Below are positions 1-59,870 of a stretch of DNA of 59,870 nt, one piece after another. A model generated the notes under the pieces. The model worked only from the letters and a program-made list of their open reading frames with translations, was not told the origin of the DNA and searched no databases. Source of the DNA: a virus; IMG/VR virus record IMGVR_UViG_3300042691_006466, positions 1 to 59,870 of that record. One strand, written 5' to 3'. Made by a program: the position numbers and the translations under genes. The stretch's first letter is position 1, and each line of letters opens with the position of its first letter.

Positions 1-2
1 CC

Positions 3-179
3 CCATCGGCGGGTGATTGGGTGGCAATTCAAAATAGTTCGGGTACGGCCACAGCAGTAATTGGTCGCAACAGCAGCAACATTATGTCGTTGGCTGAGAA
101 TATGACGATTGACAACACCACTGCCAGTTTGACGCTGGTATATGCCGATGCAACTCGCGGGTGGGTTATTTCGCTATGA
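3..179 (+). CDS. Tail fibre-region protein, C-terminal fragment
   Basis: This frame is open from the window edge to the TGA at 177-179, so only the last 58 residues are present. The end is beta-rich and reads VIGRNSSNIMSLAEN, then LVYADATRGWVIS. The same pattern (VI-RN-S-IM...LVY...WV) recurs at the end of the next protein (176-532), so the two genes probably share a terminal beta module of fibre or fibre-cap proteins. The stop overlaps the next ATG as ATGA, implying translational coupling. Identity beyond a virion tail component is unknown. Confidence 0.6.
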   Translation, partial: PSAGDWVAIQNSSGTATAVIGRNSSNIMSLAENMTIDNTTASLTLVYADATRGWVISL

Positions 180-532
180 CCACAACGTACAGTTTTGAAG
201 GCTGGCTGACCGGCGAACGGTTGGCCCCGACGCACAACGTGGAGCATGCCCGAGATGGGTTCTTGCACTGCGTGGACACCACAGGTCAGTCGTGCGTGCT
301 GGTGCTTCCTGCCAAGCCGCATGACGGCTTTAAGCTCATCGTGCAGGACAAGTTCTCAAGCTGGGAAGAAAGCCCCTTGGTGATCCACCGAAACGGTAGC
401 AAAATCATGGGTATGGAAGAGCACCTGAAGTGCGACCTGAAGAACCAAGTGTTCGCGCTGGTCTACGTTGCCGCCTTGCAGGATTGGGTGGTAACGCTGG
501 ATTTGAAAATTAACAAGTCAAGAAAGGACTGA
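176..532 (+). CDS. Tail fibre-associated protein of unknown function
   Basis: 118 residues. I start it at the ATG overlapping the previous stop rather than the GTG at 161. Its second half (VIHRNGSKIMGMEEH, then FALVYVAALQDWVV) matches the pattern of the preceding fragment's end, suggesting a repeated terminal beta domain. No signal peptide or membrane segment. It is followed 1 bp later by the next gene, in a tight rightward tail operon. A receptor-binding or fibre-capping role is inference from position. Confidence 0.65.
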   Translation: MTTTYSFEGWLTGERLAPTHNVEHARDGFLHCVDTTGQSCVLVLPAKPHDGFKLIVQDKFSSWEESPLVIHRNGSKIMGMEEHLKCDLKNQVFALVYVAALQDWVVTLDLKINKSRKD

Positions 533-533
533 T

Positions 534-860
534 ATGAGTTCACTATCGCAATTTGCGCCGTTTGCTGGCGGGGGCCTGAAGAGTTTTCAAACAGGTTATC
601 TTTCTGCAAGCTTGAGCAGTAGTAGCGGAGAAGATGCGACTTATTACGACGTTACCTTAAGTGCGGTCACTACTGCAAAAACGATTACAGGGTTTCAAGG
701 CGCTGCCGGAAGTAACAACTATGGGTTTTATTCGGGGTATGGCGGTGAGGCTGCGGCCGTCGTAACAACACGCATGACTTCAACCACAAATTTGCGCATG
801 GCATCCCGTGATGCTGGCTACACCTTACGCGGTCGCTGGCAAGCTGCTGAAGCAAACTAA
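534..860 (+). CDS. Small Ser/Gly-rich tail protein
   Basis: 108 residues, rich in Ser, Gly, Ala and Tyr (for example FAPFAGGGLKSFQTGYLSAS), as in small beta-structured fibre or fibre-tip proteins of aquatic phages. No enzymatic motif. It lies between two fibre-region genes in one operon. Precise role unknown. Confidence 0.6.
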   Translation: MSSLSQFAPFAGGGLKSFQTGYLSASLSSSSGEDATYYDVTLSAVTTAKTITGFQGAAGSNNYGFYSGYGGEAAAVVTTRMTSTTNLRMASRDAGYTLRGRWQAAEAN

Positions 861-869
861 GGAGCACAC

Positions 870-1400
870 ATGAGCTACTACTACGCACAAATTAATGACA
901 CCAGCAAAATTTGCGGAGGCGTCTCCCAACTTAGCGGCTTTGTTGACGCTTCAAACATGATTGCCATTACGCAGGAGCAGTACGAATCCACTTCCTTGGT
1001 GGGCCAGCAATATGATGCTGCAACGCAAACATGGGTGGTTGTACCGCCTGCGCCAGCGCCAGACACATGGATCATTACGCGCAACGCATTCCAGAACCGT
1101 TTCCCGATGACGGCCAACGGCGTGAGCACCAAGTACGACTTGATGACCCTGTTCTTGTCCGACACTGGCTATGCGGCATCACTTGGCGTCACTGGCTCTG
1201 ACCTGTACAGCTTGCGTTCAATCATCATCACAGGCAACAACCGTTTGGGTGTGGTGACCAGCGTGAACCTGCAAGCACAGGAGACCATCGACTACGTGAA
1301 CATGACCACAAATGTGGCGTTCCCCGAAGTCTTCCGTTTGACCACAGACGAGGCCAATACTCTGTTGACTACACCTGCTGCGCCCAACGAACTTCCATAA
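870..1400 (+). CDS. Tail fibre-region protein of unknown function
   Basis: 176 residues, preceded by a good ribosome site (AAGGAG). The N-terminal half (about 1-60) ends in a Pro/Ala linker (VVPPAPAPD); the second half (about 65-170) looks like an alpha/beta domain. N-terminal half plus linker is typical of phage proteins that join or help assemble fibres. I do not recognise the family. It sits directly before the fibre head and the LamG/SPRY fibre. Confidence 0.6.
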   Translation: MSYYYAQINDTSKICGGVSQLSGFVDASNMIAITQEQYESTSLVGQQYDAATQTWVVVPPAPAPDTWIITRNAFQNRFPMTANGVSTKYDLMTLFLSDTGYAASLGVTGSDLYSLRSIIITGNNRLGVVTSVNLQAQETIDYVNMTTNVAFPEVFRLTTDEANTLLTTPAAPNELP

Positions 1401-1410
1401 GAAGTAAGCC

Positions 1411-1854
1411 ATGGCAATACTTTCAGACATCATCACACCGACCAACGTCCTGACTGCGACCAATACCCAGACGGTCACAAACAAGACGTTTAGCACCGGC
1501 ACATCCTTCTCTGCCAGCTTTTCAGTCACTGGTACAGGCTACAGCCCCAACATCACGCTGACAGACGCTGCTACAGTGGCGTGGAACACAGCTTTGGGCC
1601 AAGTGGCCACCTTCACTTTTGTATCAACCAACAGGACCGTTGGAGCGCCCACAAACCTCGTCAACGGCGGTTTCTACGCACTGGCTGTGATCCAGAACGC
1701 TGGCTCTAACACCCTGACATGGAACAGCGTGTTCAAGTGGGCTAGTGGCGTTGCACCAACACTGTCTACTGCGGCAGCGGCACAAGACTACTTTGTGTTC
1801 CGCAGCAACGGCACAAACCTCTATGAGCAAGGCCGTTCACAGGGGGTGGCATGA
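1411..1854 (+). CDS. Tail fibre protein, beta-rich
   Basis: 147 residues. The N-terminus contains the TNTQTVTNKTF pattern common at the start of phage fibre head or collar modules, followed by a Thr/Asn/Ala-rich beta domain with repeated short strands. Its last codons overlap the next ATG as ATGA, so it is coupled to the large LamG/SPRY protein; the two may form one fibre. Virion location is inferred from family resemblance and position. Confidence 0.65.
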   Translation: MAILSDIITPTNVLTATNTQTVTNKTFSTGTSFSASFSVTGTGYSPNITLTDAATVAWNTALGQVATFTFVSTNRTVGAPTNLVNGGFYALAVIQNAGSNTLTWNSVFKWASGVAPTLSTAAAAQDYFVFRSNGTNLYEQGRSQGVA

Positions 1855-4223
1855 CCTTTCCCGTACTCTCGGCTGGCACAAGCGCCTACAACCTGCAACG
1901 CAGTTTGCGGTTTCGCAGCAGTGCGTCTGCGTATTTGAATCGAACACCTGCAAGTGCCTCAAATCGCCGCACTTGGACATGGAGTGCGTGGGTTAAGCGC
2001 GGCACTTTTGCCAACAACTATTCAGCTTTGTTTTCTGCTGGCGCTGATGTGAACAACTTTAACGAGTTGCGGTTCACTGACTTAAATAGCGGGGTGTTTG
2101 ACTTTACGTTCGTTACTGGCGGAGCGGACACAGCGCGTATCACTACTACACCCGTTTACCGTGACCCTTCCGCTTGGTATCACGTGGTTGTCGCGCTTGA
2201 CACGACCCAAGCCACCGCAGCAAACAGGGTGAAGATTTACGTGAACGGGGTGCAAGTCACATCGTTGACAACCGCAACATACCCAACACAGAACTCGACT
2301 TGGTACGTGAACGCAGCGAACGCTCACGGTTTGGGCGCAACCGTTGCGGTTGGTCGTTACTTCGACGGCTACTTAACCGAAGTCAACTTCATCGATGGTC
2401 AAGCCCTGACACCCAGCAGCTTTGGTTCAACCAACGCTGTCACTGGCGTATGGCAACCAGCACGGTACACAGGCACATACGGCACAAACGGGTTCTACCT
2501 GCCGTTCACCAACACCACCAGCACGACCACGTTGGGCAACGACTTCAGTGGCAACAGCAACAACTGGACAACAAACAACATCAGCCTGACATCGGGAGTG
2601 ACCTACGACTCCATGACGGATGTGCCGACACTGACCAGCCCGAATGCGGCGAACTTTGCGGTAATGAACCCGCTGGACAACGGTGGATTGACTATCACTG
2701 GAGCAAATTTGGATTCCAGTCGTGCAACAGCATCGTGGTTGAGCGACAGATGCACATTTGGTTTAAGTAGCAGCAAATGGTATTGGGAATTTACGGCAAC
2801 CAGTGTTGTTGATGTCAGCAATGGCCACATGTTGGCTTTAATGAAATCAACCGCAAATCTTGGAAGCTATCCCGGCGGCGATGCAAATGGTTGGGGGTAT
2901 TTTTCAAGCAATGGTCAGAAATACACCAATGGCGCTGCGGGCGTTGCCTACGGATCGTCATGGACAAATGGCGATGTAATTGGCGTTGCTTTTGATGCAG
3001 ACAACGGAACATTGGTCTTTTACAAAAACAACGTCAGCCAAGGAACGGCCTACACTGGTTTAACAAACGGTCCATATTTTCCAGCACTTGGTTTATTTGG
3101 AACGGCTACTGGTTCATTCAACTTCGGTCAGCGCCCCTTTGCCTACACACCGCCAAGCGGCTTTGTTGCGCTCAACACGTTCAACCTGCCAAGCTCAACG
3201 ATCCAGAACGGTGCGGGTTTCATGGCGGCTACGCTGTACACGGGCACGGGTTCAGCACAAAGCATTTCTAACGCTGTTGGCTCTGCGTCATTCCAACCCG
3301 ATTTGGTGTGGCAAAAAGCCAGAGCAGAAGTTGCAAGTAACAGATTAGTTGACTCGGTTCGAGGAACTTCTAAAGTCTTGTACTCCAACAACACAAACGC
3401 AGAAGCCACAACATCAGGTGTTGTTGATTCTTTTAACAGTGGTGGATTTACTGGCGGTGGAAGCGATGTTGTTACATCAGGCTACACTGCCGTTGCTTGG
3501 CAGTGGAAAGCCAACGGCGCAGGTGTTACCAACACTTCTGGCTCCATCACCAGCACAGTCAGCGCCAACACGACCAGCGGGTTCAGTGTGGTGACGTACA
3601 CGGGTACAGGAGCGGCAGCTACTGTGGGGCATGGCTTGAACGTTGCACCTGCCATGGTTATTGCCAAAAGTCGAAGCAATGCTGGAGGCGATAGCGGGAT
3701 TTGGGTTGTTTACCACAAGAACTTATCAGCACCATCGTACTTTTTGTACTTAAACCAGACCAACGCCGAAACATTTGCAACTACCGTCTGGAACAACACC
3801 GCCCCTACCTCCACGGTATTCAGTATTGGCTCTGCAAGCGGATCAGGCACGGCTTCTACCCATGTCGCTTACTGCTTCACACCCATTGCAGGGTTCAGCG
3901 CCTTTGGCTCTTACACAGGCAACGGCAGCACAGATGGCCCGTTCGTCTACACGGGGTTCAGACCACGGTGGTTGATGATAAAACGCACGGATACAACCAG
4001 CGATTGGTACGTTTTTGATTCGGCAAGAAATACATTTAATTCTGCAACGCAAATACTTTATCCAAACCTTTCTAACGCTGAAGTTGGGTACACCCCGCCA
4101 GCAGGCTTTGATTTACTGTCTAATGGATTTAAGTCCAGAGAGACAGCCATTAATGCCAGCGGTGGCACGTACGTTTACGCTGCCTTTGCCGAAAATCCAT
4201 TTCGCAACTCTCTCGCACGTTAA
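1851..4223 (+). CDS. Large tail fibre/adhesin with LamG-like and SPRY-like domains
   Basis: 790 residues. About 15-190 is a concanavalin/laminin-G-like sandwich (WTWSAWVKRG, then WYHVVVALD and VKIYVNGVQV are diagnostic strands). About 270-430 is SPRY-like (SSSKWYWEFT, GVAFDADNGTLVFYKNN). The C-terminal 350 residues are repeated beta segments with phrases such as YTGTG and FRPRWLMIKRTD, seen in adhesins of aquatic phages. Both domains bind sugars or proteins in known families, so a receptor-binding fibre is the likely role. It starts at an ATGA overlap with the preceding gene. Confidence 0.8.
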   Translation: MTFPVLSAGTSAYNLQRSLRFRSSASAYLNRTPASASNRRTWTWSAWVKRGTFANNYSALFSAGADVNNFNELRFTDLNSGVFDFTFVTGGADTARITTTPVYRDPSAWYHVVVALDTTQATAANRVKIYVNGVQVTSLTTATYPTQNSTWYVNAANAHGLGATVAVGRYFDGYLTEVNFIDGQALTPSSFGSTNAVTGVWQPARYTGTYGTNGFYLPFTNTTSTTTLGNDFSGNSNNWTTNNISLTSGVTYDSMTDVPTLTSPNAANFAVMNPLDNGGLTITGANLDSSRATASWLSDRCTFGLSSSKWYWEFTATSVVDVSNGHMLALMKSTANLGSYPGGDANGWGYFSSNGQKYTNGAAGVAYGSSWTNGDVIGVAFDADNGTLVFYKNNVSQGTAYTGLTNGPYFPALGLFGTATGSFNFGQRPFAYTPPSGFVALNTFNLPSSTIQNGAGFMAATLYTGTGSAQSISNAVGSASFQPDLVWQKARAEVASNRLVDSVRGTSKVLYSNNTNAEATTSGVVDSFNSGGFTGGGSDVVTSGYTAVAWQWKANGAGVTNTSGSITSTVSANTTSGFSVVTYTGTGAAATVGHGLNVAPAMVIAKSRSNAGGDSGIWVVYHKNLSAPSYFLYLNQTNAETFATTVWNNTAPTSTVFSIGSASGSGTASTHVAYCFTPIAGFSAFGSYTGNGSTDGPFVYTGFRPRWLMIKRTDTTSDWYVFDSARNTFNSATQILYPNLSNAEVGYTPPAGFDLLSNGFKSRETAINASGGTYVYAAFAENPFRNSLAR

Positions 4224-4232
4224 GGACCAACC

Positions 4233-4763
4233 ATGTTTGCAATTGTTCAAAACGACACCATCGTCCAGCTTGTGCCAGAGGGTACAGCCTTTGAGCTTGA
4301 CGGGGTTCAGTACCCTGCCAACTGGTGCAACCTGTCTACCCCCGAGGACAAGGCTGCTATTGGCATGGTTGATGTGATCTACGGTCAAGCACCGTCTGAC
4401 ACCTATTACTGGGTGACGCAAGAAGCGCCAGTGCTGGTTGACGGTCAAGTGCTGGTCAACTACACCTCAACACCCAAGGACTTGGACCAGACCAAGGCCA
4501 CCTGCAAGTCGCAGATCAACGCTACGGCTTACAGCATTCTCTTGCCCAACGATTGGATGGTGGTCAAGGCCACTGAGACAGGTGAGCCAATGGCCCCTGC
4601 ATGGAACACATGGAGGCAGTCGATCCGCACAACAGCCGAGGGCTACGTTGCCGCTATCATGGCTGCTGCTGACATGCCAGCCCTTGAGGCTGTAATGAGC
4701 AACATCACTTGGCCCCACGACCCTGATTACGTGGAACCCGTACAAGAGCAAATCCAGCCATGA
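4233..4763 (+). CDS. Probable tail fibre assembly/chaperone-like protein
   Basis: 176 residues. The N-terminal part (MFAIVQNDTIVQLVPEGTAF) is a short beta domain, followed by a helix-rich C-terminal half with TTAEGYVAAIMAAADMPALE. This arrangement, directly after a large fibre gene, is typical of small fibre-assembly proteins, but the family assignment is only a resemblance. Its TGA overlaps the next ATG (ATGA at 4760-4763). Confidence 0.5.
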   Translation: MFAIVQNDTIVQLVPEGTAFELDGVQYPANWCNLSTPEDKAAIGMVDVIYGQAPSDTYYWVTQEAPVLVDGQVLVNYTSTPKDLDQTKATCKSQINATAYSILLPNDWMVVKATETGEPMAPAWNTWRQSIRTTAEGYVAAIMAAADMPALEAVMSNITWPHDPDYVEPVQEQIQP

Positions 4764-4855
4764 AAGACTGGGCTGTAGCATTTATTGCCGCAGCCCTCAT
4801 TCTTGGGCTGGCCCTGTGGTGCGCCCGCATTTTTATTTGGAGTTTTTATGGTTGA
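4760..4855 (+). CDS. 31-residue single-pass membrane protein in lysis cassette
   Basis: A tiny ORF coupled by ATGA to the previous gene and overlapping the next start (4848). About residues 4-28 are one strongly hydrophobic helix with aromatic ends (FIAAALILGLALWCARIFIW). Position next to the muramidase and holin suggests a role in lysis or its timing (antiholin or spanin-like), but nothing in the sequence proves that. Confidence 0.55.
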   Translation: MKDWAVAFIAAALILGLALWCARIFIWSFYG

Positions 4856-5303
4856 CCTTACCAAAGCCATTGGAGCCGTCGCCGCCAGTGTCGCTGCGTT
4901 AGGTGGCAGCTATACGCTTGCTGACAAGTTTGGTGTGTTTGACAGGGCCATCATTGAATGGTCGCCGGAGAATTTCAAGATCGTGGCAGAGGCTGGACAG
5001 CCCATCACTGTCACGGTTGCGCGGATCAAGAAGCGCGATGACTGCTCTGTTGAAAGTTTTACGCCGAGCATCCGTGATGCAGCGGGTATGGTGCATGAGG
5101 CAACCACCACTGCAAGCAAGTTCAGCGGCCCAGCAGGGCCAGAGATTGACACGTTTACATACCAGCTCACTATGGTGCAAAAAGAAAAGATTGCCAGCGG
5201 CAAGGCAACTCTGTTGGCGACCATCAAATACAAATGTCCTGAAGGGGAGCGCGTTGTGCAGTATCCCCGCCACACCAACCTGAGTTTTGAATTGAAAGGC
5301 TAA
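4848..5303 (+). CDS. Membrane-anchored beta-domain protein in lysis cassette
   Basis: 151 residues. The start at 4848 is chosen because GGAG lies just upstream (4839-4842); an upstream non-ATG start is possible. Residues about 5-25 are an uncleaved hydrophobic anchor (IGAVAASVAALGG); the rest is a beta-rich domain, probably periplasmic, with cysteines near 65 and 130. It lies immediately before the muramidase. It may help lysis as a membrane-linked factor, but I recognise no spanin lipobox. Confidence 0.55.
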   Translation: MVDLTKAIGAVAASVAALGGSYTLADKFGVFDRAIIEWSPENFKIVAEAGQPITVTVARIKKRDDCSVESFTPSIRDAAGMVHEATTTASKFSGPAGPEIDTFTYQLTMVQKEKIASGKATLLATIKYKCPEGERVVQYPRHTNLSFELKG

Positions 5304-5307
5304 AACG

Positions 5308-5823
5308 ATGGCACAGTTTGAACCTGCTTTTGAACTTATGATGGTTGACGAGGGCGGCTACGTCCTCCACGAAGTTCCCGGCGACACCGGGGGCATGACC
5401 TATGCGGGTATTGCCCGGAACAAGAACCCGCAGTGGCCCGGATGGGCGCTGGTGGACAAGAAAGAGTTTGGCGGCTCCCTGACCCCCATGGTGCGCGAGT
5501 TCTACCGTGTGGAGTTCTGGGACAAGATGCGTGGCAACGAGATCAACAACCAAGACGTAGCCAACACCATCTTCAACTTCGGTGTAAACGCAGGCATGAG
5601 CATGGCTGTAAAGCTGGCGCAGCTTGTGGTCGGGGCAACACCTGACGGCGGCATCGGTGCAAAGACGGTTGAGCGTTTAAACCAAATACCTGATGGCCAG
5701 CGGTTTAAGGAGCAGTACGCTTTGACCAAGATCGCTCGGTATGTAGAGATTTGCAACAAAAACCCGGTGCAGGTCAAGTTCTTAAAGGGCTGGTTAAACC
5801 GCACATTGAAGGGGCTTAAATGA
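5308..5823 (+). CDS. Endolysin: GH108-type N-acetylmuramidase
   Basis: 171 residues, the usual length of small GH108 (ZliS-like) muramidases. The N-terminal motif DEGGYV with the following GDTGGMTYAGIA matches the family's catalytic loop; E15 is the expected general acid. The C-terminal half (about 90-165) looks like the associated peptidoglycan-binding helical domain (IFNFGVNAG, DGGIGAKTVERLN). It would cut glycan strands of host peptidoglycan at lysis. No signal peptide is visible, so release should depend on the holin that overlaps its stop codon. Confidence 0.88.
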   Translation: MAQFEPAFELMMVDEGGYVLHEVPGDTGGMTYAGIARNKNPQWPGWALVDKKEFGGSLTPMVREFYRVEFWDKMRGNEINNQDVANTIFNFGVNAGMSMAVKLAQLVVGATPDGGIGAKTVERLNQIPDGQRFKEQYALTKIARYVEICNKNPVQVKFLKGWLNRTLKGLK

Positions 5824-6257
5824 ACTTACTTGGCGTTGGATCAATCATTGAAGCGGTTGGCAAGGTTGCCGACGACCTGATCACCACTGATAAAGAGCGG
5901 ATGGAGATGGAGGTTGAGCAGCGCAAGCTCGACCTTGAGGAAAAGCGCATCGACCAAGCCACCGACCTTGCCCAGATCGAGGTCAACAAGGTGGAGGCTG
6001 CAAGCTCCAGCATCTTTGTGTCTGGCTGGCGTCCTGCCATTGGCTGGATCGGCGTTGCAGCAATGGGTTATCAGTTCTTGGCCTACCCGCTGTTTCAGTG
6101 GGGCTGGAAATGGGCGCAGGCTACAAGTTGGATTCCTGCGGGTTTGGAGCCCCCTCCGGTACTGGACGCAGACCAGCTCTGGGTGATACTATCAGGCATA
6201 TTGGGCATCGCTGGGATGAGGTCTTTTGAGAAAACCAAAGGCGTTGCCAGCAAATAA
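5820..6257 (+). CDS. Holin, GTA-type three-transmembrane family
   Basis: 145 residues. About 20-60 is a charged amphipathic helix (KERMEMEVEQRKLDLEEKR); FVSGWRPAIGWIGVAA then starts a membrane-rich half with hydrophobic segments near 65-80, 83-97 and 120-135, ending in MRSFEKTKG. This matches the 3-TM holin family first described for gene-transfer-agent release. It would form the inner-membrane lesion that lets the muramidase out. It begins at an ATGA overlap with the endolysin gene. Confidence 0.85.
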   Translation: MNLLGVGSIIEAVGKVADDLITTDKERMEMEVEQRKLDLEEKRIDQATDLAQIEVNKVEAASSSIFVSGWRPAIGWIGVAAMGYQFLAYPLFQWGWKWAQATSWIPAGLEPPPVLDADQLWVILSGILGIAGMRSFEKTKGVASK

Positions 6258-6266
6258 AGGTTGCCC

Positions 6267-8177
6267 ATGCCGCTAAAGAAATTGCTATTTCGCCCCGGAG
6301 TCTCGCGTGAAAACACGCGCTATCTGTCGGAAAATGTCGGCCCAACTGGGGTTAACGGCGCATATTCGGCTGGCTGGTACGACTGCGATAAGGTGCGTTT
6401 TCGGTCTGGCTCTCCTGAAAAGATTGGCGGCTGGGAGCGCATCTCGGCTAACTTCTTCCTTGGTGTATGCCGTTCCATGTGGAACTGGATCACTCTGGGT
6501 GGGGCCAACCTGCTGGGTGTTGGAACTAATCTTAAGTTTTACATCGAAAACGGTGGAGCCTACTACGACATCACTCCAATCCGTGCATCCAGCACCATCA
6601 ACAACAACCCGTTTGTAGCCACGCTTAGCTCCAGCGTCATCACCGTCACAGACACCGCGCACGGCTGCTTGACCGGGGACTTTGTGACTTTCAGTGGTGC
6701 TGTTGGCCTTGGCGGCAACATCACGGCGGGCGTTCTGAACGCAGAGTACCAAGTCACCGTAATAGATGCAAACAGCTACACCATCACCGTTTCTGCTGTG
6801 GCCAACGCTACGGACGTATCAGGCTCTCCCGGTGGCGGCGCATCTGTGGTGGCTGCATACCAAATTAATACGGGCTTCGAGTACGCAGTTCCTCTCGTTG
6901 GCTGGGGCGCTGGCGGCTGGGGCGCTGGCCCATGGGGTACAGGCACCTCTTCGTCGGAGGCTATTCGGTTGTGGAGTCAGTTTAACTTTGGTGAAGACTT
7001 AATCTTTGGGCCAAGAGGTGGGGCTATTTATTACTGGGATTCTTCGGCTGGCACAGGCACTCGGGCCGTCAATTTGACCACCATAGGGGGCGCTTCGGAT
7101 GTTCCTACGGTACAGAACTTTTTGCTGGTCTCGGATGTCAGTCGTTTTGTGCTGTGCTTTGGTTGTAACGATCTTGGAAGCGCCACACAAAACCCAATGC
7201 TAATCCGCTGGTCTGACCAAGAGGATGCAGCAAACTGGACTCCCGCAGCAACAAACCAAGCTGGCAGCTTGCAGCTATCTCGGGGCTCGGAAATCATCAC
7301 AGCCATTCAGTCGCGCCAAGAGATTGTGGTGTTTACAGATAACGCTGTGTATGCGCTTCAATACCTTGGGCCACCTGCTGTCTGGGGTGCAACCTTGCTG
7401 GGCGACAACACCTCCATCGTCAGTCAGAACGCCGTCACGATTGCCTCTGGCGTCACGTTTTGGATGGGTGTGGACAAGTTCTACAAGTATGACGGTCGGG
7501 TCCAAACTCTGCGCTGCGACCTGCGCCAGTACATTTTTTCTGACCTTGATAAAAACCAGTACTCACAGGTGTTCGCGGGGACCAACGAAGGCTTCAATGA
7601 GGTCTGGTGGTTCTACTGCTCGGTAGGCTCTGACGCGGTGGATAAGTACGCCATCTACAACTACCTTGAAGACATCTGGTACTACGGCGACATGGCCCGC
7701 ACTGCGTGGCTGGATTCTGGCTTGCGGGACTACCCAATTGCTGCCACGTACCTGAACAACATCGTAAACCATGAGTCAGGGGTTGATGACAACTCCACAG
7801 CCACGCCAACTGCAATTGCTGCGACGATCACCTCTGCGCAATTTGATCTGGATGACGGGCACAAGTTTATGTTCCTGTGGCGCGTCCTACCGGACATCAC
7901 CTTCCGTGGATCAGAAGCCGCAGCTCCCACAGCCCAGATGTACATGCAGCCCCTGAAGAACTCGGGCTCTGGTTATACCGACCCCCCTTCAGTTGGCGGA
8001 GAGAACAACCGACCAATCACGCGCACGGCTGTGCTGCCAATTGAAGCGTTCACTGGACAGATTTACACGCGGGTCCGTGCTCGGCAGATGTCTGTGAAAG
8101 TGGAAAGCACCGACCTTGGTGTGACATGGCAGCTTGGCGCTCCTCGCCTTGACCTGCGTGCTGACGGATCGAGGTAG
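6267..8177 (+). CDS. Tail nozzle/stabilisation-like virion protein
   Basis: 636 residues from the ATG at 6267 (a TTG at 6261 is also in frame). About 110-190 is an inserted beta module (SSSVITVTDTAHGCLTGDFV...VIDANSYTITV) that recurs in the protein at 52691-53212. The remainder has the repeating strand pattern of beta-propeller tail proteins, for example EIVVFTDNAVYALQYLG and DKFYKYDGRVQTL, reminiscent of T7 gp12 nozzle or P22 gp10. It probably forms the distal short tail; the assignment rests on fold-like patterns and position. Confidence 0.6.
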   Translation: MPLKKLLFRPGVSRENTRYLSENVGPTGVNGAYSAGWYDCDKVRFRSGSPEKIGGWERISANFFLGVCRSMWNWITLGGANLLGVGTNLKFYIENGGAYYDITPIRASSTINNNPFVATLSSSVITVTDTAHGCLTGDFVTFSGAVGLGGNITAGVLNAEYQVTVIDANSYTITVSAVANATDVSGSPGGGASVVAAYQINTGFEYAVPLVGWGAGGWGAGPWGTGTSSSEAIRLWSQFNFGEDLIFGPRGGAIYYWDSSAGTGTRAVNLTTIGGASDVPTVQNFLLVSDVSRFVLCFGCNDLGSATQNPMLIRWSDQEDAANWTPAATNQAGSLQLSRGSEIITAIQSRQEIVVFTDNAVYALQYLGPPAVWGATLLGDNTSIVSQNAVTIASGVTFWMGVDKFYKYDGRVQTLRCDLRQYIFSDLDKNQYSQVFAGTNEGFNEVWWFYCSVGSDAVDKYAIYNYLEDIWYYGDMARTAWLDSGLRDYPIAATYLNNIVNHESGVDDNSTATPTAIAATITSAQFDLDDGHKFMFLWRVLPDITFRGSEAAAPTAQMYMQPLKNSGSGYTDPPSVGGENNRPITRTAVLPIEAFTGQIYTRVRARQMSVKVESTDLGVTWQLGAPRLDLRADGSR

Positions 8178-8179
8178 CC

Positions 8180-8434
8180 ATGGGAATGTTTAGCCGCGTA
8201 ACCCCGCCCCGCCCAACCGCTGCGCCACAGCAGTACACCATGGCATTCATGGACCAGATGCAGAACATCTTCAACTTGTTCTTCAAGCAGATAAACGCTG
8301 TGCAGCCAATTAACATTGCCAGTTTAAACATTGACATTGACACCCTGCCGACTCAAGCGGACTTGGCCAACCTGCGCGTGGGTGATATTTATCGGGACAG
8401 CACGGCGTCCAACGTATTGAAAGTGAAGGTCTGA
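8180..8434 (+). CDS. Small virion-region protein
   Basis: 84 residues, between the nozzle-like gene and the internal virion proteins. The N-terminus is Pro-rich (TPPRPTAAPQQ), followed by a helix, and the C-terminus reads LRVGDIYRDSTASNVLKVKV, a short beta hairpin common in phage structural proteins. No catalytic motif. Function unknown. Confidence 0.6.
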   Translation: MGMFSRVTPPRPTAAPQQYTMAFMDQMQNIFNLFFKQINAVQPINIASLNIDIDTLPTQADLANLRVGDIYRDSTASNVLKVKV

Positions 8435-8435
8435 T

Positions 8436-9944
8436 ATGGCAAACCCATGGGACGAGGCATATTCCCAATATGCCAATCAAGCTCAGTCAGGAGATATAAC
8501 TGCCGATTTCATCCGCAAAACATATGGCGGTCTTGAAGGCGGCAAGTCCGAGAAAGGCAACTCGTTTGCTGACCGGGTAATTGCCATCCACCAAGAGTTG
8601 GAAGACCAGAAAAAGAAATATAAGGTGCCAACCTCTGCTGGCAAGATTGGCGAGGCTGACACAGTTTGGGATACCGCCTTCCGACTGGCAGAGACCGGGA
8701 CGGATTCACTGTACGACCTTGGGCAGCGTCAAAAGGAGGTTGTTGGGTATGAAGGCGAGGGCGGCGGCACATATACGGCGCTTGAAAACGAGCTTTACCA
8801 CAAGCCCACAGGTGCAACTGTCACCATGCCCAACCATGGGTTTAAAAACGAATACCGCTTGCAGTTTGCCCCGGACGGAACACCAATACCCTATTCCACA
8901 AACCAGCGGAGTGATTGGGTTGAGTTTCGGGATGATTTTGCAAGGCCCGCCGCATCTTTTATAGGTTCATTTATTCCCGGTGTTGGCCCTTATATTGCCG
9001 CCGCCAACGCAGCCTATGCAGCCTCCAAGGGTGATTGGGAGAAGGCTTTGATGTCTGGCTTGGCCGCAGCAATTCCTCTGTCTGGACAGCTTGGCGCATC
9101 AGCAAGCACGGCAGCAACCCTGCAAACCGTGCAAAAGGCAGCTTCAGTACTCAAGGCGCTGGAAGATAAAAATTTGTTAGGTGCTGCGCTCGGTGGAGCC
9201 GACTTGGCCGGAGTGTCGGAGGTTGCCGGTTTTGATATGAAAGACATTAATCAAGCAGTGGGCATGGTTACGGCGCTTCAAAGCGAAAACCCCATGGCTA
9301 TCGTCAAAGCTGGTGCTGGGTACTTGTCTAAAGACGGAGGGGGTGATGGCCCCAACTCTAAAGATTTCATTGAGGGCTACTTCGCCCCCGGAGGAGAGGG
9401 GTACGTTGCCCCACCCACTTATGCGGCAGACACCCCGGGGTACTTCGATGAGATAACGGGCAACTTTATCCCCGACGAAAACGGTGCCTTGAAATTTGGG
9501 GATTTGACCAACGAGACCTCTGGAACAAACCTTGATTCCATGAAGGACTACAAGTACAACCCCGACACAGGAAACTGGACAATGCCTGATGGTACGGAGA
9601 TTGACACCAGCTACATGCAGAACAGCAAAACACCGCTGACGGGCCAACAGGTCATGAACAATGCTGGCGCAGGGGGTCCTAAAACTCCGGGCGCGCAACC
9701 AAAGCCGGGAGCGCCCGGAACGCCACCCAAACAGCAAACACCCAGCTCGGGTGTGGATGTAAACGCTCTGATGTCGCTTCTTGGCGGTGGGCAGCAACAA
9801 GCCCCAACGGTTGTGTCGTCTGGTCAGGATAACTCTGCGGACGTACAATTGATGGAGAATATTTTTGGAACCACCTTGTCTGCGCCTCCGGCAGGTGATA
9901 CCGCTACACAAGCCCGCGAACTTGCGCGGCTTTTAAGGAGCTGA
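8436..9944 (+). CDS. Internal virion protein candidate (502 aa)
   Basis: First of four consecutive large genes with almost no gaps (1, 1, 9 and 2 bp). About residues 170-310 are Ala/Gly-rich and hydrophobic (GSFIPGVGPYIAAANAAYAA), which could insert into or cross membranes; the C-terminal third is Pro/Gly/Gln-rich and probably disordered. Position and composition fit proteins ejected with phage DNA, analogous to T7 gp14-gp16, though I see no direct homology. Confidence 0.6.
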   Translation: MANPWDEAYSQYANQAQSGDITADFIRKTYGGLEGGKSEKGNSFADRVIAIHQELEDQKKKYKVPTSAGKIGEADTVWDTAFRLAETGTDSLYDLGQRQKEVVGYEGEGGGTYTALENELYHKPTGATVTMPNHGFKNEYRLQFAPDGTPIPYSTNQRSDWVEFRDDFARPAASFIGSFIPGVGPYIAAANAAYAASKGDWEKALMSGLAAAIPLSGQLGASASTAATLQTVQKAASVLKALEDKNLLGAALGGADLAGVSEVAGFDMKDINQAVGMVTALQSENPMAIVKAGAGYLSKDGGGDGPNSKDFIEGYFAPGGEGYVAPPTYAADTPGYFDEITGNFIPDENGALKFGDLTNETSGTNLDSMKDYKYNPDTGNWTMPDGTEIDTSYMQNSKTPLTGQQVMNNAGAGGPKTPGAQPKPGAPGTPPKQQTPSSGVDVNALMSLLGGGQQQAPTVVSSGQDNSADVQLMENIFGTTLSAPPAGDTATQARELARLLRS

Positions 9945-9945
9945 T

Positions 9946-12900
9946 ATGCCATGGGTTATTACTGGGTACGATGACGACGGTGAACCGCTTACAGAATGGG
10001 TTGATGATCCAGAGACGGTAAGCCCCGTAACGGAAGTCGTCGTGCCTCCCCCCGTTATAGAGCCCAACATCAATCCAGAATATGTTGCGCCCCCGGCCCC
10101 TAAGACTACAACTCCTGCGACTACAACCCCTACGGGCGGCGGTGCTGGTACTTGGCAGCAAGACGAGCGAGGGAATTTTTACAAACTTGACGACTCTGGC
10201 AACCTGACATTCAAGGATTCCAAGGGAACCGACTTTACGTATGACACCAAAAAAGGCGGGTTTGTAGACAGTAAAGGCAACTTTGCTGGCGACGACGGTG
10301 GTTTGATGGGCCTTGTTAAGCAGGGCGGCCAAAAATTGCTGGACTTGTTTAAAGGCACAGATGGAAAAACTGATTGGACCAGATTGCTCTCCTTGGCAGG
10401 AGGGTTTGCTGCCGCGAACAAGTCAAATGCTGGACCAGCCCCCACAGGCTACCAAGGCAAGATTCCTAAGCTGACCGCAACAAGCAACATGCTGACTGCG
10501 CCTCCTGTGGGTCGTCGTCCCGGCTCGGGCGGCATTAACTACGGCGGTGGTACAACGTACCGCAACGAAAAAGGCGAGGTTGTTTCCTCCAACGAGAAGA
10601 CCTTGGAAGAGCTGCGTCAGGCTGCCATCAACAACCCGTTCAATCGTGGCTCCACCTATGAGGGTGGTTCTGGTCTGGGTGGAAGCGACATGGCTGAACT
10701 AATGGCGTTGCTAAATCAGGGCCAAGCAAACTCCGGCGCTACTACCGGAACTGTAGTTGGCGGCGGAGCAAGCACGGCTGGAACCAAACCAACAGTTGAC
10801 CAGAACGCAAGGTACAACAGCATCAATGAGTTCTTGCGAACCAACCCCTCGCCAGAGGCGTTGGTTGCGGCTCAAAAGCAATACGGCGTGAGCAACCAAG
10901 AATTGGCTGCGGCCAAAAATTACGGTTACCAACGATACGACAGCATAAGCAAGTTTTTGGCGACCAATCCTTCGCCAGAAGCTTTAGCCGCTGCGCAAAA
11001 ACAATATGGCGTGAGTGATGCCGAGCTGGCCTCTGCGCGTCGATACGCCAATGTGGGCGCTCCTCCCGGTACACCCGGCGTTGACTCTTCACAAGTGGTG
11101 GTCGGTGGCGGTGGTTATTCCGACTTTCAGCCCAGTGGCGGCACTAAGGCTGAAGGGTACTCCCGTGACTACAGTGGTAAGGAATTGACGGCCATCCGTG
11201 CAGGTTTCTTGGAAAACCGCCAAGACCCGCAAAAAATGATGGAGTTGATGAAACAGTACGGTGTGAGCGTCAACGACATTGCCACAGCCATGGGCGGTGA
11301 TGTTCAGGGCTATCAAAACATCCTCATGAAGGCCGGTGCGGACCCTTCGTTTGGTGGCATGTCAAGCTATCAGCCTACGGCCAACGACAAGGCATACATC
11401 GACCGTATGCTGACCCAGCCTAACCCGATGGGTCAGGGCACGCTGGGCGACATGTACAAGAAGCAGGGTATTGACCCCTATACCGATCCCCGTGTTATTT
11501 CGCAAGCGCGTGGGCAGAACACAAACGCTGCAAACCGCGCCAATATGTACGGCGGGATAGCAGGCGCACCCATGGAGCAAATTGCACCGTGGCAAGACCC
11601 CAACTGGCGGGCAAAACAAGATGCCGCCGACAAAGCTGAACGTGAGCGTCAGCAGCGCATGGCCGCTCAAGACGCAGCTTCAGGCGTCACCGTGGGCGGC
11701 GGGATTGTTTCCGCTCTGCCTCCCGATGTGAACGACTGGGCCAAAACCCAGCAAGGTCAAGCGGCTGGCGGCATAAACAGTGTTTACAACAGCATCAACA
11801 AGTTCTTGGCCACCAACCCATCGCAACAAGCGTTGAGCTCGGCCATGCAAGATTTTGGCGTGAATTTGTCAACTCTTGATGCCGCAAGGGCATATGCTCC
11901 ACCAGCCAATCCAGAGCCGGTTGTCGTAGGCCCCGGACCCGCTCCAGAACCCGTAGTCGTCGGCCCCGGACCTGCTCCTGTTGTTGGTCCCGGTCCTGCC
12001 CCGGAACCAGTAGTTGTTGGTCCCGGCCCCGCTCCAGAGCCCACTTATACCGCACCAAATCCCCTTGATCCATACGACAGCTATTACTTTACTGGTGCCG
12101 CCAAAGGCGGTCTGGTGCGTGATGGCTTCGTTGTCCCTGCTGATGTGGTAAGTCACTTTGGCAATGGAAGCTCTGAGGCTGGCCTGAAGTTGCTGGCCGA
12201 GCGTATTGGTGCCACCCCAATCAAAGGTGAAGGCGATGGTATGAGTGACTCCATAAAAACCAAGATTGACGGCGTGCAAGAAGCGCGTGTTGCCAACGAT
12301 GAAGCCTATGTTTCGCCTGAGAAGGTGAAGGAACTGGGTAACGGGAGCCCTGAGAAGGGAGCCAGAAAGCTGTATGCCATGATGGACGAAATTCGCAAAG
12401 CCCGCACCGGCTCCACCGAGCAGGGCAAAGAGATTGACCCTGACAAGTACATGCCCGGTGGCTCCGTGCAGCGTTACGAGGTTGGTGGAACTACAAAAGT
12501 TCCAACAGGTGCCACGGGCGCTGAGTCAAGCCTGTCCAACTGGGCTGGTGACTATGTGACCAACATGCTCGGTCAGGGCGCAGCTCTGGCGAACAAGCCA
12601 TACGAGGCATACACCGGCCCACTGACTGCTGGCGCATCACAACTGCAAAACCAAGCGTTTACACAAGCTGGGAACATGCAAACTCCCGCATCTATCGGGC
12701 AGGCAGCTACCACGGCTGGCGGTATTGCATCTCTGGCTCCCGGCGCAGGGCAGTACACCTCAGTGGGTACTGACTTCGGAACAACGCAAGCTCAGCAGTA
12801 CATGAACCCGTACTTGCAATCGGCGCTGAATCCCGCAATGGAAGAAGCCCGCAGACAGGCTGACATCTCGCGTATGGCTGACGCTGGTCGATTGACTCAG

Positions 12901-13437
12901 GCCGGTGCATACGGCGGTAGCCGTCAGGCCATCATGGAATCTGAAGGTCGCCGCAATTTGATGGACAAGCAGAACCAGATGCTGACATCGGGCTACTCAA
13001 CTGCATTTGACAAAGCGCAGCAGCAGTTCAATGCCGATCAGGCCCGACGAATTAACGAGCAGCAGTTTGCCACAACGTCAGGCCTCCAAGGTCTCCAGAC
13101 CGGCCTTCAGGGCGCACAAACCCAAGGCCAATTGGGGTCTCTTCAGTCGCAAGCCGATTTGGCGGGTCTTACTGCGATATCTGGTTTGGGTGGTGTACAG
13201 CGCGGCATCGAGTCAGAGGGCATCGCAGCCGACAAAGCTCAGTTCGAGGAGGCTCGTCTAAACCCATACAAGATGGTTCAGTTCCAGCAGTCGTTGCTTT
13301 CGGGACTGCCTCTGTCTGCTCAGTCGTACAGCATGCCGGGTACAAGCAACTTGACTCAGTTTTCTCAAGGCGCAACCACAGTCCAACAGCTCTTGGATAT
13401 CCTAAGTGGCAAAACAGCAGCCGCCCCAAAACAGTAA
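9946..13437 (+). CDS. Internal virion protein candidate with helical repeats and Pro-rich hinge (1163 aa)
   Basis: Residues about 285-370 hold two near-perfect copies of a 38-residue helical repeat (SINEFLRTNPSPEALVAAQ and SISKFLATNPSPEALAAAQ), with a third about residue 610-645 and a diverged fourth about 415-450. A Pro/Gly hinge follows (EPVVVGPGPAP repeated at about 655-700). Then come a KGGLVRDGFVVPADVV element and a region that repeats the ideas VANDEAYVSPEKV and KARTGS, found in many aquatic-phage virion proteins. The last 300 residues are Gln/Ala-rich helices. Likely ejected or scaffold-like inside the head. Confidence 0.62.
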   Translation: MPWVITGYDDDGEPLTEWVDDPETVSPVTEVVVPPPVIEPNINPEYVAPPAPKTTTPATTTPTGGGAGTWQQDERGNFYKLDDSGNLTFKDSKGTDFTYDTKKGGFVDSKGNFAGDDGGLMGLVKQGGQKLLDLFKGTDGKTDWTRLLSLAGGFAAANKSNAGPAPTGYQGKIPKLTATSNMLTAPPVGRRPGSGGINYGGGTTYRNEKGEVVSSNEKTLEELRQAAINNPFNRGSTYEGGSGLGGSDMAELMALLNQGQANSGATTGTVVGGGASTAGTKPTVDQNARYNSINEFLRTNPSPEALVAAQKQYGVSNQELAAAKNYGYQRYDSISKFLATNPSPEALAAAQKQYGVSDAELASARRYANVGAPPGTPGVDSSQVVVGGGGYSDFQPSGGTKAEGYSRDYSGKELTAIRAGFLENRQDPQKMMELMKQYGVSVNDIATAMGGDVQGYQNILMKAGADPSFGGMSSYQPTANDKAYIDRMLTQPNPMGQGTLGDMYKKQGIDPYTDPRVISQARGQNTNAANRANMYGGIAGAPMEQIAPWQDPNWRAKQDAADKAERERQQRMAAQDAASGVTVGGGIVSALPPDVNDWAKTQQGQAAGGINSVYNSINKFLATNPSQQALSSAMQDFGVNLSTLDAARAYAPPANPEPVVVGPGPAPEPVVVGPGPAPVVGPGPAPEPVVVGPGPAPEPTYTAPNPLDPYDSYYFTGAAKGGLVRDGFVVPADVVSHFGNGSSEAGLKLLAERIGATPIKGEGDGMSDSIKTKIDGVQEARVANDEAYVSPEKVKELGNGSPEKGARKLYAMMDEIRKARTGSTEQGKEIDPDKYMPGGSVQRYEVGGTTKVPTGATGAESSLSNWAGDYVTNMLGQGAALANKPYEAYTGPLTAGASQLQNQAFTQAGNMQTPASIGQAATTAGGIASLAPGAGQYTSVGTDFGTTQAQQYMNPYLQSALNPAMEEARRQADISRMADAGRLTQAGAYGGSRQAIMESEGRRNLMDKQNQMLTSGYSTAFDKAQQQFNADQARRINEQQFATTSGLQGLQTGLQGAQTQGQLGSLQSQADLAGLTAISGLGGVQRGIESEGIAADKAQFEEARLNPYKMVQFQQSLLSGLPLSAQSYSMPGTSNLTQFSQGATTVQQLLDILSGKTAAAPKQ

Positions 13438-13446
13438 GGACAGATC

Positions 13447-15699
13447 ATGAGTCAACCTAGCGCACAAGGCATCGCCTCATTGTTCCGTGGGAACCCAGCA
13501 CCGCTCCAGCAGCGCATTCAACAGGAGCAGCAAGCCAAGCCCGGTCTGCCCCAAGACTTGCAAAAGCTGATGGCTTTAAACATCGTCACAAACGAAAAAG
13601 ACGCCATGGCTAAGCAGCAGGCTTTGAGCCAGCTTGCCCAGATGCAAGGTCCGCAAGGGAAGCCGCCCACCGTGATGGAGTCTGTGCAGGAGCAAGCTCG
13701 TCAGAAGATGCAGGCTCAGCAGGTTCAGGCTCAGCAGCAACAACAAGCCATGCAGGCCATGGCAAAACAAGCTGGCCCCGGCCCGGTCCCGGAAGGAACG
13801 CAGTTTGCCCAAGCGCAGCCCCAAGGCATTGATGAGCTACCAGTAGAGTTTGAGATGGCTGGTGGCGGCATCGTTGCGTTCCAAGAGGGTAAGCGCGTTC
13901 CACGCATTCAAGATGAAGTTGGAATTTCTGAAGAGGAGCGAACTCGCCTTGAGCGGGAGCTGTTGATGCGAATTATTGGCGAAGAAGCCCGTAATCCACC
14001 ACCTCCTAAGCGACCTCCCATGGAGATCACCGAGTCAGACCTATCTAGCATTCCCGGCTTGGAGTCTGGTGATTTATACACTCGTGCGATGCGTGAAGCC
14101 ACTGGACCCCAGCCGGACAATCGCGCCATGCTGAATGCCTCCGAAGAAAGTGCTGCGCGTAAAAACGCCATGCTGGATCGTGAGCGCGAGAAGGCTGCAT
14201 CCCGTCCAAAATACGAAACACCTTACGACCGGATGAACCGCCAAAACCGTGGCGAGCCAACCGCCGATGAGCGTCAAGCGCAAGCCGCCCGAGAAGCCCG
14301 CATTGCTCAAATTCCCAGTGGTGGAGATGGTACTGTTACAGGCGGTGATCGCGTAGACAGCTCCGAAGCCGAGCGCAGAGTCAAAAACACCCTTCTTGCA
14401 CTTCCCGGCGCAAGCGCATCTCGCGGCCTCAGTGGTAGCGCAGGCTCGGCTCGCGGGGTTTTGGCTGGAATTGTGGGCTTACTTGGTCTTGATAAAAACA
14501 AGACCTCCGTAGAAGCCGCTCCTCAAGAAAGACCGCCATCTCCGGCTGAAGAATCGGGCTACTCTAAAGCAGGCCGCACTGGCGCTCGTCCATATACGCC
14601 AGAGCCAAAGCCCGCCGTGAGGTCCTTAGCTGATCAGCAGCGTCAACAAGCGCCACGCCCAGTACCGGCAGCACCGCCTACCGTGCAACAGCAGCCACCC
14701 GTTGCCTCGCCACCCGCAAGCGTTACACCGCCAATTTCTGCATTGCAAGCTGAGGCCCAAGCCCTTGATGTCGAGCGCATGCGTGCCGACCCGCAAGCCG
14801 CCGCTGCCAATAAAGAGATGATGTACAAGTCTCGGATTGGTGATCCAGACACCACGCAGCGCGACGCAATGATCAAACAGTTGCAGGCAGAGCGAGATCG
14901 TCAGGTTGGACCGCAGGATTCGTATGGCCAACTCATGGAATACCTTGGCCAGATCGCAGCCACCCCTCGAGGCATGTCATCGTTTGAGGCTGGCGCTGCC
15001 GGCGCCCGTGGCGTGCGAGGCTTGGAAGAGCAGCGTGCCCAGAAGCGCTTTGACCTTGGCTCCAAGATTATTGAGCAAGAGCAAGGCAAGATTGATGCCT
15101 CTCGTACATACGCCAAAGAGCTTTACGGCGTTGGCGAGAAAGAGTACGACCGAATCTTCAAAGAAAAATACGATGCCGCTAAAGCTGTTGGCACGAGTGA
15201 GATGGAGGCCCGTAAGCTTGCCCAGCAAGAGACGCTTAAATTGCTTGAAATCGAACAAAGGGCTACTGAAGCTCGTGAACGAAATGAAACCCAGATTAGG
15301 ACTGCAACCATCGGTCAGACGGGCAACTTCAACGAGCAGGCTCGCATCAACAAGATCACATCCTTGAAGCAGCAAGCTCGCAGGGCAACCGATCCGAAGA
15401 TTGCTGCCGAGCTGATGGCTCAGGCTACAGACTTGGAGGCACTGGTTGGCCGAGGTGGTGGAGGCGCTGGCGTTGCCGCTGATCGTCAGGAGCTTGCGGA
15501 ATTGAAAGCCCTTCTCAAGAACGCAGAAGAAACCGCTGGTAATCCTATGCTCCCAAAGTCAGCAAGAGATGCCGCCCTTAAGAGAATGGAAGACATTAAC
15601 AAGCAAATTTCAGGCATGACAAAAATGGGTGCCGGCGCGACAACACCGCCAACAGCGGGTAAAGTACCACCACCTCCACCCGGCTTTAAGTTGAACTGA
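13447..15699 (+). CDS. Internal virion protein candidate, Gln-rich coiled coil (750 aa)
   Basis: The first 120 residues are exceptionally Gln/Ala-rich (for example QAQQVQAQQQQQAMQAMAKQ). About 138 has the EMAGGGIVAFQEGKRVP element shared in spirit with other KGG proteins of this genome. About 290-480 is Pro-rich and disordered; about 480-700 is long charged helix. No catalytic motif. It lies between two giant virion-region genes and is probably packaged in the head. Confidence 0.6.
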   Translation: MSQPSAQGIASLFRGNPAPLQQRIQQEQQAKPGLPQDLQKLMALNIVTNEKDAMAKQQALSQLAQMQGPQGKPPTVMESVQEQARQKMQAQQVQAQQQQQAMQAMAKQAGPGPVPEGTQFAQAQPQGIDELPVEFEMAGGGIVAFQEGKRVPRIQDEVGISEEERTRLERELLMRIIGEEARNPPPPKRPPMEITESDLSSIPGLESGDLYTRAMREATGPQPDNRAMLNASEESAARKNAMLDREREKAASRPKYETPYDRMNRQNRGEPTADERQAQAAREARIAQIPSGGDGTVTGGDRVDSSEAERRVKNTLLALPGASASRGLSGSAGSARGVLAGIVGLLGLDKNKTSVEAAPQERPPSPAEESGYSKAGRTGARPYTPEPKPAVRSLADQQRQQAPRPVPAAPPTVQQQPPVASPPASVTPPISALQAEAQALDVERMRADPQAAAANKEMMYKSRIGDPDTTQRDAMIKQLQAERDRQVGPQDSYGQLMEYLGQIAATPRGMSSFEAGAAGARGVRGLEEQRAQKRFDLGSKIIEQEQGKIDASRTYAKELYGVGEKEYDRIFKEKYDAAKAVGTSEMEARKLAQQETLKLLEIEQRATEARERNETQIRTATIGQTGNFNEQARINKITSLKQQARRATDPKIAAELMAQATDLEALVGRGGGGAGVAADRQELAELKALLKNAEETAGNPMLPKSARDAALKRMEDINKQISGMTKMGAGATTPPTAGKVPPPPPGFKLN

Positions 15700-15701
15700 T
15701 T

Positions 15702-18700
15702 ATGGCAATCCAAACCGCGACAAACCCACAGACAGGCGAGACAGTTGCATTGGTCGATGGTCAGTGGGTGCCGGTTGGGCAAACTGCCACAAACAACCAA
15801 GGGCAAAAAGCCTACTTGGTAAACAACCAGTGGATGACCGACGAGGCCAAAGAAGAAAAGGGCTTCCTGTCTAACATCGGATCGTTGATCTATGAGGGTG
15901 GCGAGCGTGCCATTGGCGCTGCCAAGATTGCCCCATCCGTAGTGACCGGAAATGTTGGCGCGGATAAGGCTGCGCTTTTATCTCAGGAGTTAAGTCGCCC
16001 TGATGGCGTGCGTCCCGCTGAGTTGGTGGCGGCACAGACTGCATTTAAAGATGAGGCTGCTGCTTTTGAGAAGGCCAAAGGATTCAGAGAGAGTATTGGT
16101 CCAGTAGCAGACATGCTGCTTGAGTTTGGTAAGCAGGCCGTTACAAACCCCAAGGGTGCCGCGTACTTGGCGGCTCAAAGCGCGGCGAATATGGCTCCTC
16201 AGATCGCAGGCATGATTGCTGGCGGCAAGGGCGGAGCATTGATTGGCTCTGCTGGTGGCCCCGGCGGCGCAGCAATAGGTGCTGGTGTGGGCGCTATTGG
16301 TGGCGGGTTTGCTGCCGGCGCTCCGCTGGAGGTTGGCTCTGAATTCATCGGACGTATTGGCGACGCACTTCGTGAGCGGGGCCTTGAGCCGACAGAGGCG
16401 AATGTAGCCGCACTGTTGCGCGACACCCCCGCCATGGAGAAGGCGGTCAGCGAGGCTCGCACAAAGGGCATAACAACTGCCTCCATTGACTCACTTATGA
16501 CGGTTGGTGCTGGTCGATTCGCCACTGGCACACGCCGTGCAGCCATCGAAGCCGCGCGCAAAGAAATGGGTGCCACGGCTGACGCAGCAAAGATTGCGGC
16601 CCGCGCAGATGATCTGCTTAAAGCCCGTACCACTGGCCAGAAGGTTCAGTCGGCTGTTGGTCGTGGTGCTGGATCTTTGGGTATTGATGTGGCAGGAGGA
16701 GGCATCTCCGAGGCCGCTGGTCAGGCCGCCGCATACGGCAAGGTTAACCTTGAAGATGTTGGCCAAGAGATGCTGGGTAGCCTTGGTGGTGCTGCTGTTG
16801 AGATTCCTGCTGCCGCTTATGCAACGGCTACTGACGCCCTCAAAAAGCCTGCCGCCGAAGCGCCGCCCGCGCCCGTCGCTCCGATTACGCCACGGCCAGT
16901 CGCAAGGCCCATTGTTACGCCAGAGCCGCCAGCACCGCCAGCGGCCCCTGTGGTTGAGCCAACCCCCACACCAGAGGAGCCACTGGTAAGCGCCGCTCCG
17001 GCAGAGCCAGTTGCTCCGGTAGAGCCTCTTGCCCCCGCCGCACAGGCCCCAAAGGCTTCGGAGTGGTCCAATGACTACACGGAAAACCTGCCGCCAGAAG
17101 CTGGTTCGTTCTTCCAGAACCGTGACCGCTCTGCGCCTGCGTCCGTTGGTCAAATGCAAAGCATTGCAGCTAACCCAGACTACTCTCGCCTGAGTGTTAA
17201 CCGTGACTTTGGCTCTGGTGCCCCGGTTGTTATTTCCGACACGCCAATCAGCGATACCCAGTTCGGCAAGGTTGCATACGCCACCGCATCTGATGGCACT
17301 CGAATCCCTGTCCGCTACGCTGTTGTAGAGGGCAACGACATCACGCCATCAAACACTTCTGATGGTACAAAGAACCCCGAGTACGGCGACTTGTCCGTAT
17401 CCGCGATTCGCCCCATTGCCGGTAATGGCCGGGTGGCTGGTTTGCGTGCGGCCTACAGCCAAGGAACTGCTGACAACTACAAGCGCGAGATGATTGAAGA
17501 CACTGAGCACGGCATTGATGCCGGCGTCATCAGCGGCTTCCAAAATCCAGTGCTTGTGCGCGTGATGCCAAAGTCGAAGGTAACTTCAAACATTGCGGAT
17601 ATCAGCAACATTAGTGGCACGCTGCGCCTGAGTCCTGTCGAGTCCGCAAAGAACGATATCAGCCGGGTTGACTTGGGCGGCCTGACCTTCAATGACGACG
17701 GCAGCCCCAACACCAACACGCTGATCCAGTTCGTTCGCTCCATGCCGAAGGATGAGCAGGGTGAGTTGATCGACGCCAAGGGCATGCCCAACACCAAGGC
17801 GATTGACCGCCTGAACAACGCAATCTTCTACAAGGCATATGGCAGCGACACTCTGATTGAGCTGTACGCGCAAGCTGCCGACCCAGAAGCGAAGGCTGTG
17901 CTCAATGCGCTGGCCAAGGCCGCTCCAAAGATGGCGGCTCTTGATGGCGCTGGCGACTACGACGTGCGGGCCTCGGTGCTTGATGCGGCAGAGATGGCCG
18001 TCAATGCACGTAGGTCAGGTCAGAAGCTCAAGGATTACGTACAGCAGGGAATGCTGGGCGCAGACCCGTATGCGCTCAAAGTGCTCGAGATGTTTGCGGA
18101 TAACAGCCGTTCATCAAAGCGTATGGCTGAAGCGCTGGATCGTCTGGCGACAACTGCTGCCGAGCAGGCAAACGCCTCCGACACAGACATGTTTGGCAAT
18201 GTTCCGAAGATGCCAAAGGATGACCTGTACAAGGCTTTGGTACTGGAGCCAGAAGCTGAGCCTGACATGTTTACTCCGCCCGCAGCGCCAGTCGCCGCTC
18301 CGGCTGAGCCGCAGGCTGCTGCGCCCGCCGTTGCTCCTGCCGCACCTGCAAAGCCCAAGGCCGCAAAACCAGTGGAGCCCAAGGCGCCAGAGCCAACAGA
18401 GCCGACCTACGACAAGACGGACAAGCCAGAGTTCACTATTAACAAGCCCATGGAGGAGATTGCCAAAGAAGTTAACGGTATGACCATCCCTCAGATGGCG
18501 CAGTGGACTGTTGACAACGCACCAAACGAGGCGGCAAGGGCCATTGCTCAAAAAGTAACTGAGCGCATCAACGAGTTTGCAAAGAGAAAAATCTTTCCAG
18601 AAAAGGTGAAGGTTCTCAATGGCGGCGCAAGGTGGAAAAGCGGAACAAGAGGGATGGCCCAAAGTTTCTGGGCCGAAGGCAAAGGCACGCTTGTAAAAAT

Positions 18701-21700
18701 CAGGCTGAATGGACTTGTTGATGGTAAGGCGGACGGTCAGACGGGAACAAGGTATCTGACAATCTTGCATGAGCTTATTCATGCAGCAACATCTGCGCAA
18801 ATCTACTTAGCGCCAAACTCAAAAGCCATAAACGACCTCAAGGTTCTGTACAAAAAAGTTGACGACAGGATTAAAAAGGACAGGGCTGCCGGTAAGAGCA
18901 ACTACGCGATTACAAGGATTGATCGCGGCGCAAACATTATGAAAAACCCGGCTGAGCTTATGGCTTGGGGTTTGACCGACTCAGAGTTCCAGAAGTTTCT
19001 TGCTGACATCAAGATTGCAGACAAGACCGGGTTTTCAAAGCTGATTGAAATCGTCCGTCAGGTGCTTGGCCTTTCCAAAGACTATGAGAGCGCACTTGAC
19101 AATCTGGTTAGAACTTCCGAAACAATCATGGGCATGTCGCCTTCGGACGTAGAGCTTGACATGAAGCCCTCTAAGGTTCCTTTGAAGGGCGTCAAGATCA
19201 AGGGTGGAAGAATCATCGTCTCGCCCGAGGGCGCTGGCGAAGCAAAGGTTGACGAGGAAGAAAAAGAAAAACCTCTGTTTTTCCTTGACTCTTTTTTCAA
19301 AGAGCAGTCTGAGTTAGACCGCAAGCAAGGCTACGCAAACCGATTTAAGAACCCAGTAACTCTGAAAGATGGCTCGCGCTTGTCTGGATTTACCGATCCA
19401 AAAACGCAAACCACCTTTCATGGCTATGACAAAAACGGCGAAAGATTTACGCAGCGTGCGGAGTATGTAAATCCAAATGACATCGTGTTCTCCAAGGATG
19501 CCAACAAGACTGCTAACAAGGTTCGAGAAGCATTAAAGGATGTCTACGGTACGCCAGACGTTGAGGTTGTAGTCTCCGAAGAGCGCCAAGGAAAGCCGAC
19601 TCCGACGGAGGCTGGTCAAGAAAACCTCAACATCCTTGATGCAACAGGCATGCAGCTTCAACCGCCTGACCCGGGGCGCATCCAGAAGATCAAGGACATC
19701 CTGAAGGCCACTGGCGAGAACCCAGCAATGACGAAGGACTCGGCAAAGAGTGCCGTCAAGAAGTTCTTGGACAAGATGGAAGTTGCAGCCTTCTCCGGCG
19801 ATGCGGCGTTCAACAACGACATCCGCAGGAACTTGCAGAAGGACTTTGCCGACAACCCAGAGGTGTTGGGTATGCTGCTTGAGGCCAGTCAGTCTCAGGC
19901 CGTGCATGCTGACGCCTTGGCTACGCGCTTCATTGTTGATGGCGGCATTGCGTTCGATCCAGAGACCAAGAAGTGGGTCTCCATCAAGCGCGACGACAAC
20001 TTCATCACTCTTGCCAAAGAGATTGAGAAGACTGCCGAAAAGTATGGCCTAAACAAAGAGCAGGCCGAGCAGATTTCGCACACCTACTTCGTGGCCAAGC
20101 GGTTCAAGGACCTGTTGAAAAAGCAGCGCACGCGAGAGGCAGAGATTGACCGACTGAAAGCTGAGCTGGAAGAAGAGAACGCCAACATCAAGCAGTACAA
20201 GAAGGACGGCGACTTTGAGAAGCTTCGCACTTCCGAGCGTGCAAAGAACGATATCAGGGCTGACATTGCAAAGCTTGAAAAGGCCAGCGTCCTGATTACC
20301 CCTGAGCAGATTGCAATGATTGAGCCCGGCATGAGCTTGGCCAAGAACATGCCCGAGCTGGAAAACATCAGCGACATCTGGCAGGGTATCCGTGCCAACG
20401 CTGTGAAGGCCATGATTGACGGCAACTTGTGGAGCCGAGAGTATGCCGAGAGCATGCTGGACAACGCAGCTTACGTGCCGTTCTACCGTGAAGAGCAGCT
20501 TGACGAAGGCGGTGGCCCGCAAGAGTTCATCAAGGGCATGCAGGTCAAGGCAGCAGAGTTCCGCCTGAAGGGCTCCAACGCAGCCGTGAACGACGTGTTT
20601 GACAACATGGTGCGCTGGACTCAGTACGCCATCAACCGCTCTGTACGCAACCACAAGGCGCTTCAGATGGTTGACCTTGGTACTGAGCTTCAAGTGGGTG
20701 ATCGGAAGATGGCTGAGAAGGTCGAGAAGATGGACCCCAAGAAGAACACCATTCGCGTGTTCCGTGATGGCGTCCAAGAAATCTACAGCATGGCCGACCC
20801 GCTGTACGTGGATGCCTTCTCTGCCATCAGCAACGTGACCATTCCAAGCCTGAAGTTCTTCACTTGGTTCTCAAACGTTCTGCGTCAGTCTGTGGTCTTG
20901 TACCCCCTGTTCTCGTTGGCACAGGTCCCGCAGGACGCCTACTCGGCAATGTTTACCTCCGGCTTGAAGACGCGCTACGCCTTGAGAATTCCAGTGCTGG
21001 CGGTGAAGGAGTTTCTCAAGACTCTGACCAAGACCAGTGCAACCCACAAGCTGCTTGAGTCGTATGGTGCGACCGGTGTGCGTGACTTCAACGCCACCAT
21101 CGCTCGTAACGACATCCAGATTGCGGCAGGCTTGAGGGGGTCAAAGGGGGTGGCTGGCAAGGGAATTGAGTTCCTGAGCCATGTTGCTATGGCCGCTGAT
21201 AACGCTATCCGTCAGGCCGTGTACGAAGCATCCATGCAGCAGGGATTGTCCAAGGGCGAGGCCATTGAGAAGGCATTTGACATCATCAACTTCCGTCGCC
21301 GTGGCACGAGCAAGCTGGTGAACTTGGCTGGCCAGACTGTGCCGTTCTTCTATGCCTACATGTCGGTGCAGCGCACGGCGTACAAGGTGCTGACCGGGGT
21401 CGGCATCTCGCCGCAGCAACGCAAAGAGGCGCTGATGACTCTGGCCACCACCTCTGGTGCGGTCATGGCCTTGTCGCTCTTCTACACCATGATGAATGGC
21501 GGAGATGATGAGTACGAGAAGACACCCACTGCTGTTCGTGACCGCACCTTGAACGTCCCCGGCACCGGTGGTTTCCGCATTCCTTTGCGTCCAGACTTGT
21601 TCTTGATGCCCAAGGTTTTGACCGAGCACTTGTACCACCTGATCACCGACACCGGATTTTCCGATGGCGCCAAGTTCAGGAAGTCAGTTGCCGACGGCAT

Positions 21701-22400
21701 TGCCAACGCAGTGCTGAGCCCACAGCCGATTCCTCAAGCCGTGAAGCCAGCTCTTGAGGTGGCGATCAATTACGACTTCTTCCAAGGCCGTCCACTGATT
21801 GGGCAGTTTGAGAAGAAGAAAGAAGCTGAGCGCCAGTTCAATGACAACACCTCGGAGTTCTCGAAGATGCTGGGCCAGTTTGGCGTGTCGCCAATTGCGG
21901 CTGATCACATGATTCGCGGCATGTTTGGATCGGCTGGTGGTTTGTTTTTGTACACGACCAACTTCATGATCAACAATGATCCTGATGTTCCCCGCCCTGA
22001 GCTGTCGTTCCGTGATGCGCTGTCATCCCTCCCGGGCACAAGCGGCTTTGTCACCAAGGCCAGCGAGAACGCGCTCAAGACGGACTTCTACGCCTTGCGA
22101 GATGAGGTGGAGAAGACCAAGAGCACCTATAACGACATCAAATTGAGGAGCCCGCAAGAGCTTGAGAAGTTCCTGTCCGACGAAAAGAATATTGCCCGAT
22201 TGGGTCTAGCCAAAGGCACGGAGAAGATTGGCGAGCAGCTATCAAAGATTCGCAGGGCCGTCAGCCAAATCACCAATGCGCCTGAAGATTTGTACTCCGC
22301 ATCCGAAAAGAAGGACGCAATCAAAGAGCTGCGCGAAGTGGAAAAAGAGATGCTGAAGTCGGTCAATCTACCCGAATTGCGGAAGCAGGCTCAGATGTAA
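15702..22400 (+). CDS. Giant polyvalent virion protein with DdrB/ParB-like, HExxH and LPD38-like regions
   Basis: 2232 residues. In order: short N-terminal beta repeats (about 1-45); a Gly/Ala-rich membrane-active stretch (about 165-210); a Pro/Ala linker (about 380-450); a DdrB-like ParB-superfamily region (about 455-880; VVEGNDITPSNTSDG near 541, GNGRVAGLR downstream); a second Pro/Ala linker; an HELIHA motif (H1023, E1024, H1027) with E1085 in NPAELMAWG as a plausible third zinc ligand; coiled coil near 1470-1530; and an LPD38-like region (about 1710-2090). Such polyvalent proteins are injected with phage DNA and may protect it or act on the host. Peptidase activity is inference from the motif. 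Confidence 0.75.
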   Translation: MAIQTATNPQTGETVALVDGQWVPVGQTATNNQGQKAYLVNNQWMTDEAKEEKGFLSNIGSLIYEGGERAIGAAKIAPSVVTGNVGADKAALLSQELSRPDGVRPAELVAAQTAFKDEAAAFEKAKGFRESIGPVADMLLEFGKQAVTNPKGAAYLAAQSAANMAPQIAGMIAGGKGGALIGSAGGPGGAAIGAGVGAIGGGFAAGAPLEVGSEFIGRIGDALRERGLEPTEANVAALLRDTPAMEKAVSEARTKGITTASIDSLMTVGAGRFATGTRRAAIEAARKEMGATADAAKIAARADDLLKARTTGQKVQSAVGRGAGSLGIDVAGGGISEAAGQAAAYGKVNLEDVGQEMLGSLGGAAVEIPAAAYATATDALKKPAAEAPPAPVAPITPRPVARPIVTPEPPAPPAAPVVEPTPTPEEPLVSAAPAEPVAPVEPLAPAAQAPKASEWSNDYTENLPPEAGSFFQNRDRSAPASVGQMQSIAANPDYSRLSVNRDFGSGAPVVISDTPISDTQFGKVAYATASDGTRIPVRYAVVEGNDITPSNTSDGTKNPEYGDLSVSAIRPIAGNGRVAGLRAAYSQGTADNYKREMIEDTEHGIDAGVISGFQNPVLVRVMPKSKVTSNIADISNISGTLRLSPVESAKNDISRVDLGGLTFNDDGSPNTNTLIQFVRSMPKDEQGELIDAKGMPNTKAIDRLNNAIFYKAYGSDTLIELYAQAADPEAKAVLNALAKAAPKMAALDGAGDYDVRASVLDAAEMAVNARRSGQKLKDYVQQGMLGADPYALKVLEMFADNSRSSKRMAEALDRLATTAAEQANASDTDMFGNVPKMPKDDLYKALVLEPEAEPDMFTPPAAPVAAPAEPQAAAPAVAPAAPAKPKAAKPVEPKAPEPTEPTYDKTDKPEFTINKPMEEIAKEVNGMTIPQMAQWTVDNAPNEAARAIAQKVTERINEFAKRKIFPEKVKVLNGGARWKSGTRGMAQSFWAEGKGTLVKIRLNGLVDGKADGQTGTRYLTILHELIHAATSAQIYLAPNSKAINDLKVLYKKVDDRIKKDRAAGKSNYAITRIDRGANIMKNPAELMAWGLTDSEFQKFLADIKIADKTGFSKLIEIVRQVLGLSKDYESALDNLVRTSETIMGMSPSDVELDMKPSKVPLKGVKIKGGRIIVSPEGAGEAKVDEEEKEKPLFFLDSFFKEQSELDRKQGYANRFKNPVTLKDGSRLSGFTDPKTQTTFHGYDKNGERFTQRAEYVNPNDIVFSKDANKTANKVREALKDVYGTPDVEVVVSEERQGKPTPTEAGQENLNILDATGMQLQPPDPGRIQKIKDILKATGENPAMTKDSAKSAVKKFLDKMEVAAFSGDAAFNNDIRRNLQKDFADNPEVLGMLLEASQSQAVHADALATRFIVDGGIAFDPETKKWVSIKRDDNFITLAKEIEKTAEKYGLNKEQAEQISHTYFVAKRFKDLLKKQRTREAEIDRLKAELEEENANIKQYKKDGDFEKLRTSERAKNDIRADIAKLEKASVLITPEQIAMIEPGMSLAKNMPELENISDIWQGIRANAVKAMIDGNLWSREYAESMLDNAAYVPFYREEQLDEGGGPQEFIKGMQVKAAEFRLKGSNAAVNDVFDNMVRWTQYAINRSVRNHKALQMVDLGTELQVGDRKMAEKVEKMDPKKNTIRVFRDGVQEIYSMADPLYVDAFSAISNVTIPSLKFFTWFSNVLRQSVVLYPLFSLAQVPQDAYSAMFTSGLKTRYALRIPVLAVKEFLKTLTKTSATHKLLESYGATGVRDFNATIARNDIQIAAGLRGSKGVAGKGIEFLSHVAMAADNAIRQAVYEASMQQGLSKGEAIEKAFDIINFRRRGTSKLVNLAGQTVPFFYAYMSVQRTAYKVLTGVGISPQQRKEALMTLATTSGAVMALSLFYTMMNGGDDEYEKTPTAVRDRTLNVPGTGGFRIPLRPDLFLMPKVLTEHLYHLITDTGFSDGAKFRKSVADGIANAVLSPQPIPQAVKPALEVAINYDFFQGRPLIGQFEKKKEAERQFNDNTSEFSKMLGQFGVSPIAADHMIRGMFGSAGGLFLYTTNFMINNDPDVPRPELSFRDALSSLPGTSGFVTKASENALKTDFYALRDEVEKTKSTYNDIKLRSPQELEKFLSDEKNIARLGLAKGTEKIGEQLSKIRRAVSQITNAPEDLYSASEKKDAIKELREVEKEMLKSVNLPELRKQAQM

Positions 22401-22416
22401 ATTGAATACTTTAGTG

Positions 22417-22443
22417 ACGCGGCAACCAACACGCTTTGGTTGC
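22417..22443 (+). repeat. 27-bp repeat, left copy
   Basis: This 27-bp sequence matches 44065-44091 with one mismatch, in the same orientation. The left copy contains a perfect 8-bp inverted repeat (GCAACCAA / TTGGTTGC), so here it also makes the terminator hairpin. The pair bounds the entire leftward/replication block between the two structural arms. Confidence 0.85.
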
Positions 22444-22455
22444 TTCGTTGTTTTA
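22422..22455 (+). terminator. Probable terminator of the left structural operon
   Basis: An 8-bp stem (22422-22429 with 22436-22443), 6-nt loop, then a T-rich tail (TTCGTTGTTTT) begins 21 bp after the stop of the giant virion gene. It separates converging transcripts: the next gene runs leftward and ends at 22460. Confidence 0.6.
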
Positions 22456-22459
22456 GTAT

Positions 22460-22735
22460 TCATTTCTCAGCAAAGATCGTCTGGAGGGTTTTGTTCAAAG
22501 CGGACAGTTCGTCCAGCTTATGGATGGCCCACATGCGCTTCTGGCCATGGATTCCGTTGAGGTTTCCCATGTGGCAATCTTGGCACAGGGGCATGCTGGT
22601 AAACCACTGGCCTTGGTTAATTTCGTGGCAATCACTGGGTCCTGATGCCCCGCACACCACGCAGTCCATTTCCTTGATCCGCGTGATGTGCTCCCGCTCT
22701 GATGCGGTGGGGGCCTTCTTGTTTTTGGACTGCAT
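22460..22735 (-). CDS. HNH nuclease, Ref-like (RecA-dependent nuclease family candidate)
   Basis: 91 residues. The core reads CVVCGASGPSDCHEINQGQW, then MPLCQDCHMGNLNGIHGQ, giving paired cysteines that hold a zinc-stabilised HNH fold. The spacing and the NGIHG ending resemble the phage P1 Ref family, in which RecA filaments direct cleavage. It is the last gene of the leftward recombination operon, which fits a role in recombination rather than homing. A plain HNH packaging nuclease is the alternative. Confidence 0.7.
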   Translation of the reverse strand: MQSKNKKAPTASEREHITRIKEMDCVVCGASGPSDCHEINQGQWFTSMPLCQDCHMGNLNGIHGQKRMWAIHKLDELSALNKTLQTIFAEK

Positions 22736-22960
22736 TTAGACGGCCCGCCTTTTAAGCATCTCGTCTGCGTGGTCGAATGCTGCTGCGTGAATGTTGGTAA
22801 GACCGTCATCGCTCTCAATGACAGACCTGTCGCCGTAGTAAGCCAATAAGCCCTGCAACGCGAACGCTGCAAAGAAGTCTTGCATGGTCAGCTCTTGTAT
22901 CGACACAGGGTCTTGCTTGGCCACCACTGAGGCGATGCCTTCAGGTTTTTTTCTTGCCAT
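22736..22960 (-). CDS. Small helical protein of unknown function
   Basis: 74 residues, mostly helical, with motif SIQELTMQDFFAAFALQGLLAYYG in the middle, a pattern seen in many small phage proteins. It abuts the Ref-like gene and overlaps the upstream gene by 20 bp, so it is translated within the recombination operon. No function can be assigned. Confidence 0.65.
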   Translation of the reverse strand: MARKKPEGIASVVAKQDPVSIQELTMQDFFAAFALQGLLAYYGDRSVIESDDGLTNIHAAAFDHADEMLKRRAV

Positions 22961-23261
22961 TGCCGCGCCCCTTCACGTTCTGGTTAACGATCAGCTCTTC
23001 GATTTGATCCGACAGTATCTTTGCCAGAGTGTCCTCGTAATAGCCGATGGCTTTGCACAGCTCGTTCTGCTGGATCAGCCGGATGGCATCACGCACGCCT
23101 TTGTTGTAGCCGCCATTAAACTCGTCGTCGCCCTCAACAATCAAGGTGATGGCGTCACGCACCAGTGCTGATGCTTTGCGGTTTCCTGCGGCCTCTTTTA
23201 GTTTGAGATACACGTCCTCTGGCAGGTGAACCGAGTATGGGATCAGGCGTTTTGTTTCCAT
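22941..23261 (-). CDS. Ribbon-helix-helix-like DNA-binding protein
   Basis: 106 residues. The N-terminus (PYSVHLPEDVYLKLKEAAGN, then RKASALVRDAI) has the strand-helix-helix pattern of Arc/CopG regulators. The C-terminal helix is followed by a basic tail (KGRGNGKKKT) suited to nucleic-acid contact. It could autoregulate the operon. Overlaps genes on both sides. Confidence 0.6.
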   Translation of the reverse strand: METKRLIPYSVHLPEDVYLKLKEAAGNRKASALVRDAITLIVEGDDEFNGGYNKGVRDAIRLIQQNELCKAIGYYEDTLAKILSDQIEELIVNQNVKGRGNGKKKT

Positions 23262-23668
23262 GCTTGGAACTCCTCGTTTATGGCCCAGAACTTCTTGGCC
23301 TTTTGTTGGTCTTCTTTCAGCTCGGTACGCGACTCGATGTCCAGCTCACCTTTGAGCCACTCAATAACATCGGCCTCTTTCATTTCAAAGATTTGTTCTT
23401 TGCCGTGAAGGTACTGGGCGAACTGTTTATCGCGGCACAGAATGCCTGCGGTGCGAACAGGGTCACGGTGGTATTCCGCATCCCTGCTCATTGGTTTGTT
23501 CTCGTCGTTCAATCTCACCATGACTACTTGATACCTTGCGCCCACATAGTCCCTCATTAGGTCAACGGGCAGTTCATCTGGATGGATATTCAGGGTCAAA
23601 ATATGACCCGTCTTATCCTGCTTCATGGCAATCTTGACGGCTTCAAATTGGAGCGTCTTGACGGCCAT
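23243..23668 (-). CDS. Conserved-looking phage protein next to ssb
   Basis: 141 residues. N-terminal half is beta-rich (LQFEAVKIAMKQDKTGHILT), then DPVRTAGILCRDKQFAQYL and an acidic/charged helical end (EADVIEWLKGELDI). It starts 2 bp after the SSB stop, suggesting a partner of SSB or of recombination. I do not recognise a named family. Confidence 0.6.
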   Translation of the reverse strand: MAVKTLQFEAVKIAMKQDKTGHILTLNIHPDELPVDLMRDYVGARYQVVMVRLNDENKPMSRDAEYHRDPVRTAGILCRDKQFAQYLHGKEQIFEMKEADVIEWLKGELDIESRTELKEDQQKAKKFWAINEEFQAWKQNA

Positions 23669-23670
23669 GG

Positions 23671-24060
23671 TCAGAAGGGCAAATCACTGTCGTCTTCAAA
23701 AAGTACTGGCGCTGGCTTGGGCGCTTGGCGGCGTTCTTCCTGCGGCTCAGCATCCTTGCGGCCACCTTGCAGTGCAACGTCGTTCACGCGCACATCCATG
23801 GTCTTGCGCTTCTCGCCGTCCTTGCTGATCCACTCGCGCTCGGACACGGAGCCGGTCACTGTGACGGCTTGGCCTTTGGTGAGGTACTGAGCCAAGGACT
23901 CTGCACGCTTACCGTACAGACCGCAGTTCCAGAAGATGGCCTGCTTGTCTCGCCCGCCTTGGTTGTCAGCAACAGAGAAGTTAGCAATAGGGTCGCCGTT
24001 GGGCAGGTACTTTACTTCGGCATCTCGTGTCAGAGTGCCAGCGATGATGAGGGTGTTCAT
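23671..24060 (-). CDS. ssb: Single-stranded DNA-binding protein
   Basis: 129 residues. An OB fold occupies about 1-100 (MNTLIIAGTLTRDAEVKYLP, GDPIANFSVADN, VTVTGSVSEREW). A short disordered linker ends in the classic acidic tip DDSDLPF, which in bacterial SSBs docks repair and replication proteins. It coats ssDNA during phage replication and recombination and is encoded with the ERF annealing protein, its usual functional partner. Preceded by a clear AGGAAG site. Confidence 0.93.
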   Translation of the reverse strand: MNTLIIAGTLTRDAEVKYLPNGDPIANFSVADNQGGRDKQAIFWNCGLYGKRAESLAQYLTKGQAVTVTGSVSEREWISKDGEKRKTMDVRVNDVALQGGRKDAEPQEERRQAPKPAPVLFEDDSDLPF

Positions 24061-24073
24061 GTTGCTTCCTTTT

Positions 24074-24406
24074 TCAAACTTTGTTTTCGTCGATTCGATG
24101 GTCTCCGCACCAGTCGGTCATGTAGACAACTGGATAGCCATTCATTGTTGGAGCGTGGCGACGGCATCGGCCAGCCTGAGCCAGTGGGTTGATGTCCGAG
24201 TTTGAGGTGCCAATGCGTTGCTTAGGCACATACCAAATGCAGGTCATGCACTTCATGCCCTTGTCGCGGTATGCCCAAGGATCGCCAGCAATAGTGCCTG
24301 TGGCTTGTTTCTGTTCGATGACGTCCGCCATCATTTTGGCGTTTCGGCCAAGCATCTCTTCGCGAGCAACCTCGCGGTATTGGCCGGCAATGTTTTGCTC
24401 GCTCAT
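24074..24406 (-). CDS. Cysteine-rich zinc-binding phage protein
   Basis: 110 residues. A C-terminal cluster CMTCIWYV ... CRRHAPT ... WCGDHR supplies five cysteines and two histidines, probably one zinc or metal site. Lies between ERF and SSB and starts at an ATGA overlap with ERF. Similar short metal-knuckle proteins are common in phage recombination operons, but their role is not known to me. Confidence 0.6.
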   Translation of the reverse strand: MSEQNIAGQYREVAREEMLGRNAKMMADVIEQKQATGTIAGDPWAYRDKGMKCMTCIWYVPKQRIGTSNSDINPLAQAGRCRRHAPTMNGYPVVYMTDWCGDHRIDENKV

Positions 24407-25083
24407 GCTGCTTCCTTGTGTTGTGCGCGTGCGGCTTTAAATTCAGACATCAGAACGTCGTATGCAGTGGGGGAGCCACTCTTCACTTCGTCGTAGATGT
24501 TGCGGTTGGTTTTAAAAATGTTCATGACTTGCTCTTCGGTCTTGGCCTGCTCAAGCTGGAGCATGGTTGCGTCGATGATCAGTTGCGACCACTCGCCGTG
24601 ATCGCCGTCTGGCTTTGCCACAACCTTAAGCTGCCACTCGGTGTCTTTACCTTCGATCTTGGTGGGTGCTTTGGCCGCTGGGGCTGCGGGTTTGGCTGGC
24701 GCTGGTTTTGGTTTGGCCGCGCTGTTGCCGTCGTCATCTTCCGGTGCGATTCCACAAGCCGCCATCAGGCTGTATCGGCGTGCATAGGTCAGTGCGCTGC
24801 CGTAGCCCTGTGCGTCATGCTTGGTGGCTGGGACGTGCAGTTTGCCGCTGCTGATTTGCTCACCAGAGGAGTGGATGAAGATGGTCTCCACGATCACGCC
24901 ATCAGTGCATTCGTGCGTGGGCTGCATCAAGTAGATGTCGTTGTTGTTCAGTGCATCAATGACGGCCTCGACGCAGGCAGACAGGTCTGCGTAGCGGCTA
25001 CGGAACGCCGGGTTGGTGCTGGTCTTGAGTGCTGGCCCAAACTCTTTCTGAGCCTTGACCAGTGCTGCTGCGATATCTTTCAT
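24403..25083 (-). CDS. erf: ERF-family single-strand annealing recombinase
   Basis: 226 residues. The N-terminal core (FRSRYADLSACVEAV, then GYGSALTYARRYSLMAACGI) is diagnostic of the ERF superfamily, which anneals complementary ssDNA. A Pro/Ala/Lys linker (about 130-150) joins a smaller C-terminal domain. It would act with the SSB below it and the Fe-S nuclease above it, in place of a RecA-type or Red-beta annealing protein, to circularise or recombine phage DNA. Confidence 0.9.
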   Translation of the reverse strand: MKDIAAALVKAQKEFGPALKTSTNPAFRSRYADLSACVEAVIDALNNNDIYLMQPTHECTDGVIVETIFIHSSGEQISSGKLHVPATKHDAQGYGSALTYARRYSLMAACGIAPEDDDGNSAAKPKPAPAKPAAPAAKAPTKIEGKDTEWQLKVVAKPDGDHGEWSQLIIDATMLQLEQAKTEEQVMNIFKTNRNIYDEVKSGSPTAYDVLMSEFKAARAQHKEAA

Positions 25084-25277
25084 TGGAAGTCCTTACGTTG
25101 TTCTCTGTTGTCTGGGTGAAGAAGCCACTTGCTACCAAGCAGCTCAATGGATAGCTTGCGTTTTTCTTCGTTGCGTTGCTGCATGTAATCAATCATTTCT
25201 TGCGTGATTGGCCCATGAAAAGGGCTGGCGCTGATTGGGTCCACGTCAAATGATTGGAAAAATTCTTTGATTCTCAT
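25080..25277 (-). CDS. Small protein upstream of erf
   Basis: 65 residues. I start at 25277 because that ATG overlaps the previous stop (ATGA) whereas the longer frame runs through the upstream gene. Sequence is hydrophilic and helical (ITQEMIDYMQQRNEEKRKLS), with no motif. It overlaps erf by 4 bp and so is translated with it. Function unknown. Confidence 0.6.
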   Translation of the reverse strand: MRIKEFFQSFDVDPISASPFHGPITQEMIDYMQQRNEEKRKLSIELLGSKWLLHPDNREQRKDFQ

Positions 25278-25498
25278 GCTGATACCTCCAAAACGTGTGG
25301 CGGGCGTCCGGGGCGTTTCTTTGGGCTGCCGTCCTTCTTTATTCCCCATGGTGCGTCTCCCGTTTTGACAATCTGGATGCGATGTTTGGTTGCTTTGTTT
25401 TTCAACCACACAACCTCAATCTCCAAGTCTCTGATTTTGCTCTTCAGGTCCTCAATGGTCATCCATAGTACGGCCTTTTCTTTGCTAGAAATAAACAT
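25274..25498 (-). CDS. Coiled-coil protein with AT-hook-like tail
   Basis: 74 residues. Residues about 12-40 form a coiled coil (IEDLKSKIRDLEIEVVWLKN); the C-terminal basic segment KKDGSPKKRPGRPPH resembles an AT-hook, a minor-groove DNA-binding element. Could be a small nucleoid-like or regulatory protein. Linked by 4-bp overlap to the next gene. Confidence 0.6.
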   Translation of the reverse strand: MFISSKEKAVLWMTIEDLKSKIRDLEIEVVWLKNKATKHRIQIVKTGDAPWGIKKDGSPKKRPGRPPHVLEVSA

Positions 25499-25507
25499 GA
25501 TGTGTCC

Positions 25508-25657
25508 TTATCTAAACCACAGCCACACGCCGTGAATGATTCCTATTGGGAACATGATTGCACCCGCCAGAAGGAAGCCCCACAGGCCCTCGCTGAAGCA
25601 AGTGAAGATGTGATTGAACCAAGCCGCGAGGCAGGTAAGTCCGATGATCCAGCCCAT
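25508..25657 (-). CDS. 49-residue membrane protein
   Basis: Reading the minus strand gives MGWIIGLTCLAAWF, a linker, then GLWGFLLAGAIMFPIGII, so two hydrophobic segments. Upstream AAAAGGAGCACCCC is a strong ribosome site. It sits between two operon genes with small gaps. A membrane protein inside a recombination operon might serve superinfection exclusion or host takeover, but this is speculation. Confidence 0.6.
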   Translation of the reverse strand: MGWIIGLTCLAAWFNHIFTCFSEGLWGFLLAGAIMFPIGIIHGVWLWFR

Positions 25658-25669
25658 GGGGTGCTCCTT

Positions 25670-25882
25670 TTAAACGTCGAGTTCAGACTGAGCGGAATCG
25701 CCATAGGCTTCCACCTTGGTGCCGTTTCGGAGTTCTAATACCAGATCATCTTGAGATGCAACCCGGGCAGTAAATGCCGACTTGGCGACATGTGTGATGG
25801 CTTGTGATGCCACGGTGGCGCGTACCAGACGATTGGTGCCGTCTTGTGTGCTGACGATATAGATGCGTGTTGCTGTTGCCAT
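25670..25882 (-). CDS. Small beta-rich protein of unknown function
   Basis: 70 residues: MATATRIYIVSTQDGTNRLV, RATVASQAITHVA, then LVLELRNGTKVEAYGD. The alternating pattern suggests a small beta sandwich or alpha/beta fold, as in small phage modulators. Strong ribosome site AAGGAG upstream, 4 bp after the nuclease gene. Confidence 0.65.
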   Translation of the reverse strand: MATATRIYIVSTQDGTNRLVRATVASQAITHVAKSAFTARVASQDDLVLELRNGTKVEAYGDSAQSELDV

Positions 25883-25886
25883 GGTG

Positions 25887-26789
25887 TTACTCCTTGTTGG
25901 CTTTTGTGGAAAGATACGTTTGGTGTTGTTGGCAGTACGGCGCTACTTGGCAGAAGCTCTCGCAGCGTGTACGCCCTCCTTCTCTTACTTCGATCAGGAA
26001 CTTTTCGCTCTTCTTGGCTTTTTCTGTTGCGGCAGCCAGAGCCGTGTCTGCTGCTTCGCTTGTGTCGTGAACGCTCTTGGCTCGGACGTTGCCATCCTTC
26101 TTGAGCGCGTAAGTGGTTTGCTTCTCCCACATTTCTTCTGATGTGCAGTTGGGCATCTCGCCGTCAGTCTCCATCTCAAAGAGGGCGTCACCATGCAGTG
26201 AGATGCGGCTGCGCACATAGGCTTCGCGCTCGGCAAACGGCCACAGAGGGATGTCAATCACTACGATGGGTGCCTTGGGGTAGCCTTCCTTGTGTTGGGC
26301 CTCCCTGCGGCTCCAGTCGCGCACGATGGCCACGATCTGCAACTTGGTCACGGGAATGCCCTTGGCCTTCTCAACAAGGTACGCATAGCTGTTGAGCTGG
26401 TTGTGCCAGTCCTTCTTTTCCTGCATTGCAGCCCATGCGCTGGTCGTCTTGTAATCGGACACGGTGATGCCGTCTTCAGAGATTTCTTGCAAGTCGATTG
26501 CACCGCTGATACGCATGCCGTCCAGCTCGACGTGGATGCGCTCTTCAACGACGTGGGTGTCGCCCTTGCCGTGCTCAAGGATGTTGTGGATGGCGGTGCC
26601 AAAGATGGACCAAACCATGTCGGCTGCGTCCTCGGTCAAGTCTTCCCAGTGCTTGCGCTTGAGCTGGACGATGCGCGGGCTGTTGAGCAGCTCGGTTACA
26701 GACATGTTGGCCTTGCCTTTGCTGTACTGCGGGCGTGCGATCACGTTGAGGATCGTCTCGGGCATGCCGAAGTTATTTGTCAGCTTCAT
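25887..26789 (-). CDS. PD-(D/E)XK exonuclease with Fe-S-type cysteine cluster (RecB/Cas4-like)
   Basis: 300 residues from the ATG at 26789. The longer frame would run deep into the upstream gene. Nuclease core: an N-terminal helix region (FGTAIHNILEHG), the catalytic D in SGAIDLQEIS, and the DYKT motif (SDYKTTSAW). One upstream cysteine (PNC) plus RCESFC and YC at the C-terminus match the Fe-S cluster layout of Cas4/AddB-type nucleases. It probably resects DNA ends for the ERF annealing protein. A Cas4 link is at superfamily level only. Confidence 0.82.
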   Translation of the reverse strand: MKLTNNFGMPETILNVIARPQYSKGKANMSVTELLNSPRIVQLKRKHWEDLTEDAADMVWSIFGTAIHNILEHGKGDTHVVEERIHVELDGMRISGAIDLQEISEDGITVSDYKTTSAWAAMQEKKDWHNQLNSYAYLVEKAKGIPVTKLQIVAIVRDWSRREAQHKEGYPKAPIVVIDIPLWPFAEREAYVRSRISLHGDALFEMETDGEMPNCTSEEMWEKQTTYALKKDGNVRAKSVHDTSEAADTALAAATEKAKKSEKFLIEVREGGRTRCESFCQVAPYCQQHQTYLSTKANKE

Positions 26790-27021
26790 CTTCGCGCTCC
26801 ATTGCCATGGTCTGTTTGTGAACCGACATGAACAGGCCCACAGCATCATGCAAGGACATGCCCATGGCGCTTGTAAATGAGGACAGCAAGATGGCTGCCG
26901 CTGTGGCTGCTGTGCCACCCGTGTTGTCCGCCTCCTTCACGATCAGTGGGCCAAACTTGTTGGAAATCCGCACTGCATCAAAAAGGATGTCGATTGATTT
27001 GCTCCGTTCGTTTTCAGTCAT
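26773..27021 (-). CDS. Small helical protein before the exonuclease gene
   Basis: 82 residues. SIDILFDAVRISNKFGPL and TAATAAAILLSSFTSAMGMS are helical; the centre is mildly hydrophobic, though not clearly membrane-spanning. Overlaps its neighbours by 8 and 17 bp, suggesting tight coupling to the exonuclease. Possibly a nuclease partner; function unknown. Confidence 0.6.
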   Translation of the reverse strand: MTENERSKSIDILFDAVRISNKFGPLIVKEADNTGGTAATAAAILLSSFTSAMGMSLHDAVGLFMSVHKQTMAMEREDEADK

Positions 27022-27493
27022 TTTTTCCTCCTAGTGCGTTTTGAAGATCTTTGTTTTTCACGTTCATCATTCCCGCGAGCATTGAAATCTTTGCCTGAGC
27101 ATCTGCGTTCTTTGCCCTGCCGGCATCGGTTAGCATTTCTGCCTTTGTAAAGCTGACGGACATGGCCATCTTCTTCATCTCACGACCGATTGCTTTGATG
27201 CCGGTGTTCACTGCGTACTGGGTCTGCGACTCTGGCTCAATGACTACGTAAGAGCCCTTGTTGTCAGACGCCAAGAGCATGCAGTGGGCAGTCAACAGGA
27301 TGTCTTTGATCTCTGATGTGCATTGCAGGAGCTCGAGGTCATGTCGGCGCACATCCTCAATGCTCTCTGGTGGCCGCACATTGCAAAGCTCAGAGATGCG
27401 CTTTCTGCTGATGGTGCTGCCATAGGTTAGGCCCTCATCAATCAGAATCTTGACGGCCTGTTTCCAAGCCGGGAACAGTGTCATTTCTTGCAT
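27014..27493 (-). CDS. Recombination-operon protein of unknown function
   Basis: 159 residues from the ATG at 27493, which overlaps the preceding stop as TGATG. N-terminal LFPAWKQAVKILIDEGLTYG followed by RKRISELCNVR resembles phage proteins with a winged-helix-like start. A middle segment (GSYVVIEPESQTQYAV) is beta-like, and the C-terminal 50 residues form a helix (AQAKISMLAGMMNVKNKDL). Unknown role, coupled to the RAMP-like gene. Confidence 0.62.
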   Translation of the reverse strand: MQEMTLFPAWKQAVKILIDEGLTYGSTISRKRISELCNVRPPESIEDVRRHDLELLQCTSEIKDILLTAHCMLLASDNKGSYVVIEPESQTQYAVNTGIKAIGREMKKMAMSVSFTKAEMLTDAGRAKNADAQAKISMLAGMMNVKNKDLQNALGGKND

Positions 27494-28062
27494 CAAATGA
27501 ACTCCACATTGAAACGGCCAAAGCGTGGGCGGTAGTCGCCCAAACCAATCAGGGCTCCAGCATCTTGCACAGCCTTCTTTACTTCGTTGAGGTTGACCAC
27601 TTCTTCGTTGACAACGATGGTTGCATTCAGAGACCACTTGCGAAGGATGGGGCGGTAGCGCATGATCTTTGCCATGCCAACCTTGACACCACGGCAGTCA
27701 ATGTGCTCTGGGTCTTCCCATAGTTGCTCGGGAGTTTTCTTGTCGTACCCCGTAAACGTAAGCTCATCTTCCAATACCTGCACGCCCTGCTTGAACTTAA
27801 CTCCGAGCTTTTGCAACTTGGCTGCGGCGATCAGGCACGCATCGAGGTTCTGTGCTGGCAAGAAGAAGCCAACGTCCTTGCGCCAGTAGCAGCCGCCGAT
27901 GAACTCACTGCGCGCGATGGCAGTGTGGTCGTCGTCTGTTTTCTTGCGCTTGCTGGTCAGCTCTTTGTGGGCCTTTGCAAGTGGGTCAAGCGGGTTAGCA
28001 AAGCGGTCCGAGTGCATGAGAAAAGGAGCCTTGCCTGTTAATTGAACTGCGATTGTTTTCAT
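27493..28062 (-). CDS. RAMP-like (Cas7/Cas5-type fold candidate) protein, first gene of recombination operon
   Basis: 189 residues from the ATG at 28062, which has GGAAAC upstream. The first strand (TIAVQLTGKAPFLMHSD), the segment VGFFLPAQNLDACLIAAAK, and the glycine-rich ending GALIGLGDYRPRFGRF resemble the RRM-like folds of RAMP proteins used by CRISPR effectors to hold RNA. No catalytic histidine pair as in Cas6 is evident. It is the first gene after a roughly 700-nt leader with six structured hairpin repeats. RNA binding is inference. Confidence 0.55.
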   Translation of the reverse strand: MKTIAVQLTGKAPFLMHSDRFANPLDPLAKAHKELTSKRKKTDDDHTAIARSEFIGGCYWRKDVGFFLPAQNLDACLIAAAKLQKLGVKFKQGVQVLEDELTFTGYDKKTPEQLWEDPEHIDCRGVKVGMAKIMRYRPILRKWSLNATIVVNEEVVNLNEVKKAVQDAGALIGLGDYRPRFGRFNVEFI

Positions 28063-28764
28063 GATGTTTCCTTTGGTTAATTGATGCACGCTTTGCATCG
28101 AAATGACACCTCATTGAAGTGTCATGACGCTACATTAGCCCCTGCCAATCCACGCCCCTCCTAGCCATTCCCGGCGTGTCCAAGCCACTTGGTGTTGCCA
28201 CCGAGATGAACCCTCAATGAAGACTCATAACGCTGTTAACAGCCCTTGTTTTACCCAGAATTTCCATGCCCGACCCCGCCCCGCCGCACCGTGGCAGGCC
28301 AGTCCAAATGGTGTTGCCACCGGGTAGCCACCTTTGCAAGTGACTAACCACTGTTAACAGCCCATGCCCCAGCCTTCCACACCCCTCCTAGCCGTGCCGC
28401 TGCCAGCCCTTCCATTTTGGTGTTGCCACCGAAATCACCTCTCATGGAAAAGTGATCCCGCTGTTAACAGCCCTCGCCGTGCCTTTGCCGACCGAGCCTG
28501 ACCGCACTGCTCCGAGCCACAACCACGCCACTTTGGTGTTGCCACCGAAAAGCACTCTGTAAAAAATGCTTCCCGCTGTTAACAGCCCATACCAGTCCCC
28601 GCCTCTCCTCGCCGTGCCGAGCCTTTCCCGACCGTGCCGTCCGATTGGTGTTGCCACCGAAATGACCTTTCATTGAAAAGCCATGACGCTGTAAACAGCC
28701 CATGCCGTTGACTACCAAGCCCGACCTAGCCTAATCCGGCCCCGCAGATACATCAGGTAGGTTG
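28063..28764 (-). ncRNA. Leftward structured leader RNA
   Basis: From the predicted start (about 28764) to the RAMP-like ATG, about 700 nt without a credible gene. In the leftward transcript each of six units folds as a GCUG...CAGC hairpin, a 9-10-bp stem (8 in one unit) with a short loop, and, in five of them, a GGUG-GCAA-CACC hairpin with a GNRA tetraloop. G:U pairs in the stems would be A:C mismatches in a rightward RNA, which fixes the strand. A cis-regulatory leader or a processed RNA is possible; short frames read across it look spurious. Confidence 0.6.
28083..28701 (-). repeat. Six-unit tandem array of structured ~55-bp repeats
   Basis: Units at about 28083-28141 (diverged), 28191-28245, 28310-28363, 28419-28473, 28535-28588 and 28647-28701, period 108-119 bp. 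The five good copies share GGTGTTGCCACC at one edge and GCTGTTAACAGCCC (or near) at the other. The middle differs in sequence but stays self-complementary. In the diverged unit, both edges change in step (GATGCA/TGCATC and GCTA/TAGC), so pairing is preserved. Spacers are C-rich on the plus strand and partly alike. Confidence 0.85.
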
Positions 28765-28786
28765 GACTTGATTGTACCTGATGTAT
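28748..28786. promoter_or_regulatory. 12-bp inverted repeat operator candidate
   Basis: ATACATCAGGTA (28748-28759) and its perfect complement TACCTGATGTAT (28775-28786) are separated by 15 bp. The right arm lies over the -10/spacer of the leftward promoter and the left arm just past the start site, a usual geometry for repression by a dimer or tetramer. The RHH-like protein at 22941-23261 is a possible ligand. Confidence 0.65.
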
Positions 28787-28798
28787 TAGGTTCGTCAA
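28771..28798 (-). promoter_or_regulatory. Leftward sigma70-type promoter for the leader and recombination operon
   Basis: On the minus strand TTGACG (28798-28793), 16-bp spacer, TACAAT (28776-28771). Start expected near 28764. It would transcribe the repeat array and the operon from the RAMP-like gene to the HNH gene. Confidence 0.65.
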
Positions 28799-28845
28799 CA
28801 CCAGATACAATATGTTTTGAAAATATTTTCATCAGGACAAACCCT

Positions 28846-29130
28846 ATGCGACGAGCTGCCCGCCGAGACGCAAATGAACAGGACATCATTAAGGCCATGC
28901 GCGAGGCTGGCGCTTACGTGAAGGTGATCAACGACGAGGGCCTGTTCGACCTGCTGGTGAGCTACCGTGGGGAGACGCTACTGATCGAGGTGAAGGATGG
29001 CGCCAAGCCTCCATCGGCACGCCGGCTCACTGAGGCGGAGCAGAAGTTCCATGACGAGTGGCCGGGAGCAGACCTGTACATCGTGAACAGCGCTGAAGAG
29101 GCGCTTGCGCTGCTCAAAACATGCGGCTAA
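28846..29130 (+). CDS. VRR-NUC domain nuclease
   Basis: 94 residues from the ATG at 28846, with AGGA nine bases upstream. An in-frame TTG at 28762 would extend it over the operator and is less likely. Catalytic pattern of the VRR-NUC branch of PD-(D/E)XK enzymes: E11 in the first helix, D35 in LFDLL, and E48-x-K50 in LLIEVKDG. Stand-alone VRR-NUC proteins from phages act on branched DNA such as Holliday junctions. It diverges from the recombination operon, with which it probably cooperates. Confidence 0.85.
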   Translation: MRRAARRDANEQDIIKAMREAGAYVKVINDEGLFDLLVSYRGETLLIEVKDGAKPPSARRLTEAEQKFHDEWPGADLYIVNSAEEALALLKTCG

Positions 29131-29169
29131 ACTGAGGTTGCGTTTTCATGATGTTCTCCAGAGTGATTT

Positions 29170-29201
29170 AACCCCCACCTTAGACGTGGGGGTTCTTTTC
29201 T
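29170..29201 (+). terminator. Terminator after VRR-NUC gene
   Basis: A perfect 9-bp stem (AACCCCCAC / GTGGGGGTT) with a 7-nt loop and CTTTTCT tail starts 39 bp after the VRR-NUC stop. It isolates that gene from the structured RNA region beyond. Confidence 0.85.
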
Positions 29202-29215
29202 GGGCCATCACGCAT

Positions 29216-29343
29216 GGGGACTAAGAGGCGAGGGGGTGTAGCCGCACTTCTGGAGACTCGCTGAAAGTCGCAAGGCAAACGGACAGGCGCTATGGTCAGC
29301 CAAGAGGAGTCCGGTAAGGGTTCAAATCCCGCCTTAGTCCCCA
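29216..29343 (+). ncRNA. tRNA-like structured element
   Basis: About 128 nt closed by a perfect 10-bp stem (GGGGACTAAG / CTTAGTCCCC) followed by A. A TTCAAAT loop closed by GGG/CCC sits at the T-arm position and fits the tRNA T-loop consensus. Inside are GCGAG/CTCGC and CGGAC/GTCCG stems. The closing stem is 3 bp longer than a tRNA acceptor, and I cannot fit an anticodon arm with U33, so it is not a normal tRNA. It could be a tRNA mimic or the 5' domain of a larger RNA. Confidence 0.5.
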
Positions 29344-29347
29344 GCCG

Positions 29348-29415
29348 TGATGGTTAAGCGACACACCGCCGATAAGGCAACACACCGCAGGATTGGGGGA
29401 GCCCGGTCGCCATCA
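29348..29415 (+). other. Structured segment between tRNA-like element and sRNA promoter
   Basis: TGATG (29349-29353) pairs with CATCA (29411-29415) and GCGAC with GTCGC inside it; a small GCC-GATAA-GGC hairpin lies within. No ORF with a ribosome site is seen. It may belong to the same large RNA as its neighbours. Confidence 0.4.
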
Positions 29416-29420
29416 GCCTC

Positions 29421-29450
29421 TTGCACACTGTTCCCATTTGTTGATATACT
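29421..29450 (+). promoter_or_regulatory. Sigma70-type promoter inside the RNA region
   Basis: TTGCAC (29421-29426), 18-bp spacer, TATACT (29445-29450). Predicted start near 29457. No gene follows within 550 bp, so the product would be a non-coding RNA. Confidence 0.55.
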
Positions 29451-29456
29451 GCGTCC

Positions 29457-29608
29457 ATCAGCGGCTTGGTAACCCGTTGTAGTCCTGTGTAACGCGCCCC
29501 GAACCCTTATTGAAGGAGCGGGCTTCGTCAAAGCTACAGATGTCTGGCACAGCAGCTCTGTATGCGGCAACCAAGCCTAAAGCTCGTATCTTTCAATAAG
29601 GGTTTTTT
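29457..29608 (+). ncRNA. Rod-like RNA ending in a stem and U-run
   Basis: A 13-bp perfect stem (29502-29514 with 29592-29604) encloses nested GAGC/GCTC, GGCTT/AAGCC and TACAGA/TCTGTA pairs, giving a rod of about 100 nt. It ends in TTTTTT, so it can act as a terminator. Upstream GGCTTGGT (29463-29470) can instead pair with ACCAAGCC (29570-29577), which competes with the inner rod: either a pseudoknot or a two-state switch. Confidence 0.55.
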
Positions 29609-29610
29609 GC

Positions 29611-30010
29611 TTTCTGCCTTACCTTGGTCTGAGGGTTTATCGGGAGCCCTGTACTGTTTGTCTCAGACCGAGAGCCACAAAAAGATCGACGTGGCAAGCG
29701 CGGGTGGGGATAGCGCTGATTGTTGAGTAAACCGCCAGAACGGAACCGGGTCGAGAGATTAGGGTGCTCCGGGGCAACGGCAACAATCAGGTCAAGCTTG
29801 GTCAGTGCGCTAAGAAGGGACCTCACAATGGGTCTAAATGTCTGACAGTTGCGGCGGAACATTGAGAGATGACCGCAACCAAAAAGCGACGGAGCGACCG
29901 AAGGGTGATTCCAGCATTTTGATCTTCAGCCAACCTCGCGGTCTGCGGGCTAGGGGTGGGCTGTGTCCGATTGCTCCGTCACTCGGTCCGGGTGATAACC
30001 AGTGTGGGGG
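29611..30010 (+). ncRNA. Multi-stem structured RNA region
   Basis: About 400 nt with no credible gene but many perfect or near-perfect stems: 29623-29633/29662-29672 (11 bp, one G:U valid only on this strand); 29716-29725/29781-29790 (10 bp) inside 29711-29716/29807-29812; 29848-29854/29873-29879 (7 bp); 29888-29895/29973-29980 (8 bp). With the upstream elements it spans about 800 nt. Size, phage setting and tRNA-like neighbour recall the GOLLD and ROOL classes; identity is unproven. Confidence 0.5.
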
Positions 30011-30015
30011 CTGCG

Positions 30016-30630
30016 ATGTTAGACAGAAGTGAAGCGAAGAGAGTGAAGAGTAGTGCGCTGCCTTGGTTCATAACCTCCCGGCTTCGATCTGTGAATCGAG
30101 TGGGGCTGAGTGAAGTGGAGCAAGCCTGCCTAGCGCTAGAGGCTGACGGTATGCCCTGCCCCATGAGCGTGGAGCCTGAGCAATGGGTTCGGGACAACTT
30201 CTCCTACATCTGCTTCAAGTACCACGAGAGGTATCCGCGTCCTGCCGCGAAAACGGCCAAGTTGTCAAAGAAGCAACGTAAGAGCAAACGCCTTGCTGCA
30301 TCAGGCTACGCAAAGACCGCGCACAAACCCTCCCCAAAAAAGCCAATCACTCAAAAGCCTGTTTTGGTGGCCGGCGTAGATGTTGCGTCAGACGCCTTCC
30401 TGTCCACGTTTCAGTGGCGCAGGGTACGCATGGAGGCGCTGAAGAAGTATGGCCCGAGGTGTCAGTGCTGCGGAGCCACTCCCGCTGGCGGGGCGGTGAT
30501 GAACGTAGACCATATCAAGCCACGCAAGAAGTGGCCATCTCTGGCGCTTGACGTGAACAACCTCCAGATTCTTTGCCATGACTGCAACCACGGCAAGGGC
30601 AACTGGGATGACACTGACTGGCGGGCGTAA
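30016..30630 (+). CDS. HNH endonuclease
   Basis: 204 residues from the ATG at 30016, just beyond the structured RNA. The first 100 residues are an unassigned helical region with a Lys-rich linker (KLSKKQRKSKRL). The C-terminal nuclease core reads YGPRCQCCGATP, NVDHIKPRKKWP, NNLQILCHDCNHGKGN: two zinc-binding CxxC knuckles around the HNH motif. May be a homing nuclease beside the RNA, or a packaging-related HNH enzyme. No RuvC segments, so it is not IscB-like. Confidence 0.82.
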   Translation: MLDRSEAKRVKSSALPWFITSRLRSVNRVGLSEVEQACLALEADGMPCPMSVEPEQWVRDNFSYICFKYHERYPRPAAKTAKLSKKQRKSKRLAASGYAKTAHKPSPKKPITQKPVLVAGVDVASDAFLSTFQWRRVRMEALKKYGPRCQCCGATPAGGAVMNVDHIKPRKKWPSLALDVNNLQILCHDCNHGKGNWDDTDWRA

Positions 30631-30651
30631 AAAAACCCGCACTGGGCGGGC
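30629..30651 (-). terminator. Terminator for the leftward small-gene operon
   Basis: Read leftward: CCCGC, 5-nt loop, GCGGG, then seven U residues. It ends the leftward genes of 30.66-33.45 kb just before they would run into the HNH gene. Confidence 0.8.
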
Positions 30652-30656
30652 TTCGG

Positions 30657-30821
30657 TTACTCTGGATCGTGCCAGATGTCTGGGGTGGCCCAAGCGAATA
30701 GAGCCATCCACACAGTCGGGCAGTCACCGACCGACCTAAACACAATCTTGGCCAGTGCGAGCTGGTTGTCGCGCTCTTGGAGCCACCACTCATAAGCCGT
30801 GAAGGGCGGGTGCTTGCGCAT
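30657..30821 (-). CDS. 54-residue phage protein of unknown function
   Basis: Reads MRKHPPFTAYEWWLQERDNQ, then a helical part ending WATPDIWHDPE. It has no motif; the many Trp are notable. Its ATG overlaps the stop of the preceding gene (TGATG), showing that it is the last cistron of the leftward operon, ahead of a strong terminator. Confidence 0.6.
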   Translation of the reverse strand: MRKHPPFTAYEWWLQERDNQLALAKIVFRSVGDCPTVWMALFAWATPDIWHDPE

Positions 30822-31012
30822 CAGTCCTCCAGTCCAAGCATCTGAACACCCCGGCGAACGGCGGTCAGCACTTGCTCTAAGTTGTCCTTGCTCAGGACCA
30901 GCGGGTTCTTCACCTCAATGGTGCAGCAGTGGGCATCTTCCATTTGAAGCGCGAACAGGATGTTGCCGTCCTCGTCTACGGCCTCAATGCGGGTTGGGTA
31001 TACGTCGATCAT
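30821..31012 (-). CDS. 63-residue phage protein of unknown function
   Basis: N-terminal beta hairpin (VYPTRIEAVDEDGNILFALQ) and C-terminal helix (NLEQVLTAVRRGVQML). Small alpha/beta fold; no known family. Starts at an ATGA overlap with its upstream neighbour. Confidence 0.6.
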   Translation of the reverse strand: MIDVYPTRIEAVDEDGNILFALQMEDAHCCTIEVKNPLVLSKDNLEQVLTAVRRGVQMLGLED

Positions 31013-31197
31013 TCGATCTCCTCTATGCGTACTCTGACGCGGATTGGTTTGGCTTTGATGTTGTTAAAGTGCTTGACGGCCATGGATGCTTCGTATGCAG
31101 GCATCCTGACCTTCCATAGCATCGGCAGGCCATCGGTGCCGAGCATGAAGCTCCTGCCGCCAGTCTTGACGGCCCATGCTTTTATTTCTCGCTTCAT
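31009..31197 (-). CDS. 62-residue basic protein of unknown function
   Basis: Start chosen at 31197 (MKREIKAWAVKTGG), where ATG overlaps the upstream stop. Beta-rich middle (SFMLGTDGLPMLWKVR) and an Arg/Lys-rich, then acidic end. No motif that reveals function. Confidence 0.6.
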   Translation of the reverse strand: MKREIKAWAVKTGGRSFMLGTDGLPMLWKVRMPAYEASMAVKHFNNIKAKPIRVRVRIEEIE

Positions 31198-31400
31198 GGC
31201 TTCCTCATTTCTAGCATCAGTGCCCTGCAATCGTTCCAGCCTTCGTGGTAATCGGCGCTGTTTTTGTCAGCAATCGTCAGGGCATCGGGGACTGCTGGCT
31301 GCGCCATTGCATTGACCGCCTTATCCACACTGGACTTCGCTTGTTTCTGCATTCCGTCAATGACACCGCGCTCGTACTCGCTCATGGTGGTCTCGCTCAT
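31194..31400 (-). CDS. Small helical protein, paralogue of 32557-32853
   Basis: 68 residues. The stretch YERGVIDGMQKQAKSSVDKA and the following VNAMAQP recur almost exactly in the protein at 32557-32853, so the two share a duplicated module. C-terminal half (DYHEGWNDCRALMLEM) is helical. Linked by 4-bp overlaps on both sides. Function unknown. Confidence 0.65.
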   Translation of the reverse strand: MSETTMSEYERGVIDGMQKQAKSSVDKAVNAMAQPAVPDALTIADKNSADYHEGWNDCRALMLEMRKP

Positions 31401-32107
31401 GGCTTCTCCTTAATGGCATAGTCGTGAAATATCGCCCCCTTGCTTGCGTCACCCACCTTGCAGGACTTGACCCAGACGTTCTTGCCTGTTTTTAGCCTTC
31501 TCAGGTGGCCTCTGCGCTCATGCAGGCGGGGTGATGCGTGTGTGCCCCCTTTGGAGTCTTGGCGGGGCTTAGATGGCTCAATCCACACCGTTGTCCAGTC
31601 GTAGGTTGGCAGCTTGCCTTGCTGTATCTTCCGGCGGTTTGTAAAGGTGTCACGCACTGTTGGGATGTGCGCCTCAATACGTCTGTCCATCGCACCGTAC
31701 CACGCGCCAATTTGAGCCAACATGAGTTCTGCAAGCTCCTTGTCCACTGGCTCGTCATCGCTGACAGACCCGTATCGAATGTTGTCATCATCAATGAAGT
31801 AAAACATGGCAGGGATCGGCATCAGTCGAGTCCCGGTTGGCCCCTTCCACATTGACACCGTGATGCCTTCATCTGGATCATCTCCAGCCACCATCATCAA
31901 GACGGTGTAGCTTGGGTGATGGCTTGTCTTTCCTTGCCAAACAACAAAGCATTTGTCAAAAGGTGGTCGGTGCGTCATCACCGGGTCAAGGTCTGCCCGT
32001 TGCTTGTCCGTGAACGCACCAGACAGGTCAAACCATTTGATGTCCACAATGTCCACGCCAGCATCAGCCATCAGCTTCATAGAGTCACGAACAAGTTGAG
32101 TGGTCAT
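31397..32107 (-). CDS. Conserved-looking phage protein (236 aa)
   Basis: The longest gene of this operon. N-terminal helix, then FDKCFVVWQGKTSHHPSYTV and a beta-rich centre; the C-terminus has HASPRLHERRGHLRRLKTGK and VWVKSCKVGDAS, a basic His/Arg segment I know as a recurrent phage motif but cannot name. Possible nucleic-acid contact through that segment. Joined by ATGA overlaps on both sides. Confidence 0.6.
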   Translation of the reverse strand: MTTQLVRDSMKLMADAGVDIVDIKWFDLSGAFTDKQRADLDPVMTHRPPFDKCFVVWQGKTSHHPSYTVLMMVAGDDPDEGITVSMWKGPTGTRLMPIPAMFYFIDDDNIRYGSVSDDEPVDKELAELMLAQIGAWYGAMDRRIEAHIPTVRDTFTNRRKIQQGKLPTYDWTTVWIEPSKPRQDSKGGTHASPRLHERRGHLRRLKTGKNVWVKSCKVGDASKGAIFHDYAIKEKP

Positions 32108-32322
32108 GTGTTCTTCTCCTTCAACTTAGCCTCAGCCCACCAGACAGCAGACTGCCACGCTTGCTCAGTCACCCATGACTCTTTGCAGCCCTGTTCAATC
32201 TCTTCGTCAGTCAGTCCAACCCAAGGCAGTTCAATTACGTCATGCCCTGCTTGCCTGTAGGCTTCGGCCCGCCACCGCGCGGCGCGGCTCTTGTTGTACT
32301 CACATTTTGGGCAGTCATCCAT
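32104..32322 (-). CDS. Small protein with LTDEE/EAKLKEKNT module
   Basis: 72 residues from the ATG at 32322. N-terminal CPKCEYNKSRAARWRAEAYR holds a CxxC and a helix; the later WVGLTDEEIEQG and the ending EAKLKEKNT recur in neighbouring genes. Member of a local paralogous family of small proteins. Confidence 0.65.
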   Translation of the reverse strand: MDDCPKCEYNKSRAARWRAEAYRQAGHDVIELPWVGLTDEEIEQGCKESWVTEQAWQSAVWWAEAKLKEKNT

Positions 32323-32560
32323 TGTTCTTCTCCTTGAGTTTGGCTTCAAATTCGGCAAGCACGTCTGCCACATAGTGAAGCTTCCCAACAAATTTAGACC
32401 TGATTGGGTTACGCTCTTCGTCTGTTAGCCCCACCCAGTTGTCACGCGGGTTTAGTCTTCTCACCTCTGCTTCGTGCGGCGCAAAGCTATCCGCAACATA
32501 CGGCCCTGACTTGCGCGATATTTCGTTGCGCTTCTTGTCGGTTAAGAATACCCATGTCAT
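32315..32560 (-). CDS. Small protein with two LTDE-type modules
   Basis: 81 residues. It contains MTWVFLTDKKRNEIS and later NWVGLTDEERNPI, then AEFEAKLKEKNNG: an internal duplication and the same tail as the flanking genes. Overlaps 8 bp with the next gene and 4 bp with the preceding one. Function unknown. Confidence 0.65.
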   Translation of the reverse strand: MTWVFLTDKKRNEISRKSGPYVADSFAPHEAEVRRLNPRDNWVGLTDEERNPIRSKFVGKLHYVADVLAEFEAKLKEKNNG

Positions 32561-32853
32561 GTGTTCTTCTCCCGCAGTTTGGCTTCGACTTCACGGACAA
32601 GCATCAAATCGTTCTTCCCAACGCCTTGATAAATATCGTCGATCTCCTCATTTGTCAGCGACACCCATGTGCGCTCATCTTTGTTTGGAATGTAATAAGT
32701 TGGCTGTGTCATGGCGTTGACCGCTTTGTCCACGCTAGACTGCATTTGCTTTTGCATCCCATCAATAAACCCGCGCTCGTAGTCTGATGCGGAATCCCGC
32801 CAAGGTTCCATGATTTTCTGTACGTCTTCTGGCGTGTGAGTTCTGCTAGTCAT
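32557..32853 (-). CDS. Small protein combining both local repeat modules
   Basis: 98 residues. About 25-50 (YERGFIDGMQKQMQSSVDKA) matches 31194-31400; about 60-98 (TWVSLTNEEIDDIYQG, EAKLREKNT) matches the 32104 and 32315 proteins. It therefore looks like the full-length form from which the others were shuffled or split. Function unknown. Confidence 0.7.
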   Translation of the reverse strand: MTSRTHTPEDVQKIMEPWRDSASDYERGFIDGMQKQMQSSVDKAVNAMTQPTYYIPNKDERTWVSLTNEEIDDIYQGVGKNDLMLVREVEAKLREKNT

Positions 32854-33089
32854 GCTTGTCCCCTTGCTCGGATGGTGCTTGCAAGTAGATCAGCATCACA
32901 TCTGCGATGGTTAGATAAGCCAACTTTTTGAGCGCGTTCATCACACACCTTTGCACACGCCTCCCTCTCGTCAGCACGGACGAGTTCGGCAAAGCGTTCA
33001 AGACTGCCTTCAAACTCAAAATTGTGATAGCTCCCGTCAGCAGGGAATACTGCCCCAGCCTCCCGCGCCATTTCAACAACGTCTCTCAT
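32850..33089 (-). CDS. Small phage protein, MRDVVEMAREAG family
   Basis: 79 residues from the ATG at 33089 (GGAG upstream). It has MRDVVEMAREAGAVFP at the start and ERFAELVRADEREACAKVCD later, a helical pattern widely seen in small phage accessory proteins, ending in TIRARGQA. The role of that family is not known to me. Confidence 0.7.
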   Translation of the reverse strand: MRDVVEMAREAGAVFPADGSYHNFEFEGSLERFAELVRADEREACAKVCDERAQKVGLSNHRRCDADLLASTIRARGQA

Positions 33090-33193
33090 AAACAACTCCT
33101 CAGCGTCATCAGTGTCAACATGAATGCAATAAACGCCACAACGATCCAAAGGAGCTGGTCGTCAGCGGGCTCAGGTTTGTCTTCTTCGGTCAT
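33086..33193 (-). CDS. 35-residue single-pass membrane protein
   Basis: Acidic N-terminus (MTEEDKPEPADDQ) followed by one hydrophobic helix (LLWIVVAFIAFMLTLMTL) and a short RSCL end. Overlaps both neighbours by ATGA. Probably an inner-membrane peptide; function unknown. Confidence 0.6.
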   Translation of the reverse strand: MTEEDKPEPADDQLLWIVVAFIAFMLTLMTLRSCL

Positions 33194-33348
33194 TCTGCGT
33201 CCTCCAGTGATTCGTTAATTAGATGCTGCTTGACGATCTCAAGTACACCAATCACGGTGGACATGTAAAGCGACTCGTCATACTTGTGAACAACTTCCAG
33301 AAGTTCATCCACCAGCCCTTGGGCCAACGCGCCTTGATTTAAATTCAT
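33190..33348 (-). CDS. 52-residue helical protein
   Basis: Reads MNLNQGALAQGLVDELLEVV, a helix, then STVIGVLEIVKQHLI, another helix, and an acidic end. It could form a small two-helix bundle. It overlaps its neighbours by ATGA on both sides. No known family. Confidence 0.55.
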   Translation of the reverse strand: MNLNQGALAQGLVDELLEVVHKYDESLYMSTVIGVLEIVKQHLINESLEDAE

Positions 33349-33446
33349 TTGATGATCCTCCTAAACGCCCCGCACCGGGCGCAGTGGTACAAAGGTTGGC
33401 CCTCAACGGGCTCCCACCTGTGCTTGCATTCGTTCATGGTTTCCAT
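33345..33446 (-). CDS. 33-residue zinc-ribbon-like peptide, first gene of operon
   Basis: METMNECKHRW then YHCARCGAFRR gives C/H and CxxC ligand pairs for one zinc. GGAG lies eight bases before the ATG at 33446. It is the first cistron downstream of the leftward promoter at 33496-33524. Confidence 0.55.
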   Translation of the reverse strand: METMNECKHRWEPVEGQPLYHCARCGAFRRIIK

Positions 33447-33495
33447 GTGTTCTCCTGTGTTGCGGCAATCTCCACGCTTTGGTTGCCGTGACTGT

Positions 33496-33524
33496 AGTTT
33501 AGTGCAGATAAATAAATTTTGCAA
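33496..33524 (-). promoter_or_regulatory. Leftward promoter of the small-gene operon
   Basis: On the minus strand TTGCAA (33524-33519), 17-bp spacer, TAAACT (33501-33496). Its -35 is one of two palindromic TTGCAA sites lying back to back with the rightward promoter. Confidence 0.5.
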
Positions 33525-33531
33525 CAGGTTA

Positions 33532-33560
33532 TTGCAAAGAACTGCACAAGTGTGTATGAT
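33532..33560 (+). promoter_or_regulatory. Rightward promoter, probably giving a leaderless mRNA
   Basis: TTGCAA (33532-33537), 17-bp spacer, TATGAT (33555-33560). The start point is expected about 7 nt on, at the ATG of the next gene (33567). No ribosome site precedes that ATG. The TTGCAA-N7-TTGCAA pair (33519-33537) could be a shared operator. Confidence 0.6.
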
Positions 33561-33566
33561 CGAGTC

Positions 33567-34025
33567 ATGCGCAAACAAACACGAAGAAAAATATGGGATA
33601 CGAGCATCAATCCAATCATGCACGCCATGGTGGGGGCGTCCATAGTGGACGACGAAAGCCTAAACATCTTGCGCAAAAAAGAGAACGACAGCATGGCCGC
33701 ATTCAGGAACGGCTCCGCCACAAAGCAAGATTGGAACAACATCAATGCGGTGGTTTGTCTGGCTGAAAGTATGGCGGGTGCAAACATTGGACCTGAAGTG
33801 ATGGTGCCTTGCAAGATCGCTGAGATGCACTTGCTGGATGCGCAGGACAGGTTCAAGAGGCTTGGCAAGATGGGCTCGACGGCGCTTGGCCTTCAAAGCT
33901 TTCAAGACATCATTGAGTGGCACGAATTGCAGCGCACCTCGGTGGCCCGCAGCGTCTACGAAAAGCATCTCAAGCGGGTGACGGACATGATCCGAAGCAA
34001 GTCATCCAAGATCAAATTTTTATAG
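33567..34025 (+). CDS. Conserved-looking early phage protein (152 aa)
   Basis: I start at the ATG at 33567 (MRKQTRRKIWDTS), which coincides with the predicted transcription start; an upstream in-frame start would cover the promoter. Basic N-terminus, then a long helical body (LRKKENDSMAAFRNGSATKQ, IAEMHLLDAQDRFKRLGKMG) with the layout of a common phage family of unknown function. As first gene of the rightward replication operon it could be a regulator. Confidence 0.65.
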   Translation: MRKQTRRKIWDTSINPIMHAMVGASIVDDESLNILRKKENDSMAAFRNGSATKQDWNNINAVVCLAESMAGANIGPEVMVPCKIAEMHLLDAQDRFKRLGKMGSTALGLQSFQDIIEWHELQRTSVARSVYEKHLKRVTDMIRSKSSKIKFL

Positions 34026-34035
34026 GAGGTGCAAC

Positions 34036-34185
34036 ATGCACGAAGCGCGAAAGCAGTTTGAAGCGATCCTTTTAACCAAGGGCAAACGAGCCCCGGGTTG
34101 GGATGGCGAAAAGTACGACAACATCAACATCCAGACTTACTGGCGTTGGTTTCTTTTGGGGTGGACTATGAAGGAAAGCAAATGA
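34036..34185 (+). CDS. 49-residue Trp-rich protein
   Basis: Consensus ribosome site AGGAGGT ten bases upstream. Reads MHEARKQFEAILLTKGKRA, then IQTYWRWFLLGWTM, as in small phage proteins that bear a Trp-rich helix. The stop overlaps the next ATG (ATGA at 34182-34185). Function unknown. Confidence 0.6.
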   Translation: MHEARKQFEAILLTKGKRAPGWDGEKYDNINIQTYWRWFLLGWTMKESK

Positions 34186-35003
34186 ACAAGGTCATGAACA
34201 TTGGCGCTCTGGTGATGGACCAGCGCTTGCAGTCTAGGGTGGAGATAAGCGAAGAGGCCGTCTCAGATTACGCTGAAGCACTTCTCGGCGGGGCTGACTT
34301 CCCCCCGGTGCTTGTATATTTTGACAGCATCAACTATTACCTGACGGACGGCTACCATCGCGTGCTTGCTCACAAGCGTGCGGAGAAGGTGAGCATCTTG
34401 TGCGAAGTGGTTAACGGATCAATTACAGACGCCATCTTTCGCTCAACAGGTGTGAACACAGACCACGGCATGCGCCGCTCCTACGCTGATAAGCGCAAGG
34501 CTGTGATGACGCTGCTTGATGACTTTGCATGGCAGGGTATGAGTAACACTCAAATAGCCAAGCACTGCGGCGTATCCCCGTCATTTGTATCTGAGCTGCG
34601 TAAGGGTGCTGGCAAAGACACTGGCGACACGGTGAAGTACAAAACACCAAGCGGCAAGGTGATGGAGAAGAAGAAGGCACCGGGCCGAGCACCGAAGGAG
34701 CCAGAACTCAAGGGTCCCGAGATCACGCCACCGCAGGACGATCAGAACCAAGAGGCCATCGACATGCTGTTGGCTGAGAATGAAGAGCTGAAGGCGCGTG
34801 TAGCAGTTGTGGCTATGGATGCCTCACCAGAAGAAAAGCAAGCCGCCTCAAGCCTGATAGACGAGCTGCGTGAGGAGCTGCGCATTACCAAGATCGAGCT
34901 GGCGGCGGTCAAGCAAAGCCGGGATCAGTATCAATCAGAGAACTCACAACTCAAGAAGCAAGTGATGTCGATTCAGCGTCAACTCAAGAAGGAGCAAGCA
35001 TGA
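34182..35003 (+). CDS. ParB-like protein with HTH and coiled coil
   Basis: 273 residues. About 15-90 is a ParB/Srx-like domain (FPPVLVYFDSINYYLTDGYH, RVLAHKRA, with DGYHR as the phosphate/nucleotide-contact motif). A helix-turn-helix follows near 110-140 (MSNTQIAKHCGVSPSFVSEL). The C-terminus is a long coiled coil, probably for dimerisation. It may act as an origin or transcription factor for the replication genes that follow rather than in partition. ATGA coupling at both ends. Confidence 0.8.
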   Translation: MNKVMNIGALVMDQRLQSRVEISEEAVSDYAEALLGGADFPPVLVYFDSINYYLTDGYHRVLAHKRAEKVSILCEVVNGSITDAIFRSTGVNTDHGMRRSYADKRKAVMTLLDDFAWQGMSNTQIAKHCGVSPSFVSELRKGAGKDTGDTVKYKTPSGKVMEKKKAPGRAPKEPELKGPEITPPQDDQNQEAIDMLLAENEELKARVAVVAMDASPEEKQAASSLIDELREELRITKIELAAVKQSRDQYQSENSQLKKQVMSIQRQLKKEQA

Positions 35004-35302
35004 AAACCGTAACCGCCAAAGCATGGATCACAAGACCAGAATGGGCTGACGAGAGCGATCTCGAAGACCCATCAAGACTCACTTACACCAGCATGGATAT
35101 GGATATGAAAACCGCAGGCTGGCTTGAAGTCGGCACAGCGGAAATCACACTCACATCCACCATGACCAAGAAGGACTTGGTGCTCAGCATGGTGCAGACG
35201 CAAGAGGCCAAGATCAAAAAGATTCAAGCCGATGCAGAGAACGAGATCAACAACCTCAAGCGCAAGATCATGGAGCTTCAGGCCCTGACATACGAGGCTT
35301 GA
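35000..35302 (+). CDS. Small protein between ParB-like gene and helicase
   Basis: 100 residues: beta-rich N-terminal 50 (AKAWITRPEWADESDLEDPS, GWLEVGTAEITLT) and a C-terminal coiled coil (EAKIKKIQADAENEINNLKR). Coupled by ATGA to the ParB-like gene. A helicase or ParB accessory role is inference from position. Confidence 0.6.
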   Translation: MKTVTAKAWITRPEWADESDLEDPSRLTYTSMDMDMKTAGWLEVGTAEITLTSTMTKKDLVLSMVQTQEAKIKKIQADAENEINNLKRKIMELQALTYEA

Positions 35303-35349
35303 TCATTGCCCAAGCCAGCGGGCATGTGTGCTGGCAGTTGGAGAAACAA

Positions 35350-36816
35350 ATGGCTTTGGAATTACGAGGGTATCAGAACGATACTTTGGATGGATTAAGA
35401 AAAGGTTTTGCCGCTGGGTATAGGGCTCAAATGCTTTATAGCCCGACTGGTGGTGGGAAAACTGAAATGGCAATTGCGCTGCTTGATGCAACGCACAAGA
35501 AGGGTAACCGCGCAGCGATGATCTTGGACCGCATCATCTTGTGCGACCAGACAAGCCAGCGCTTGGAGAAGTACAAGATCGAGCACGGCGTGCTTCAGTC
35601 TGGCCACTGGCGGTACAGGCCATACGAACACATTCAGGTGTGCTCGGCTCAGACGCTCGAGAAGCGCGGCTCCTTTCCCGGCCTCACGCTGATGATCGTT
35701 GATGAGGCGCACGCTATGCGCAGGCAGACCATCGAGTTCATCAAGAACAACCCGGACATCAAGGTCATTGGCCTGTCTGCCTCGCCATTCACAAAGGGGT
35801 TGGGTAACGTGTACGAGAACGTTGTCAGCACGGTCACAACCAAGGAGCTGGTCGATCAGAAAGTGCTGTGCCCGCTGCGCGTGTTCGTTGCCAAAGAGAT
35901 CGACATGACCGGAGCCAAGAAGGTTGCGGGCGAGTGGAGTCAGGCCGAGTCAACAAAGCGCGGCATGCAGATCACTGGCGACATCGTGTCCGAGTGGATT
36001 AAGAAGACGCACGAGATATTTGGCCGGCCACGCAAGACCATCATCTTCTGCTCTGGCGTGGAGCACGGCGCAGACCTGTCGAAGAAGTTTGCCGAGCAGG
36101 GCTACAACTTCATCAGCATCTCATACAAGGATGATGACGAGTTCAAGCGCGATGTGATCGAGGACTTCAGCAAGCCGGACACGGAGATTCACGGCCTGAT
36201 CGCTACTGATATCTTAACCAAGGGCTTTGACGTTCCTGACGTGATGATCGGCGTGAGTGCAAGGCCGTTCAGCAAGTCACTGTCGTCTCACGTCCAGCAG
36301 ATGGGCCGAGTGATGCGCGGTTGCGCCGACAAAGAGTTTGCAGTGTGGCTGGATCATGCAGGCAACTACGTCAGGTTCCAAGAGGACTGGGAAGAGATTT
36401 ACAGCAACGGCGTACACGAGCTGGATGACGCCCGCGAGAAGACCAAGAAGGAGAAGACCGACAAGGAAAAGGAAGCAGCCAAATGCCCCAAGTGCGGCCA
36501 CCTGTGGGCTGGCGGGTCAGACACTTGCATCCACTGCGGCTACACCCGCGAGAAGCGCAGCATGGTGGAGTCGGTGCCCGGAGAAATGGAGGAGCTGAAA
36601 CAAGCGGCCTCTCGGGAAAGCAAGCAAGATTGGTACAGCATGTGCCAGTACATGGTCAAGTACCACGGCTGGAGCGCAGGAAGAGCGGCACATACCTACA
36701 AAGACAAGTTCGGAGTCTGGCCCAAGAATCTGGCGGAAACGCCGAAAACCCCGAGCGTAGAGTTCAACAGGGCAGTGAAGGCTGCACTCATCCGTTACTT
36801 GAAGGGAAAAAGGTAA
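35350..36816 (+). CDS. SF2 DNA helicase with zinc ribbon
   Basis: 488 residues from the ATG at 35350 (GGAG upstream). Motif I SPTGGGKT (S31-T38), motif II VDEAH (D118-H121), motif III LSASP, and motif VI QMGRVMRG define a DEAH-type superfamily 2 helicase, similar in layout to phage UvsW/RadD-like enzymes. A CPKCGHLW...CIHCGYT zinc ribbon lies near 380-400, and a C-terminal helical part follows. Likely unwinds or remodels branched DNA at forks. TAATG overlap couples it to the next gene. Confidence 0.88.
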   Translation: MALELRGYQNDTLDGLRKGFAAGYRAQMLYSPTGGGKTEMAIALLDATHKKGNRAAMILDRIILCDQTSQRLEKYKIEHGVLQSGHWRYRPYEHIQVCSAQTLEKRGSFPGLTLMIVDEAHAMRRQTIEFIKNNPDIKVIGLSASPFTKGLGNVYENVVSTVTTKELVDQKVLCPLRVFVAKEIDMTGAKKVAGEWSQAESTKRGMQITGDIVSEWIKKTHEIFGRPRKTIIFCSGVEHGADLSKKFAEQGYNFISISYKDDDEFKRDVIEDFSKPDTEIHGLIATDILTKGFDVPDVMIGVSARPFSKSLSSHVQQMGRVMRGCADKEFAVWLDHAGNYVRFQEDWEEIYSNGVHELDDAREKTKKEKTDKEKEAAKCPKCGHLWAGGSDTCIHCGYTREKRSMVESVPGEMEELKQAASRESKQDWYSMCQYMVKYHGWSAGRAAHTYKDKFGVWPKNLAETPKTPSVEFNRAVKAALIRYLKGKR

Positions 36817-36851
36817 TGCACCTGCTTGACTTTTGCCGCCTGCACGGCGTG
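36816..36851 (+). repeat. Duplicated primase gene start (copy at HNH gene)
   Basis: 36816-36851 matches 37466-37501 at 27 of 36 positions, including an unbroken 14-bp core. The second copy is the real primase start. Confidence 0.75.
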
Positions 36852-37466
36852 AGAAATTCACTTGCAGAATCACGCAAAACTTTCTATGATCTCGGCATGA
36901 AAACTACAAAATCATCCCCAGAAAAACTCCAGAAGGAGCGCGAGAGGTATCAGCAAAAGAAGGACCACATCACGCAAATTACTGCCGAGTATCGCGCCGC
37001 AAACAGAGAGGCCCTCAGGCTGAAGGCCATCGAGTACAGAAAAGAAAATGTCGAGAAAATTAAAGAGAGGCGCAGGCTTCAGTATCTGGAGAAAAAGGAC
37101 CATATAAACAAAAAAAACTCCGAGTACCACCAGCAAAACAGAGAGAAGATGCTGGCGGCAAATAAAAAATGGATGTCTGAAAACAAAGAGAAGGTTCGCG
37201 CCATAAAAGCCAACAGGGAGAGACGTCTTGCTGGCGGAAAACTTTCAACAGACATCGTGGAGAGATTGCTCAAGCTGCAAAAGGGTCGGTGCGCTTGCTG
37301 TGGTGCCAATCTTGATGCTGGCTATCACATTGATCACATCATGCCTGTGTCAAGGGGTGGCAAAAACGAAGACAGCAACATCCAGTTGCTCACCCCGACT
37401 TGCAACCTCAAAAAGAAAAACCTCGATCCAATTGATTGGGCCCAGAAAAATGGGAGGCTTTTGTAA
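36816..37466 (+). CDS. HNH homing-type endonuclease with captured primase start
   Basis: 216 residues if translation starts at 36816, where TAATG links it to the helicase; an in-frame ATG at 36897 gives 189. Its first 12 residues (MHLLDFCRLHGV) copy the start of the downstream primase (MHFIDFCRAHGI). The middle is very Lys/Glu-rich and helical, with a repeated YRxxNRE pattern. The C-terminal nuclease is CACCGANLD, HIDHIMPVSRGG, NIQLLTPTCNLKK. Almost certainly an inserted selfish gene. Confidence 0.82.
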   Translation: MHLLDFCRLHGVRNSLAESRKTFYDLGMKTTKSSPEKLQKERERYQQKKDHITQITAEYRAANREALRLKAIEYRKENVEKIKERRRLQYLEKKDHINKKNSEYHQQNREKMLAANKKWMSENKEKVRAIKANRERRLAGGKLSTDIVERLLKLQKGRCACCGANLDAGYHIDHIMPVSRGGKNEDSNIQLLTPTCNLKKKNLDPIDWAQKNGRLL

Positions 37467-38293
37467 TGCACTTCATTGACTTTTGCCGCGCCCACGGAAT
37501 CCTGATCGACCGTGAGCCCCCCATCGGGGTGTGGAAACGCTATCCCACGGAGGACAAGAGGCACCATCGTAACGGCGCAGTCAAGTGGCTTGGTGATGTG
37601 GGCTACGTCCAAAACCACGCCACCCAAACGGAAATTTCAGTTTGGCACGCCGAAGGCGACTCTGCGATGGACCCGAACAAGGCGCGCAAATTGGTGGAGG
37701 CTGCTCACCGCGACATCCGCGACAAACAGGAGAAGGCGGCTCAAAAGGCTGGCTTCATCCTCCACCAGTGCCAGATCGGCTACCACCCCTACCTCAAGAG
37801 CAAGGGCTTCGAGGAGGAGCAGGGCAACGTCTGGAAGCACGAGAATGAGCTGCTGCTGGTCATCCCCATGCGGGTTGGCCATCGGCTGGTCGGCTGCCAG
37901 ATCATCAATGAAGAGGGCGGCAAGAAGTTTCTCTTCGGCCAGCGCACGAGCGAGGCGGCGTTCACCTTCGACAATCACGGGCCTCATATCCTGTGTGAGG
38001 GGTACGCCACGGCACTCTCGGTCAAGGCCGCCATGAAGGCATTGAAGCGGCGCTACACCTTACACGTTTGCTTTTCGGCGGGCAACATGAAGAAGGTGGC
38101 GGCCACTTTGCCGGGTGGGTTTGTTATTGCAGACCACGACCTCTCGCGCACCGGTCAGAACACTGCGGAGGCCATCGGTTGGCCGTACTTTATGAGCGAA
38201 GCGGTCGGCGACTTTAACGACCTGCACCAATCAATTGGCCTGTTCAAATGCTCACAGGCACTCGACAAGATATTTCGCAAGGAGAAGGCATGA
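37466..38293 (+). CDS. Toprim-domain DNA primase
   Basis: 275 residues from the ATG in TAATG at 37466. No N-terminal zinc finger is visible, so it is a short primase form. The Toprim domain lies near 170-250: E178 in ILCEGYATALS and D223/D225 in VIADHDLSRTG are the metal-binding residues. The N-terminal 110 residues include GVWKRYPTEDKRHHRNGAVK. With the helicase upstream it would prime phage DNA synthesis by host polymerase. Stop overlaps the next ATG. Confidence 0.85.
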   Translation: MHFIDFCRAHGILIDREPPIGVWKRYPTEDKRHHRNGAVKWLGDVGYVQNHATQTEISVWHAEGDSAMDPNKARKLVEAAHRDIRDKQEKAAQKAGFILHQCQIGYHPYLKSKGFEEEQGNVWKHENELLLVIPMRVGHRLVGCQIINEEGGKKFLFGQRTSEAAFTFDNHGPHILCEGYATALSVKAAMKALKRRYTLHVCFSAGNMKKVAATLPGGFVIADHDLSRTGQNTAEAIGWPYFMSEAVGDFNDLHQSIGLFKCSQALDKIFRKEKA

Positions 38294-38625
38294 CAATGAA
38301 GAAAACCGTAGCTGTACTTGCTGAGCTATTCAAAGGCCCATCTACCCGGCTCGATCTAGCCCAGAAGACAGACTCAAACCCCAAGGCTGTTGGGCGCATG
38401 CTCAACGAGATGAAGGCCCACAAAATGATTTACGTCATCGGCTACACGGTCGAGAGTGACGGGCGAAACAGGCTCAAGCTGTATTCACTGGGGGATGGGG
38501 AGGATGCGCCACCTGTGCGCGTGAGAACGCAAGAGGAGAGAAGCCGCAAAAGCTACTTCAAAAAGAAAGAGATGGCCTACACCCCAAAAACCGCGTTTGC
38601 CGGTGGCGTGGCGCCGTGGCAGTGA
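38290..38625 (+). CDS. Winged-helix-like DNA-binding protein
   Basis: 111 residues. KTVAVLAELFKGPSTRLDLA and NPKAVGRMLNEMKAHKMIYV form the helix-turn-helix and wing of a small winged-helix domain, followed by a basic tail (RSRKSYFKKKEMAY). Last gene of the rightward replication operon. A transcriptional or replication-control role is probable but untested. Confidence 0.72.
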   Translation: MTMKKTVAVLAELFKGPSTRLDLAQKTDSNPKAVGRMLNEMKAHKMIYVIGYTVESDGRNRLKLYSLGDGEDAPPVRVRTQEERSRKSYFKKKEMAYTPKTAFAGGVAPWQ

Positions 38626-38841
38626 TCACTGGTAGTTGTCGCAGTGTGTCAGGGGTTGGACAGCTAGGCGCTCGGGGTGGGCTTGGGCTGCCAGCTCCAA
38701 CTTCTGCATGATTTCAAACCCAATGTCCAGCACATTGGGGCCGTGGCCCACCCACTCCGCAAGGGCAGACACACGGCCATCGGGACCCTCAATCAAATGG
38801 ATGCTGAACAGGCTTTGTTGGTTCTTGGACAGATATGACAC
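38626..38841 (-). CDS. Small protein, GTG start
   Basis: 71 residues from the GTG at 38841 with AAGGAAA upstream. Beta-rich (SLFSIHLIEGPDGRVSALAE) then helical, with ELAAQAHPERLAVQP near the end. Its end abuts the converging winged-helix gene. It overlaps the next gene by 53 bp, so one of the two starts may be mis-set. Function unknown. Confidence 0.5.
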   Translation of the reverse strand: MSYLSKNQQSLFSIHLIEGPDGRVSALAEWVGHGPNVLDIGFEIMQKLELAAQAHPERLAVQPLTHCDNYQ

Positions 38842-38977
38842 GAGTTTCCTTTAGGTCTCGATCATCATAGTCCAAAGCCATGTCAGTAACTTTCCTGAGT
38901 GCGTCTATGCGGCTATCTGCCTCGAGGTCAAGCTGAAAGCGCACGGTGCGCTCGATGGTCAGGCGGTAGGTTGGCAT
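38789..38977 (-). CDS. Small alpha/beta protein
   Basis: 62 residues from the ATG at 38977. Alternating strand pattern TYRLTIERTVRFQLDLEADS, a helix (RIDALRKVTDMALDYDDRD), then ETRVISVQE: a small ferredoxin-like pattern. Common type of small phage protein. Overlaps the previous gene by 53 bp. Confidence 0.55.
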   Translation of the reverse strand: MPTYRLTIERTVRFQLDLEADSRIDALRKVTDMALDYDDRDLKETRVISVQEPTKPVQHPFD

Positions 38978-38979
38978 GG

Positions 38980-39078
38980 TTACTCCAGATACAGGAACAC
39001 AGCCAAGAAGATGGCCAACAGTAAAAAGATCACGCGCTCGGCTTTGTCGCTGATCAGCTCGACGTTTTTGTGTTTCAT
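38980..39078 (-). CDS. 32-residue membrane peptide
   Basis: MKHKNVELISDKAERV then a hydrophobic helix VIFLLLAIFLAVFLYL. Overlaps the upstream gene as ATGA. Predicted one-pass inner-membrane peptide; function unknown. Confidence 0.55.
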   Translation of the reverse strand: MKHKNVELISDKAERVIFLLLAIFLAVFLYLE

Positions 39079-39257
39079 GCTTGCTTCCTTTCGATAAGTA
39101 TTTCCGCAGCCACTCTGCAAGACGCAATGGTCTGCTCGGCGGCGTCTTTTTCAAGAGCATGAATCAGCCTTGTGGCGTCCATCATGGCTTGGTGTGTGGT
39201 TGCCTTCGCGCCTGCGATGTGCGCAAGCGTAAGGGGGTGGTTTAAATTTGGCAGCAT
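39075..39257 (-). CDS. 60-residue helical protein
   Basis: Start MLPNLNHPLTLAHIAGAKAT, then two helices (TRLIHALEKDAAEQ, SCRVAAEILIERKQA). Its GGAG-ATGCTGCCAAATTT start occurs again 39 bp upstream as part of a short repeat. Function unknown. Confidence 0.6.
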   Translation of the reverse strand: MLPNLNHPLTLAHIAGAKATTHQAMMDATRLIHALEKDAAEQTIASCRVAAEILIERKQA

Positions 39258-39361
39258 CTCCGAAAGCTCCTATGGGTTGAAAAATTTGGCAGCATCTCCG
39301 CAAGCCAAAAGGTCGTGGTCGCGCATCAGTTCATGCCTCGACGCGGGTGCGGCAGCATCTC
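39247..39361 (-). repeat. Three copies of a GGCAGCATCTCCG start-site repeat
   Basis: The 13-bp sequence occurs at about 39250, 39289 and 39349. Read leftward it is CGGAGATGCTGCC: ribosome site plus ATG-CTG-CC. Only the copy at 39257 starts a recognised gene; the others sit inside a short ORF and a gene end. Suggests local duplication of a translation start. Confidence 0.6.
39270..39326 (-). CDS. Possible 18-residue peptide
   Basis: MRDHDLLACGDAAKFFNP. The ATG overlaps the stop of the preceding gene (TGATG), so ribosomes can re-initiate there, and the next gene has its own ribosome site after its end. May be a genuine micropeptide or a trace of duplicated starts. Confidence 0.35.
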   Translation of the reverse strand: MRDHDLLACGDAAKFFNP

Positions 39362-39487
39362 CGACAGGTAGGCGTCCACGTCCTGCCGGATTTCTGCCAG
39401 CGTGCCCCATCGAGCACGCCCGGGAAAGTCCACCCTCCAATCTTGGAAGGTGCGGCCTCGTATTAGGGTAAACCCTTTGTAAGTCAT
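39326..39487 (-). CDS. 53-residue phage protein
   Basis: Reads MTYKGFTLIRGRTFQDWRVD, then WGTLAEIRQDVDAYL, a basic start and an amphipathic helix. The pattern 'YKGF.I..' with a later helix is frequent in small phage proteins of unknown role. It overlaps its upstream neighbour by ATGA. Confidence 0.55.
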   Translation of the reverse strand: MTYKGFTLIRGRTFQDWRVDFPGRARWGTLAEIRQDVDAYLSEMLPHPRRGMN

Positions 39488-39666
39488 GCCTTGCGGGCCT
39501 CTTGCCTGCCTCGCTCGATTAGGTGGCGGGCCTCGGTCTGGTCGTGCGGCTTTTCGGCCTCGAGCATGATGCGGATTGTCTGGCTGGCTGCTGCCACTTG
39601 GGCGGGCGTGCTGGCGCGTTCGTATCGGTGACCGGCGGTTATGTATGCAGCTTCGGTGTGCGTCAT
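39484..39666 (-). CDS. 60-residue helical protein
   Basis: From the ATG at 39666: MTHTEAAYITAGHRYERAST, then PAQVAAASQTIRIMLEAEK, RHLIERGRQEARKA. Helical and basic. Member of the compact leftward small-gene array, with ATGA overlaps on both sides. Function unknown. Confidence 0.6.
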   Translation of the reverse strand: MTHTEAAYITAGHRYERASTPAQVAAASQTIRIMLEAEKPHDQTEARHLIERGRQEARKA

Positions 39667-39842
39667 TGTTGGGGTTCCTTGTATGGTGTCCAGTTGGAAT
39701 ATGCGCGGGCCTCGTGGCCGTGCTGGCGGCATCGGTCGCAAAATGTCGAGCTGTACCCGTTGGGTTTGGTGGCTTGCCATTGGGCGGGTTTTCCGCATTC
39801 GTGGCCGTACGTGCCCGGCTCGGCGTTGGTGCATCGTTTCAT
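39663..39842 (-). CDS. Zinc-binding small protein
   Basis: 59 residues from the ATG at 39842: MKRCTNAEPGTYGHECGKPA, then FCDRCRQHGHEAR. Five Cys and several His can hold one or two zinc ions, like small zinc-ribbon proteins. Overlaps neighbours by ATGA. Function unknown. Confidence 0.6.
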   Translation of the reverse strand: MKRCTNAEPGTYGHECGKPAQWQATKPNGYSSTFCDRCRQHGHEARAYSNWTPYKEPQQ

Positions 39843-40000
39843 GCTTTGACCTTTTCGGGGTGCATTATTAGGCCCTTCAAATAGGGGATGCTGCGGCCTG
39901 TCATGTTCGACAATTCGCGGAGGGTCAGATTTAAATGGCTGTCGTAATACTCGACAATCTCGGCGGGCGTGCTGTTGTAGTTTGGCTGCTGGTCTTCCAT
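39839..40000 (-). CDS. Small HTH-like protein
   Basis: 53 residues from the ATG at 40000, with GGAGCC upstream. TPAEIVEYYDSHLNLTLREL and SNMTGRSIPYLKGLIM look like the helix-turn-helix of a small DNA-binding protein. Could be a regulator of the array, but it is very short. Confidence 0.55.
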   Translation of the reverse strand: MEDQQPNYNSTPAEIVEYYDSHLNLTLRELSNMTGRSIPYLKGLIMHPEKVKA

Positions 40001-40070
40001 GTTTTTGGCTCCTGTGGTCGGGCGACAATACCCGCTCATGCCCCCTGTCACGGGGCAGGCGCTGGCGCTG
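40001..40070 (-). other. Inter-gene hairpin region
   Basis: A 70-bp gap between the HTH-like gene and the cysteine-rich gene. Read leftward it holds GCCCC-GTGACA-GGGGGC, a GC-rich hairpin with no U-run, so a weak or processing site rather than an intrinsic terminator. Confidence 0.4.
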
Positions 40071-40748
40071 TCAAGCTGTGGCGATTGGGATAACCCGGCG
40101 GGCGGTGCGGTCGGCCTGCTTGGCCTTGGTCCCATGGGCTCGAAACCCTATGATCTGGCGGCGGTCGGCGCGTTGGCATAAGGCGCAAAGCGCACAGGTC
40201 ATGTATTCGGTTGTCTGTGCGGGGCAAACCAGCACCGGGCGGCCTTCGGGTGTCCGGGTGTGCTTCGGTGTGTCCATGGGGACAATAACGGCGACTGGCA
40301 GGCCATGGGCGGCGAGTCGGTCGGCGTGCCCCACATCGTCGGCGCTCAGATTCACGGTAAAGCCCCAAGCGGTCGCGGCCTTGGCCCACTTGATCGCGTC
40401 CGGGCTGTGCTTGTGTGTGTAGGTAAACCCGGCGCGGCCTCTGTTGGCCTTGACGATTTGCCCGAGTGCATAGGCGTCGATTGTTTCCCCGTCTCCGGGT
40501 AGGTCCCCGGCCACATTGTGGCGCCAGAGTTGGCCCTTTGGCAGGCGGCTAATGGCCTTAACCAGTCCGTCTAAATCGGTGCCCCTGCTGGGTACTTTGT
40601 CCCATGTTAGGCGCGTGTAAAAATCCTCGGCATAACATGCGCTGCGGTACTGTGGGCAGGATGGCGGGCAACTTTCGCGGCTGGTGTATGTCTGCGGGAT
40701 TGGTCCGGTCTTGCTGTTTTTGCTTGCTTGAATAAAGTGGTATTTCAT
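40071..40748 (-). CDS. Cysteine-rich phage protein (225 aa), gp88-type
   Basis: N-terminal ESCPPSCPQYRSACYAEDFY is a cysteine cluster like that of the phage/plasmid 'gp88'-type proteins; then LPKGQLWRHNVAGDLPGD and ANRGRAGFTYTHKHSPDAIK, and a second cluster VCPAQTTEYMTCALCALC near the end. The clusters suggest an Fe-S site. A radical-SAM-like relation is sometimes proposed for such proteins but I see no CxxxCxxC motif. Function unknown. Confidence 0.6.
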   Translation of the reverse strand: MKYHFIQASKNSKTGPIPQTYTSRESCPPSCPQYRSACYAEDFYTRLTWDKVPSRGTDLDGLVKAISRLPKGQLWRHNVAGDLPGDGETIDAYALGQIVKANRGRAGFTYTHKHSPDAIKWAKAATAWGFTVNLSADDVGHADRLAAHGLPVAVIVPMDTPKHTRTPEGRPVLVCPAQTTEYMTCALCALCQRADRRQIIGFRAHGTKAKQADRTARRVIPIATA

Positions 40749-40754
40749 GGTGGT

Positions 40755-40943
40755 TTACTCCTGTGTCTCGAATGAATAAGCTAATTCGTCGGCTGCTTTT
40801 TGGCGGGTCCATTGGTCCGCGGTCGGGTCTTTCAAAACCCGAAGGGCAAAGGCTATTGCCTCGTCTAGCGGCATCGGCACCGGGTCGCTGTCGCTGTCTG
40901 GGTGTGGCGTGGCGGGGTTCATAGTGAAGTGCTGGCGGGTCAT
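40755..40943 (-). CDS. 62-residue phage protein
   Basis: Disordered Pro/Asp-rich start (NPATPHPDSDSDPVPMPLDE) and a helical end (AIAFALRVLKDPTADQWTRQ). A second ATG seven codons in (MNPATPHP) is a possible start. Coupled upstream by ATGA. Function unknown. Confidence 0.5.
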   Translation of the reverse strand: MTRQHFTMNPATPHPDSDSDPVPMPLDEAIAFALRVLKDPTADQWTRQKAADELAYSFETQE

Positions 40944-41197
40944 GGTGTGGCCTTGTATGGGGTGTAGTTTCTGATTGGGCTGTCGTTGTTGGTGTGGTGT
41001 TCTTTGATCTCGTAGGGCTGGCCCTTGATTGCTTCCATGTAGGTGGAAAAATCGCAGTCTTCTTCTAAAAACGCGGTTTCACCCTTGCGGTATGAGTACG
41101 GGCTAATTTTGTCGGCGATTCCCAGCGTGAAAAGTTCGGCCATTGGGACCGCTGCCCAGCCGTGTCCGGGGTCGGTGTAAAAAGTGATTTTTTTCAT
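40940..41197 (-). CDS. Phage accessory protein, 'DPGHGW' type
   Basis: 85 residues. ITFYTDPGHGWAAVPMAEL, then IADKISPYSYRKGETAFLEE and DCDFSTYM: a pattern I recognise from many phages and mobile elements as a small conserved protein of unknown function. GGAGCCAACACC lies before the ATG. Confidence 0.68.
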   Translation of the reverse strand: MKKITFYTDPGHGWAAVPMAELFTLGIADKISPYSYRKGETAFLEEDCDFSTYMEAIKGQPYEIKEHHTNNDSPIRNYTPYKATP

Positions 41198-41209
41198 GGT
41201 GTTGGCTCC

Positions 41210-41602
41210 TTAGTGTGTCTGACGTGCTTTGACTGTCATGCGGGTGCTGGCTTCGCCCGTGGTGGTGTGCGCTGCGATAAGCTGGCGGCTCGGCTTGAGT
41301 TTGGCGGCTATGGTTTTCCAGTCGGTGAGGGTCTTGCCGGCGCATTGGGCGAAATTCACCCGGTAGGCTTGGCCTTCTATGTCTGCGAGTCCGGCGTCTT
41401 CCAATTTGGTGCGGATTTTGTCGGCTTTGCGTTTCATGTCGGCTATGGTTGCGTGAAGCTGGCCCAGCTCGTCAACCTTGGCGGCGAGTGCTTGGGCGGC
41501 GGTGACTGCTGCGGGCTGTGCTGGCTCTCCGCTGTCGTGGTGGCGAAACCCTGCGGGCATGAGGGCGGCGGCTGCGAGTGTTTGAAGGTCTTGGGGTTTC
41601 AT
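41210..41602 (-). CDS. 130-residue accessory protein
   Basis: Start chosen at the ATG at 41602 after GGAGCCCACACC. Ala-rich linker (QPAAVTAAQALAAKVDELGQ) leads into a coiled coil (LHATIADMKRKADKIRTKLE) and a beta-rich end (GLADIEGQAYRVNFAQCAGK). The family is unknown to me. Confidence 0.6.
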   Translation of the reverse strand: MKPQDLQTLAAAALMPAGFRHHDSGEPAQPAAVTAAQALAAKVDELGQLHATIADMKRKADKIRTKLEDAGLADIEGQAYRVNFAQCAGKTLTDWKTIAAKLKPSRQLIAAHTTTGEASTRMTVKARQTH

Positions 41603-41621
41603 GGTGTGGGCTCCTGTGGGT

Positions 41622-41831
41622 TTAAAGTGTTGCGCGGCTGGCGAGTGCTTCGGATATCTGGCCGTTGCGGTGCAGGCTGTCGAGGAAATCAACGAATAAG
41701 CAGCGGGTGTCGGTGCAGTAGTCGCGGCGGCTTTTATCCTCGCGTGTCCAGTCGCGCTCGGGGTAGCGTTTGCGGTCGGCGGTCGGGTGTGCTTGCCAAA
41801 ATGCGGCGCGGATTTGCTTTTGTGTGGTCAT
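41622..41831 (-). CDS. 69-residue basic accessory protein
   Basis: IRAAFWQAHPTADRKRYPER, then DYCTDTRCLFVDFLDSLHR. Basic, with an aromatic helix; the 'AFWQAHP' start is one I have seen in small phage proteins of unknown role. The upstream gene's stop lies 3 bp before its ATG. Confidence 0.62.
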   Translation of the reverse strand: MTTQKQIRAAFWQAHPTADRKRYPERDWTREDKSRRDYCTDTRCLFVDFLDSLHRNGQISEALASRATL

Positions 41832-41834
41832 GGT

Positions 41835-42059
41835 TTAGGCTCCTTGGGTTGGTGTCCATTTGCATCCGAAAACGGTTGGGTAGTAGTTGCCCGCGTCGGT
41901 GTAAATCTTTCCGCTGCTGCTGGCCTTGTGTGGGGCTTGGCCCCCGGTCACCCGGTACTGGTCGCCCCGAAAATCTTCAAGGATTTCCCCGATGTTCACG
42001 GGCTGGCCGTTGTGGGTGAGGGTGCAGGCTTGGCCTGCGTGGTCTGTGCTTGTGATCAT
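41835..42059 (-). CDS. Small beta-barrel-like accessory protein
   Basis: 74 residues. CTLTHNGQPVNIGEILEDFR, then GDQYRVTGGQAPHKASSSGK and YYPTVFGCKWTP: short strands with turns, like a small SH3-like barrel. Commonly found in accessory gene clusters; function unknown. Confidence 0.62.
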   Translation of the reverse strand: MITSTDHAGQACTLTHNGQPVNIGEILEDFRGDQYRVTGGQAPHKASSSGKIYTDAGNYYPTVFGCKWTPTQGA

Positions 42060-42078
42060 GGTTTGGGCTCCAGTTGGT

Positions 42079-42097
42079 GCCCGGTGGTTAGCCGGGC
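42079..42097. other. Inter-gene hairpin
   Basis: GCCCGG (42079-42084) and CCGGGC (42092-42097) form a 6-bp stem with a 7-nt loop in the gap between two array genes. No U-run; possibly an mRNA-processing or stability element. Confidence 0.4.
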
Positions 42098-42105
42098 GGG
42101 TTGGT

Positions 42106-42393
42106 TTAGTTGTTGCGGAATCCGTCTGTGCTTTCGGCCTCGAGTTCGGCCATTGTTTTTATGCGCTGTTTGGTTTTCTCTGGTTGAACAGTCCCCAGAT
42201 ATATCGCGCCCTCGACTGCTGGCGCATACATGCGGATTTCGTAATCGGCATCGTGTGGGAGCGGTACGTACCAAAGGTTAAAAGGCATCTTGTCGGCCTG
42301 TAGCAGTTTGAGCAGTTCCCCTAGGTCGCGGGTTTCGGTGGTCGTGGCCCATGTTGCGGCGGTTGACCCGTAAATGTGAAAAGTTTTTTTCAT
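42106..42393 (-). CDS. 95-residue accessory protein
   Basis: Beta/alpha pattern: KKTFHIYGSTAATWATTTET, LGELLKLLQADKMPFNLWYV, then YEIRMYAPAVEGAIYLGTV. Probably an alpha/beta sandwich; no catalytic residues stand out. Lies in the same cassette-like array of genes with alike junctions. Confidence 0.62.
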   Translation of the reverse strand: MKKTFHIYGSTAATWATTTETRDLGELLKLLQADKMPFNLWYVPLPHDADYEIRMYAPAVEGAIYLGTVQPEKTKQRIKTMAELEAESTDGFRNN

Positions 42394-42418
42394 GGTGCTT
42401 TCTCCTTCGGTGGTTTAT

Positions 42419-42437
42419 GCCCGCCTTGGAGGCGGGC
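42419..42437. other. Inter-gene hairpin
   Basis: A perfect 7-bp stem (GCCCGCC / GGCGGGC) with a TTGGA loop between two array genes. No U-run follows on the leftward transcript, so it resembles the element at 42079-42097 rather than a terminator. Confidence 0.45.
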
Positions 42438-42444
42438 GGGTGGT

Positions 42445-42696
42445 TTAGGCGGTTTGGATTTTGTCGGCTTGCTCGATCAGCCAAGCGGTGTCGGTCACGG
42501 GGAAATCTGAGCAGTCGATTTCGCCCGCGATGTGGTGCGGTGGGTTTATGTCGCTGTGCAGTTCGCACACGTCAAACTGTTTGCCGTACATCAGGACAAT
42601 CTGAGCGTGAGCGATAACGGCATTGGCTGCGGTGGCTCGAGCGTGTTCAACGCGCCCGGTGCGCTTGTTGGTGATGTTGTATTCGTACTGTTTCAT
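42445..42696 (-). CDS. 83-residue accessory protein
   Basis: KQYEYNITNKRTGRVEHARA, helix AANAVIAHAQIVLMYGKQF, then DVCELHSDINPPHHIAGEID. A short beta hairpin followed by a helix: a small dsRBD-like or DUF-type fold is possible. Function unknown. Confidence 0.62.
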   Translation of the reverse strand: MKQYEYNITNKRTGRVEHARATAANAVIAHAQIVLMYGKQFDVCELHSDINPPHHIAGEIDCSDFPVTDTAWLIEQADKIQTA

Positions 42697-42714
42697 GCTG
42701 TGTGCTCCGGTGGT

Positions 42715-42918
42715 TTAGTTGTCGATGCGCACGAGTTGGCGCTTGTAATGGTTGGCTCGAATAACTTCGGTCAGGTGGTCGCGCACGAGGTACGGCTCGA
42801 TGTTCCAGTCTTTGCAGAGTTTGTCGATTACCGCTTCGTAATCTCCACCGTCTTGCCAAACCTTAAAGGCCTTTTCGCTGATGGTGTCGCGTGCTGCGAT
42901 GAGTGCTTCGAATGACAT
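42715..42918 (-). CDS. 67-residue helical protein, first gene of the accessory array
   Basis: From the ATG at 42918 (AGGAGAACTCACC upstream): MSFEALIAARDTISEKAFKV, then YEAVIDKLCKDWNIEPYLVR. Helical; the second part has the look of a small HTH. It is the first cistron of the 39-43 kb leftward array. Confidence 0.6.
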   Translation of the reverse strand: MSFEALIAARDTISEKAFKVWQDGGDYEAVIDKLCKDWNIEPYLVRDHLTEVIRANHYKRQLVRIDN

Positions 42919-43217
42919 GGTGAGTTCTCCTATGTGGCAGGTCGGGTGTCGTCCTGTCTGTTGAGTATTGTCGTGATTTATCAAGGGTCGATCCAATGAT
43001 TTATTTTTATCGGTGAAAAAATATTCTGAAAACCAAGGTTTGCAGCGGTGTTGTTTGAGCATAGGGAAAAGCTATTTCGCGGGCCTTCAGGGTGTGCGCT
43101 TGGCGTGCTGGTGGGGTGTGGTGATTGAGTGTCGCTATTGGCTGTGCTGAGGGTGTCGCGGGGCTTGTTCAAAGCGAAGCGTTGCAGTTCATCCGCTGTT
43201 CCCCTACCATTTACCCC
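42919..43217. other. Control region between accessory array and packaging genes
   Basis: About 300 bp without a credible gene. It has an AT-rich patch near 42970-43030, then GC-rich DNA, and the TerS promoter at 43182-43210. The leftward array must start here, but I could not find a convincing leftward -35/-10 pair. Confidence 0.5.
43182..43210 (+). promoter_or_regulatory. Candidate TerS promoter, leaderless
   Basis: TTGCAG (43182-43187), 17-bp spacer, TACCAT (43205-43210): weak match to sigma70. Start expected at the TerS ATG (43218). The ATG has no ribosome site (preceded by TTACCCC), consistent with leaderless translation. Confidence 0.4.
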
Positions 43218-43967
43218 ATGAGTAAAACACCATCACCCAGTAAGCTAACTAAGGCCCAGATAAGGGAAAGCCTAGACTCTGTCCCTGTCTCCCATATCCT
43301 TGGAAGGGGTGCAGCCCGCGAGTTGACAGCGAAGCAAAAGGCCTTCGCGCTCGAGGTCGCCAAAGGGTCAACCGGTGCGGCTGCTTACCGCAAAGCCTAC
43401 AACAGCAAGGCGCTACCTAAGACCCAAGGCAATCAGGCGCATAAGCTAAAAGCCCGGCCCGACATACACGCGGAAATTGAGGCTTACCAACTGGCATTGG
43501 AGGGTGCGAAACATCGAAACCCTGCTGCTTTGCGTGAGTTGGTCATTCAATCACTGGTCAAAGTCATCATTGACCCCGAGGCAAAACCCGGTCAAATCAC
43601 TGCCGCGGCTAAGGTGCTCGGGACGGTTACCGAAGTGGCTGCATTCACTGAGAGAAAAGAAGTTCGGACCATCACGAGCAGCGAGGATGCACGCGCCGCG
43701 ATCATGCTGCAACTGCGTGAGCTGTCCAATGCCAGCGCAACCGATGCTCACATCATTGACGCGCAGGCCGACGACCTGATGCGCGAGTTGGCCGGCAGCG
43801 AGACCCACCCACCCGCCACCCCCCCAAATCTTGATGTGACGCACCCTGCCACAATACATACTATTCCACTCGAACAATCTCCACCCAAACAATCTCCACC
43901 CAATTCCGCAGCCACTCCGACAGAGCCTCCCACACAGGAGACCCCCCCGTCATCGTTTGAAACATGA
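43218..43967 (+). CDS. Terminase small subunit
   Basis: 249 residues from the ATG at 43218; the frame extends upstream without a better start. The core LTAKQKAFALEVAKGSTGAA, AYRKAYNSKALPKTQGNQAH, KLKARPDIHAEIEAYQLAL is the winged-helix region of the Terminase_2-type small subunits, which recognise phage DNA and regulate TerL. The C-terminal 60 residues are Pro/Thr-rich and disordered. No ribosome site precedes the start. Confidence 0.85.
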   Translation: MSKTPSPSKLTKAQIRESLDSVPVSHILGRGAARELTAKQKAFALEVAKGSTGAAAYRKAYNSKALPKTQGNQAHKLKARPDIHAEIEAYQLALEGAKHRNPAALRELVIQSLVKVIIDPEAKPGQITAAAKVLGTVTEVAAFTERKEVRTITSSEDARAAIMLQLRELSNASATDAHIIDAQADDLMRELAGSETHPPATPPNLDVTHPATIHTIPLEQSPPKQSPPNSAATPTEPPTQETPPSSFET

Positions 43968-44049
43968 CCCCCGGGGGGTATATTGCTTAAAAAATAGGCA
44001 GTCCTGCAAAAAACGTGATGACACAAATAGTTCTAGTTGGAGTTTACGG

Positions 44050-44400
44050 ATGAATACGAAAACTACGCGGCAACCAACACGCTTTGATTGCGCTAAAAAA
44101 GTTATCCACAGGGACATGAAAATTCGGCGTAGCGATCCTACGAGAGATGAGTGTATGGAGAGTGGTATGAGTCCGGCGCAGAAGGAAGTTTTTCTTGTGA
44201 TTGATGAGTGGTGGAAGAAGTATGGGTTCTCGCCGACGTTGAGGGATATTGCGTATGTACGTGGGAAGATGGGGATGGGGTCTACGAAGAACATTGTGGA
44301 CCGGCTTGTAAAATTGGGCGTGGTGAAGAAGATGGATGGAGTGGGTAGGACGATTAGACCGGCATGGGTGAACTACAAGAACTTAAAGGAGCTTGAGTGA
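44050..44400 (+). CDS. LexA-type winged-helix protein without protease domain
   Basis: 116 residues from the ATG at 44050 (GGAG upstream). About 40-105 matches the LexA N-terminal DNA-binding domain: SPAQKEVFLVIDEWWKKYGF, SPTLRDIAYVRGKMGMGST, NIVDRLVKLGVVKK. The self-cleaving peptidase half is absent, so it cannot respond to RecA by LexA-style cleavage. Lying between TerS and TerL, it may control late genes. The right 27-bp repeat lies inside its first codons. Confidence 0.75.
   Translation: MNTKTTRQPTRFDCAKKVIHRDMKIRRSDPTRDECMESGMSPAQKEVFLVIDEWWKKYGFSPTLRDIAYVRGKMGMGSTKNIVDRLVKLGVVKKMDGVGRTIRPAWVNYKNLKELE
44065..44091 (+). repeat. 27-bp repeat, right copy
   Basis: Matches 22417-22443 at 26 of 27 positions, same orientation. 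Here it is coding (residues about 6-14 of the LexA-like protein). One base change weakens the inverted repeat seen in the left copy. Confidence 0.85.
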
Positions 44401-45920
44401 GCGAAAAGAATCTCGACTTGGAGAAGTTGGTTGCGCAGTTGCCAATACATGAGCAGGAAAAGCTCATGGAGCAAGTGGCTGAGTACAAAGCTGCGCTAGA
44501 GCGGGAAAAGTGCCAAGCGTCCTTCATGGCTTTTGTTAGAAAGATGTGGCCGGGGTTTATTCATGGCCGGCACCATGCTGTCGTGGCCAAAGCGTTTGAG
44601 GATATTGCCTCGGGGAAATTAAAGAGACTAGCAATTTCCATGCCGCCGCGGCATACGAAGTCTGAGTTCGGTTCTTATATGTTGCCGGCTTGGTTCCTTG
44701 GGAAGTTTCCTGACAAGAAGGTGATGCAGGCGTCGAACACGGGAGAGCTTGCCGTTGGATTTGGCCGGAAGGTCCGTAACTTGGTGATGAGTGAGCAGTA
44801 CCACGAAGTTTTCCCGAGCACGAACATCCGGCAGGACTCTAAGTCTGCTGGCCGGTGGGCTGTGAATGAGGTGGGGGAGTACTTTGCTATCGGCGTTGGG
44901 GGTACTATGACTGGCCGGGGAGCTGATTTGGTCATCATTGACGACCCTCACACTGAAGGGGAGGCGACCTTAGCTGCGCATGACCCCTCTATATATGACA
45001 AGGCGTACGAGTGGTACACCTCTGGCCCTCGGCAGCGACTTCAGCCTAACGGGTCGATCATTATCATTGCGACGCGCTGGGGCGAGAACGATTTGATTGG
45101 CCGAGTCCTCAAGGATGCTGGCGAAAGAGGTAAAGATGACGAGTGGCGGGTGATTGAGTTCCCCGCGATTCTGCCTTCTGGCAATCCTTTATGGCCTGAG
45201 TACTGGTCACTGGAGCTGCTCGAGGCGCTGAAGGAGGAATTGGCCCCGGCTAAGTGGAATGCTCAGTATCAACAGAGGCCCACTGGCGAAGAAGGTGCTA
45301 TTGTTAAGCGCGAGTGGTGGCAAGTCTGGGAAAAAGAAGACCCGCCGAAGTGCGAGTTCATTATTCAGGCTTGGGATACGGCTTTTACCAAGAGCGAACG
45401 GTCGGATTACTCGGCCTGCACCACTTGGGGCGTCTTTTTTCTGGGTGAAGACCCAAATAACCCGAACATTATCTTGCTGGATGCCTTTCAAAAGCGGATG
45501 GAGTTTCCGGAATTGAAGGAAAAAGCCCGTGAGCACTACCTTGAGTGGGAGCCGGATGACTGTATTATCGAAGCCAAGGCCGCAGGAGCCTCTTTGATTC
45601 AGGAGTTGAACCAGCAGTCGGACATGTTTGTCAGGGGGTATACCCCAAGTCGGGGGACACGTCAGCAGTCGAACGACAAGATAGCCCGGATGAACTCGGT
45701 GTCCCCCATCTTTCAAGGTGGCAAAGTTTGGGCGCCGGATACTCGCTGGGCAAGAGAGTTGATTGACCAGATGGCCTCTTTCCCTAACGCGGCACACGAT
45801 GACTTGGCTGACACCGCTGTGATGGCCATCACCAGATTTCGACAAGGCGGGTTCTTAAGACTAGAATCCGATGAGCAGGACGAACCTTTGTCCTTCCGGC
45901 GTAAAGCCGCGTTTTATTAG
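44397..45920 (+). CDS. Terminase large subunit
   Basis: 507 residues, GTG start overlapping the previous TGA. ATPase: Walker A region MPPRHTKS (82-89), Walker B VIIDD with D182/D183. Nuclease: D327 in QAWDTAF, then D468/D469 in HDDLADT, the RNase H-like metal site. It powers DNA translocation into the prohead and cuts concatemers. Layout is of the Terminase_6 type common in podoviruses. It is followed 8 bp later by the portal gene. Confidence 0.94.
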   Translation: MSEKNLDLEKLVAQLPIHEQEKLMEQVAEYKAALEREKCQASFMAFVRKMWPGFIHGRHHAVVAKAFEDIASGKLKRLAISMPPRHTKSEFGSYMLPAWFLGKFPDKKVMQASNTGELAVGFGRKVRNLVMSEQYHEVFPSTNIRQDSKSAGRWAVNEVGEYFAIGVGGTMTGRGADLVIIDDPHTEGEATLAAHDPSIYDKAYEWYTSGPRQRLQPNGSIIIIATRWGENDLIGRVLKDAGERGKDDEWRVIEFPAILPSGNPLWPEYWSLELLEALKEELAPAKWNAQYQQRPTGEEGAIVKREWWQVWEKEDPPKCEFIIQAWDTAFTKSERSDYSACTTWGVFFLGEDPNNPNIILLDAFQKRMEFPELKEKAREHYLEWEPDDCIIEAKAAGASLIQELNQQSDMFVRGYTPSRGTRQQSNDKIARMNSVSPIFQGGKVWAPDTRWARELIDQMASFPNAAHDDLADTAVMAITRFRQGGFLRLESDEQDEPLSFRRKAAFY

Positions 45921-45928
45921 GATTAAAT

Positions 45929-48433
45929 ATGGCAACGAGCAGCATGGTTTCATCCCTCGCACCAGCCCCAAGTGGCTTGGATTTTTTGGACGTTGTTGAG
46001 GATGACACCCCGGCAATAGAGATCATGATTGACAACCCTGATGATGTACAAATTGGCATCGATGGAATGATGATTGACCTGATGCCGGAAGAAGAAAGCA
46101 TCCCGTTTGATGCCAACTTGGCTGAATACATGGACGAGGGTGAGCTCGAGAAGATGGGCTCTGATTTGGTTGGGGAGGTGGAGTCAGACATATCCTCCCG
46201 CAAAGAATGGGTAGAGATGTATGTCAAGGGCCTTGAAGTTCTGGGCATGAAGTATGAAGAGCGAACCGAACCTTGGACGGGAGCCTGCGGGGTTTTTTCT
46301 ACCCTCCTGACTGAAGCCGCAGTTCGCTTTCAGTCCGAGACCATCATTGAGACATTCCCCGCCCAAGGCCCCGTTAAGACGCAGATCATTGGCGCAATCG
46401 ACAAACTCAAGGAAGAGGCTGCGGAGCGTGTTCGCACCGACATGAACTTCCAGTTGGTTGACGGAATGCCCGAGTACCGCCCAGAGCATGAGCGCATGCT
46501 CTTCAATTTGGGTCTGGCTGGCGCAGCTTTTAAGAAGGTCTACTTTGACCCCAGCTTGGGTCGTCAGACATCAATTTTCTGCCCCGCAGAGGATGTGATC
46601 ATCCCCTATGGTTCATCTGGCGCTCGTACCGCAGAGCGTGTCACCCATGTGATGCGCAAGACCAAAAACGATTTCCGCAAGCTTCAGGTCGCAGGCTTCT
46701 ACCGTGATGTTGAGCTGGGTGAGCCAGTCATCATGCACAACGATGTGGAGAAGAAGAAAGCCGAAGAGCAGGGCTACTCCGTCTCTGATGACGACCGCTA
46801 CCAGTTCCTTGAGATTCAGGTGGACTACGATATGCCCGGGTACGAGGATGAGGATGGCATCGCCCTTCCTTACATCGTGACCATCGACAAGGGCACCAAC
46901 AAAGTTCTGTCGGTGTACCGAAATTGGAAAGAGGACGATGAGAAGAAACTCAAGCGTCAGCACTTTGTTCAATACGACTACGTGCCCGGATTCGGCGCTT
47001 ATGGCTTTGGCTACATCCACCTGATTGGCGGCTACGCCCGGGCTGGAACATCTTTGATCCGCCAGTTGGTGGACGCGGGTACGTTGTCCAATCTGCCCGG
47101 TGGCTTGAAGTCCCGAGGCCTGCGCATTAAGGGGGATGACACCCCAATCGCTCCGGGTGAGTTCCGTGATGTGGACGTTCCTTCCGGCACTGTGCGTGAC
47201 AACATCATGCCCCTGCCTTACAAAGAGCCAAGCCAAGTTCTGGCTTTGTTGTTGGACCGCATCACAGAGGAAGGTCGCCGCCTTGGTTCGATTGCTGATA
47301 TGAACATCAGCGACATGAGCGCCAACGCCCCGGTCGGCACAACTCTGGCTCTTCTTGAGCGTCAACTCAAGACCATGAGCGCGGTACAGGCCCGGGTTCA
47401 TTTCTCCATGAAGCAGGAGTTCAAGCTCCTGAAAGAGATCATCCGCAACAACACCCCGGGTGACTACGAGTATGTCCCCAATGGTGGAGACCCACGGGCT
47501 AAACGGGAAGACTACGACATAGTGGAAGTGATTCCAGTGTCGGACCCCAACAGCTCGACCATGGCCCAACGGATCATGCAGTACCAAGCTGTAATTCAGT
47601 TGGCTCAGAGCGCTCCTCAGATTTACGACCTACCGCAGTTGCACCGCCAGATGATTGAAGTTTTGGGTATCCGCAACGCCGACAAGCTTGTACCCATCGC
47701 AGATGACATGAAGCCCCGCGACCCAATCAGCGAGAACATGGCCTTCCTGACAGGCAAACCCACCAAGGCGTTCATCTACCAAGACCACGACGCCCACATT
47801 GCTGTCCACTCATCCATGATGCAGGACCCCATGGTCATGGGCCAGATGGGACAAAACCCTATGGCCCAGCAGATGCAGGCGTCAATCATGGCCCACATCG
47901 CGGAGCACGTTGCATTCCAATACCGCAACCAGATCGAAGAGCGTCTTGGCGCAAGTCTGCCAGCACCCAACGCAGAGTTGCCGGAGCAGGTGGAGGTTCA
48001 GTTGGCCAAGCTTGTCGCTCAAGCAGCTCAGCAGCTCACCCAAATTCACCAAGGTGAGGCTGCACAAAAGCAAGCACAGCAACAAGCCCAAGACCCCATC
48101 GTGCAGATGCAGCAGCAAGAGTTGCAAATCAAGATGCAGGACGCTCAGACCAAAGCCCAAAAGGTTCAAGGCGACTTGGCTATCAAAGGGCAGGAGTTGC
48201 AACTCAAGGCTCAAGAAATGGCAAGCCGTCAAGGTGAAAACCCAGAGATTGCAGCCGCAAAAGCGCAACAAGAAATGATCATGGAGCGCCAGATGCACGA
48301 GCAAGAAATGGCTCAGCGTCAGCAAGAGTTTGATCAGAAAATGTCCCAGAAGCAACAGGAAGCATCCGTCAAGATGCAGACCAAGCTACTGGAAAGTTTA
48401 AACAAACCGGCTGCTAAATCGCCGGAGAACTAA
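45929..48433 (+). CDS. Portal protein
   Basis: 834 residues. An acidic N-terminal 70 residues, then the portal core (WTGACGVFSTLLTEAAVRFQ, GMPEYRPEHERMLFNLGLAG, FCPAEDVIIPYGSSG), a size and pattern like P22-type portals. The last 200 residues are very Gln-rich (AQKQAQQQAQDPIVQMQQQ), forming a long helical barrel or tail. Dodecameric ring at the capsid vertex through which DNA passes and to which the adaptors bind. Confidence 0.9.
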   Translation: MATSSMVSSLAPAPSGLDFLDVVEDDTPAIEIMIDNPDDVQIGIDGMMIDLMPEEESIPFDANLAEYMDEGELEKMGSDLVGEVESDISSRKEWVEMYVKGLEVLGMKYEERTEPWTGACGVFSTLLTEAAVRFQSETIIETFPAQGPVKTQIIGAIDKLKEEAAERVRTDMNFQLVDGMPEYRPEHERMLFNLGLAGAAFKKVYFDPSLGRQTSIFCPAEDVIIPYGSSGARTAERVTHVMRKTKNDFRKLQVAGFYRDVELGEPVIMHNDVEKKKAEEQGYSVSDDDRYQFLEIQVDYDMPGYEDEDGIALPYIVTIDKGTNKVLSVYRNWKEDDEKKLKRQHFVQYDYVPGFGAYGFGYIHLIGGYARAGTSLIRQLVDAGTLSNLPGGLKSRGLRIKGDDTPIAPGEFRDVDVPSGTVRDNIMPLPYKEPSQVLALLLDRITEEGRRLGSIADMNISDMSANAPVGTTLALLERQLKTMSAVQARVHFSMKQEFKLLKEIIRNNTPGDYEYVPNGGDPRAKREDYDIVEVIPVSDPNSSTMAQRIMQYQAVIQLAQSAPQIYDLPQLHRQMIEVLGIRNADKLVPIADDMKPRDPISENMAFLTGKPTKAFIYQDHDAHIAVHSSMMQDPMVMGQMGQNPMAQQMQASIMAHIAEHVAFQYRNQIEERLGASLPAPNAELPEQVEVQLAKLVAQAAQQLTQIHQGEAAQKQAQQQAQDPIVQMQQQELQIKMQDAQTKAQKVQGDLAIKGQELQLKAQEMASRQGENPEIAAAKAQQEMIMERQMHEQEMAQRQQEFDQKMSQKQQEASVKMQTKLLESLNKPAAKSPEN

Positions 48434-48441
48434 GAGGAAAA

Positions 48442-48639
48442 ATGGACAACAAAATTTTTGAGATTCTCAACAAGCGGATTGAGGATCAAGTCAAAAGTCA
48501 TTCAGAGGCTTTGGTATCTGGGCAGTCGAAAGATTACGCCCAATACCGGGAGTTGTGCGGGGTCATCCGAGGTCTCCAGACCGCACAGCGTGAAATTGGC
48601 GACCTCGTGCGTAAACTGAAAGACGACAATGACGACTAA
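48442..48639 (+). CDS. 65-residue helical protein
   Basis: ILNKRIEDQVKSHSEALVSG, then YAQYRELCGVIRGLQTAQRE and an acidic end. Small helical hairpin, found between portal and GroES-like genes in related phages. Probably a virion or assembly component; overlaps the next start by 11 bp. Confidence 0.65.
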   Translation: MDNKIFEILNKRIEDQVKSHSEALVSGQSKDYAQYRELCGVIRGLQTAQREIGDLVRKLKDDNDD

Positions 48640-49030
48640 CTTTGATGTTCAGGCGGTTAATTTGTCTGGCCTACTCAATAAAACTGTTGAGGATAAGGCC
48701 ACACAGATTCCAAATCCCGCCACTTATCACCTTCTGTGCATGCTTCCAGAAGCCAAAGAAGAGTACGAGGGCGGCTTGCTTAAGGCCAGCCAGACAATGC
48801 AGTATGAAGAGCTTCTGTCGCCCGTATTATTTGTGGCCAAGATTGGACCAGACGCATTTAAAGATGAGAAGCGCTTTCCTAGTGGCCCAAGCTGCAAGGT
48901 TGGTGATTTCATTATTGTGCGCCCAAACACCGGAACGCGAATGAAAATTCACGGAACCGAGTGGCGGATCATCAACGATGATTCTGTTGAGGCAGTCATT
49001 GAAGACCCTCGCGGCGTCCAGCGCGTTTAA
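48629..49030 (+). CDS. GroES-like co-chaperonin
   Basis: 133 residues. About 30-133 follows the Cpn10 fold: YHLLCMLPEAKEEYEGGLL, LFVAKIGPDAFKDEKRFPSG, CKVGDFIIVRPNTGTRMKI, WRIINDDSVEAVIED. The N-terminal 30 residues are extra. Phage GroES-like proteins can work with host GroEL in folding the capsid protein; position just before scaffold and capsid fits. It has diverged from host GroES in the mobile loop. Confidence 0.8.
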   Translation: MTTNFDVQAVNLSGLLNKTVEDKATQIPNPATYHLLCMLPEAKEEYEGGLLKASQTMQYEELLSPVLFVAKIGPDAFKDEKRFPSGPSCKVGDFIIVRPNTGTRMKIHGTEWRIINDDSVEAVIEDPRGVQRV

Positions 49031-49039
49031 GGAGAAATC

Positions 49040-49987
49040 ATGGCCGAACTAGACAAAACTGAATTTACATTTCCCGATGAGGTGGAAGAAAATAAATCCC
49101 GTGCTGGCTCTAAAGTTGTAGAGACTGAGCCGGAAGTTGAAGTCGTTGACGACACCCCGGAGCAGGACCGTGGCCGAAAGCCCATGGACGAAGCGCCCAA
49201 AGATGTCACCGATGAAGAGCTGTCCAAGTACGACGAGAGCGTACGCAAGCGCATTCAACACTTCACCAAGGGCTACCACGAAGAGCGTCGAGCCAAAGAA
49301 ACCGCCTTGAGGGAAAAGGACGAAGCTTTCAGGCTGGCCCAGCAGATTGTTGAAGAAAACAAGCGGCTCAAAGGCTCCCTAAGTACCAACCAGAATGCTT
49401 TGCTTGAGCAGGCCAAACGCAGCGTTGCGAATGACATGGAATCGGCGCGCCAGAAGTACAAGACTGCATATGAGTCCGGTGATTCTGATGCGCTGGTTTC
49501 TGCTCAAGAGGAAATGACCTCAGTCAAGCTCAAGGCAGACAAAATTAACAGCTTCCGACCCGCTCCTTTACAGGAAGAAGAAAATGCTGTACAAACACGG
49601 CAACAAGTTTATCAAGAACCGCGTGTTGATCCTAAGCTGATTTCTTGGAAAGACGAGAATCAGTGGTTTGGAGAAAACAAGCGAATGACGGCTTACGCTC
49701 TTGGCCTTCATGAGGATTTGATAAACGAGGGCATCCCGGCTGGCACTGATGAATACTACAGACGTATCAACAGTGACATTAGGGAGCGTTTTTCGGATCA
49801 GTTTGAGTCTGGAAAACAGGCGGATGCGCAAACTCCGTCGAAAACATCAAATAATGTTGCACCGGCAACTCGCAGCACAGCGCCTAAAAAAATCGTGCTG
49901 ACGAAAACGCAGGTGGATCTCGCTAAGCGGTTGGGACTGACGAATGAGCAGTACGCCCGTGCAGTTGCGGCAGAAATGAGGAAATGA
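49040..49987 (+). CDS. Scaffolding protein
   Basis: 315 residues, highly charged. An acidic disordered start (PDEVEENKSRAGSKVVETEP), long coiled coil near 75-170 (YHEERRAKETALREKDEAFR), and a basic C-terminal end with LTKTQVDLAKRLGLTNEQYA, a short helix as used by scaffolds to bind coat. Position just before the head genes supports the call. It would guide capsid assembly and then be lost. Confidence 0.75.
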   Translation: MAELDKTEFTFPDEVEENKSRAGSKVVETEPEVEVVDDTPEQDRGRKPMDEAPKDVTDEELSKYDESVRKRIQHFTKGYHEERRAKETALREKDEAFRLAQQIVEENKRLKGSLSTNQNALLEQAKRSVANDMESARQKYKTAYESGDSDALVSAQEEMTSVKLKADKINSFRPAPLQEEENAVQTRQQVYQEPRVDPKLISWKDENQWFGENKRMTAYALGLHEDLINEGIPAGTDEYYRRINSDIRERFSDQFESGKQADAQTPSKTSNNVAPATRSTAPKKIVLTKTQVDLAKRLGLTNEQYARAVAAEMRK

Positions 49988-50451
49988 AAATGGCTAAAAC
50001 AGAACTTGATAACCGCGAGCCTCGTGCTCTGCAAATGCGTGATTCAACCGAGCGTCCAAAAAAATGGATGCCACCCCAGCTTTTGCCCAATCCCTCACCG
50101 GAAGAAGGCTACGCTTATCGCTGGATTCGGATCGCCACGCTTGGCAAGGCTGATGCCCTTAACGTTTCTAGCAAATTGCGGGAGGGTTGGGAACCCGTTA
50201 AGGCATCGGATCACCCTGAGGTGCGTTTGTTCAGTAGCGGCCAAAACCACTACCCAGACAGCATTGAAGTCGGTGGCTTGTTGCTTTGCAAAACACCTGT
50301 GGAGTTTACTGAGCAGCGGAATGCGTATTACGGCCAACAGGCAGATTCGCAGATGCAATCAGTGGACAACGCTTACATGAGAGAAAATGACCCCCGTATG
50401 CCGCTCTTCAAAGAGCGTAGTACAAAGGTTACTTTCGGCAAAGGCACTTAA
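49984..50451 (+). CDS. Head-region protein of unknown function
   Basis: 155 residues from an ATGA overlap; ATG at 49990 is also possible. It has a basic start (DNREPRALQMRDSTERPKKW), then YRWIRIATLGKADALNVSSK and the ending RSTKVTFGKGT. Such proteins lie between scaffold and capsid in related phages. Probably minor virion or assembly factor. Confidence 0.65.
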   Translation: MKMAKTELDNREPRALQMRDSTERPKKWMPPQLLPNPSPEEGYAYRWIRIATLGKADALNVSSKLREGWEPVKASDHPEVRLFSSGQNHYPDSIEVGGLLLCKTPVEFTEQRNAYYGQQADSQMQSVDNAYMRENDPRMPLFKERSTKVTFGKGT

Positions 50452-50469
50452 CTTTTTTGGAGTCCAAAC

Positions 50470-51066
50470 ATGGCTTACCCCACCGTTTCGGCACCCTACG
50501 GTCTGCAAGCAATCAATCGTATTGATGGCATGCCGTACGCAGGTGCAATCCGTCAGATTCCCGTAGCTGCTGGCTTCGGCACCGCCATTTTTGATGGCGA
50601 TACCGTTGTAATCAACAGCGATGGTTATCTCGTCAAATCCACCACAACCAACTCTGGCGACATCGTTGGCGTGTGCATGGGCGGTCAGTACGTGAACTCG
50701 AGCAATCAAACTGTTCAAGGTCAGTTCATCCCCGCTCTGGCATCCACATCCACCAATCTGGCTTACGCCTATGTTGTGGATGATCCAATGGCTTTGTTCA
50801 AGGTCGCTGTTGTGACCTCTGGCACTACCATGGGTACCGCTGGCCGTACTGTTGTTGGTACCAACCTTGCGCTCGTCCTGAACGCTGGTAACACCACCAC
50901 TGGTAATTCTGCTTTCGCCGTCACTTTGACTGGCGCTGGCACTACTGCCACCATCCCAATCCGTGTGATCGATGTTGTGCCGGAGACAGCTACTGCCGCC
51001 GACACTTACACCGAGCTGTTGGTGAAAATCAACACGCACCAGTACAACAACACCACTGGTGTCTAA
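50470..51066 (+). CDS. Capsid decoration/head fibre-like protein
   Basis: 198 residues, beta-rich with Thr/Asn/Gly-rich loops: MAYPTVSAPYGLQAINRIDG, VAAGFGTAIFDGDTVVIN, and VIDVVPETATAADTYTELLV near the end. The pattern and location just before the major capsid gene match decoration proteins of aquatic podoviruses. No enzymatic motif. Confidence 0.65.
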   Translation: MAYPTVSAPYGLQAINRIDGMPYAGAIRQIPVAAGFGTAIFDGDTVVINSDGYLVKSTTTNSGDIVGVCMGGQYVNSSNQTVQGQFIPALASTSTNLAYAYVVDDPMALFKVAVVTSGTTMGTAGRTVVGTNLALVLNAGNTTTGNSAFAVTLTGAGTTATIPIRVIDVVPETATAADTYTELLVKINTHQYNNTTGV

Positions 51067-51076
51067 GGAGTAAATC

Positions 51077-51985
51077 ATGGCTATTTCACGCGCACAACTG
51101 CTGAAAGAACTTCTTCCCGGCTTGAACGCCTTGTTTGGTTTGGAGTACGCTAAGTACGGCGAACAGCACAAGGAAATCTACGAGACCGAGACTTCTGAGC
51201 GTAGCTTTGAAGAAGAGGTTAAGTTGTCTGGCTTCTCCGCAGCCCCTGTCAAGAACGAAGGCGCTGCCATCGCTTATGACAACGCTCAGGAAGCCTTCAC
51301 AGCTCGATACACCCACGAAACCATCGCTTTGGGCTTCTCCATCACTGAAGAAGCTGTGGAAGACAACCTGTATGACAGCTTGTCTAGCCGCTACACCAAG
51401 GCTCTGGCCCGTGGCATGGCTTACACCAAGCAGGTCAAAGGTGCAGCTATCTTGAACACTGGTTTCACCGCTGGCGTAACTTACGGCGACGGCGTTACCC
51501 TGTTCTCGACTGCTCACCCTCTGATCTCTGGTGGTGTAAACAGCAACCGTCCGGCTACTCCTGCCGACCTGAACGAGACTTCGTTGGAAAACGCCGTCAT
51601 TCAGATCGCTGCTTGGACAGACGAACGCGGTTTGCTGATTGCAGCTAAGCCAAAGAAGCTGGTGGTTCCTCCAAGCCTGCAATTCGTTGCAACCCGCTTA
51701 TTGGAAACTGAACTCCGCGTTGGCACTGCTGACAACGATATCAACGCCATCAAGAACAACGGCTCCATCCCCGGTGGTTACACAGTCAACAACTTCTTGA
51801 CTGACACCAACGCTTGGTTCCTGTTGACTGATGTACCTAACGGTCTGAAACACTTCGTTCGTTCGCCTCTGGCGAATTCCATGGACGGGGATTTTGACAC
51901 TGGGAACGTTCGCTACAAAGCTCGTGAACGTTACAGTTTCGGTGTTTCCGATCCATTGGGCATCTACGGCTCCCCCGGCGCTTAA
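51077..51985 (+). CDS. Major capsid protein
   Basis: 302 residues, HK97-fold size. It has an N-terminal helix (LLKELLPGLNALFGLEYAKY), a long helix (EAVEDNLYDSLSSRYTKALA), and PKKLVVPPSLQFVATRLLET in the P/A-domain area; LFSTAHPLISGG and the end RERYSFGVSDPLGIYGSPGA fit Mu-T-like coat proteins. It is followed by a strong terminator, typical for a highly expressed coat gene. No propeptide is apparent. Confidence 0.88.
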   Translation: MAISRAQLLKELLPGLNALFGLEYAKYGEQHKEIYETETSERSFEEEVKLSGFSAAPVKNEGAAIAYDNAQEAFTARYTHETIALGFSITEEAVEDNLYDSLSSRYTKALARGMAYTKQVKGAAILNTGFTAGVTYGDGVTLFSTAHPLISGGVNSNRPATPADLNETSLENAVIQIAAWTDERGLLIAAKPKKLVVPPSLQFVATRLLETELRVGTADNDINAIKNNGSIPGGYTVNNFLTDTNAWFLLTDVPNGLKHFVRSPLANSMDGDFDTGNVRYKARERYSFGVSDPLGIYGSPGA

Positions 51986-51995
51986 TCCGGGAACT

Positions 51996-52026
51996 GAAAA
52001 AGGGGCCTTGTGCCCCTTTTTCTTTT
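51996..52026 (+). terminator. Strong terminator after major capsid gene
   Basis: A 10-bp stem (AAAAAGGGGC / GCCCCTTTTT) with a CTTGT loop, then TTCTTTT-type tail. Lies 10 bp after the capsid stop. Confidence 0.9.
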
Positions 52027-52036
52027 GATGTATATT
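52008..52036 (+). promoter_or_regulatory. Candidate promoter overlapping the capsid terminator
   Basis: TTGTGC (52008-52013), 17-bp spacer, TATATT (52031-52036). The -35 lies in the terminator hairpin's 3' half. It could restart transcription for the next virion genes. Confidence 0.4.
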
Positions 52037-52128
52037 GCCACCACCCCCGGACTTTTCCGGTGTATCTGACGGCTCCGGGCCGACGACATGCAGACAGATG
52101 CACCTCAACTCGCATGTGAGGAATCATC

Positions 52129-52647
52129 ATGAGCAATACGACTTTTTCCGGTCCAGTTCGTTCCGAGAACGGCTTTCAAGACATCTCTGTCAGCGCCACT
52201 ACTGGCGCAGTTACCGTCGATGCCACCTTTGGCGCTACGACCAGCGTGACCAATCTGACGACCACCAATTTGGTCTTCACTGATCAAAACCACCCAACAA
52301 CTGTTGCGATTAACGCCACTGCAACAGCCACTGCTGCTCAGGTTATCACCGGCTACATCACCTCTACATCCGCAGCAGCAACCGTCATCACTTTGCCTAC
52401 TGGCACTTTGCTTGGCGCGGCTTTGAGCGCAACCGCTGGCACCGTGATGGACCTGTATGTGGACAACACCGCTGGCGCATCAACTGTGACCATCGCTGTC
52501 GCAACCAACGGCATTTTGTCTAGCGCTGCTGCTGATACCCCCGGCAGTTTTGGTGACTTGACAATCGCCGCTGGCGCTACTGGTCTGGCACGATTCACAA
52601 TCATGTTCTCCAGCGCCACTGCATACGTGTTTACACGCACTGCCTAA
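52129..52647 (+). CDS. Beta-rich virion protein
   Basis: 172 residues, Ala/Thr-rich with regular short strands: FSGPVRSENGFQDISVSATT, GTVMDLYVDNTAGASTVTIA, ending TIMFSSATAYVFTRTA. Looks like a decoration or fibre protein produced in quantity (it has its own terminator). No catalytic motif. Confidence 0.68.
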   Translation: MSNTTFSGPVRSENGFQDISVSATTGAVTVDATFGATTSVTNLTTTNLVFTDQNHPTTVAINATATATAAQVITGYITSTSAAATVITLPTGTLLGAALSATAGTVMDLYVDNTAGASTVTIAVATNGILSSAAADTPGSFGDLTIAAGATGLARFTIMFSSATAYVFTRTA

Positions 52648-52656
52648 TCAACCTCT

Positions 52657-52676
52657 GGGGCTTCGGCCCCTGTTTT
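52657..52676 (+). terminator. UUCG-tetraloop terminator
   Basis: GGGGC-TTCG-GCCCC stem (52657-52670) followed by TGTTTT. The UUCG loop is very stable. It lies 9 bp after the preceding stop. Confidence 0.85.
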
Positions 52677-52690
52677 AAAGGAGCTTGATT

Positions 52691-53212
52691 ATGTCGATGC
52701 AGACAGACGTTTTAAGTGGGCATATTGATACCTCTGGTTTTATTGTGCTCGGGCGTACACGCGTCAAATCTATTATTTTTCAAGGTAGTGGAGGCGGGGC
52801 AGGCTCGGTGGATGTTTTTGACACCAGCGTAGCCCCCATCAGCGCCACATATGGGCGTTCCAGCGCTACCGTTACCATCACAAAAAGTGCTCATGGCTTG
52901 AAAACCGGCGACAGGGTTGGGATCGAATTCCAGTCTGCGGCAGGCGCATCTGCCACCAATGGCAACTATACGATTACCGTAACCGACGCAAACACATTTA
53001 CTGTTACTGACATTAACTCTGGAACAGTTACTCCGGGTACGGCATGTAAGTATGTGGATGGCACTGGTGGTCGATGGATTACAAGTTTTCTTACCGCGAC
53101 CAGTCAAACCACCCCTGTAAATATTTTGTTGCCGGGTGAAGGTTCTCTTGCGGTCCAAGGGTTGTATGTTAATTTGACCAATGCTGCGTTTGTAACGGTG
53201 TTCTATGGCTGA
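52691..53212 (+). CDS. Virion protein with shared beta module
   Basis: 173 residues from the ATG at 52691 with AAGGAGC upstream. The central part (SSATVTITKSAHGLKTGDRV, TVTDANTFTVTDI) closely resembles the inserted module of the nozzle-like protein at 6267-8177. Flanking beta strands make a small virion protein. It overlaps the glycosyltransferase-like gene by 8 bp. Confidence 0.68.
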   Translation: MSMQTDVLSGHIDTSGFIVLGRTRVKSIIFQGSGGGAGSVDVFDTSVAPISATYGRSSATVTITKSAHGLKTGDRVGIEFQSAAGASATNGNYTITVTDANTFTVTDINSGTVTPGTACKYVDGTGGRWITSFLTATSQTTPVNILLPGEGSLAVQGLYVNLTNAAFVTVFYG

Positions 53213-53954
53213 AGAGACGCGCCCGATGGACATTGCAGGTCGCAAAATGATGATTGCGATCCCTGCATACGATGGCAAACTGAACATCAAGACTTCGTTT
53301 GCCTTGGCCGATTTGGTGGTCAAGGCTTCGCAGTTTGGTGTCCAAGTTCAACTGTCGCATCTGTCGGGCTGCTCTCTTATCACCAAGGCCAGAAACATTC
53401 TGGTTGCCAACTTCCTTGAGTCGGACTGCACAGACATGCTGTTTGTCGATGCCGACATCGTGGTGGACGCAGAGTCTATTCTTCGCCTGCTGGCGTTGAG
53501 CACCGGCAAGGACATCACCGCTGGTATGTACACCCGCCGCGCAGAAGATCGCAAGTTCTTCTTGGACATCTACATCGACCAGAACAACACCCTTGAGTTT
53601 GATGCTCACGGGATGCTGCGGGTTGAGAATGTGGCCACAGGCTTCATGATGATCCAGCGCCATGTGTTGGAGAAGCTGGTTGCAGCTCACCCCGAGTGGA
53701 CGTACTTCAATGATGTGTACAACCGCAACGAGAGCGCCCTGTTTGACTTTGAGTTGACCAATGGGCAGTACGTTGGCGAGGACTACACGTTCTGCAAGCG
53801 CGCCCGGGCGGACGGATTCACGGTCTTTATTGACCCAGAGATCACCCTGCCGCACGTTGGCTCTCAGGAATACCACCGCAGTTTCAAAGAAGCTGTGCTG
53901 ATGCCGCTGATCGAGCAGCACTGCACACCCAAACTGAAAGTCGTCAATGGCTAA
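53205..53954 (+). CDS. GT-A-type glycosyltransferase-like protein
   Basis: 249 residues. KMMIAIPAYDGKLNIKTSFA starts the nucleotide-sugar domain; DMLFVDADIVVD holds the DxD metal motif (D82, D84); GEDYTFCKRARADGF and PHVGSQEYH supply the later active-site segment. The whole length fits a compact GT-A fold. Sitting in the virion operon, it may glycosylate capsid or tail proteins, or modify host surface sugars; substrate unknown. Confidence 0.78.
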   Translation: MAEETRPMDIAGRKMMIAIPAYDGKLNIKTSFALADLVVKASQFGVQVQLSHLSGCSLITKARNILVANFLESDCTDMLFVDADIVVDAESILRLLALSTGKDITAGMYTRRAEDRKFFLDIYIDQNNTLEFDAHGMLRVENVATGFMMIQRHVLEKLVAAHPEWTYFNDVYNRNESALFDFELTNGQYVGEDYTFCKRARADGFTVFIDPEITLPHVGSQEYHRSFKEAVLMPLIEQHCTPKLKVVNG

Positions 53955-54189
53955 GAAGACCCCATCCCTCGCAATCGGTCGTGGTGAGAAGTTACCAGCC
54001 TCCAAGGGTGCTGGGCTGACAGCCAAAGGCCGCGCCAAATACAATGCAGCAACCGGCAGCAACCTCAAAGCCCCGCAGCCGCAGGGTGGCAAGCGCAAGG
54101 ACTCGTTCTGCGCTAGAATGGCACCTATCGCAGAAAAGTCTGAAAAGGGTAGCCGTGCAAGAGCATCAATGCAAAGATGGAAGTGCTGA
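53947..54189 (+). CDS. Small basic virion-region protein ending RWKC
   Basis: 80 residues: MAKKTPSLAIGRGEKLPASK, GLTAKGRAKYNAATGSNLKA, KRKDSFCARMAP, ending RASMQRWKC. Known pattern of small conserved proteins of aquatic phages, of unknown function. Its last 14 bp are repeated at the end of the HNH gene just downstream, marking an insertion. Confidence 0.72.
   Translation: MAKKTPSLAIGRGEKLPASKGAGLTAKGRAKYNAATGSNLKAPQPQGGKRKDSFCARMAPIAEKSEKGSRARASMQRWKC
54175..54189 (+). repeat. Duplicated gene end, copy 1
   Basis: GATGGAAGTGCTGA (54176-54189) recurs at 54621-54634, where it forms the end of the inserted HNH gene. Both copies encode RWKC-stop. Confidence 0.8.
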
Positions 54190-54190
54190 A

Positions 54191-54634
54191 ATGTGGGCCG
54201 ACATTCGTAACTACGAAGGACGCTACCAAGTAAGCAACATGGGGCGGGTAAAGTCACTTGCCAGAGTTCGCCGTGGAAGAGCTGGGGCAGATGTGCCTAT
54301 GCCTGAAAAAATTATGGCCCTCACCCCAAAAAAAGACACCGGCAGGACAAAGCCTTACATTGAAGTTAGATTTCGTAATGGCGGATTAAGGACTGAGCGT
54401 TGCAAGGCGTTTTTAGTTCACAGACTGGTTGCGGACGCCTTCATTAAACCGCTTGAAAAAGGCGATCAGGTTGACCACAAAAACGGCGTTCACGGTGATA
54501 ATCGCGTAGAGAATCTTCGTGTGCTGCATTTTGTTGAACACGGTCGATTACACCCCTTGATCCAGTCTGGAGAGCTCAACAGACTTGGAACGACTGCAAA
54601 TCAAGCCGCGTCACTGGCGCGATGGAAGTGCTGA
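54191..54634 (+). CDS. HNH homing-type endonuclease (NUMOD4/HNH_3-like)
   Basis: 147 residues. The N-terminal WADIRNYEGRYQVSNMGRVK is the NUMOD4 DNA-binding element; then FLVHRLVADAFIKPLEKGDQ, VDHKNGVHGDNRVENLRVLH form the HNH_3 nuclease. This is a common free-standing homing enzyme. Its last residues (ASLARWKC) copy the end of the upstream gene, so it inserted into the gene's 3' edge. Confidence 0.88.
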   Translation: MWADIRNYEGRYQVSNMGRVKSLARVRRGRAGADVPMPEKIMALTPKKDTGRTKPYIEVRFRNGGLRTERCKAFLVHRLVADAFIKPLEKGDQVDHKNGVHGDNRVENLRVLHFVEHGRLHPLIQSGELNRLGTTANQAASLARWKC

Positions 54635-54635
54635 C

Positions 54636-54881
54636 ATGGAAATGATGTTGTGGAATGCGGCCTTGAGCGCCATTGTGGCGGTCATGGGCTTTTTGCTTAA
54701 AGGCAAGTTTGACGAGTTGGATCGGCTCAGCATTTTGCTGAACAAGACCCGCGAGGAAGTTGCGCGTGACCACATTACTCGGTCAGAGTTTCGTGCTGAC
54801 ATGCAGCAGTTGCTGGATAGATTTGACAGGCTTGAGCGTAAGATTGACAACTTGAGGGGCGGAAATGCCCACCACGAGTAA
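54636..54881 (+). CDS. Membrane-anchored coiled-coil protein
   Basis: 81 residues from the ATG at 54636. One hydrophobic helix (WNAALSAIVAVMGFLLKG), then charged coiled coil (FDELDRLSILLNKTREEVAR, QQLLDRFDRLERKIDNLR). A frequent companion of the KGG-type small virion genes. Could be holin-like or a virion-assembly membrane anchor; function unproven. Confidence 0.68.
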   Translation: MEMMLWNAALSAIVAVMGFLLKGKFDELDRLSILLNKTREEVARDHITRSEFRADMQQLLDRFDRLERKIDNLRGGNAHHE

Positions 54882-55251
54882 AAAGCAGCACAACTTCATG
54901 AGCGCCGTGGCTCACAGCCCGGAGTTTGCGAAGAAGGTGGGTGTCCCACAGTCCGTGGGTAAAGATTTTTCCAACGCGGACAAGAGCCGCAAATTTTCAA
55001 AAGGTGGCGATATGAAAGAATCTAAAGCAATGGTTGGCAAAGAGATGGCCTTCATGAAAAAGAAGGGCGCTCCCAAGTCCATGATCAAGCACGAGATGGC
55101 CGAAGCCAAAGGCTACAAAGCCGGTGGTTCAATCGGTACGACCAAGATGGGTTCAGTGAAAACTGCGGCGCCAAGCCGTGACGGCATGGCCACTAAGGGT
55201 AAAACCAAAGGCACCATGGTCAAGATGGCGCGTGGCGGCAAAACCTGTTAA
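54865..55251 (+). CDS. Small KGG-type virion-region protein
   Basis: 128 residues. PTTSKKQHNFMSAVAHSPEF at the N-terminus is a widespread phage motif; FSKGGDM and YKAGGSIGT are two KGG elements. Its tail KGKTKGTMVKMARGGKTC recurs in the next gene. Basic and probably packaged with DNA or bound to the capsid. Overlaps the previous gene by 17 bp. Confidence 0.7.
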   Translation: MPTTSKKQHNFMSAVAHSPEFAKKVGVPQSVGKDFSNADKSRKFSKGGDMKESKAMVGKEMAFMKKKGAPKSMIKHEMAEAKGYKAGGSIGTTKMGSVKTAAPSRDGMATKGKTKGTMVKMARGGKTC

Positions 55252-55260
55252 GGAGTGATC

Positions 55261-55500
55261 ATGGCAACACAGCAAATGATTGAAGAGGCCATGCAAGAGG
55301 CCAAGGACGCCAAGGACCGTGAGAAGGCTGAGCGCGAGTACAACAAGCGTACTTCTGTTGCGCCCTCTAAAGACCCGCGTGACGCCATTCGCGGCCAAAA
55401 AGGCTACGCTAAGGGTGGCGTGACTCGTGCCGACGGCTGCGTGACCAAGGGTCACACCAAGGGTGCAATGGTCAAGATGGCTGGCGGCGGGATGTGCTGA
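55261..55500 (+). CDS. Small KGG-type protein, paralogous tail
   Basis: 79 residues. Helical, charged start (IEEAMQEAKDAKDREKAERE), then YAKGGVTRADGC and the ending KGHTKGAMVKMAGGGMC, a near copy of the neighbour's tail. The shared Cys-terminal end suggests a common function such as crosslinking or docking; that is inference. Confidence 0.7.
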   Translation: MATQQMIEEAMQEAKDAKDREKAEREYNKRTSVAPSKDPRDAIRGQKGYAKGGVTRADGCVTKGHTKGAMVKMAGGGMC

Positions 55501-55501
55501 T

Positions 55502-55777
55502 ATGAGAGCCAGTCGAGGCATGGGAGCCATCCTCCCATCCAAGATGCCTTCCGGCAAGCGTAAAGCCCGCCGGGATGACACTGACTTCACGCAATACGCT
55601 GAAGGCGGCACAGTCAATGTGGCTGGCAATTACACTAAGCCCGAGCTGCGCAAGCGGATTGTGAGCCAAGTCAAGTCTGCTGCAACGCAGGGCACCGGCG
55701 CAGGGCAATGGAGCGCGAGAAAAGCCCAGCTCGTAGCCAAGAAGTACAAGGCCGCTGGCGGCGGGTACCGAGACTGA
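55502..55777 (+). CDS. Small basic protein, DUF5872-like
   Basis: 91 residues from the ATG at 55502. ILPSKMPSGKRKARRDDTDF, YAEGGTVNVAGNYTKPELRK, then GTGAGQWSARKAQLVAKKYK, AAGGGYRD. The latter stretch is a conserved block of a domain of unknown function frequent in marine phages. Nucleic-acid binding is possible from its charge. Confidence 0.72.
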   Translation: MRASRGMGAILPSKMPSGKRKARRDDTDFTQYAEGGTVNVAGNYTKPELRKRIVSQVKSAATQGTGAGQWSARKAQLVAKKYKAAGGGYRD

Positions 55778-55778
55778 C

Positions 55779-56012
55779 ATGAAAGCCCCTCAAAAATCCC
55801 TGAGCGATTGGGGCAAACAAGATTGGACGACCAAAAGTGGTAAAAAATCTTCTGACACGGGTGAGCGATACCTTCCAAAATCTGCGATTAAAAGTCTCAG
55901 CGCTTCTGAGTACGCTGCGACAACGCGGGCAAAACGTGCTGGCAAAGCTAAAGGGAAGCAATTCGTGAGTCAACCCAAGACCATCGCAAAGAAAACAGCA
56001 GGGTTTAGATAA
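55779..56012 (+). CDS. Small basic virion-region protein
   Basis: 77 residues: KAPQKSLSDWGKQDWTTKSG, GERYLPKSAIKSLSASEYAA, then KPKTIAKKTAGFR-type basic end. Very Lys-rich. Conserved type in aquatic phages, function unknown. TAATG overlap leads into the adaptor-like gene. Confidence 0.7.
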   Translation: MKAPQKSLSDWGKQDWTTKSGKKSSDTGERYLPKSAIKSLSASEYAATTRAKRAGKAKGKQFVSQPKTIAKKTAGFR

Positions 56013-56710
56013 TGGCAACCTCCGGCACCACCGCTTTTAATATGGACCTCACGGAAATCGTGGAGGAGGCGTTTGAACGCGCCGGTGGTGAGCTGCGTAC
56101 CGGTTACGACCTGCGCACGGCCAGTCGGTCCATGAACCTCATGTTTTCCAACTGGGCCAATCGTGGCCTGAACATGTTCACGTATGAGCAGGGGTCCATC
56201 AATCTGGTGGCAGGCACTGCTACGTACAACCTCCCAACCGACACGGTGGACTTGTTGGAGCATGTAATCCGCACGGGCGCGGGCAGCTCTTCAACACAGG
56301 CAGACCTGACCATTACCCGGATCAGCGTCTCCACCTACGCCACAATCCCCAACAAGCTGGCTCAGGGTCGCCCCATTCAGGTTTGGATTGAGCGTCTTGA
56401 CACGCCAAGAATCACGGTTTACCCAATCCCAGACAACTCGCAGCCCTACGTGTTTGTGTACTGGCGCTTGCGCCGCATGCAAGACGCTGGCACGGGCGTC
56501 AACACCATGGACATGCCATTCCGCTTCTACGAGGCAATGACGGCAGGTTTGGCTTACCACCTTGCCCTAAAGATTCCCGGCGCTATGGAGCGCTTGGGTG
56601 TCTTGAAAGAGCAGTATGATTCTGCGTGGGAACTGGCCTCAAGTGAAGATAGAGAAAAAGCCGCCGTAAGATTTGTCCCCCGTGCAATAAGAATTGGGGG
56701 TGGCTCATGA
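56012..56710 (+). CDS. Tail adaptor/connector-like protein (gp4/gp11-type candidate)
   Basis: 232 residues. DLTEIVEEAFERAGGELRTG and SRSMNLMFSNWANRGLNMF are the helical N-terminal core of the podoviral adaptor family; then GTATYNLPTDTVDLLEHVI and a beta region, and FYEAMTAGLAYHLALKIPG helical. It would form the ring below the portal. The stop overlaps the next gene's ATG. Confidence 0.72.
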   Translation: MATSGTTAFNMDLTEIVEEAFERAGGELRTGYDLRTASRSMNLMFSNWANRGLNMFTYEQGSINLVAGTATYNLPTDTVDLLEHVIRTGAGSSSTQADLTITRISVSTYATIPNKLAQGRPIQVWIERLDTPRITVYPIPDNSQPYVFVYWRLRRMQDAGTGVNTMDMPFRFYEAMTAGLAYHLALKIPGAMERLGVLKEQYDSAWELASSEDREKAAVRFVPRAIRIGGGS

Positions 56711-57282
56711 TTTTAGTTTCTTTAAAAGAAGCCAAAGAAGCGGGTTTTACCAGATACTTCACTGGGGAGTCCTGCGGTCATGGTCACGTCTCTGAGAGGC
56801 TTGTAAGCAATCGGTCGTGCGTTGAGTGTTCGCAAATTAAGATTGCCAAATATCGCATTGAAAACCGCGATGTTCTTTTGGAGAAAAAAAATATTGCCCA
56901 AAAGCTGTACGCCAAGAAAAATCCAGAAAAAATAGTGGCCACTCGAAAAGCCACAATGGCCAAACACCGCGAAGCGCGAAATGCTGAGAAAGCCGCGTGG
57001 GCTCGTAAAAACGCAGGGCGGGTGCTGGCGTGGACCAGACAAAGGCAGTTGGCTAGGATTCAACGAACACCTGCTTGGCTGACAGATGATGATTGCTGGA
57101 TGATTGAGCAGGCGTATGAGTTGGCACAACTCAGAACACGGTTGTTTGGGTTTCCTTGGCACGTAGATCACAAGCTCCCCTTAAGAGGGAAAAAAGTTTC
57201 AGGTCTTCACGTGCCGACAAACTTGCAAGTTATACCCGGTTCGGAAAACTCCCGCAAAGGCAACCGGATGGAGGTTGCATAA
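56707..57282 (+). CDS. HNH endonuclease inserted among adaptor genes
   Basis: 191 residues. N-terminal GESCGHGHVSERLVSNRSCV zinc-like part (C/H pattern), a Lys/Arg-rich helix, then WHVDHKLPLRGKKVSGLHVP, TNLQVIPGSENSRKGN: the common phage HNH form. Its start overlaps the adaptor stop (ATGA) and its stop overlaps the next start (TAATG), so it lies seamlessly between two structural genes. Likely a homing gene. Confidence 0.85.
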   Translation: MILVSLKEAKEAGFTRYFTGESCGHGHVSERLVSNRSCVECSQIKIAKYRIENRDVLLEKKNIAQKLYAKKNPEKIVATRKATMAKHREARNAEKAAWARKNAGRVLAWTRQRQLARIQRTPAWLTDDDCWMIEQAYELAQLRTRLFGFPWHVDHKLPLRGKKVSGLHVPTNLQVIPGSENSRKGNRMEVA

Positions 57283-57671
57283 TGTCTAATAGGTTTGCCA
57301 GCGGACCTAAAGCGATTGCCATGTGCGACCGCTGTGGTCAGCAATACAAACTCAAACAGCTCAGAACAGAAATCATCAAGCAGCGCAAGTATGAGTTGCT
57401 GGTGTGCCCGGAGTGCTGGGACCCAGATCAGCCGCAGTTGATGCTTGGAACATTCCCCGTGGATGACCCGCAAGCGCTCAGGAACCCACGTAGGGACACC
57501 ACCTACATAACATCTGGTTTAAACGATGATGGGAACCTGTCCGGCGGATCGCGGGACATTCAGTGGGGCTGGAACCCGGTGGGTGGGTCAAGATCGTTTG
57601 ATACGCTTCTTACACCCAACACATTGGCGTTGACTGTGCTGATCGGCACGGTGACAATATCGGTATCTTAA
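57282..57671 (+). CDS. Zinc-ribbon virion-region protein
   Basis: 129 residues from the ATG at 57282. MCDRCGQQYKLKQLRTE and LLVCPECWDPDQPQ provide two CxxC pairs for one zinc, in the form often found in phage head-tail proteins. The rest is beta-rich, ending TVLIGTVTISVS. Its place among the adaptor genes suggests a head completion role. Unproven. Confidence 0.7.
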   Translation: MSNRFASGPKAIAMCDRCGQQYKLKQLRTEIIKQRKYELLVCPECWDPDQPQLMLGTFPVDDPQALRNPRRDTTYITSGLNDDGNLSGGSRDIQWGWNPVGGSRSFDTLLTPNTLALTVLIGTVTISVS

Positions 57672-57682
57672 AGGAGTCTGAC

Positions 57683-57850
57683 ATGGACGCGAAAAAAGCA
57701 GTTCGTAAACACGAAGCAAACATGCACCCCGGTGCAAAACCGACCAAGCTTGCCAAGGGCGGCAAGACAAACTTGCAGATGAAAGAATACGGGCGCGGCA
57801 TGGCCAAGGTCATGAACCAGCGCGTATCGTCTGCACCCAAGGGGAAATGA
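57683..57850 (+). CDS. 55-residue KGG-type protein
   Basis: MDAKKAVRKHEANMHPGAKP, TKLAKGGKTNLQMKEYGRGM, ending RVSSAPKGK. Basic; same type as other small KGG proteins of this genome. Strong AAGGAG site upstream. It stops 2 bp before the next gene. Function unknown. Confidence 0.72.
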   Translation: MDAKKAVRKHEANMHPGAKPTKLAKGGKTNLQMKEYGRGMAKVMNQRVSSAPKGK

Positions 57851-57851
57851 C

Positions 57852-58124
57852 ATGGCTAAATTCAGTCAAAAGATGATGGGCAAAGAAGTTGGTCAAGCCA
57901 GCGTCTATGCCAAGCCCCACACGATGGATGGCAAGGCTGGTACAGGCATGAAGGTCATGCAAGACCCCAACACCTTGGCCGCAAACAAGATGACTCGTTA
58001 CACTGCCACGCCCCGCGTGAGCACCAACGATCCCGGCGCAGACAACGTCAAGACCACTGGCATTAAAATCCGTGGTACTGGTTGCGCCACTAAGGGCACC
58101 ATGGCCCGAGGTCCAATGGCATAA
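57852..58124 (+). CDS. 90-residue basic virion-region protein
   Basis: MAKFSQKMMGKEVGQASVYA, GTGMKVMQDPNTLAANKMTR, then GIKIRGTGCATKGTMARGP. The ending ATKGTMARG resembles the paralogous tails at 55251 and 55500. Likely a minor virion component; function unknown. Confidence 0.68.
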   Translation: MAKFSQKMMGKEVGQASVYAKPHTMDGKAGTGMKVMQDPNTLAANKMTRYTATPRVSTNDPGADNVKTTGIKIRGTGCATKGTMARGPMA

Positions 58125-58127
58125 AAC

Positions 58128-58781
58128 ATGAACTACACCGAGTTGAAGACCAACATTGCTGACATCTGTGAAAACGAGTTCACAGCGGATCAGTACGCCA
58201 TGTTTACACAGCAGGCGGAACAGAAAATCTACAACACGGTGCAGTTGGCCAACTTGCGCAAGAACGTCACTGGTACGTTGACTGCAAGCAACAAGTACTT
58301 GGCCTGCCCTTTAGACTTCTTGTCGGTGTACTCGTTGGCCATTTACCCGGCAGCAGGCGGAAACTATGAGTTCTTGCTGGACAAGGATGTGAACTTCATC
58401 CGTCAGGCGTATCCCAATCCAGCCACCACTGGAAAGCCCAAGCATTACGCCATCTTCGGCCCTCAGTCAAATGATGTAAACGAGTTGACGTTCATCTTGG
58501 GTCCCACTCCAGATGCAACATACAACGCAGAGCTGCATTACTACTATTATCCAGAGTCCATTGTGACTGCCGGGGAAACGTGGTTGGGTGAAAACTTTGA
58601 TTCTGCACTGCTTAACGGCGCTCTGGTTGAGGCTATTCGCTTCATGAAGGGCGAGGCCGACATGGTGAAGTTGTACCAAGATATGTACATGCAGGCAATT
58701 GCTCTGCTCAAGAACTTGGGTGACGGCAAACAACGCACCGACACATACCGTGACGGTCAGACAAGGATTAAAGTGTCATGA
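58128..58781 (+). CDS. Second tail adaptor-like protein
   Basis: 217 residues. YTELKTNIADICENEFTADQ then FTQQAEQKIYNTVQLANLRK, GTLTASNKYLACPLDFLSV, and LLNGALVEAIRFMKGEADMV: helices and beta strands in the order of the podoviral adaptor/gatekeeper family, and a similar plan to 56012-56710. The two may stack as successive rings under the portal. Stop overlaps the next start. Confidence 0.65.
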   Translation: MNYTELKTNIADICENEFTADQYAMFTQQAEQKIYNTVQLANLRKNVTGTLTASNKYLACPLDFLSVYSLAIYPAAGGNYEFLLDKDVNFIRQAYPNPATTGKPKHYAIFGPQSNDVNELTFILGPTPDATYNAELHYYYYPESIVTAGETWLGENFDSALLNGALVEAIRFMKGEADMVKLYQDMYMQAIALLKNLGDGKQRTDTYRDGQTRIKVS

Positions 58782-59224
58782 CAATCGCGCAAACCGCAAC
58801 CACATCGTTCAAGGTAGAGCTGCCGCAAGGCATCCACAACTTTGGACCCACATCGCCCGATACGTTCAAGATCGCGCTGTACACCGCTGCCGCCAATCTG
58901 GACGGCTCTACTGCTGTTTACACAACGTCTGGTGAAGTTGTTGGTACGGGGTACGTGGCGGGCGGTAACACGCTGGTCATCACAACCACACCTGTGGCTG
59001 CAAACAACAGCGCCAACGTGCCGACTGCTTACTTCAGCTTCGCCAACTCCTCATGGACAAGCGCAACCTTCACTGCTCGTGGCGCTCTGATCTACAACTC
59101 AACCGAGGGCAACAAGTCCGTGGCTGTGTTGGACTTTGGTGCAGACAAGACCGTGAGCAACGACACCTTCCAAATCATTTTCCCAACTGCCGATGCCAAC
59201 AGTGCCATCGTTCGCATCTCGTAA
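58778..59224 (+). CDS. Beta-rich tail protein
   Basis: 148 residues: FKVELPQGIHNFGPTSPDTF, KIALYTAAANLDGSTAVYTT, then ARGALIYNSTEGNKSVAVLD and FQIIFPTADANSAIVRIS. Typical beta-sandwich tail or fibre-base protein of aquatic phages. No enzymatic residues. Confidence 0.68.
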   Translation: MTIAQTATTSFKVELPQGIHNFGPTSPDTFKIALYTAAANLDGSTAVYTTSGEVVGTGYVAGGNTLVITTTPVAANNSANVPTAYFSFANSSWTSATFTARGALIYNSTEGNKSVAVLDFGADKTVSNDTFQIIFPTADANSAIVRIS

Positions 59225-59233
59225 GGACATATC

Positions 59234-59812
59234 ATGGAACACAGCAAGGCCTCGGACAGCGTTACAGCAGGCATGATCACAAACCGTGTAGGCGGTGAAC
59301 GTGTTGGCGCTGGCGGTGTGTTCACCGTCACTTGCGTTGGTGCGGACGGCAAAGAGAAGTGGTCTGACACCTTCCACAACCTCGTGGTCAACCAAGGCTT
59401 GCAGGACATGAACAGCAAGTACTTTGCGGCCACTGGCTACACATCTGCTTGGTACTTGGGTCTGGTCCAAGGCCCCGGCTCCGGTACAACCTTTGCCGCT
59501 GGCGATACATTGGCTACGCACGCAGGCTGGACTGAGTTGGTGCCCGGTACGGCTTACACCGGCAACCGCAAGGCGGTAACATTTGGAACCGCCACCACGG
59601 CTGACCCATCGGTAATCTCCAACTCCGCATCGCCCTCTTCGTTTGCCATGCTGGTAAACGGCACGGTGGTGGCTGGCGCATTGCTGTCCAGCGTGGATAC
59701 GGGTACATCCGGCATCTTGTTTTCGGCTGGCGACTTTACTGGCGGCGACAAGACTGTGGACAACGGCGACACGCTGAACGTCACTTACAGCTTCTCGCTC
59801 GACGCAGCCTAA
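59234..59812 (+). CDS. Beta-rich tail protein
   Basis: 192 residues. VGAGGVFTVTCVGADGKEKW, SDTFHNLVVNQGLQDMNSKY, YLGLVQGPGSGTTFAAGDTL, with a C-terminal strand-rich part. The NLVVNQGLQ element occurs often in phage tail proteins of unknown role. Part of the tail operon that runs off the window. Confidence 0.7.
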   Translation: MEHSKASDSVTAGMITNRVGGERVGAGGVFTVTCVGADGKEKWSDTFHNLVVNQGLQDMNSKYFAATGYTSAWYLGLVQGPGSGTTFAAGDTLATHAGWTELVPGTAYTGNRKAVTFGTATTADPSVISNSASPSSFAMLVNGTVVAGALLSSVDTGTSGILFSAGDFTGGDKTVDNGDTLNVTYSFSLDAA

Positions 59813-59823
59813 CGGGATGTGCG

Positions 59824-59870
59824 GTGTTTGGTGATGTCACTTTTGCCCAAGCACCCTTCGCCTCTTTAGG
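59824..59870 (+). CDS. Tail protein, N-terminal fragment
   Basis: GTG start at 59824, then FGDVTFAQAPFASLG, an N-terminus I recognise from tail-region proteins of aquatic phages (usually followed by GG and repeats). Open to the window end. The gene's end is not the fragment at 3-179 by any evidence I can see. Confidence 0.5.
   Translation, partial: MFGDVTFAQAPFASL

Follow-up and report, generated by a model that had tools for sequence, protein, structure and literature searches.

A probable VIPR array of six guides with three-hairpin tails, and candidate integrase targets, in a virus genome record

In the IMG/VR virus record IMGVR_UViG_3300042691_006466 (positions 1 to 59,870; this 59,870-nucleotide stretch is referred to here as the window), a repeated set of hairpins lies upstream of a leftward recombination operon, raising the question of what the hairpins belong to and what they do. 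The original prediction described six three-hairpin units on a leftward RNA of no named family and, by their location, implied a leader function. The location is confirmed by exonuclease and Erf-like genes downstream, and the six units are real; however, the tails correspond to the 3' tails of the vrRNAs of VIPR systems (PMC13142463, April 2026), and the hairpins cap guide RNAs, with the information carried by the spacers.

A VIPR locus upstream of the recombination genes

VIPR systems combine Vipr, an ancestral RAMP protein, with vrRNAs in which 9-16 YNNGG repeats precede a structured tail (PMC13142463). Within the repeats GGY is conserved and NN is hypervariable, and the systems include a vap accessory gene (PMC13142463). 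Double-stranded DNA targets are recognized through the NN dinucleotides, with one base skipped each time and a tendency for that base to be at a codon wobble position; the reported targets are satellites and lysogeny regulators (PMC13142463). The features of the locus in the window are as follows, in the leftward direction.

28771-28798, minus strand: promoter-like sequence TTGACG-16-TACAAT directed into the array (a consensus match only, at 10 of 12 letters)
28748-28786, no strand assigned: perfect 12-bp dyad ATACATCAGGTA/TACCTGATGTAT surrounding the promoter-like site, a probable operator
28700-28745, minus strand: guide G1 of vrRNA1, about 9 YNNGG repeats, with NN letters GG CG TA TA CG TT AG AC AT
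28647-28699, minus strand: tail 1, three hairpins (based, as for tails 2 to 5, on stem stability, pairing and covariation)
28587-28646, minus strand: guide G2 of vrRNA2, 12 repeats, matching the catalytic motif of large serine recombinases
28535-28586, minus strand: tail 2, three hairpins
28472-28534, minus strand: guide G3 of vrRNA3, 12 repeats, matching the S-T-F-R-D-W-A-A-E motif of tyrosine integrases
28419-28471, minus strand: tail 3, three hairpins
28362-28418, minus strand: guide G4 of vrRNA4, 11 repeats, matching I-P-L-T-P-Y-V-A-Q-L of a second tyrosine integrase type
28310-28361, minus strand: tail 4, three hairpins
28244-28309, minus strand: guide G5 of vrRNA5, 13 repeats, with NN letters conserved in contigs L010 and L028
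28191-28243, minus strand: tail 5, three hairpins
28140-28190, minus strand: guide G6 of vrRNA6, about 10 repeats, recognized by its GG rhythm
28083-28139, minus strand: tail 6, diverged, with hairpins GCTAATGTAGC, ATGACAC..GTGTCAT and GATGCA..TGCATC
27493-28062, minus strand: vipr, encoding a RAMP-family protein (phrog_4652), directly downstream of the array
27014-27493, minus strand: vap1 homologue (phrog_5926), the next gene after vipr
25887-26918, minus strand: PD-(D/E)XK exonuclease gene, downstream of the array
24403-25083, minus strand: Erf-like single-strand annealing protein gene, downstream of the array

Five of the six units are clean (28191-28243, 28310-28361, 28419-28471, 28535-28586 and 28647-28699) and one is diverged (28083-28139), with a period of 109-119 bp. 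The edges of the clean units (28191-28699) are GGTGTTGCCACC and (G/A)CTGTWAACAGC; as originally described, the edge hairpins of the diverged unit differ yet are self-complementary, and forms related to it occur beside vipr in three other contigs (L037, L043 and L047). The earlier unit definition had the hairpins right but was cut wrongly, as the three-hairpin unit is only the 3' tail of a vrRNA. The C-rich spacers that it passed over are the guides, the informative part of the array, and a further guide extends the array on its right side to about 28745.

The predicted Vipr protein aligned by sequence to PDB entry 36pp_D, "SUSP1 Vipr protein", over residues 13-200 (E=9.6e-46), and the product of the vap1 homologue aligned to the SUSP1 vap product (E=2e-5) and to LESphi2 gp8 (E=3e-24). 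Among 30 IMG/VR viral contigs collected by the hairpin motif alone, 28 encode a Vipr relative, the exceptions within the DNA stretches examined being L006 and L023; E values ranged from <1e-100 to ~1e-13, with one at 1.5e-3, and for contig L018 the vipr gene is located in a separate stretch (L042). The locus in the window thus has a Vipr protein, YNNGG repeats with hypervariable NN, a structured 3' tail and a vap gene, and in silico its guides G2, G3 and G4 match integrase or recombinase genes with the one-nucleotide skip on the wobble base. Taken together, the array, vipr and vap1 almost certainly constitute a VIPR system, and from the similarity of Vipr and the vap product to SUSP1 we infer that it belongs to type II, the SUSP1 clade.

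Class 1 CRISPR-Cas arrays likewise pair a RAMP-family protein with an array of guide RNAs, in each of which a variable guide is joined to a structured handle. They differ from this locus, which has a non-contiguous GGY/NN code, one small effector and no adaptation genes among the genes checked near the array. A Pfam scan of ten nearby genes identified no Cas proteins; phrog_1706 ("CRISPR/Cas-associated") is a weaker match of the exonuclease gene and was not taken as evidence for cas. Near-identical repeats with contiguous spacers, as in a CRISPR array, were not found, as the middle stems differ and the spacers are YNNGG tracts.

The guides and their candidate targets

On the minus strand, the spacers read as YNNGG, repeated 9-13 times per guide. 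GG dinucleotides spaced by 5 nt form 45 pairs on this strand, compared with 13.1 +/- 3.7 in shuffles, and 0 pairs on the plus strand. Across 39 distinct guides placed in the YNNGG register, Y occurs at 73%, the two N positions are near uniform, and the two G positions stand at 92% and 83%. The rhythm clearly exceeded shuffles in the 700 nt upstream of vipr in 26 of 28 relatives (all except L086 and L087).

Comparison with contig L010 shows which letters are under selection. G5 differs between the two at 0/26 NN, 4/13 Y and 4/26 GG positions, and G2 differs at 2/20 NN, 6/10 Y and 2/20 GG positions; combined, NN changed at 2/46 positions versus 10/23 for Y (Fisher p=1.4e-4). Selection on G2 and G5 thus acts on NN, whereas their GGY scaffold drifts. 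The G2 core is retained in phages whose Vipr is only 76-80% identical, the G1 core of NN letters TA TA CG TT AG AC AT is retained in L015 and L027, and guides of the G3 type were seen in about ten further contigs. G3 departs from the NN-conserved pattern, with changes at NN and at Y, and G3-type guides behave as if they were tracking target variants. In six contigs (L019, L022, L026, L027, L053 and L055), one NN of the G3-type guide varies between phages; its variants would fit different amino acids at the T/S position of the integrase motif, with, for example, GT fitting Thr and GA fitting Ser. The repeat adjoining the tail is often CAAGG in relatives and is possibly constant, though G4 sites often match that repeat.

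We searched for targets in genomes of a presumed rather than proven host family, chosen because a Rhodoferax MAG encodes a 78% identical Vipr. Guides were decoded by the published one-nucleotide-skip rule, with the backward pattern as a control; matches inside one gene family are not independent of each other. The G2 core ACNCGNAANTCNACNGANGANGGNCT, a pattern picked after seeing which NNs the relatives retain, gave 15 exact matches, spread over 14 of 401 genomes, against an estimated ~0.05 expected and 0 for the control. All 15 read T-R-K-S-T-[DE]-[DE]-G-L; at each of the eight loci inspected, the gene is a large serine recombinase and the motif sits at its catalytic serine (Y-T-R-K-S-T). Orthologous G2 guides of relatives have TA, for the Tyr codon of Y-T-R-K-S-T, one repeat further out, where the guide in the window has AC.

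The G3 core TCNGCNGCNCANTCNCGNAANNNNGA, in which one NN is left open, was matched exactly in 16 of 401 genomes, once in each (control, 0); the open NN is the one that varies among relatives and at which the window's own NN mismatches. Fifteen of these matches translate to S-[TS]-F-R-D-W-A-A on the opposite strand, and the tyrosine-integrase motif was present in seven of the eight loci checked. The remaining match (L121) could not be read as an integrase and was set aside; it fits the ~0.8 chance matches estimated for 16 fixed bases. The G4 pattern AGNTGNGCNACNTANGGNGTNAGNGG, selected without reference to relatives, matched in 16 of 301 genomes, 7 times without and 9 times with one mismatch (control, no exact match and 4 in all); the eight loci checked all encode tyrosine integrases of the other type, matched at [IVL]-P-L-T-P-Y-[VLM]-A-[QH]-L.

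In all three of G2, G3 and G4, the skip falls on the wobble base of the codon, so that a single guide can reach much of a protein family. Pfam and NCBIfam searches confirmed Resolvase plus Recombinase domains and Phage_integrase domains in one example per target type. Near the matched genes lie a type I restriction specificity-like gene, a SIR2-like gene beside a HerA-like gene, and IrrE and Bro-N genes, a setting like that of integrative islands. One G4-matched integrase (L132:5358-10252, minus strand) adjoins the SIR2-like and HerA-like genes, a combination similar to a phage-defence pair. The phage record itself has neither a PF00589 integrase nor a PF00239 resolvase, and its guides have no good self-match within it. 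A scan of the fetched loci with skips of 0-3 found the guides themselves at skip 3, and its result at skip 1 is biased by the loci taken from the target search.

Three guides spell conserved codons of three integrase or recombinase types with the wobble base skipped, which makes integrase silencing the most likely function; the array would probably act, in this phage group, as a multi-guide silencer of integrases of prophages, satellites and islands. It is possible, though rather unlikely, that the array is a true VIPR array whose integrase matches are coincidental or secondary, its real targets lying, as for SUSP1, in competitor phages or satellites that were not sampled. The satellites and lysogeny regulators targeted in PMC13142463 are in line with that explanation, as are the guides without a match in the host-family genomes (G1 and G6, as well as G5 with up to 3 mismatches) and the lack of a clear target in IMG/VR, where exact scans with eight NN, run for each of the six guides, returned nothing beyond chance-like matches, and these did not extend convincingly. 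In hindsight, the patterns of those scans included the tail-adjacent repeat and, for G3, the variable NN. The best G6 match in IMG/VR (19/20 letters, at the start of an HNH-endonuclease ORF in a contig with podophage-like genes) was set aside as compatible with chance. Coincidence is harder to reconcile with three guides that match three integrase types in frame, with exact matches far above the controls, and with the retention of G2- and G3-type guides in relatives.

A leader RNA acting in cis on the recombination operon (by antitermination or attenuation) or an RNA sponge would account for a structured RNA directly upstream of the leftward exonuclease and Erf operon, but it is very improbable given that the spacers bear a YNNGG code with hypervariable NN, the first gene downstream is vipr, the guides have gapped genomic matches, and no intrinsic-terminator-like site was detected in the region.

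Structure and strand of the tails

We collected 33 distinct tails from related viral contigs; pairing and covariation were analysed on 27 distinct tails, with the loop removed for pair counts. Covariation of the middle stem, predicted from the six units, extends to these homologues: eight of the 10 pairs in the middle helix vary on both sides. The covariation score was 0.425, a value reached by none of 500 shuffles (0.152 +/- 0.014), and it fell to 0.07-0.13 once the partner was slid by 1-3 columns. Of 243 middle-stem cells, 240 are paired, with 48 G-U and a single A-C. In all 33 tails the middle stem is more stable as leftward RNA (mean -11.6 kcal/mol, versus -4.9 kcal/mol rightward), and G-U pairs number 88 leftward and 5 rightward. 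The tetraloop variants of the edge hairpin are GCAA, GUAA and GAAA only, all of them GNRA as predicted. The original argument that selection acts on the leftward RNA was correct because of the asymmetry between G-U and A-C (48 versus 1), the stem stability in 33 of 33 tails, the covariation and the GNRA-only loops. The three hairpins account for the conserved pairs of the tail. An Rfam search returned nothing above the gathering score, and a tRNA search returned no match above threshold.

A DNA element (a replication origin, iterons or a palindromic operator array) would fit the perfect palindrome GCTGTTAACAGC in three units and the intergenic position between divergent genes, but is scarcely credible given the strand-specific G-U pairing (48 versus 1), loop variants that are GNRA only, and middle stems that vary freely yet remain paired.

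Two further structured regions lie near the array. A 149-nt imperfect hairpin at 29205-29353 on the plus strand has a z-score of -4.7 and carries a T-loop-like GGGTTCAAATCCC close to the 3' end; ARAGORN and Rfam made no call for it. The region 29430-30700 looks mostly non-coding and contains hairpins including CTTATTGAAGGAGCGGGC...CAATAAGGGTTTTTT; it had no match in annotated phages.

Proposed mechanism and relation to known VIPR systems

Under the proposed mechanism, a single leftward transcript would carry the six vrRNAs followed by vipr and vap1, with each vrRNA being a guide of 9-13 YNNGG repeats and then a three-hairpin tail. By analogy with PMC13142463, the six vrRNAs would be matured from this transcript, Vipr presumably assembles on GGY, each NN dinucleotide would pair with double-stranded DNA with one target base skipped per repeat, the bound complex would block transcription of the target, and Vap1 would enhance silencing. 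The benefit to the phage, as we propose here, would be the silencing of integrases of rival or resident integrative elements, that is, prophages, satellites and islands.

The VIPR system of Escherichia phage SUSP1 (PMC13142463; KT454805) is likewise phage-encoded, with adjacent Vipr and vap genes and YNNGG guides of similar length, each followed by a structured tail. However, of the SUSP1 vrRNAs one precedes the genes and three follow them, whereas all six are upstream here; the SUSP1 tail is a pseudoknot, whereas these have three hairpins; and guides of its clade are mostly directed against a satellite phage, whereas three guides here match integrases. The published tail is called invariable (PMC13142463), whereas here the middle stem differs between units and stays paired. 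By eye, a hairpin also marks the guide boundaries in SUSP1 (L063, 27500-29510); its GTCTT...GAGGGT core resembles the middle hairpin here, and its stems differ between units.

Pseudomonas phages vB_Pae_LESphi2 and Medea1 carry VIPR-like loci (Vipr 46% and 58% identical, respectively) with GG-rich guides between GCTG...CAGC, middle, and GGTG...CACC-like hairpins; LESphi2 has three guides and Medea1 one (by eye), and their hairpin sequences and genome context are unlike those here. Gordonia phage MakoManhole (L065, 1641-1773 and 2885-3236) has a VIPR-like locus with GG-rich guides separated by GGTGGGGTTCGACTCCCCACC, which resembles a tRNA T-arm plus acceptor half and is perhaps a processing signal for host tRNA enzymes.

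VIPR is a kind of system already known; the member described here has six upstream vrRNAs and three-hairpin tails with a middle stem that differs between units. Our literature search found no VIPR paper other than PMC13142463, the main text of which mentions neither integrase nor recombinase; its supplement may list integrase targets or similar tails. The analysis places a covarying RNA array within the newly described VIPR systems and, in that NNs are kept while GGY drifts, supports the gapped VIPR code by comparative genomics that is independent of the preprint's assays. It also suggests a concrete function, namely the silencing of integrases at highly conserved codons, and decoded guides may reveal the mobile elements that are a phage's competitors.

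Follow-up and report, generated by a model that had tools for sequence, protein, structure and literature searches.

A two-domain, part-exchanging non-coding RNA unit of environmental phages: a candidate new class of large phage RNA

GOLLD and ROOL are RNA-only assemblies for which a structural or scaffold-like role is supposed, and ROOL is a phage RNA of about 580-660 nt that contains pseudoknots and lies near tRNA islands. Structured phage transcripts of another kind are the lambda pR'-6S RNA-tR' leader and the HK022 put RNA, where a promoter is followed by a structured leader and a terminator-like stem. Large phage RNAs whose role is unknown have been described (PMC12286853; PMC7567579). 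GOLLD combines a conserved 3' region with a variable 5' region; tRNAs lie close to it, and some members carry one within a variable linker (PMC12286853). Phage ICP1 produces an abundant, ORF-free non-coding RNA of ~800 nt of unknown function (PMC7567579). Such large structured RNAs, including the ICP1 transcript, constitute an open puzzle: they are ordered and some of them are abundant.

The RNA unit described here is similar to GOLLD in being a large structured phage RNA, with tRNAs nearby and inside some members, that is built of exchangeable and conserved parts; it differs in that both of its domains occur in several types and in having a kissing-closed U-tract stem between them. It shares with ROOL the phage setting, the pseudoknots and the tRNA neighbourhood, whereas its plan is that of two domains with a terminator-like stem in mid-RNA. 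To our knowledge, that two-domain plan is not a feature of ROOL, and we know of no kissing-closed U-tract stem in mid-RNA among the features of either family. The ICP1 RNA is comparable in being another large ORF-free phage transcript. The lambda and HK022 leaders show the same order of promoter, leader and stem as the unit, but here no dependent long operon was found in the window and a second large structured domain follows. HEARO and omega RNAs, which accompany IscB-type HNH genes, also place a structured RNA beside an HNH gene; in contrast to them, the unit had no Rfam match, its HNH gene is not always present, and Pfam recognised only an HNH domain in the protein of the window.

A sequence-only reading of the locus had proposed a GOLLD/ROOL-class or new large RNA. 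Its second option is the one that we retain, as the models for GOLLD (RF02032) and ROOL (RF03087), run at E<=10 on the window record and on those of nine relatives, matched none of them, although the ROOL result is the weaker negative because a ROOL positive control was also silent; membership of either family was rejected on these searches. No match to HEARO or to the catalytic cores of group I and group II introns was obtained up to E 10, tmRNA was likewise negative, and scans of the window and diverse relatives with Rfam 15 recovered no large-RNA family even at low thresholds. The matches found in relatives were tRNAs and one int-alpA RNA (RF02996, above its cut-off, at L333 5427-5494, on a contig that also carries the RNA unit), the rest being below the family thresholds. 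We found no description of the unit in the open-access literature searched.

Layout of the gene-free interval and limits of the RNA

The window, that is the whole 59,870-base virus record analysed, is a phage genome according to its phrog matches, and TerL relatives include Phage DSL-LC04 (55%) and Pelagibacter phage HTVC027P (49%). All features given below are on its plus strand. A small endonuclease-like gene (phrog_93, E 1.3e-5; 28846-29130), which was the locus marker in many relatives, is followed by its intrinsic terminator at 29170-29200 (AACCCCCAC/GTGGGGGTT, then a T-rich run), and an HNH endonuclease gene occupies 30016-30630 (Pfam PF01844, E 1.4e-9; phrog_144). Between both genes there is a gap of ~880 nt with no credible ORF.

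The claim that about 800 nt of this gap are non-coding and structured was borne out in its substance, with the boundaries revised to 29456 and about 30002. Only 22 of 278 pairwise indels in the downstream domain, C, were multiples of 3, the C core of the window contains stops in all six frames, and the upstream domain, B, is followed by 450-850 nt free of any clear ORF in the majority of 87 distinct loci; as had been stated, no gene explains the region. In the records of two uncultured spring phages (L312 1523-2147, MW202484.1; L311 2347-2778, MW202753.1), hypothetical proteins are annotated over sequence of C, which is probably not coding.

A putative sigma70 promoter is located at 29421-29450, with TTGCAC at 29421-29426, an 18-nt spacer and TATACT at 29445-29450. 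A promoter-like pair of boxes matching at least 9 of 12 positions was found at this place in 60 of 85 relatives, compared with 0.24% of control positions. The RNA probably starts near 29456, and the likely transcript, as predicted from these elements, would extend from there to about 30002 or beyond, reaching ~550 nt or more. A scan for terminators at the 3' ends of C found few: in most cases none separates C from the gene that follows, so that transcripts may reach into it.

Upstream of the promoter lies element A (29205-29353), a long stem with 21-nt arms (29205-29225/29333-29353) and a variable apex, whose flanks recur in relatives. In the window the apex includes GGG-UUCAAAU-CCC (29318-29330), which resembles a T arm, and an acceptor-like end of 7 bp. 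The tRNA-like element that had been placed on the 5' side of the RNA is thus present, although it is separate from the RNA, since the promoter stands between A and B. As the 5' end of the RNA it was dropped for this reason and because relatives keep B and C without A. Neither ARAGORN nor the Rfam tRNA and tmRNA models matched element A. When the element and its downstream flank (29205-29418 in the window) were compared with those of three relatives, the apex was different in L088 and L094, and L091 carried two tandem copies; among these four loci the tRNA-like apex was restricted to the window.

Folding of the two domains

The relatives aligned with three independently conserved pieces identified by blastn and profile searches, namely A, B at ~29440-29610 and C at ~29640-30002. 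From an alignment of 61 sequences with its pair counts, B was delimited to 29456-29608 and is predicted to fold into a 5' hairpin and a long wide-loop stem that contains an inner hairpin and ends in a U-tract. In hairpin 1 (29459-29464/29474-29479, loop UUGGUAAC) all 6 pairs changed on both sides while 100% of the cells remained paired. The terminator-like stem has 16-nt arms (29502-29517/29589-29604) and encloses an inner helix at 29520-29525/29573-29578; it ends in a tract of six U (29603-29608), and the longest U-run after the stem measured at least 5 in 84 of 85 relatives. This stem, running from 29502 to 29608, divides the RNA into two domains, which corrects the earlier layout. RNAalifold, applied to the B alignment, gave 28 pairs, both partners having changed in 16 of them.

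The linker after hairpin 1 pairs with the inner loop of the long stem through a kissing helix, or pseudoknot, of CUGUGU with GCACAG (29485-29490/29547-29552), all 6 pairs of which changed on both sides. A run of at least 5 Watson-Crick pairs was available in 59 of the 61 sequences, and the mean was 6.03 versus 4.03 with partners exchanged. The covariation score of B, kissing helix included, was 0.478 against 0.165 in shuffled alignments, none of 500 scoring as high, and slid helices gave 0.04-0.09. The invariant run GGCAACCAAGCCTAAAG of B was itself the search word, and its invariance should not be over-read; the U-tract and the kissing helices are outside the search words.

Domain C, here of type 1 (29611-30002, ~390 nt), was analysed with an alignment of 12 sequences and pair counts, at ~78% mean column identity. 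Six helices covaried in these 12 sequences: P2 (29674-29678/29691-29695), P3 (29716-29725/29781-29790), a pair of helices at 29802-29805/29842-29845 and 29818-29823/29830-29835, a helix at 29848-29854/29873-29879 and a hairpin at 29935-29939/29945-29949. Four pairs had changed on both sides in P3, and also in the helix beginning at 29848. The six scored 0.407, which none of 500 shuffled alignments (0.210) reached; slid helices again gave 0.04-0.09. Helix P1 (29626-29633/29662-29669) was evaluated separately, sequence by sequence, with a pairing of 8.0 compared with 5.05 (maximum 6.3) when the arms were re-paired.

The stems that the sequence-only reading had marked, among them those with arms of 21 nt in A, 16 nt in B and 10 nt in P3, are where it had put them, and covariation in both domains indicates that the stems of B and C are conserved in relatives. 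Its remark on a G:U pair valid only on the plus strand agrees with the cell counts, G-U exceeding A-C by 147 to 12 in B and by 57 to 2 in C, an asymmetry which implies an RNA read from the plus strand. Taken by itself, the RNA of the window folds moderately better than its shuffles (z -2.16), and the case thus rests on comparison. From this comparison the conclusion holds that the region encodes a conserved, structured, non-coding plus-strand RNA.

Relatives, exchange of parts and tRNA setting

With searches for the HNH protein and the upstream nuclease we gathered 160 IMG/VR loci, many of them on contigs that are fragments. Exact-word scans then placed B in 102 stretches, about 87 distinct B loci being used, and C type 1 in further contigs; for loci collected in this manner, conservation is biased within the words themselves. 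Additional scans revealed four more C types, five in total, with at least 120 stretches in two of these scans; C2 and C3 are represented by samples only. Altogether the unit was present in at least 214 loci distinct by local sequence, a figure obtained with a handful of exact-word scans, and the true number is larger. An exact scan of ~85,000 species genomes with the B core word alone produced 8 matches, none a real homologue, and blastn against named phages, plasmids and E. coli returned short or partial matches only, involving two uncultured spring phages and one HNH gene.

Among the C loci listed with enough upstream sequence, which cover the five C types, a T-run was found at the expected place in 152 of 191, and a stem of at least 8 bp ended at this T-run in 149 of the same 191, compared with 3 in a shuffled control. 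Of those 149 loci, 99.3% (all but one) offered a kissing match with 6 or more Watson-Crick bp, versus ~50% with partners exchanged. Outside B type 1, the matches listed comprised 55 different best-match kissing sequences in 92 loci. The other B domains do not resemble B type 1 in sequence and keep the same plan, a 5' hairpin or linker able to kiss the inside of a wide-loop stem that ends in a U-tract. Unrelated B types precede one and the same C type, and one genomic site hosts different B and C types. Comparison of the sequences of these loci thus shows that B and C each exist in several types that recombine, the order of promoter, kissing-closed U-tract stem and C remaining constant.

The genes 3' of C are unlike each other, as they include HNH genes, a family of ~205-213 aa and others. 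C and HNH occurred together in L002, L003, L004, L005, L006, L041 and L192, whereas C type 1 was found without an HNH relative in L180, L191, L162, L167, L176, L183, L229 and others.

The setting had been likened to that of GOLLD and ROOL, and the phage origin, the pseudoknotted structure and a tRNA-rich upstream region agree with this likeness, whereas element A of the window was not scored as a tRNA. In the same loci, ARAGORN found 21 tRNAs within 1 kb 5' of the unit versus 6 in 1.44 Mb elsewhere, that is 0.107 versus 0.0042 per kb (about 26 times). The 21 upstream tRNAs were all on the strand of the unit, and they belong to only 9 of 198 loci, the window not being among these; examples are L011, L257 and L287 (ARAGORN) and L252 (Rfam tRNA). 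In L461 (912-1263) and in L111, several tRNA genes are clustered directly 5' of the promoter of a unit of the same kind. A tRNA-like module lies inside C in L213 (3327-3442, minus strand) and L290 (1667-1782, plus strand), with an Rfam tRNA score of 33.7 bits (cut-off 29) and a 51-nt insert at the D loop, and L096 carries another element at the corresponding place.

Proposed model and alternative explanations

We consider that the locus most likely carries a self-contained, non-coding phage RNA unit which belongs to a new class of large phage RNA and acts as RNA. In the proposed model, transcription from the sigma70 promoter would begin at 29456 and yield an RNA at least ~550 nt long. B, the 5'-most ~150 nt, would fold as a hairpin plus a long wide-loop stem; the kissing helix, joining the 5' part of B to the inside of the stem, would lock this fold, which ends in the U-tract. 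C, of ~390 nt, would be a second, larger folded domain. The U-tract stem may terminate part of the transcripts, in which case two RNAs would be made, B alone and the longer B-C. The functional product would be the RNA itself, not a leader of the gene downstream, possibly with a structural or scaffold-like role during infection, by analogy with what is supposed for GOLLD and ROOL. What comparison shows, at the level of sequence, is the folds of B and C, the strand, the position of the promoter, the order of the parts and the exchange of B and C types. A point against the model is that C, although its conservation is that of an RNA, would not be transcribed if termination at 29608 were efficient. 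The kissing helix may be intra- or intermolecular, as both fit and covariation cannot distinguish them; an intermolecular contact would be reminiscent of GOLLD and ROOL, which assemble from RNA alone. We also put forward, as a tentative and rather doubtful extension, that this is an uncatalogued, widespread system in which a kissing-controlled wide-loop terminator yields two products of a single promoter, one RNA that is short and locked and one that is long and carries a large interchangeable domain, the kissing setting their ratio or, if intermolecular, driving the assembly of RNA particles.

A different division of labour would make B a stand-alone RNA of ~150 nt with its own terminator and C a cis-acting leader that would regulate the accessory gene downstream by attenuation or at the level of translation. 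It is in line with the U-tract stem that ends every B type, with the absence of a terminator downstream of most C domains before the adjoining gene, and with the HNH start codon being 14 nt 3' of C in the window; but the genes after C are mutually unrelated, C type 1 preceding HNH and other genes, a ~390-nt leader kept at ~78% mean column identity before different genes would be unusual, and no promoter of its own was recognised for C, which makes this explanation unlikely in our judgement. It seems still less probable that B is a termination or antitermination switch for phage transcription, analogous to lambda pR'-6S RNA-tR' or HK022 put, whose kissing sets the read-through. The constant order of promoter, structured ~150-nt leader and terminator-like stem, and the terminator-with-kissing plan kept by unrelated sequences, would suit such a switch, which leaves unexplained the conservation of C as RNA. 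In our reading of the window, B, C and the HNH gene form one plus-strand unit adjoining a block of minus-strand ORFs, so that no long operon depends on the RNA unit and only C and one HNH gene would be under the control of the switch.

The position of the HNH gene directly downstream, and the co-occurrence of C and HNH in seven named loci, could point to the RNA of an HNH-linked mobile element, either a group I or II intron or a guide of the HEARO/omega-RNA type. The intron and HEARO searches at E<=10 were negative, the unit lies outside any gene and begins at a promoter of its own, and the HNH protein of the window, in which Pfam found only HNH, has by our reading no RuvC-like or PLMP part. 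Since C type 1 exists without HNH, C is not an HNH leader, an intron or a guide RNA; all three were rejected on this ground, and we regard an HNH-linked origin as very improbable. We give as little credit to a diverged true GOLLD or ROOL RNA: the phage setting, the size, the tRNA neighbourhood and the tRNA-like module within C of L213 and L290 would all be compatible with it, a tRNA inside the GOLLD linker having been reported (PMC12286853), but neither RF02032 nor RF03087 matched at E<=10 in 10 records (the ROOL control being silent) nor in the Rfam scans of relatives. Finally, the abundance of inverted repeats could reflect untranscribed palindromes of a DNA-level element, such as a replication origin or a packaging or recombination site. 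This is scarcely credible, as the promoter stands at a fixed distance and, unlike in DNA palindromes, G-U is tolerated and A-C rejected (204 versus 14 cells in B and C together).

On the preferred reading, that of a large RNA acting as such, the unit would be another class beside GOLLD, ROOL and the ICP1 transcript, without an Rfam entry and in at least 214 distinct loci. Judging from the sequences collected, this two-part RNA design occurs in at least a few hundred environmental phage sequences and is uncatalogued in Rfam. Its part-swapping plan lends itself to experiment: the promoter is defined, the kissing helix could be disrupted and then restored, and the extent of read-through at the U-tract is measurable.

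Two further observations concern the neighbouring DNA. The HNH proteins (window 30016-30630; L002-L081) have a conserved C-terminal nuclease with 60-80% identity, while their N-terminal part is variable or missing. At 28120-28740 of the window, in the interval from a phrog_4652 gene to the small nuclease gene, there are about 7 copies of a GGTGTTGCCACCGAAAT...GCTGTTAACAGCCC unit spaced ~95 nt apart.
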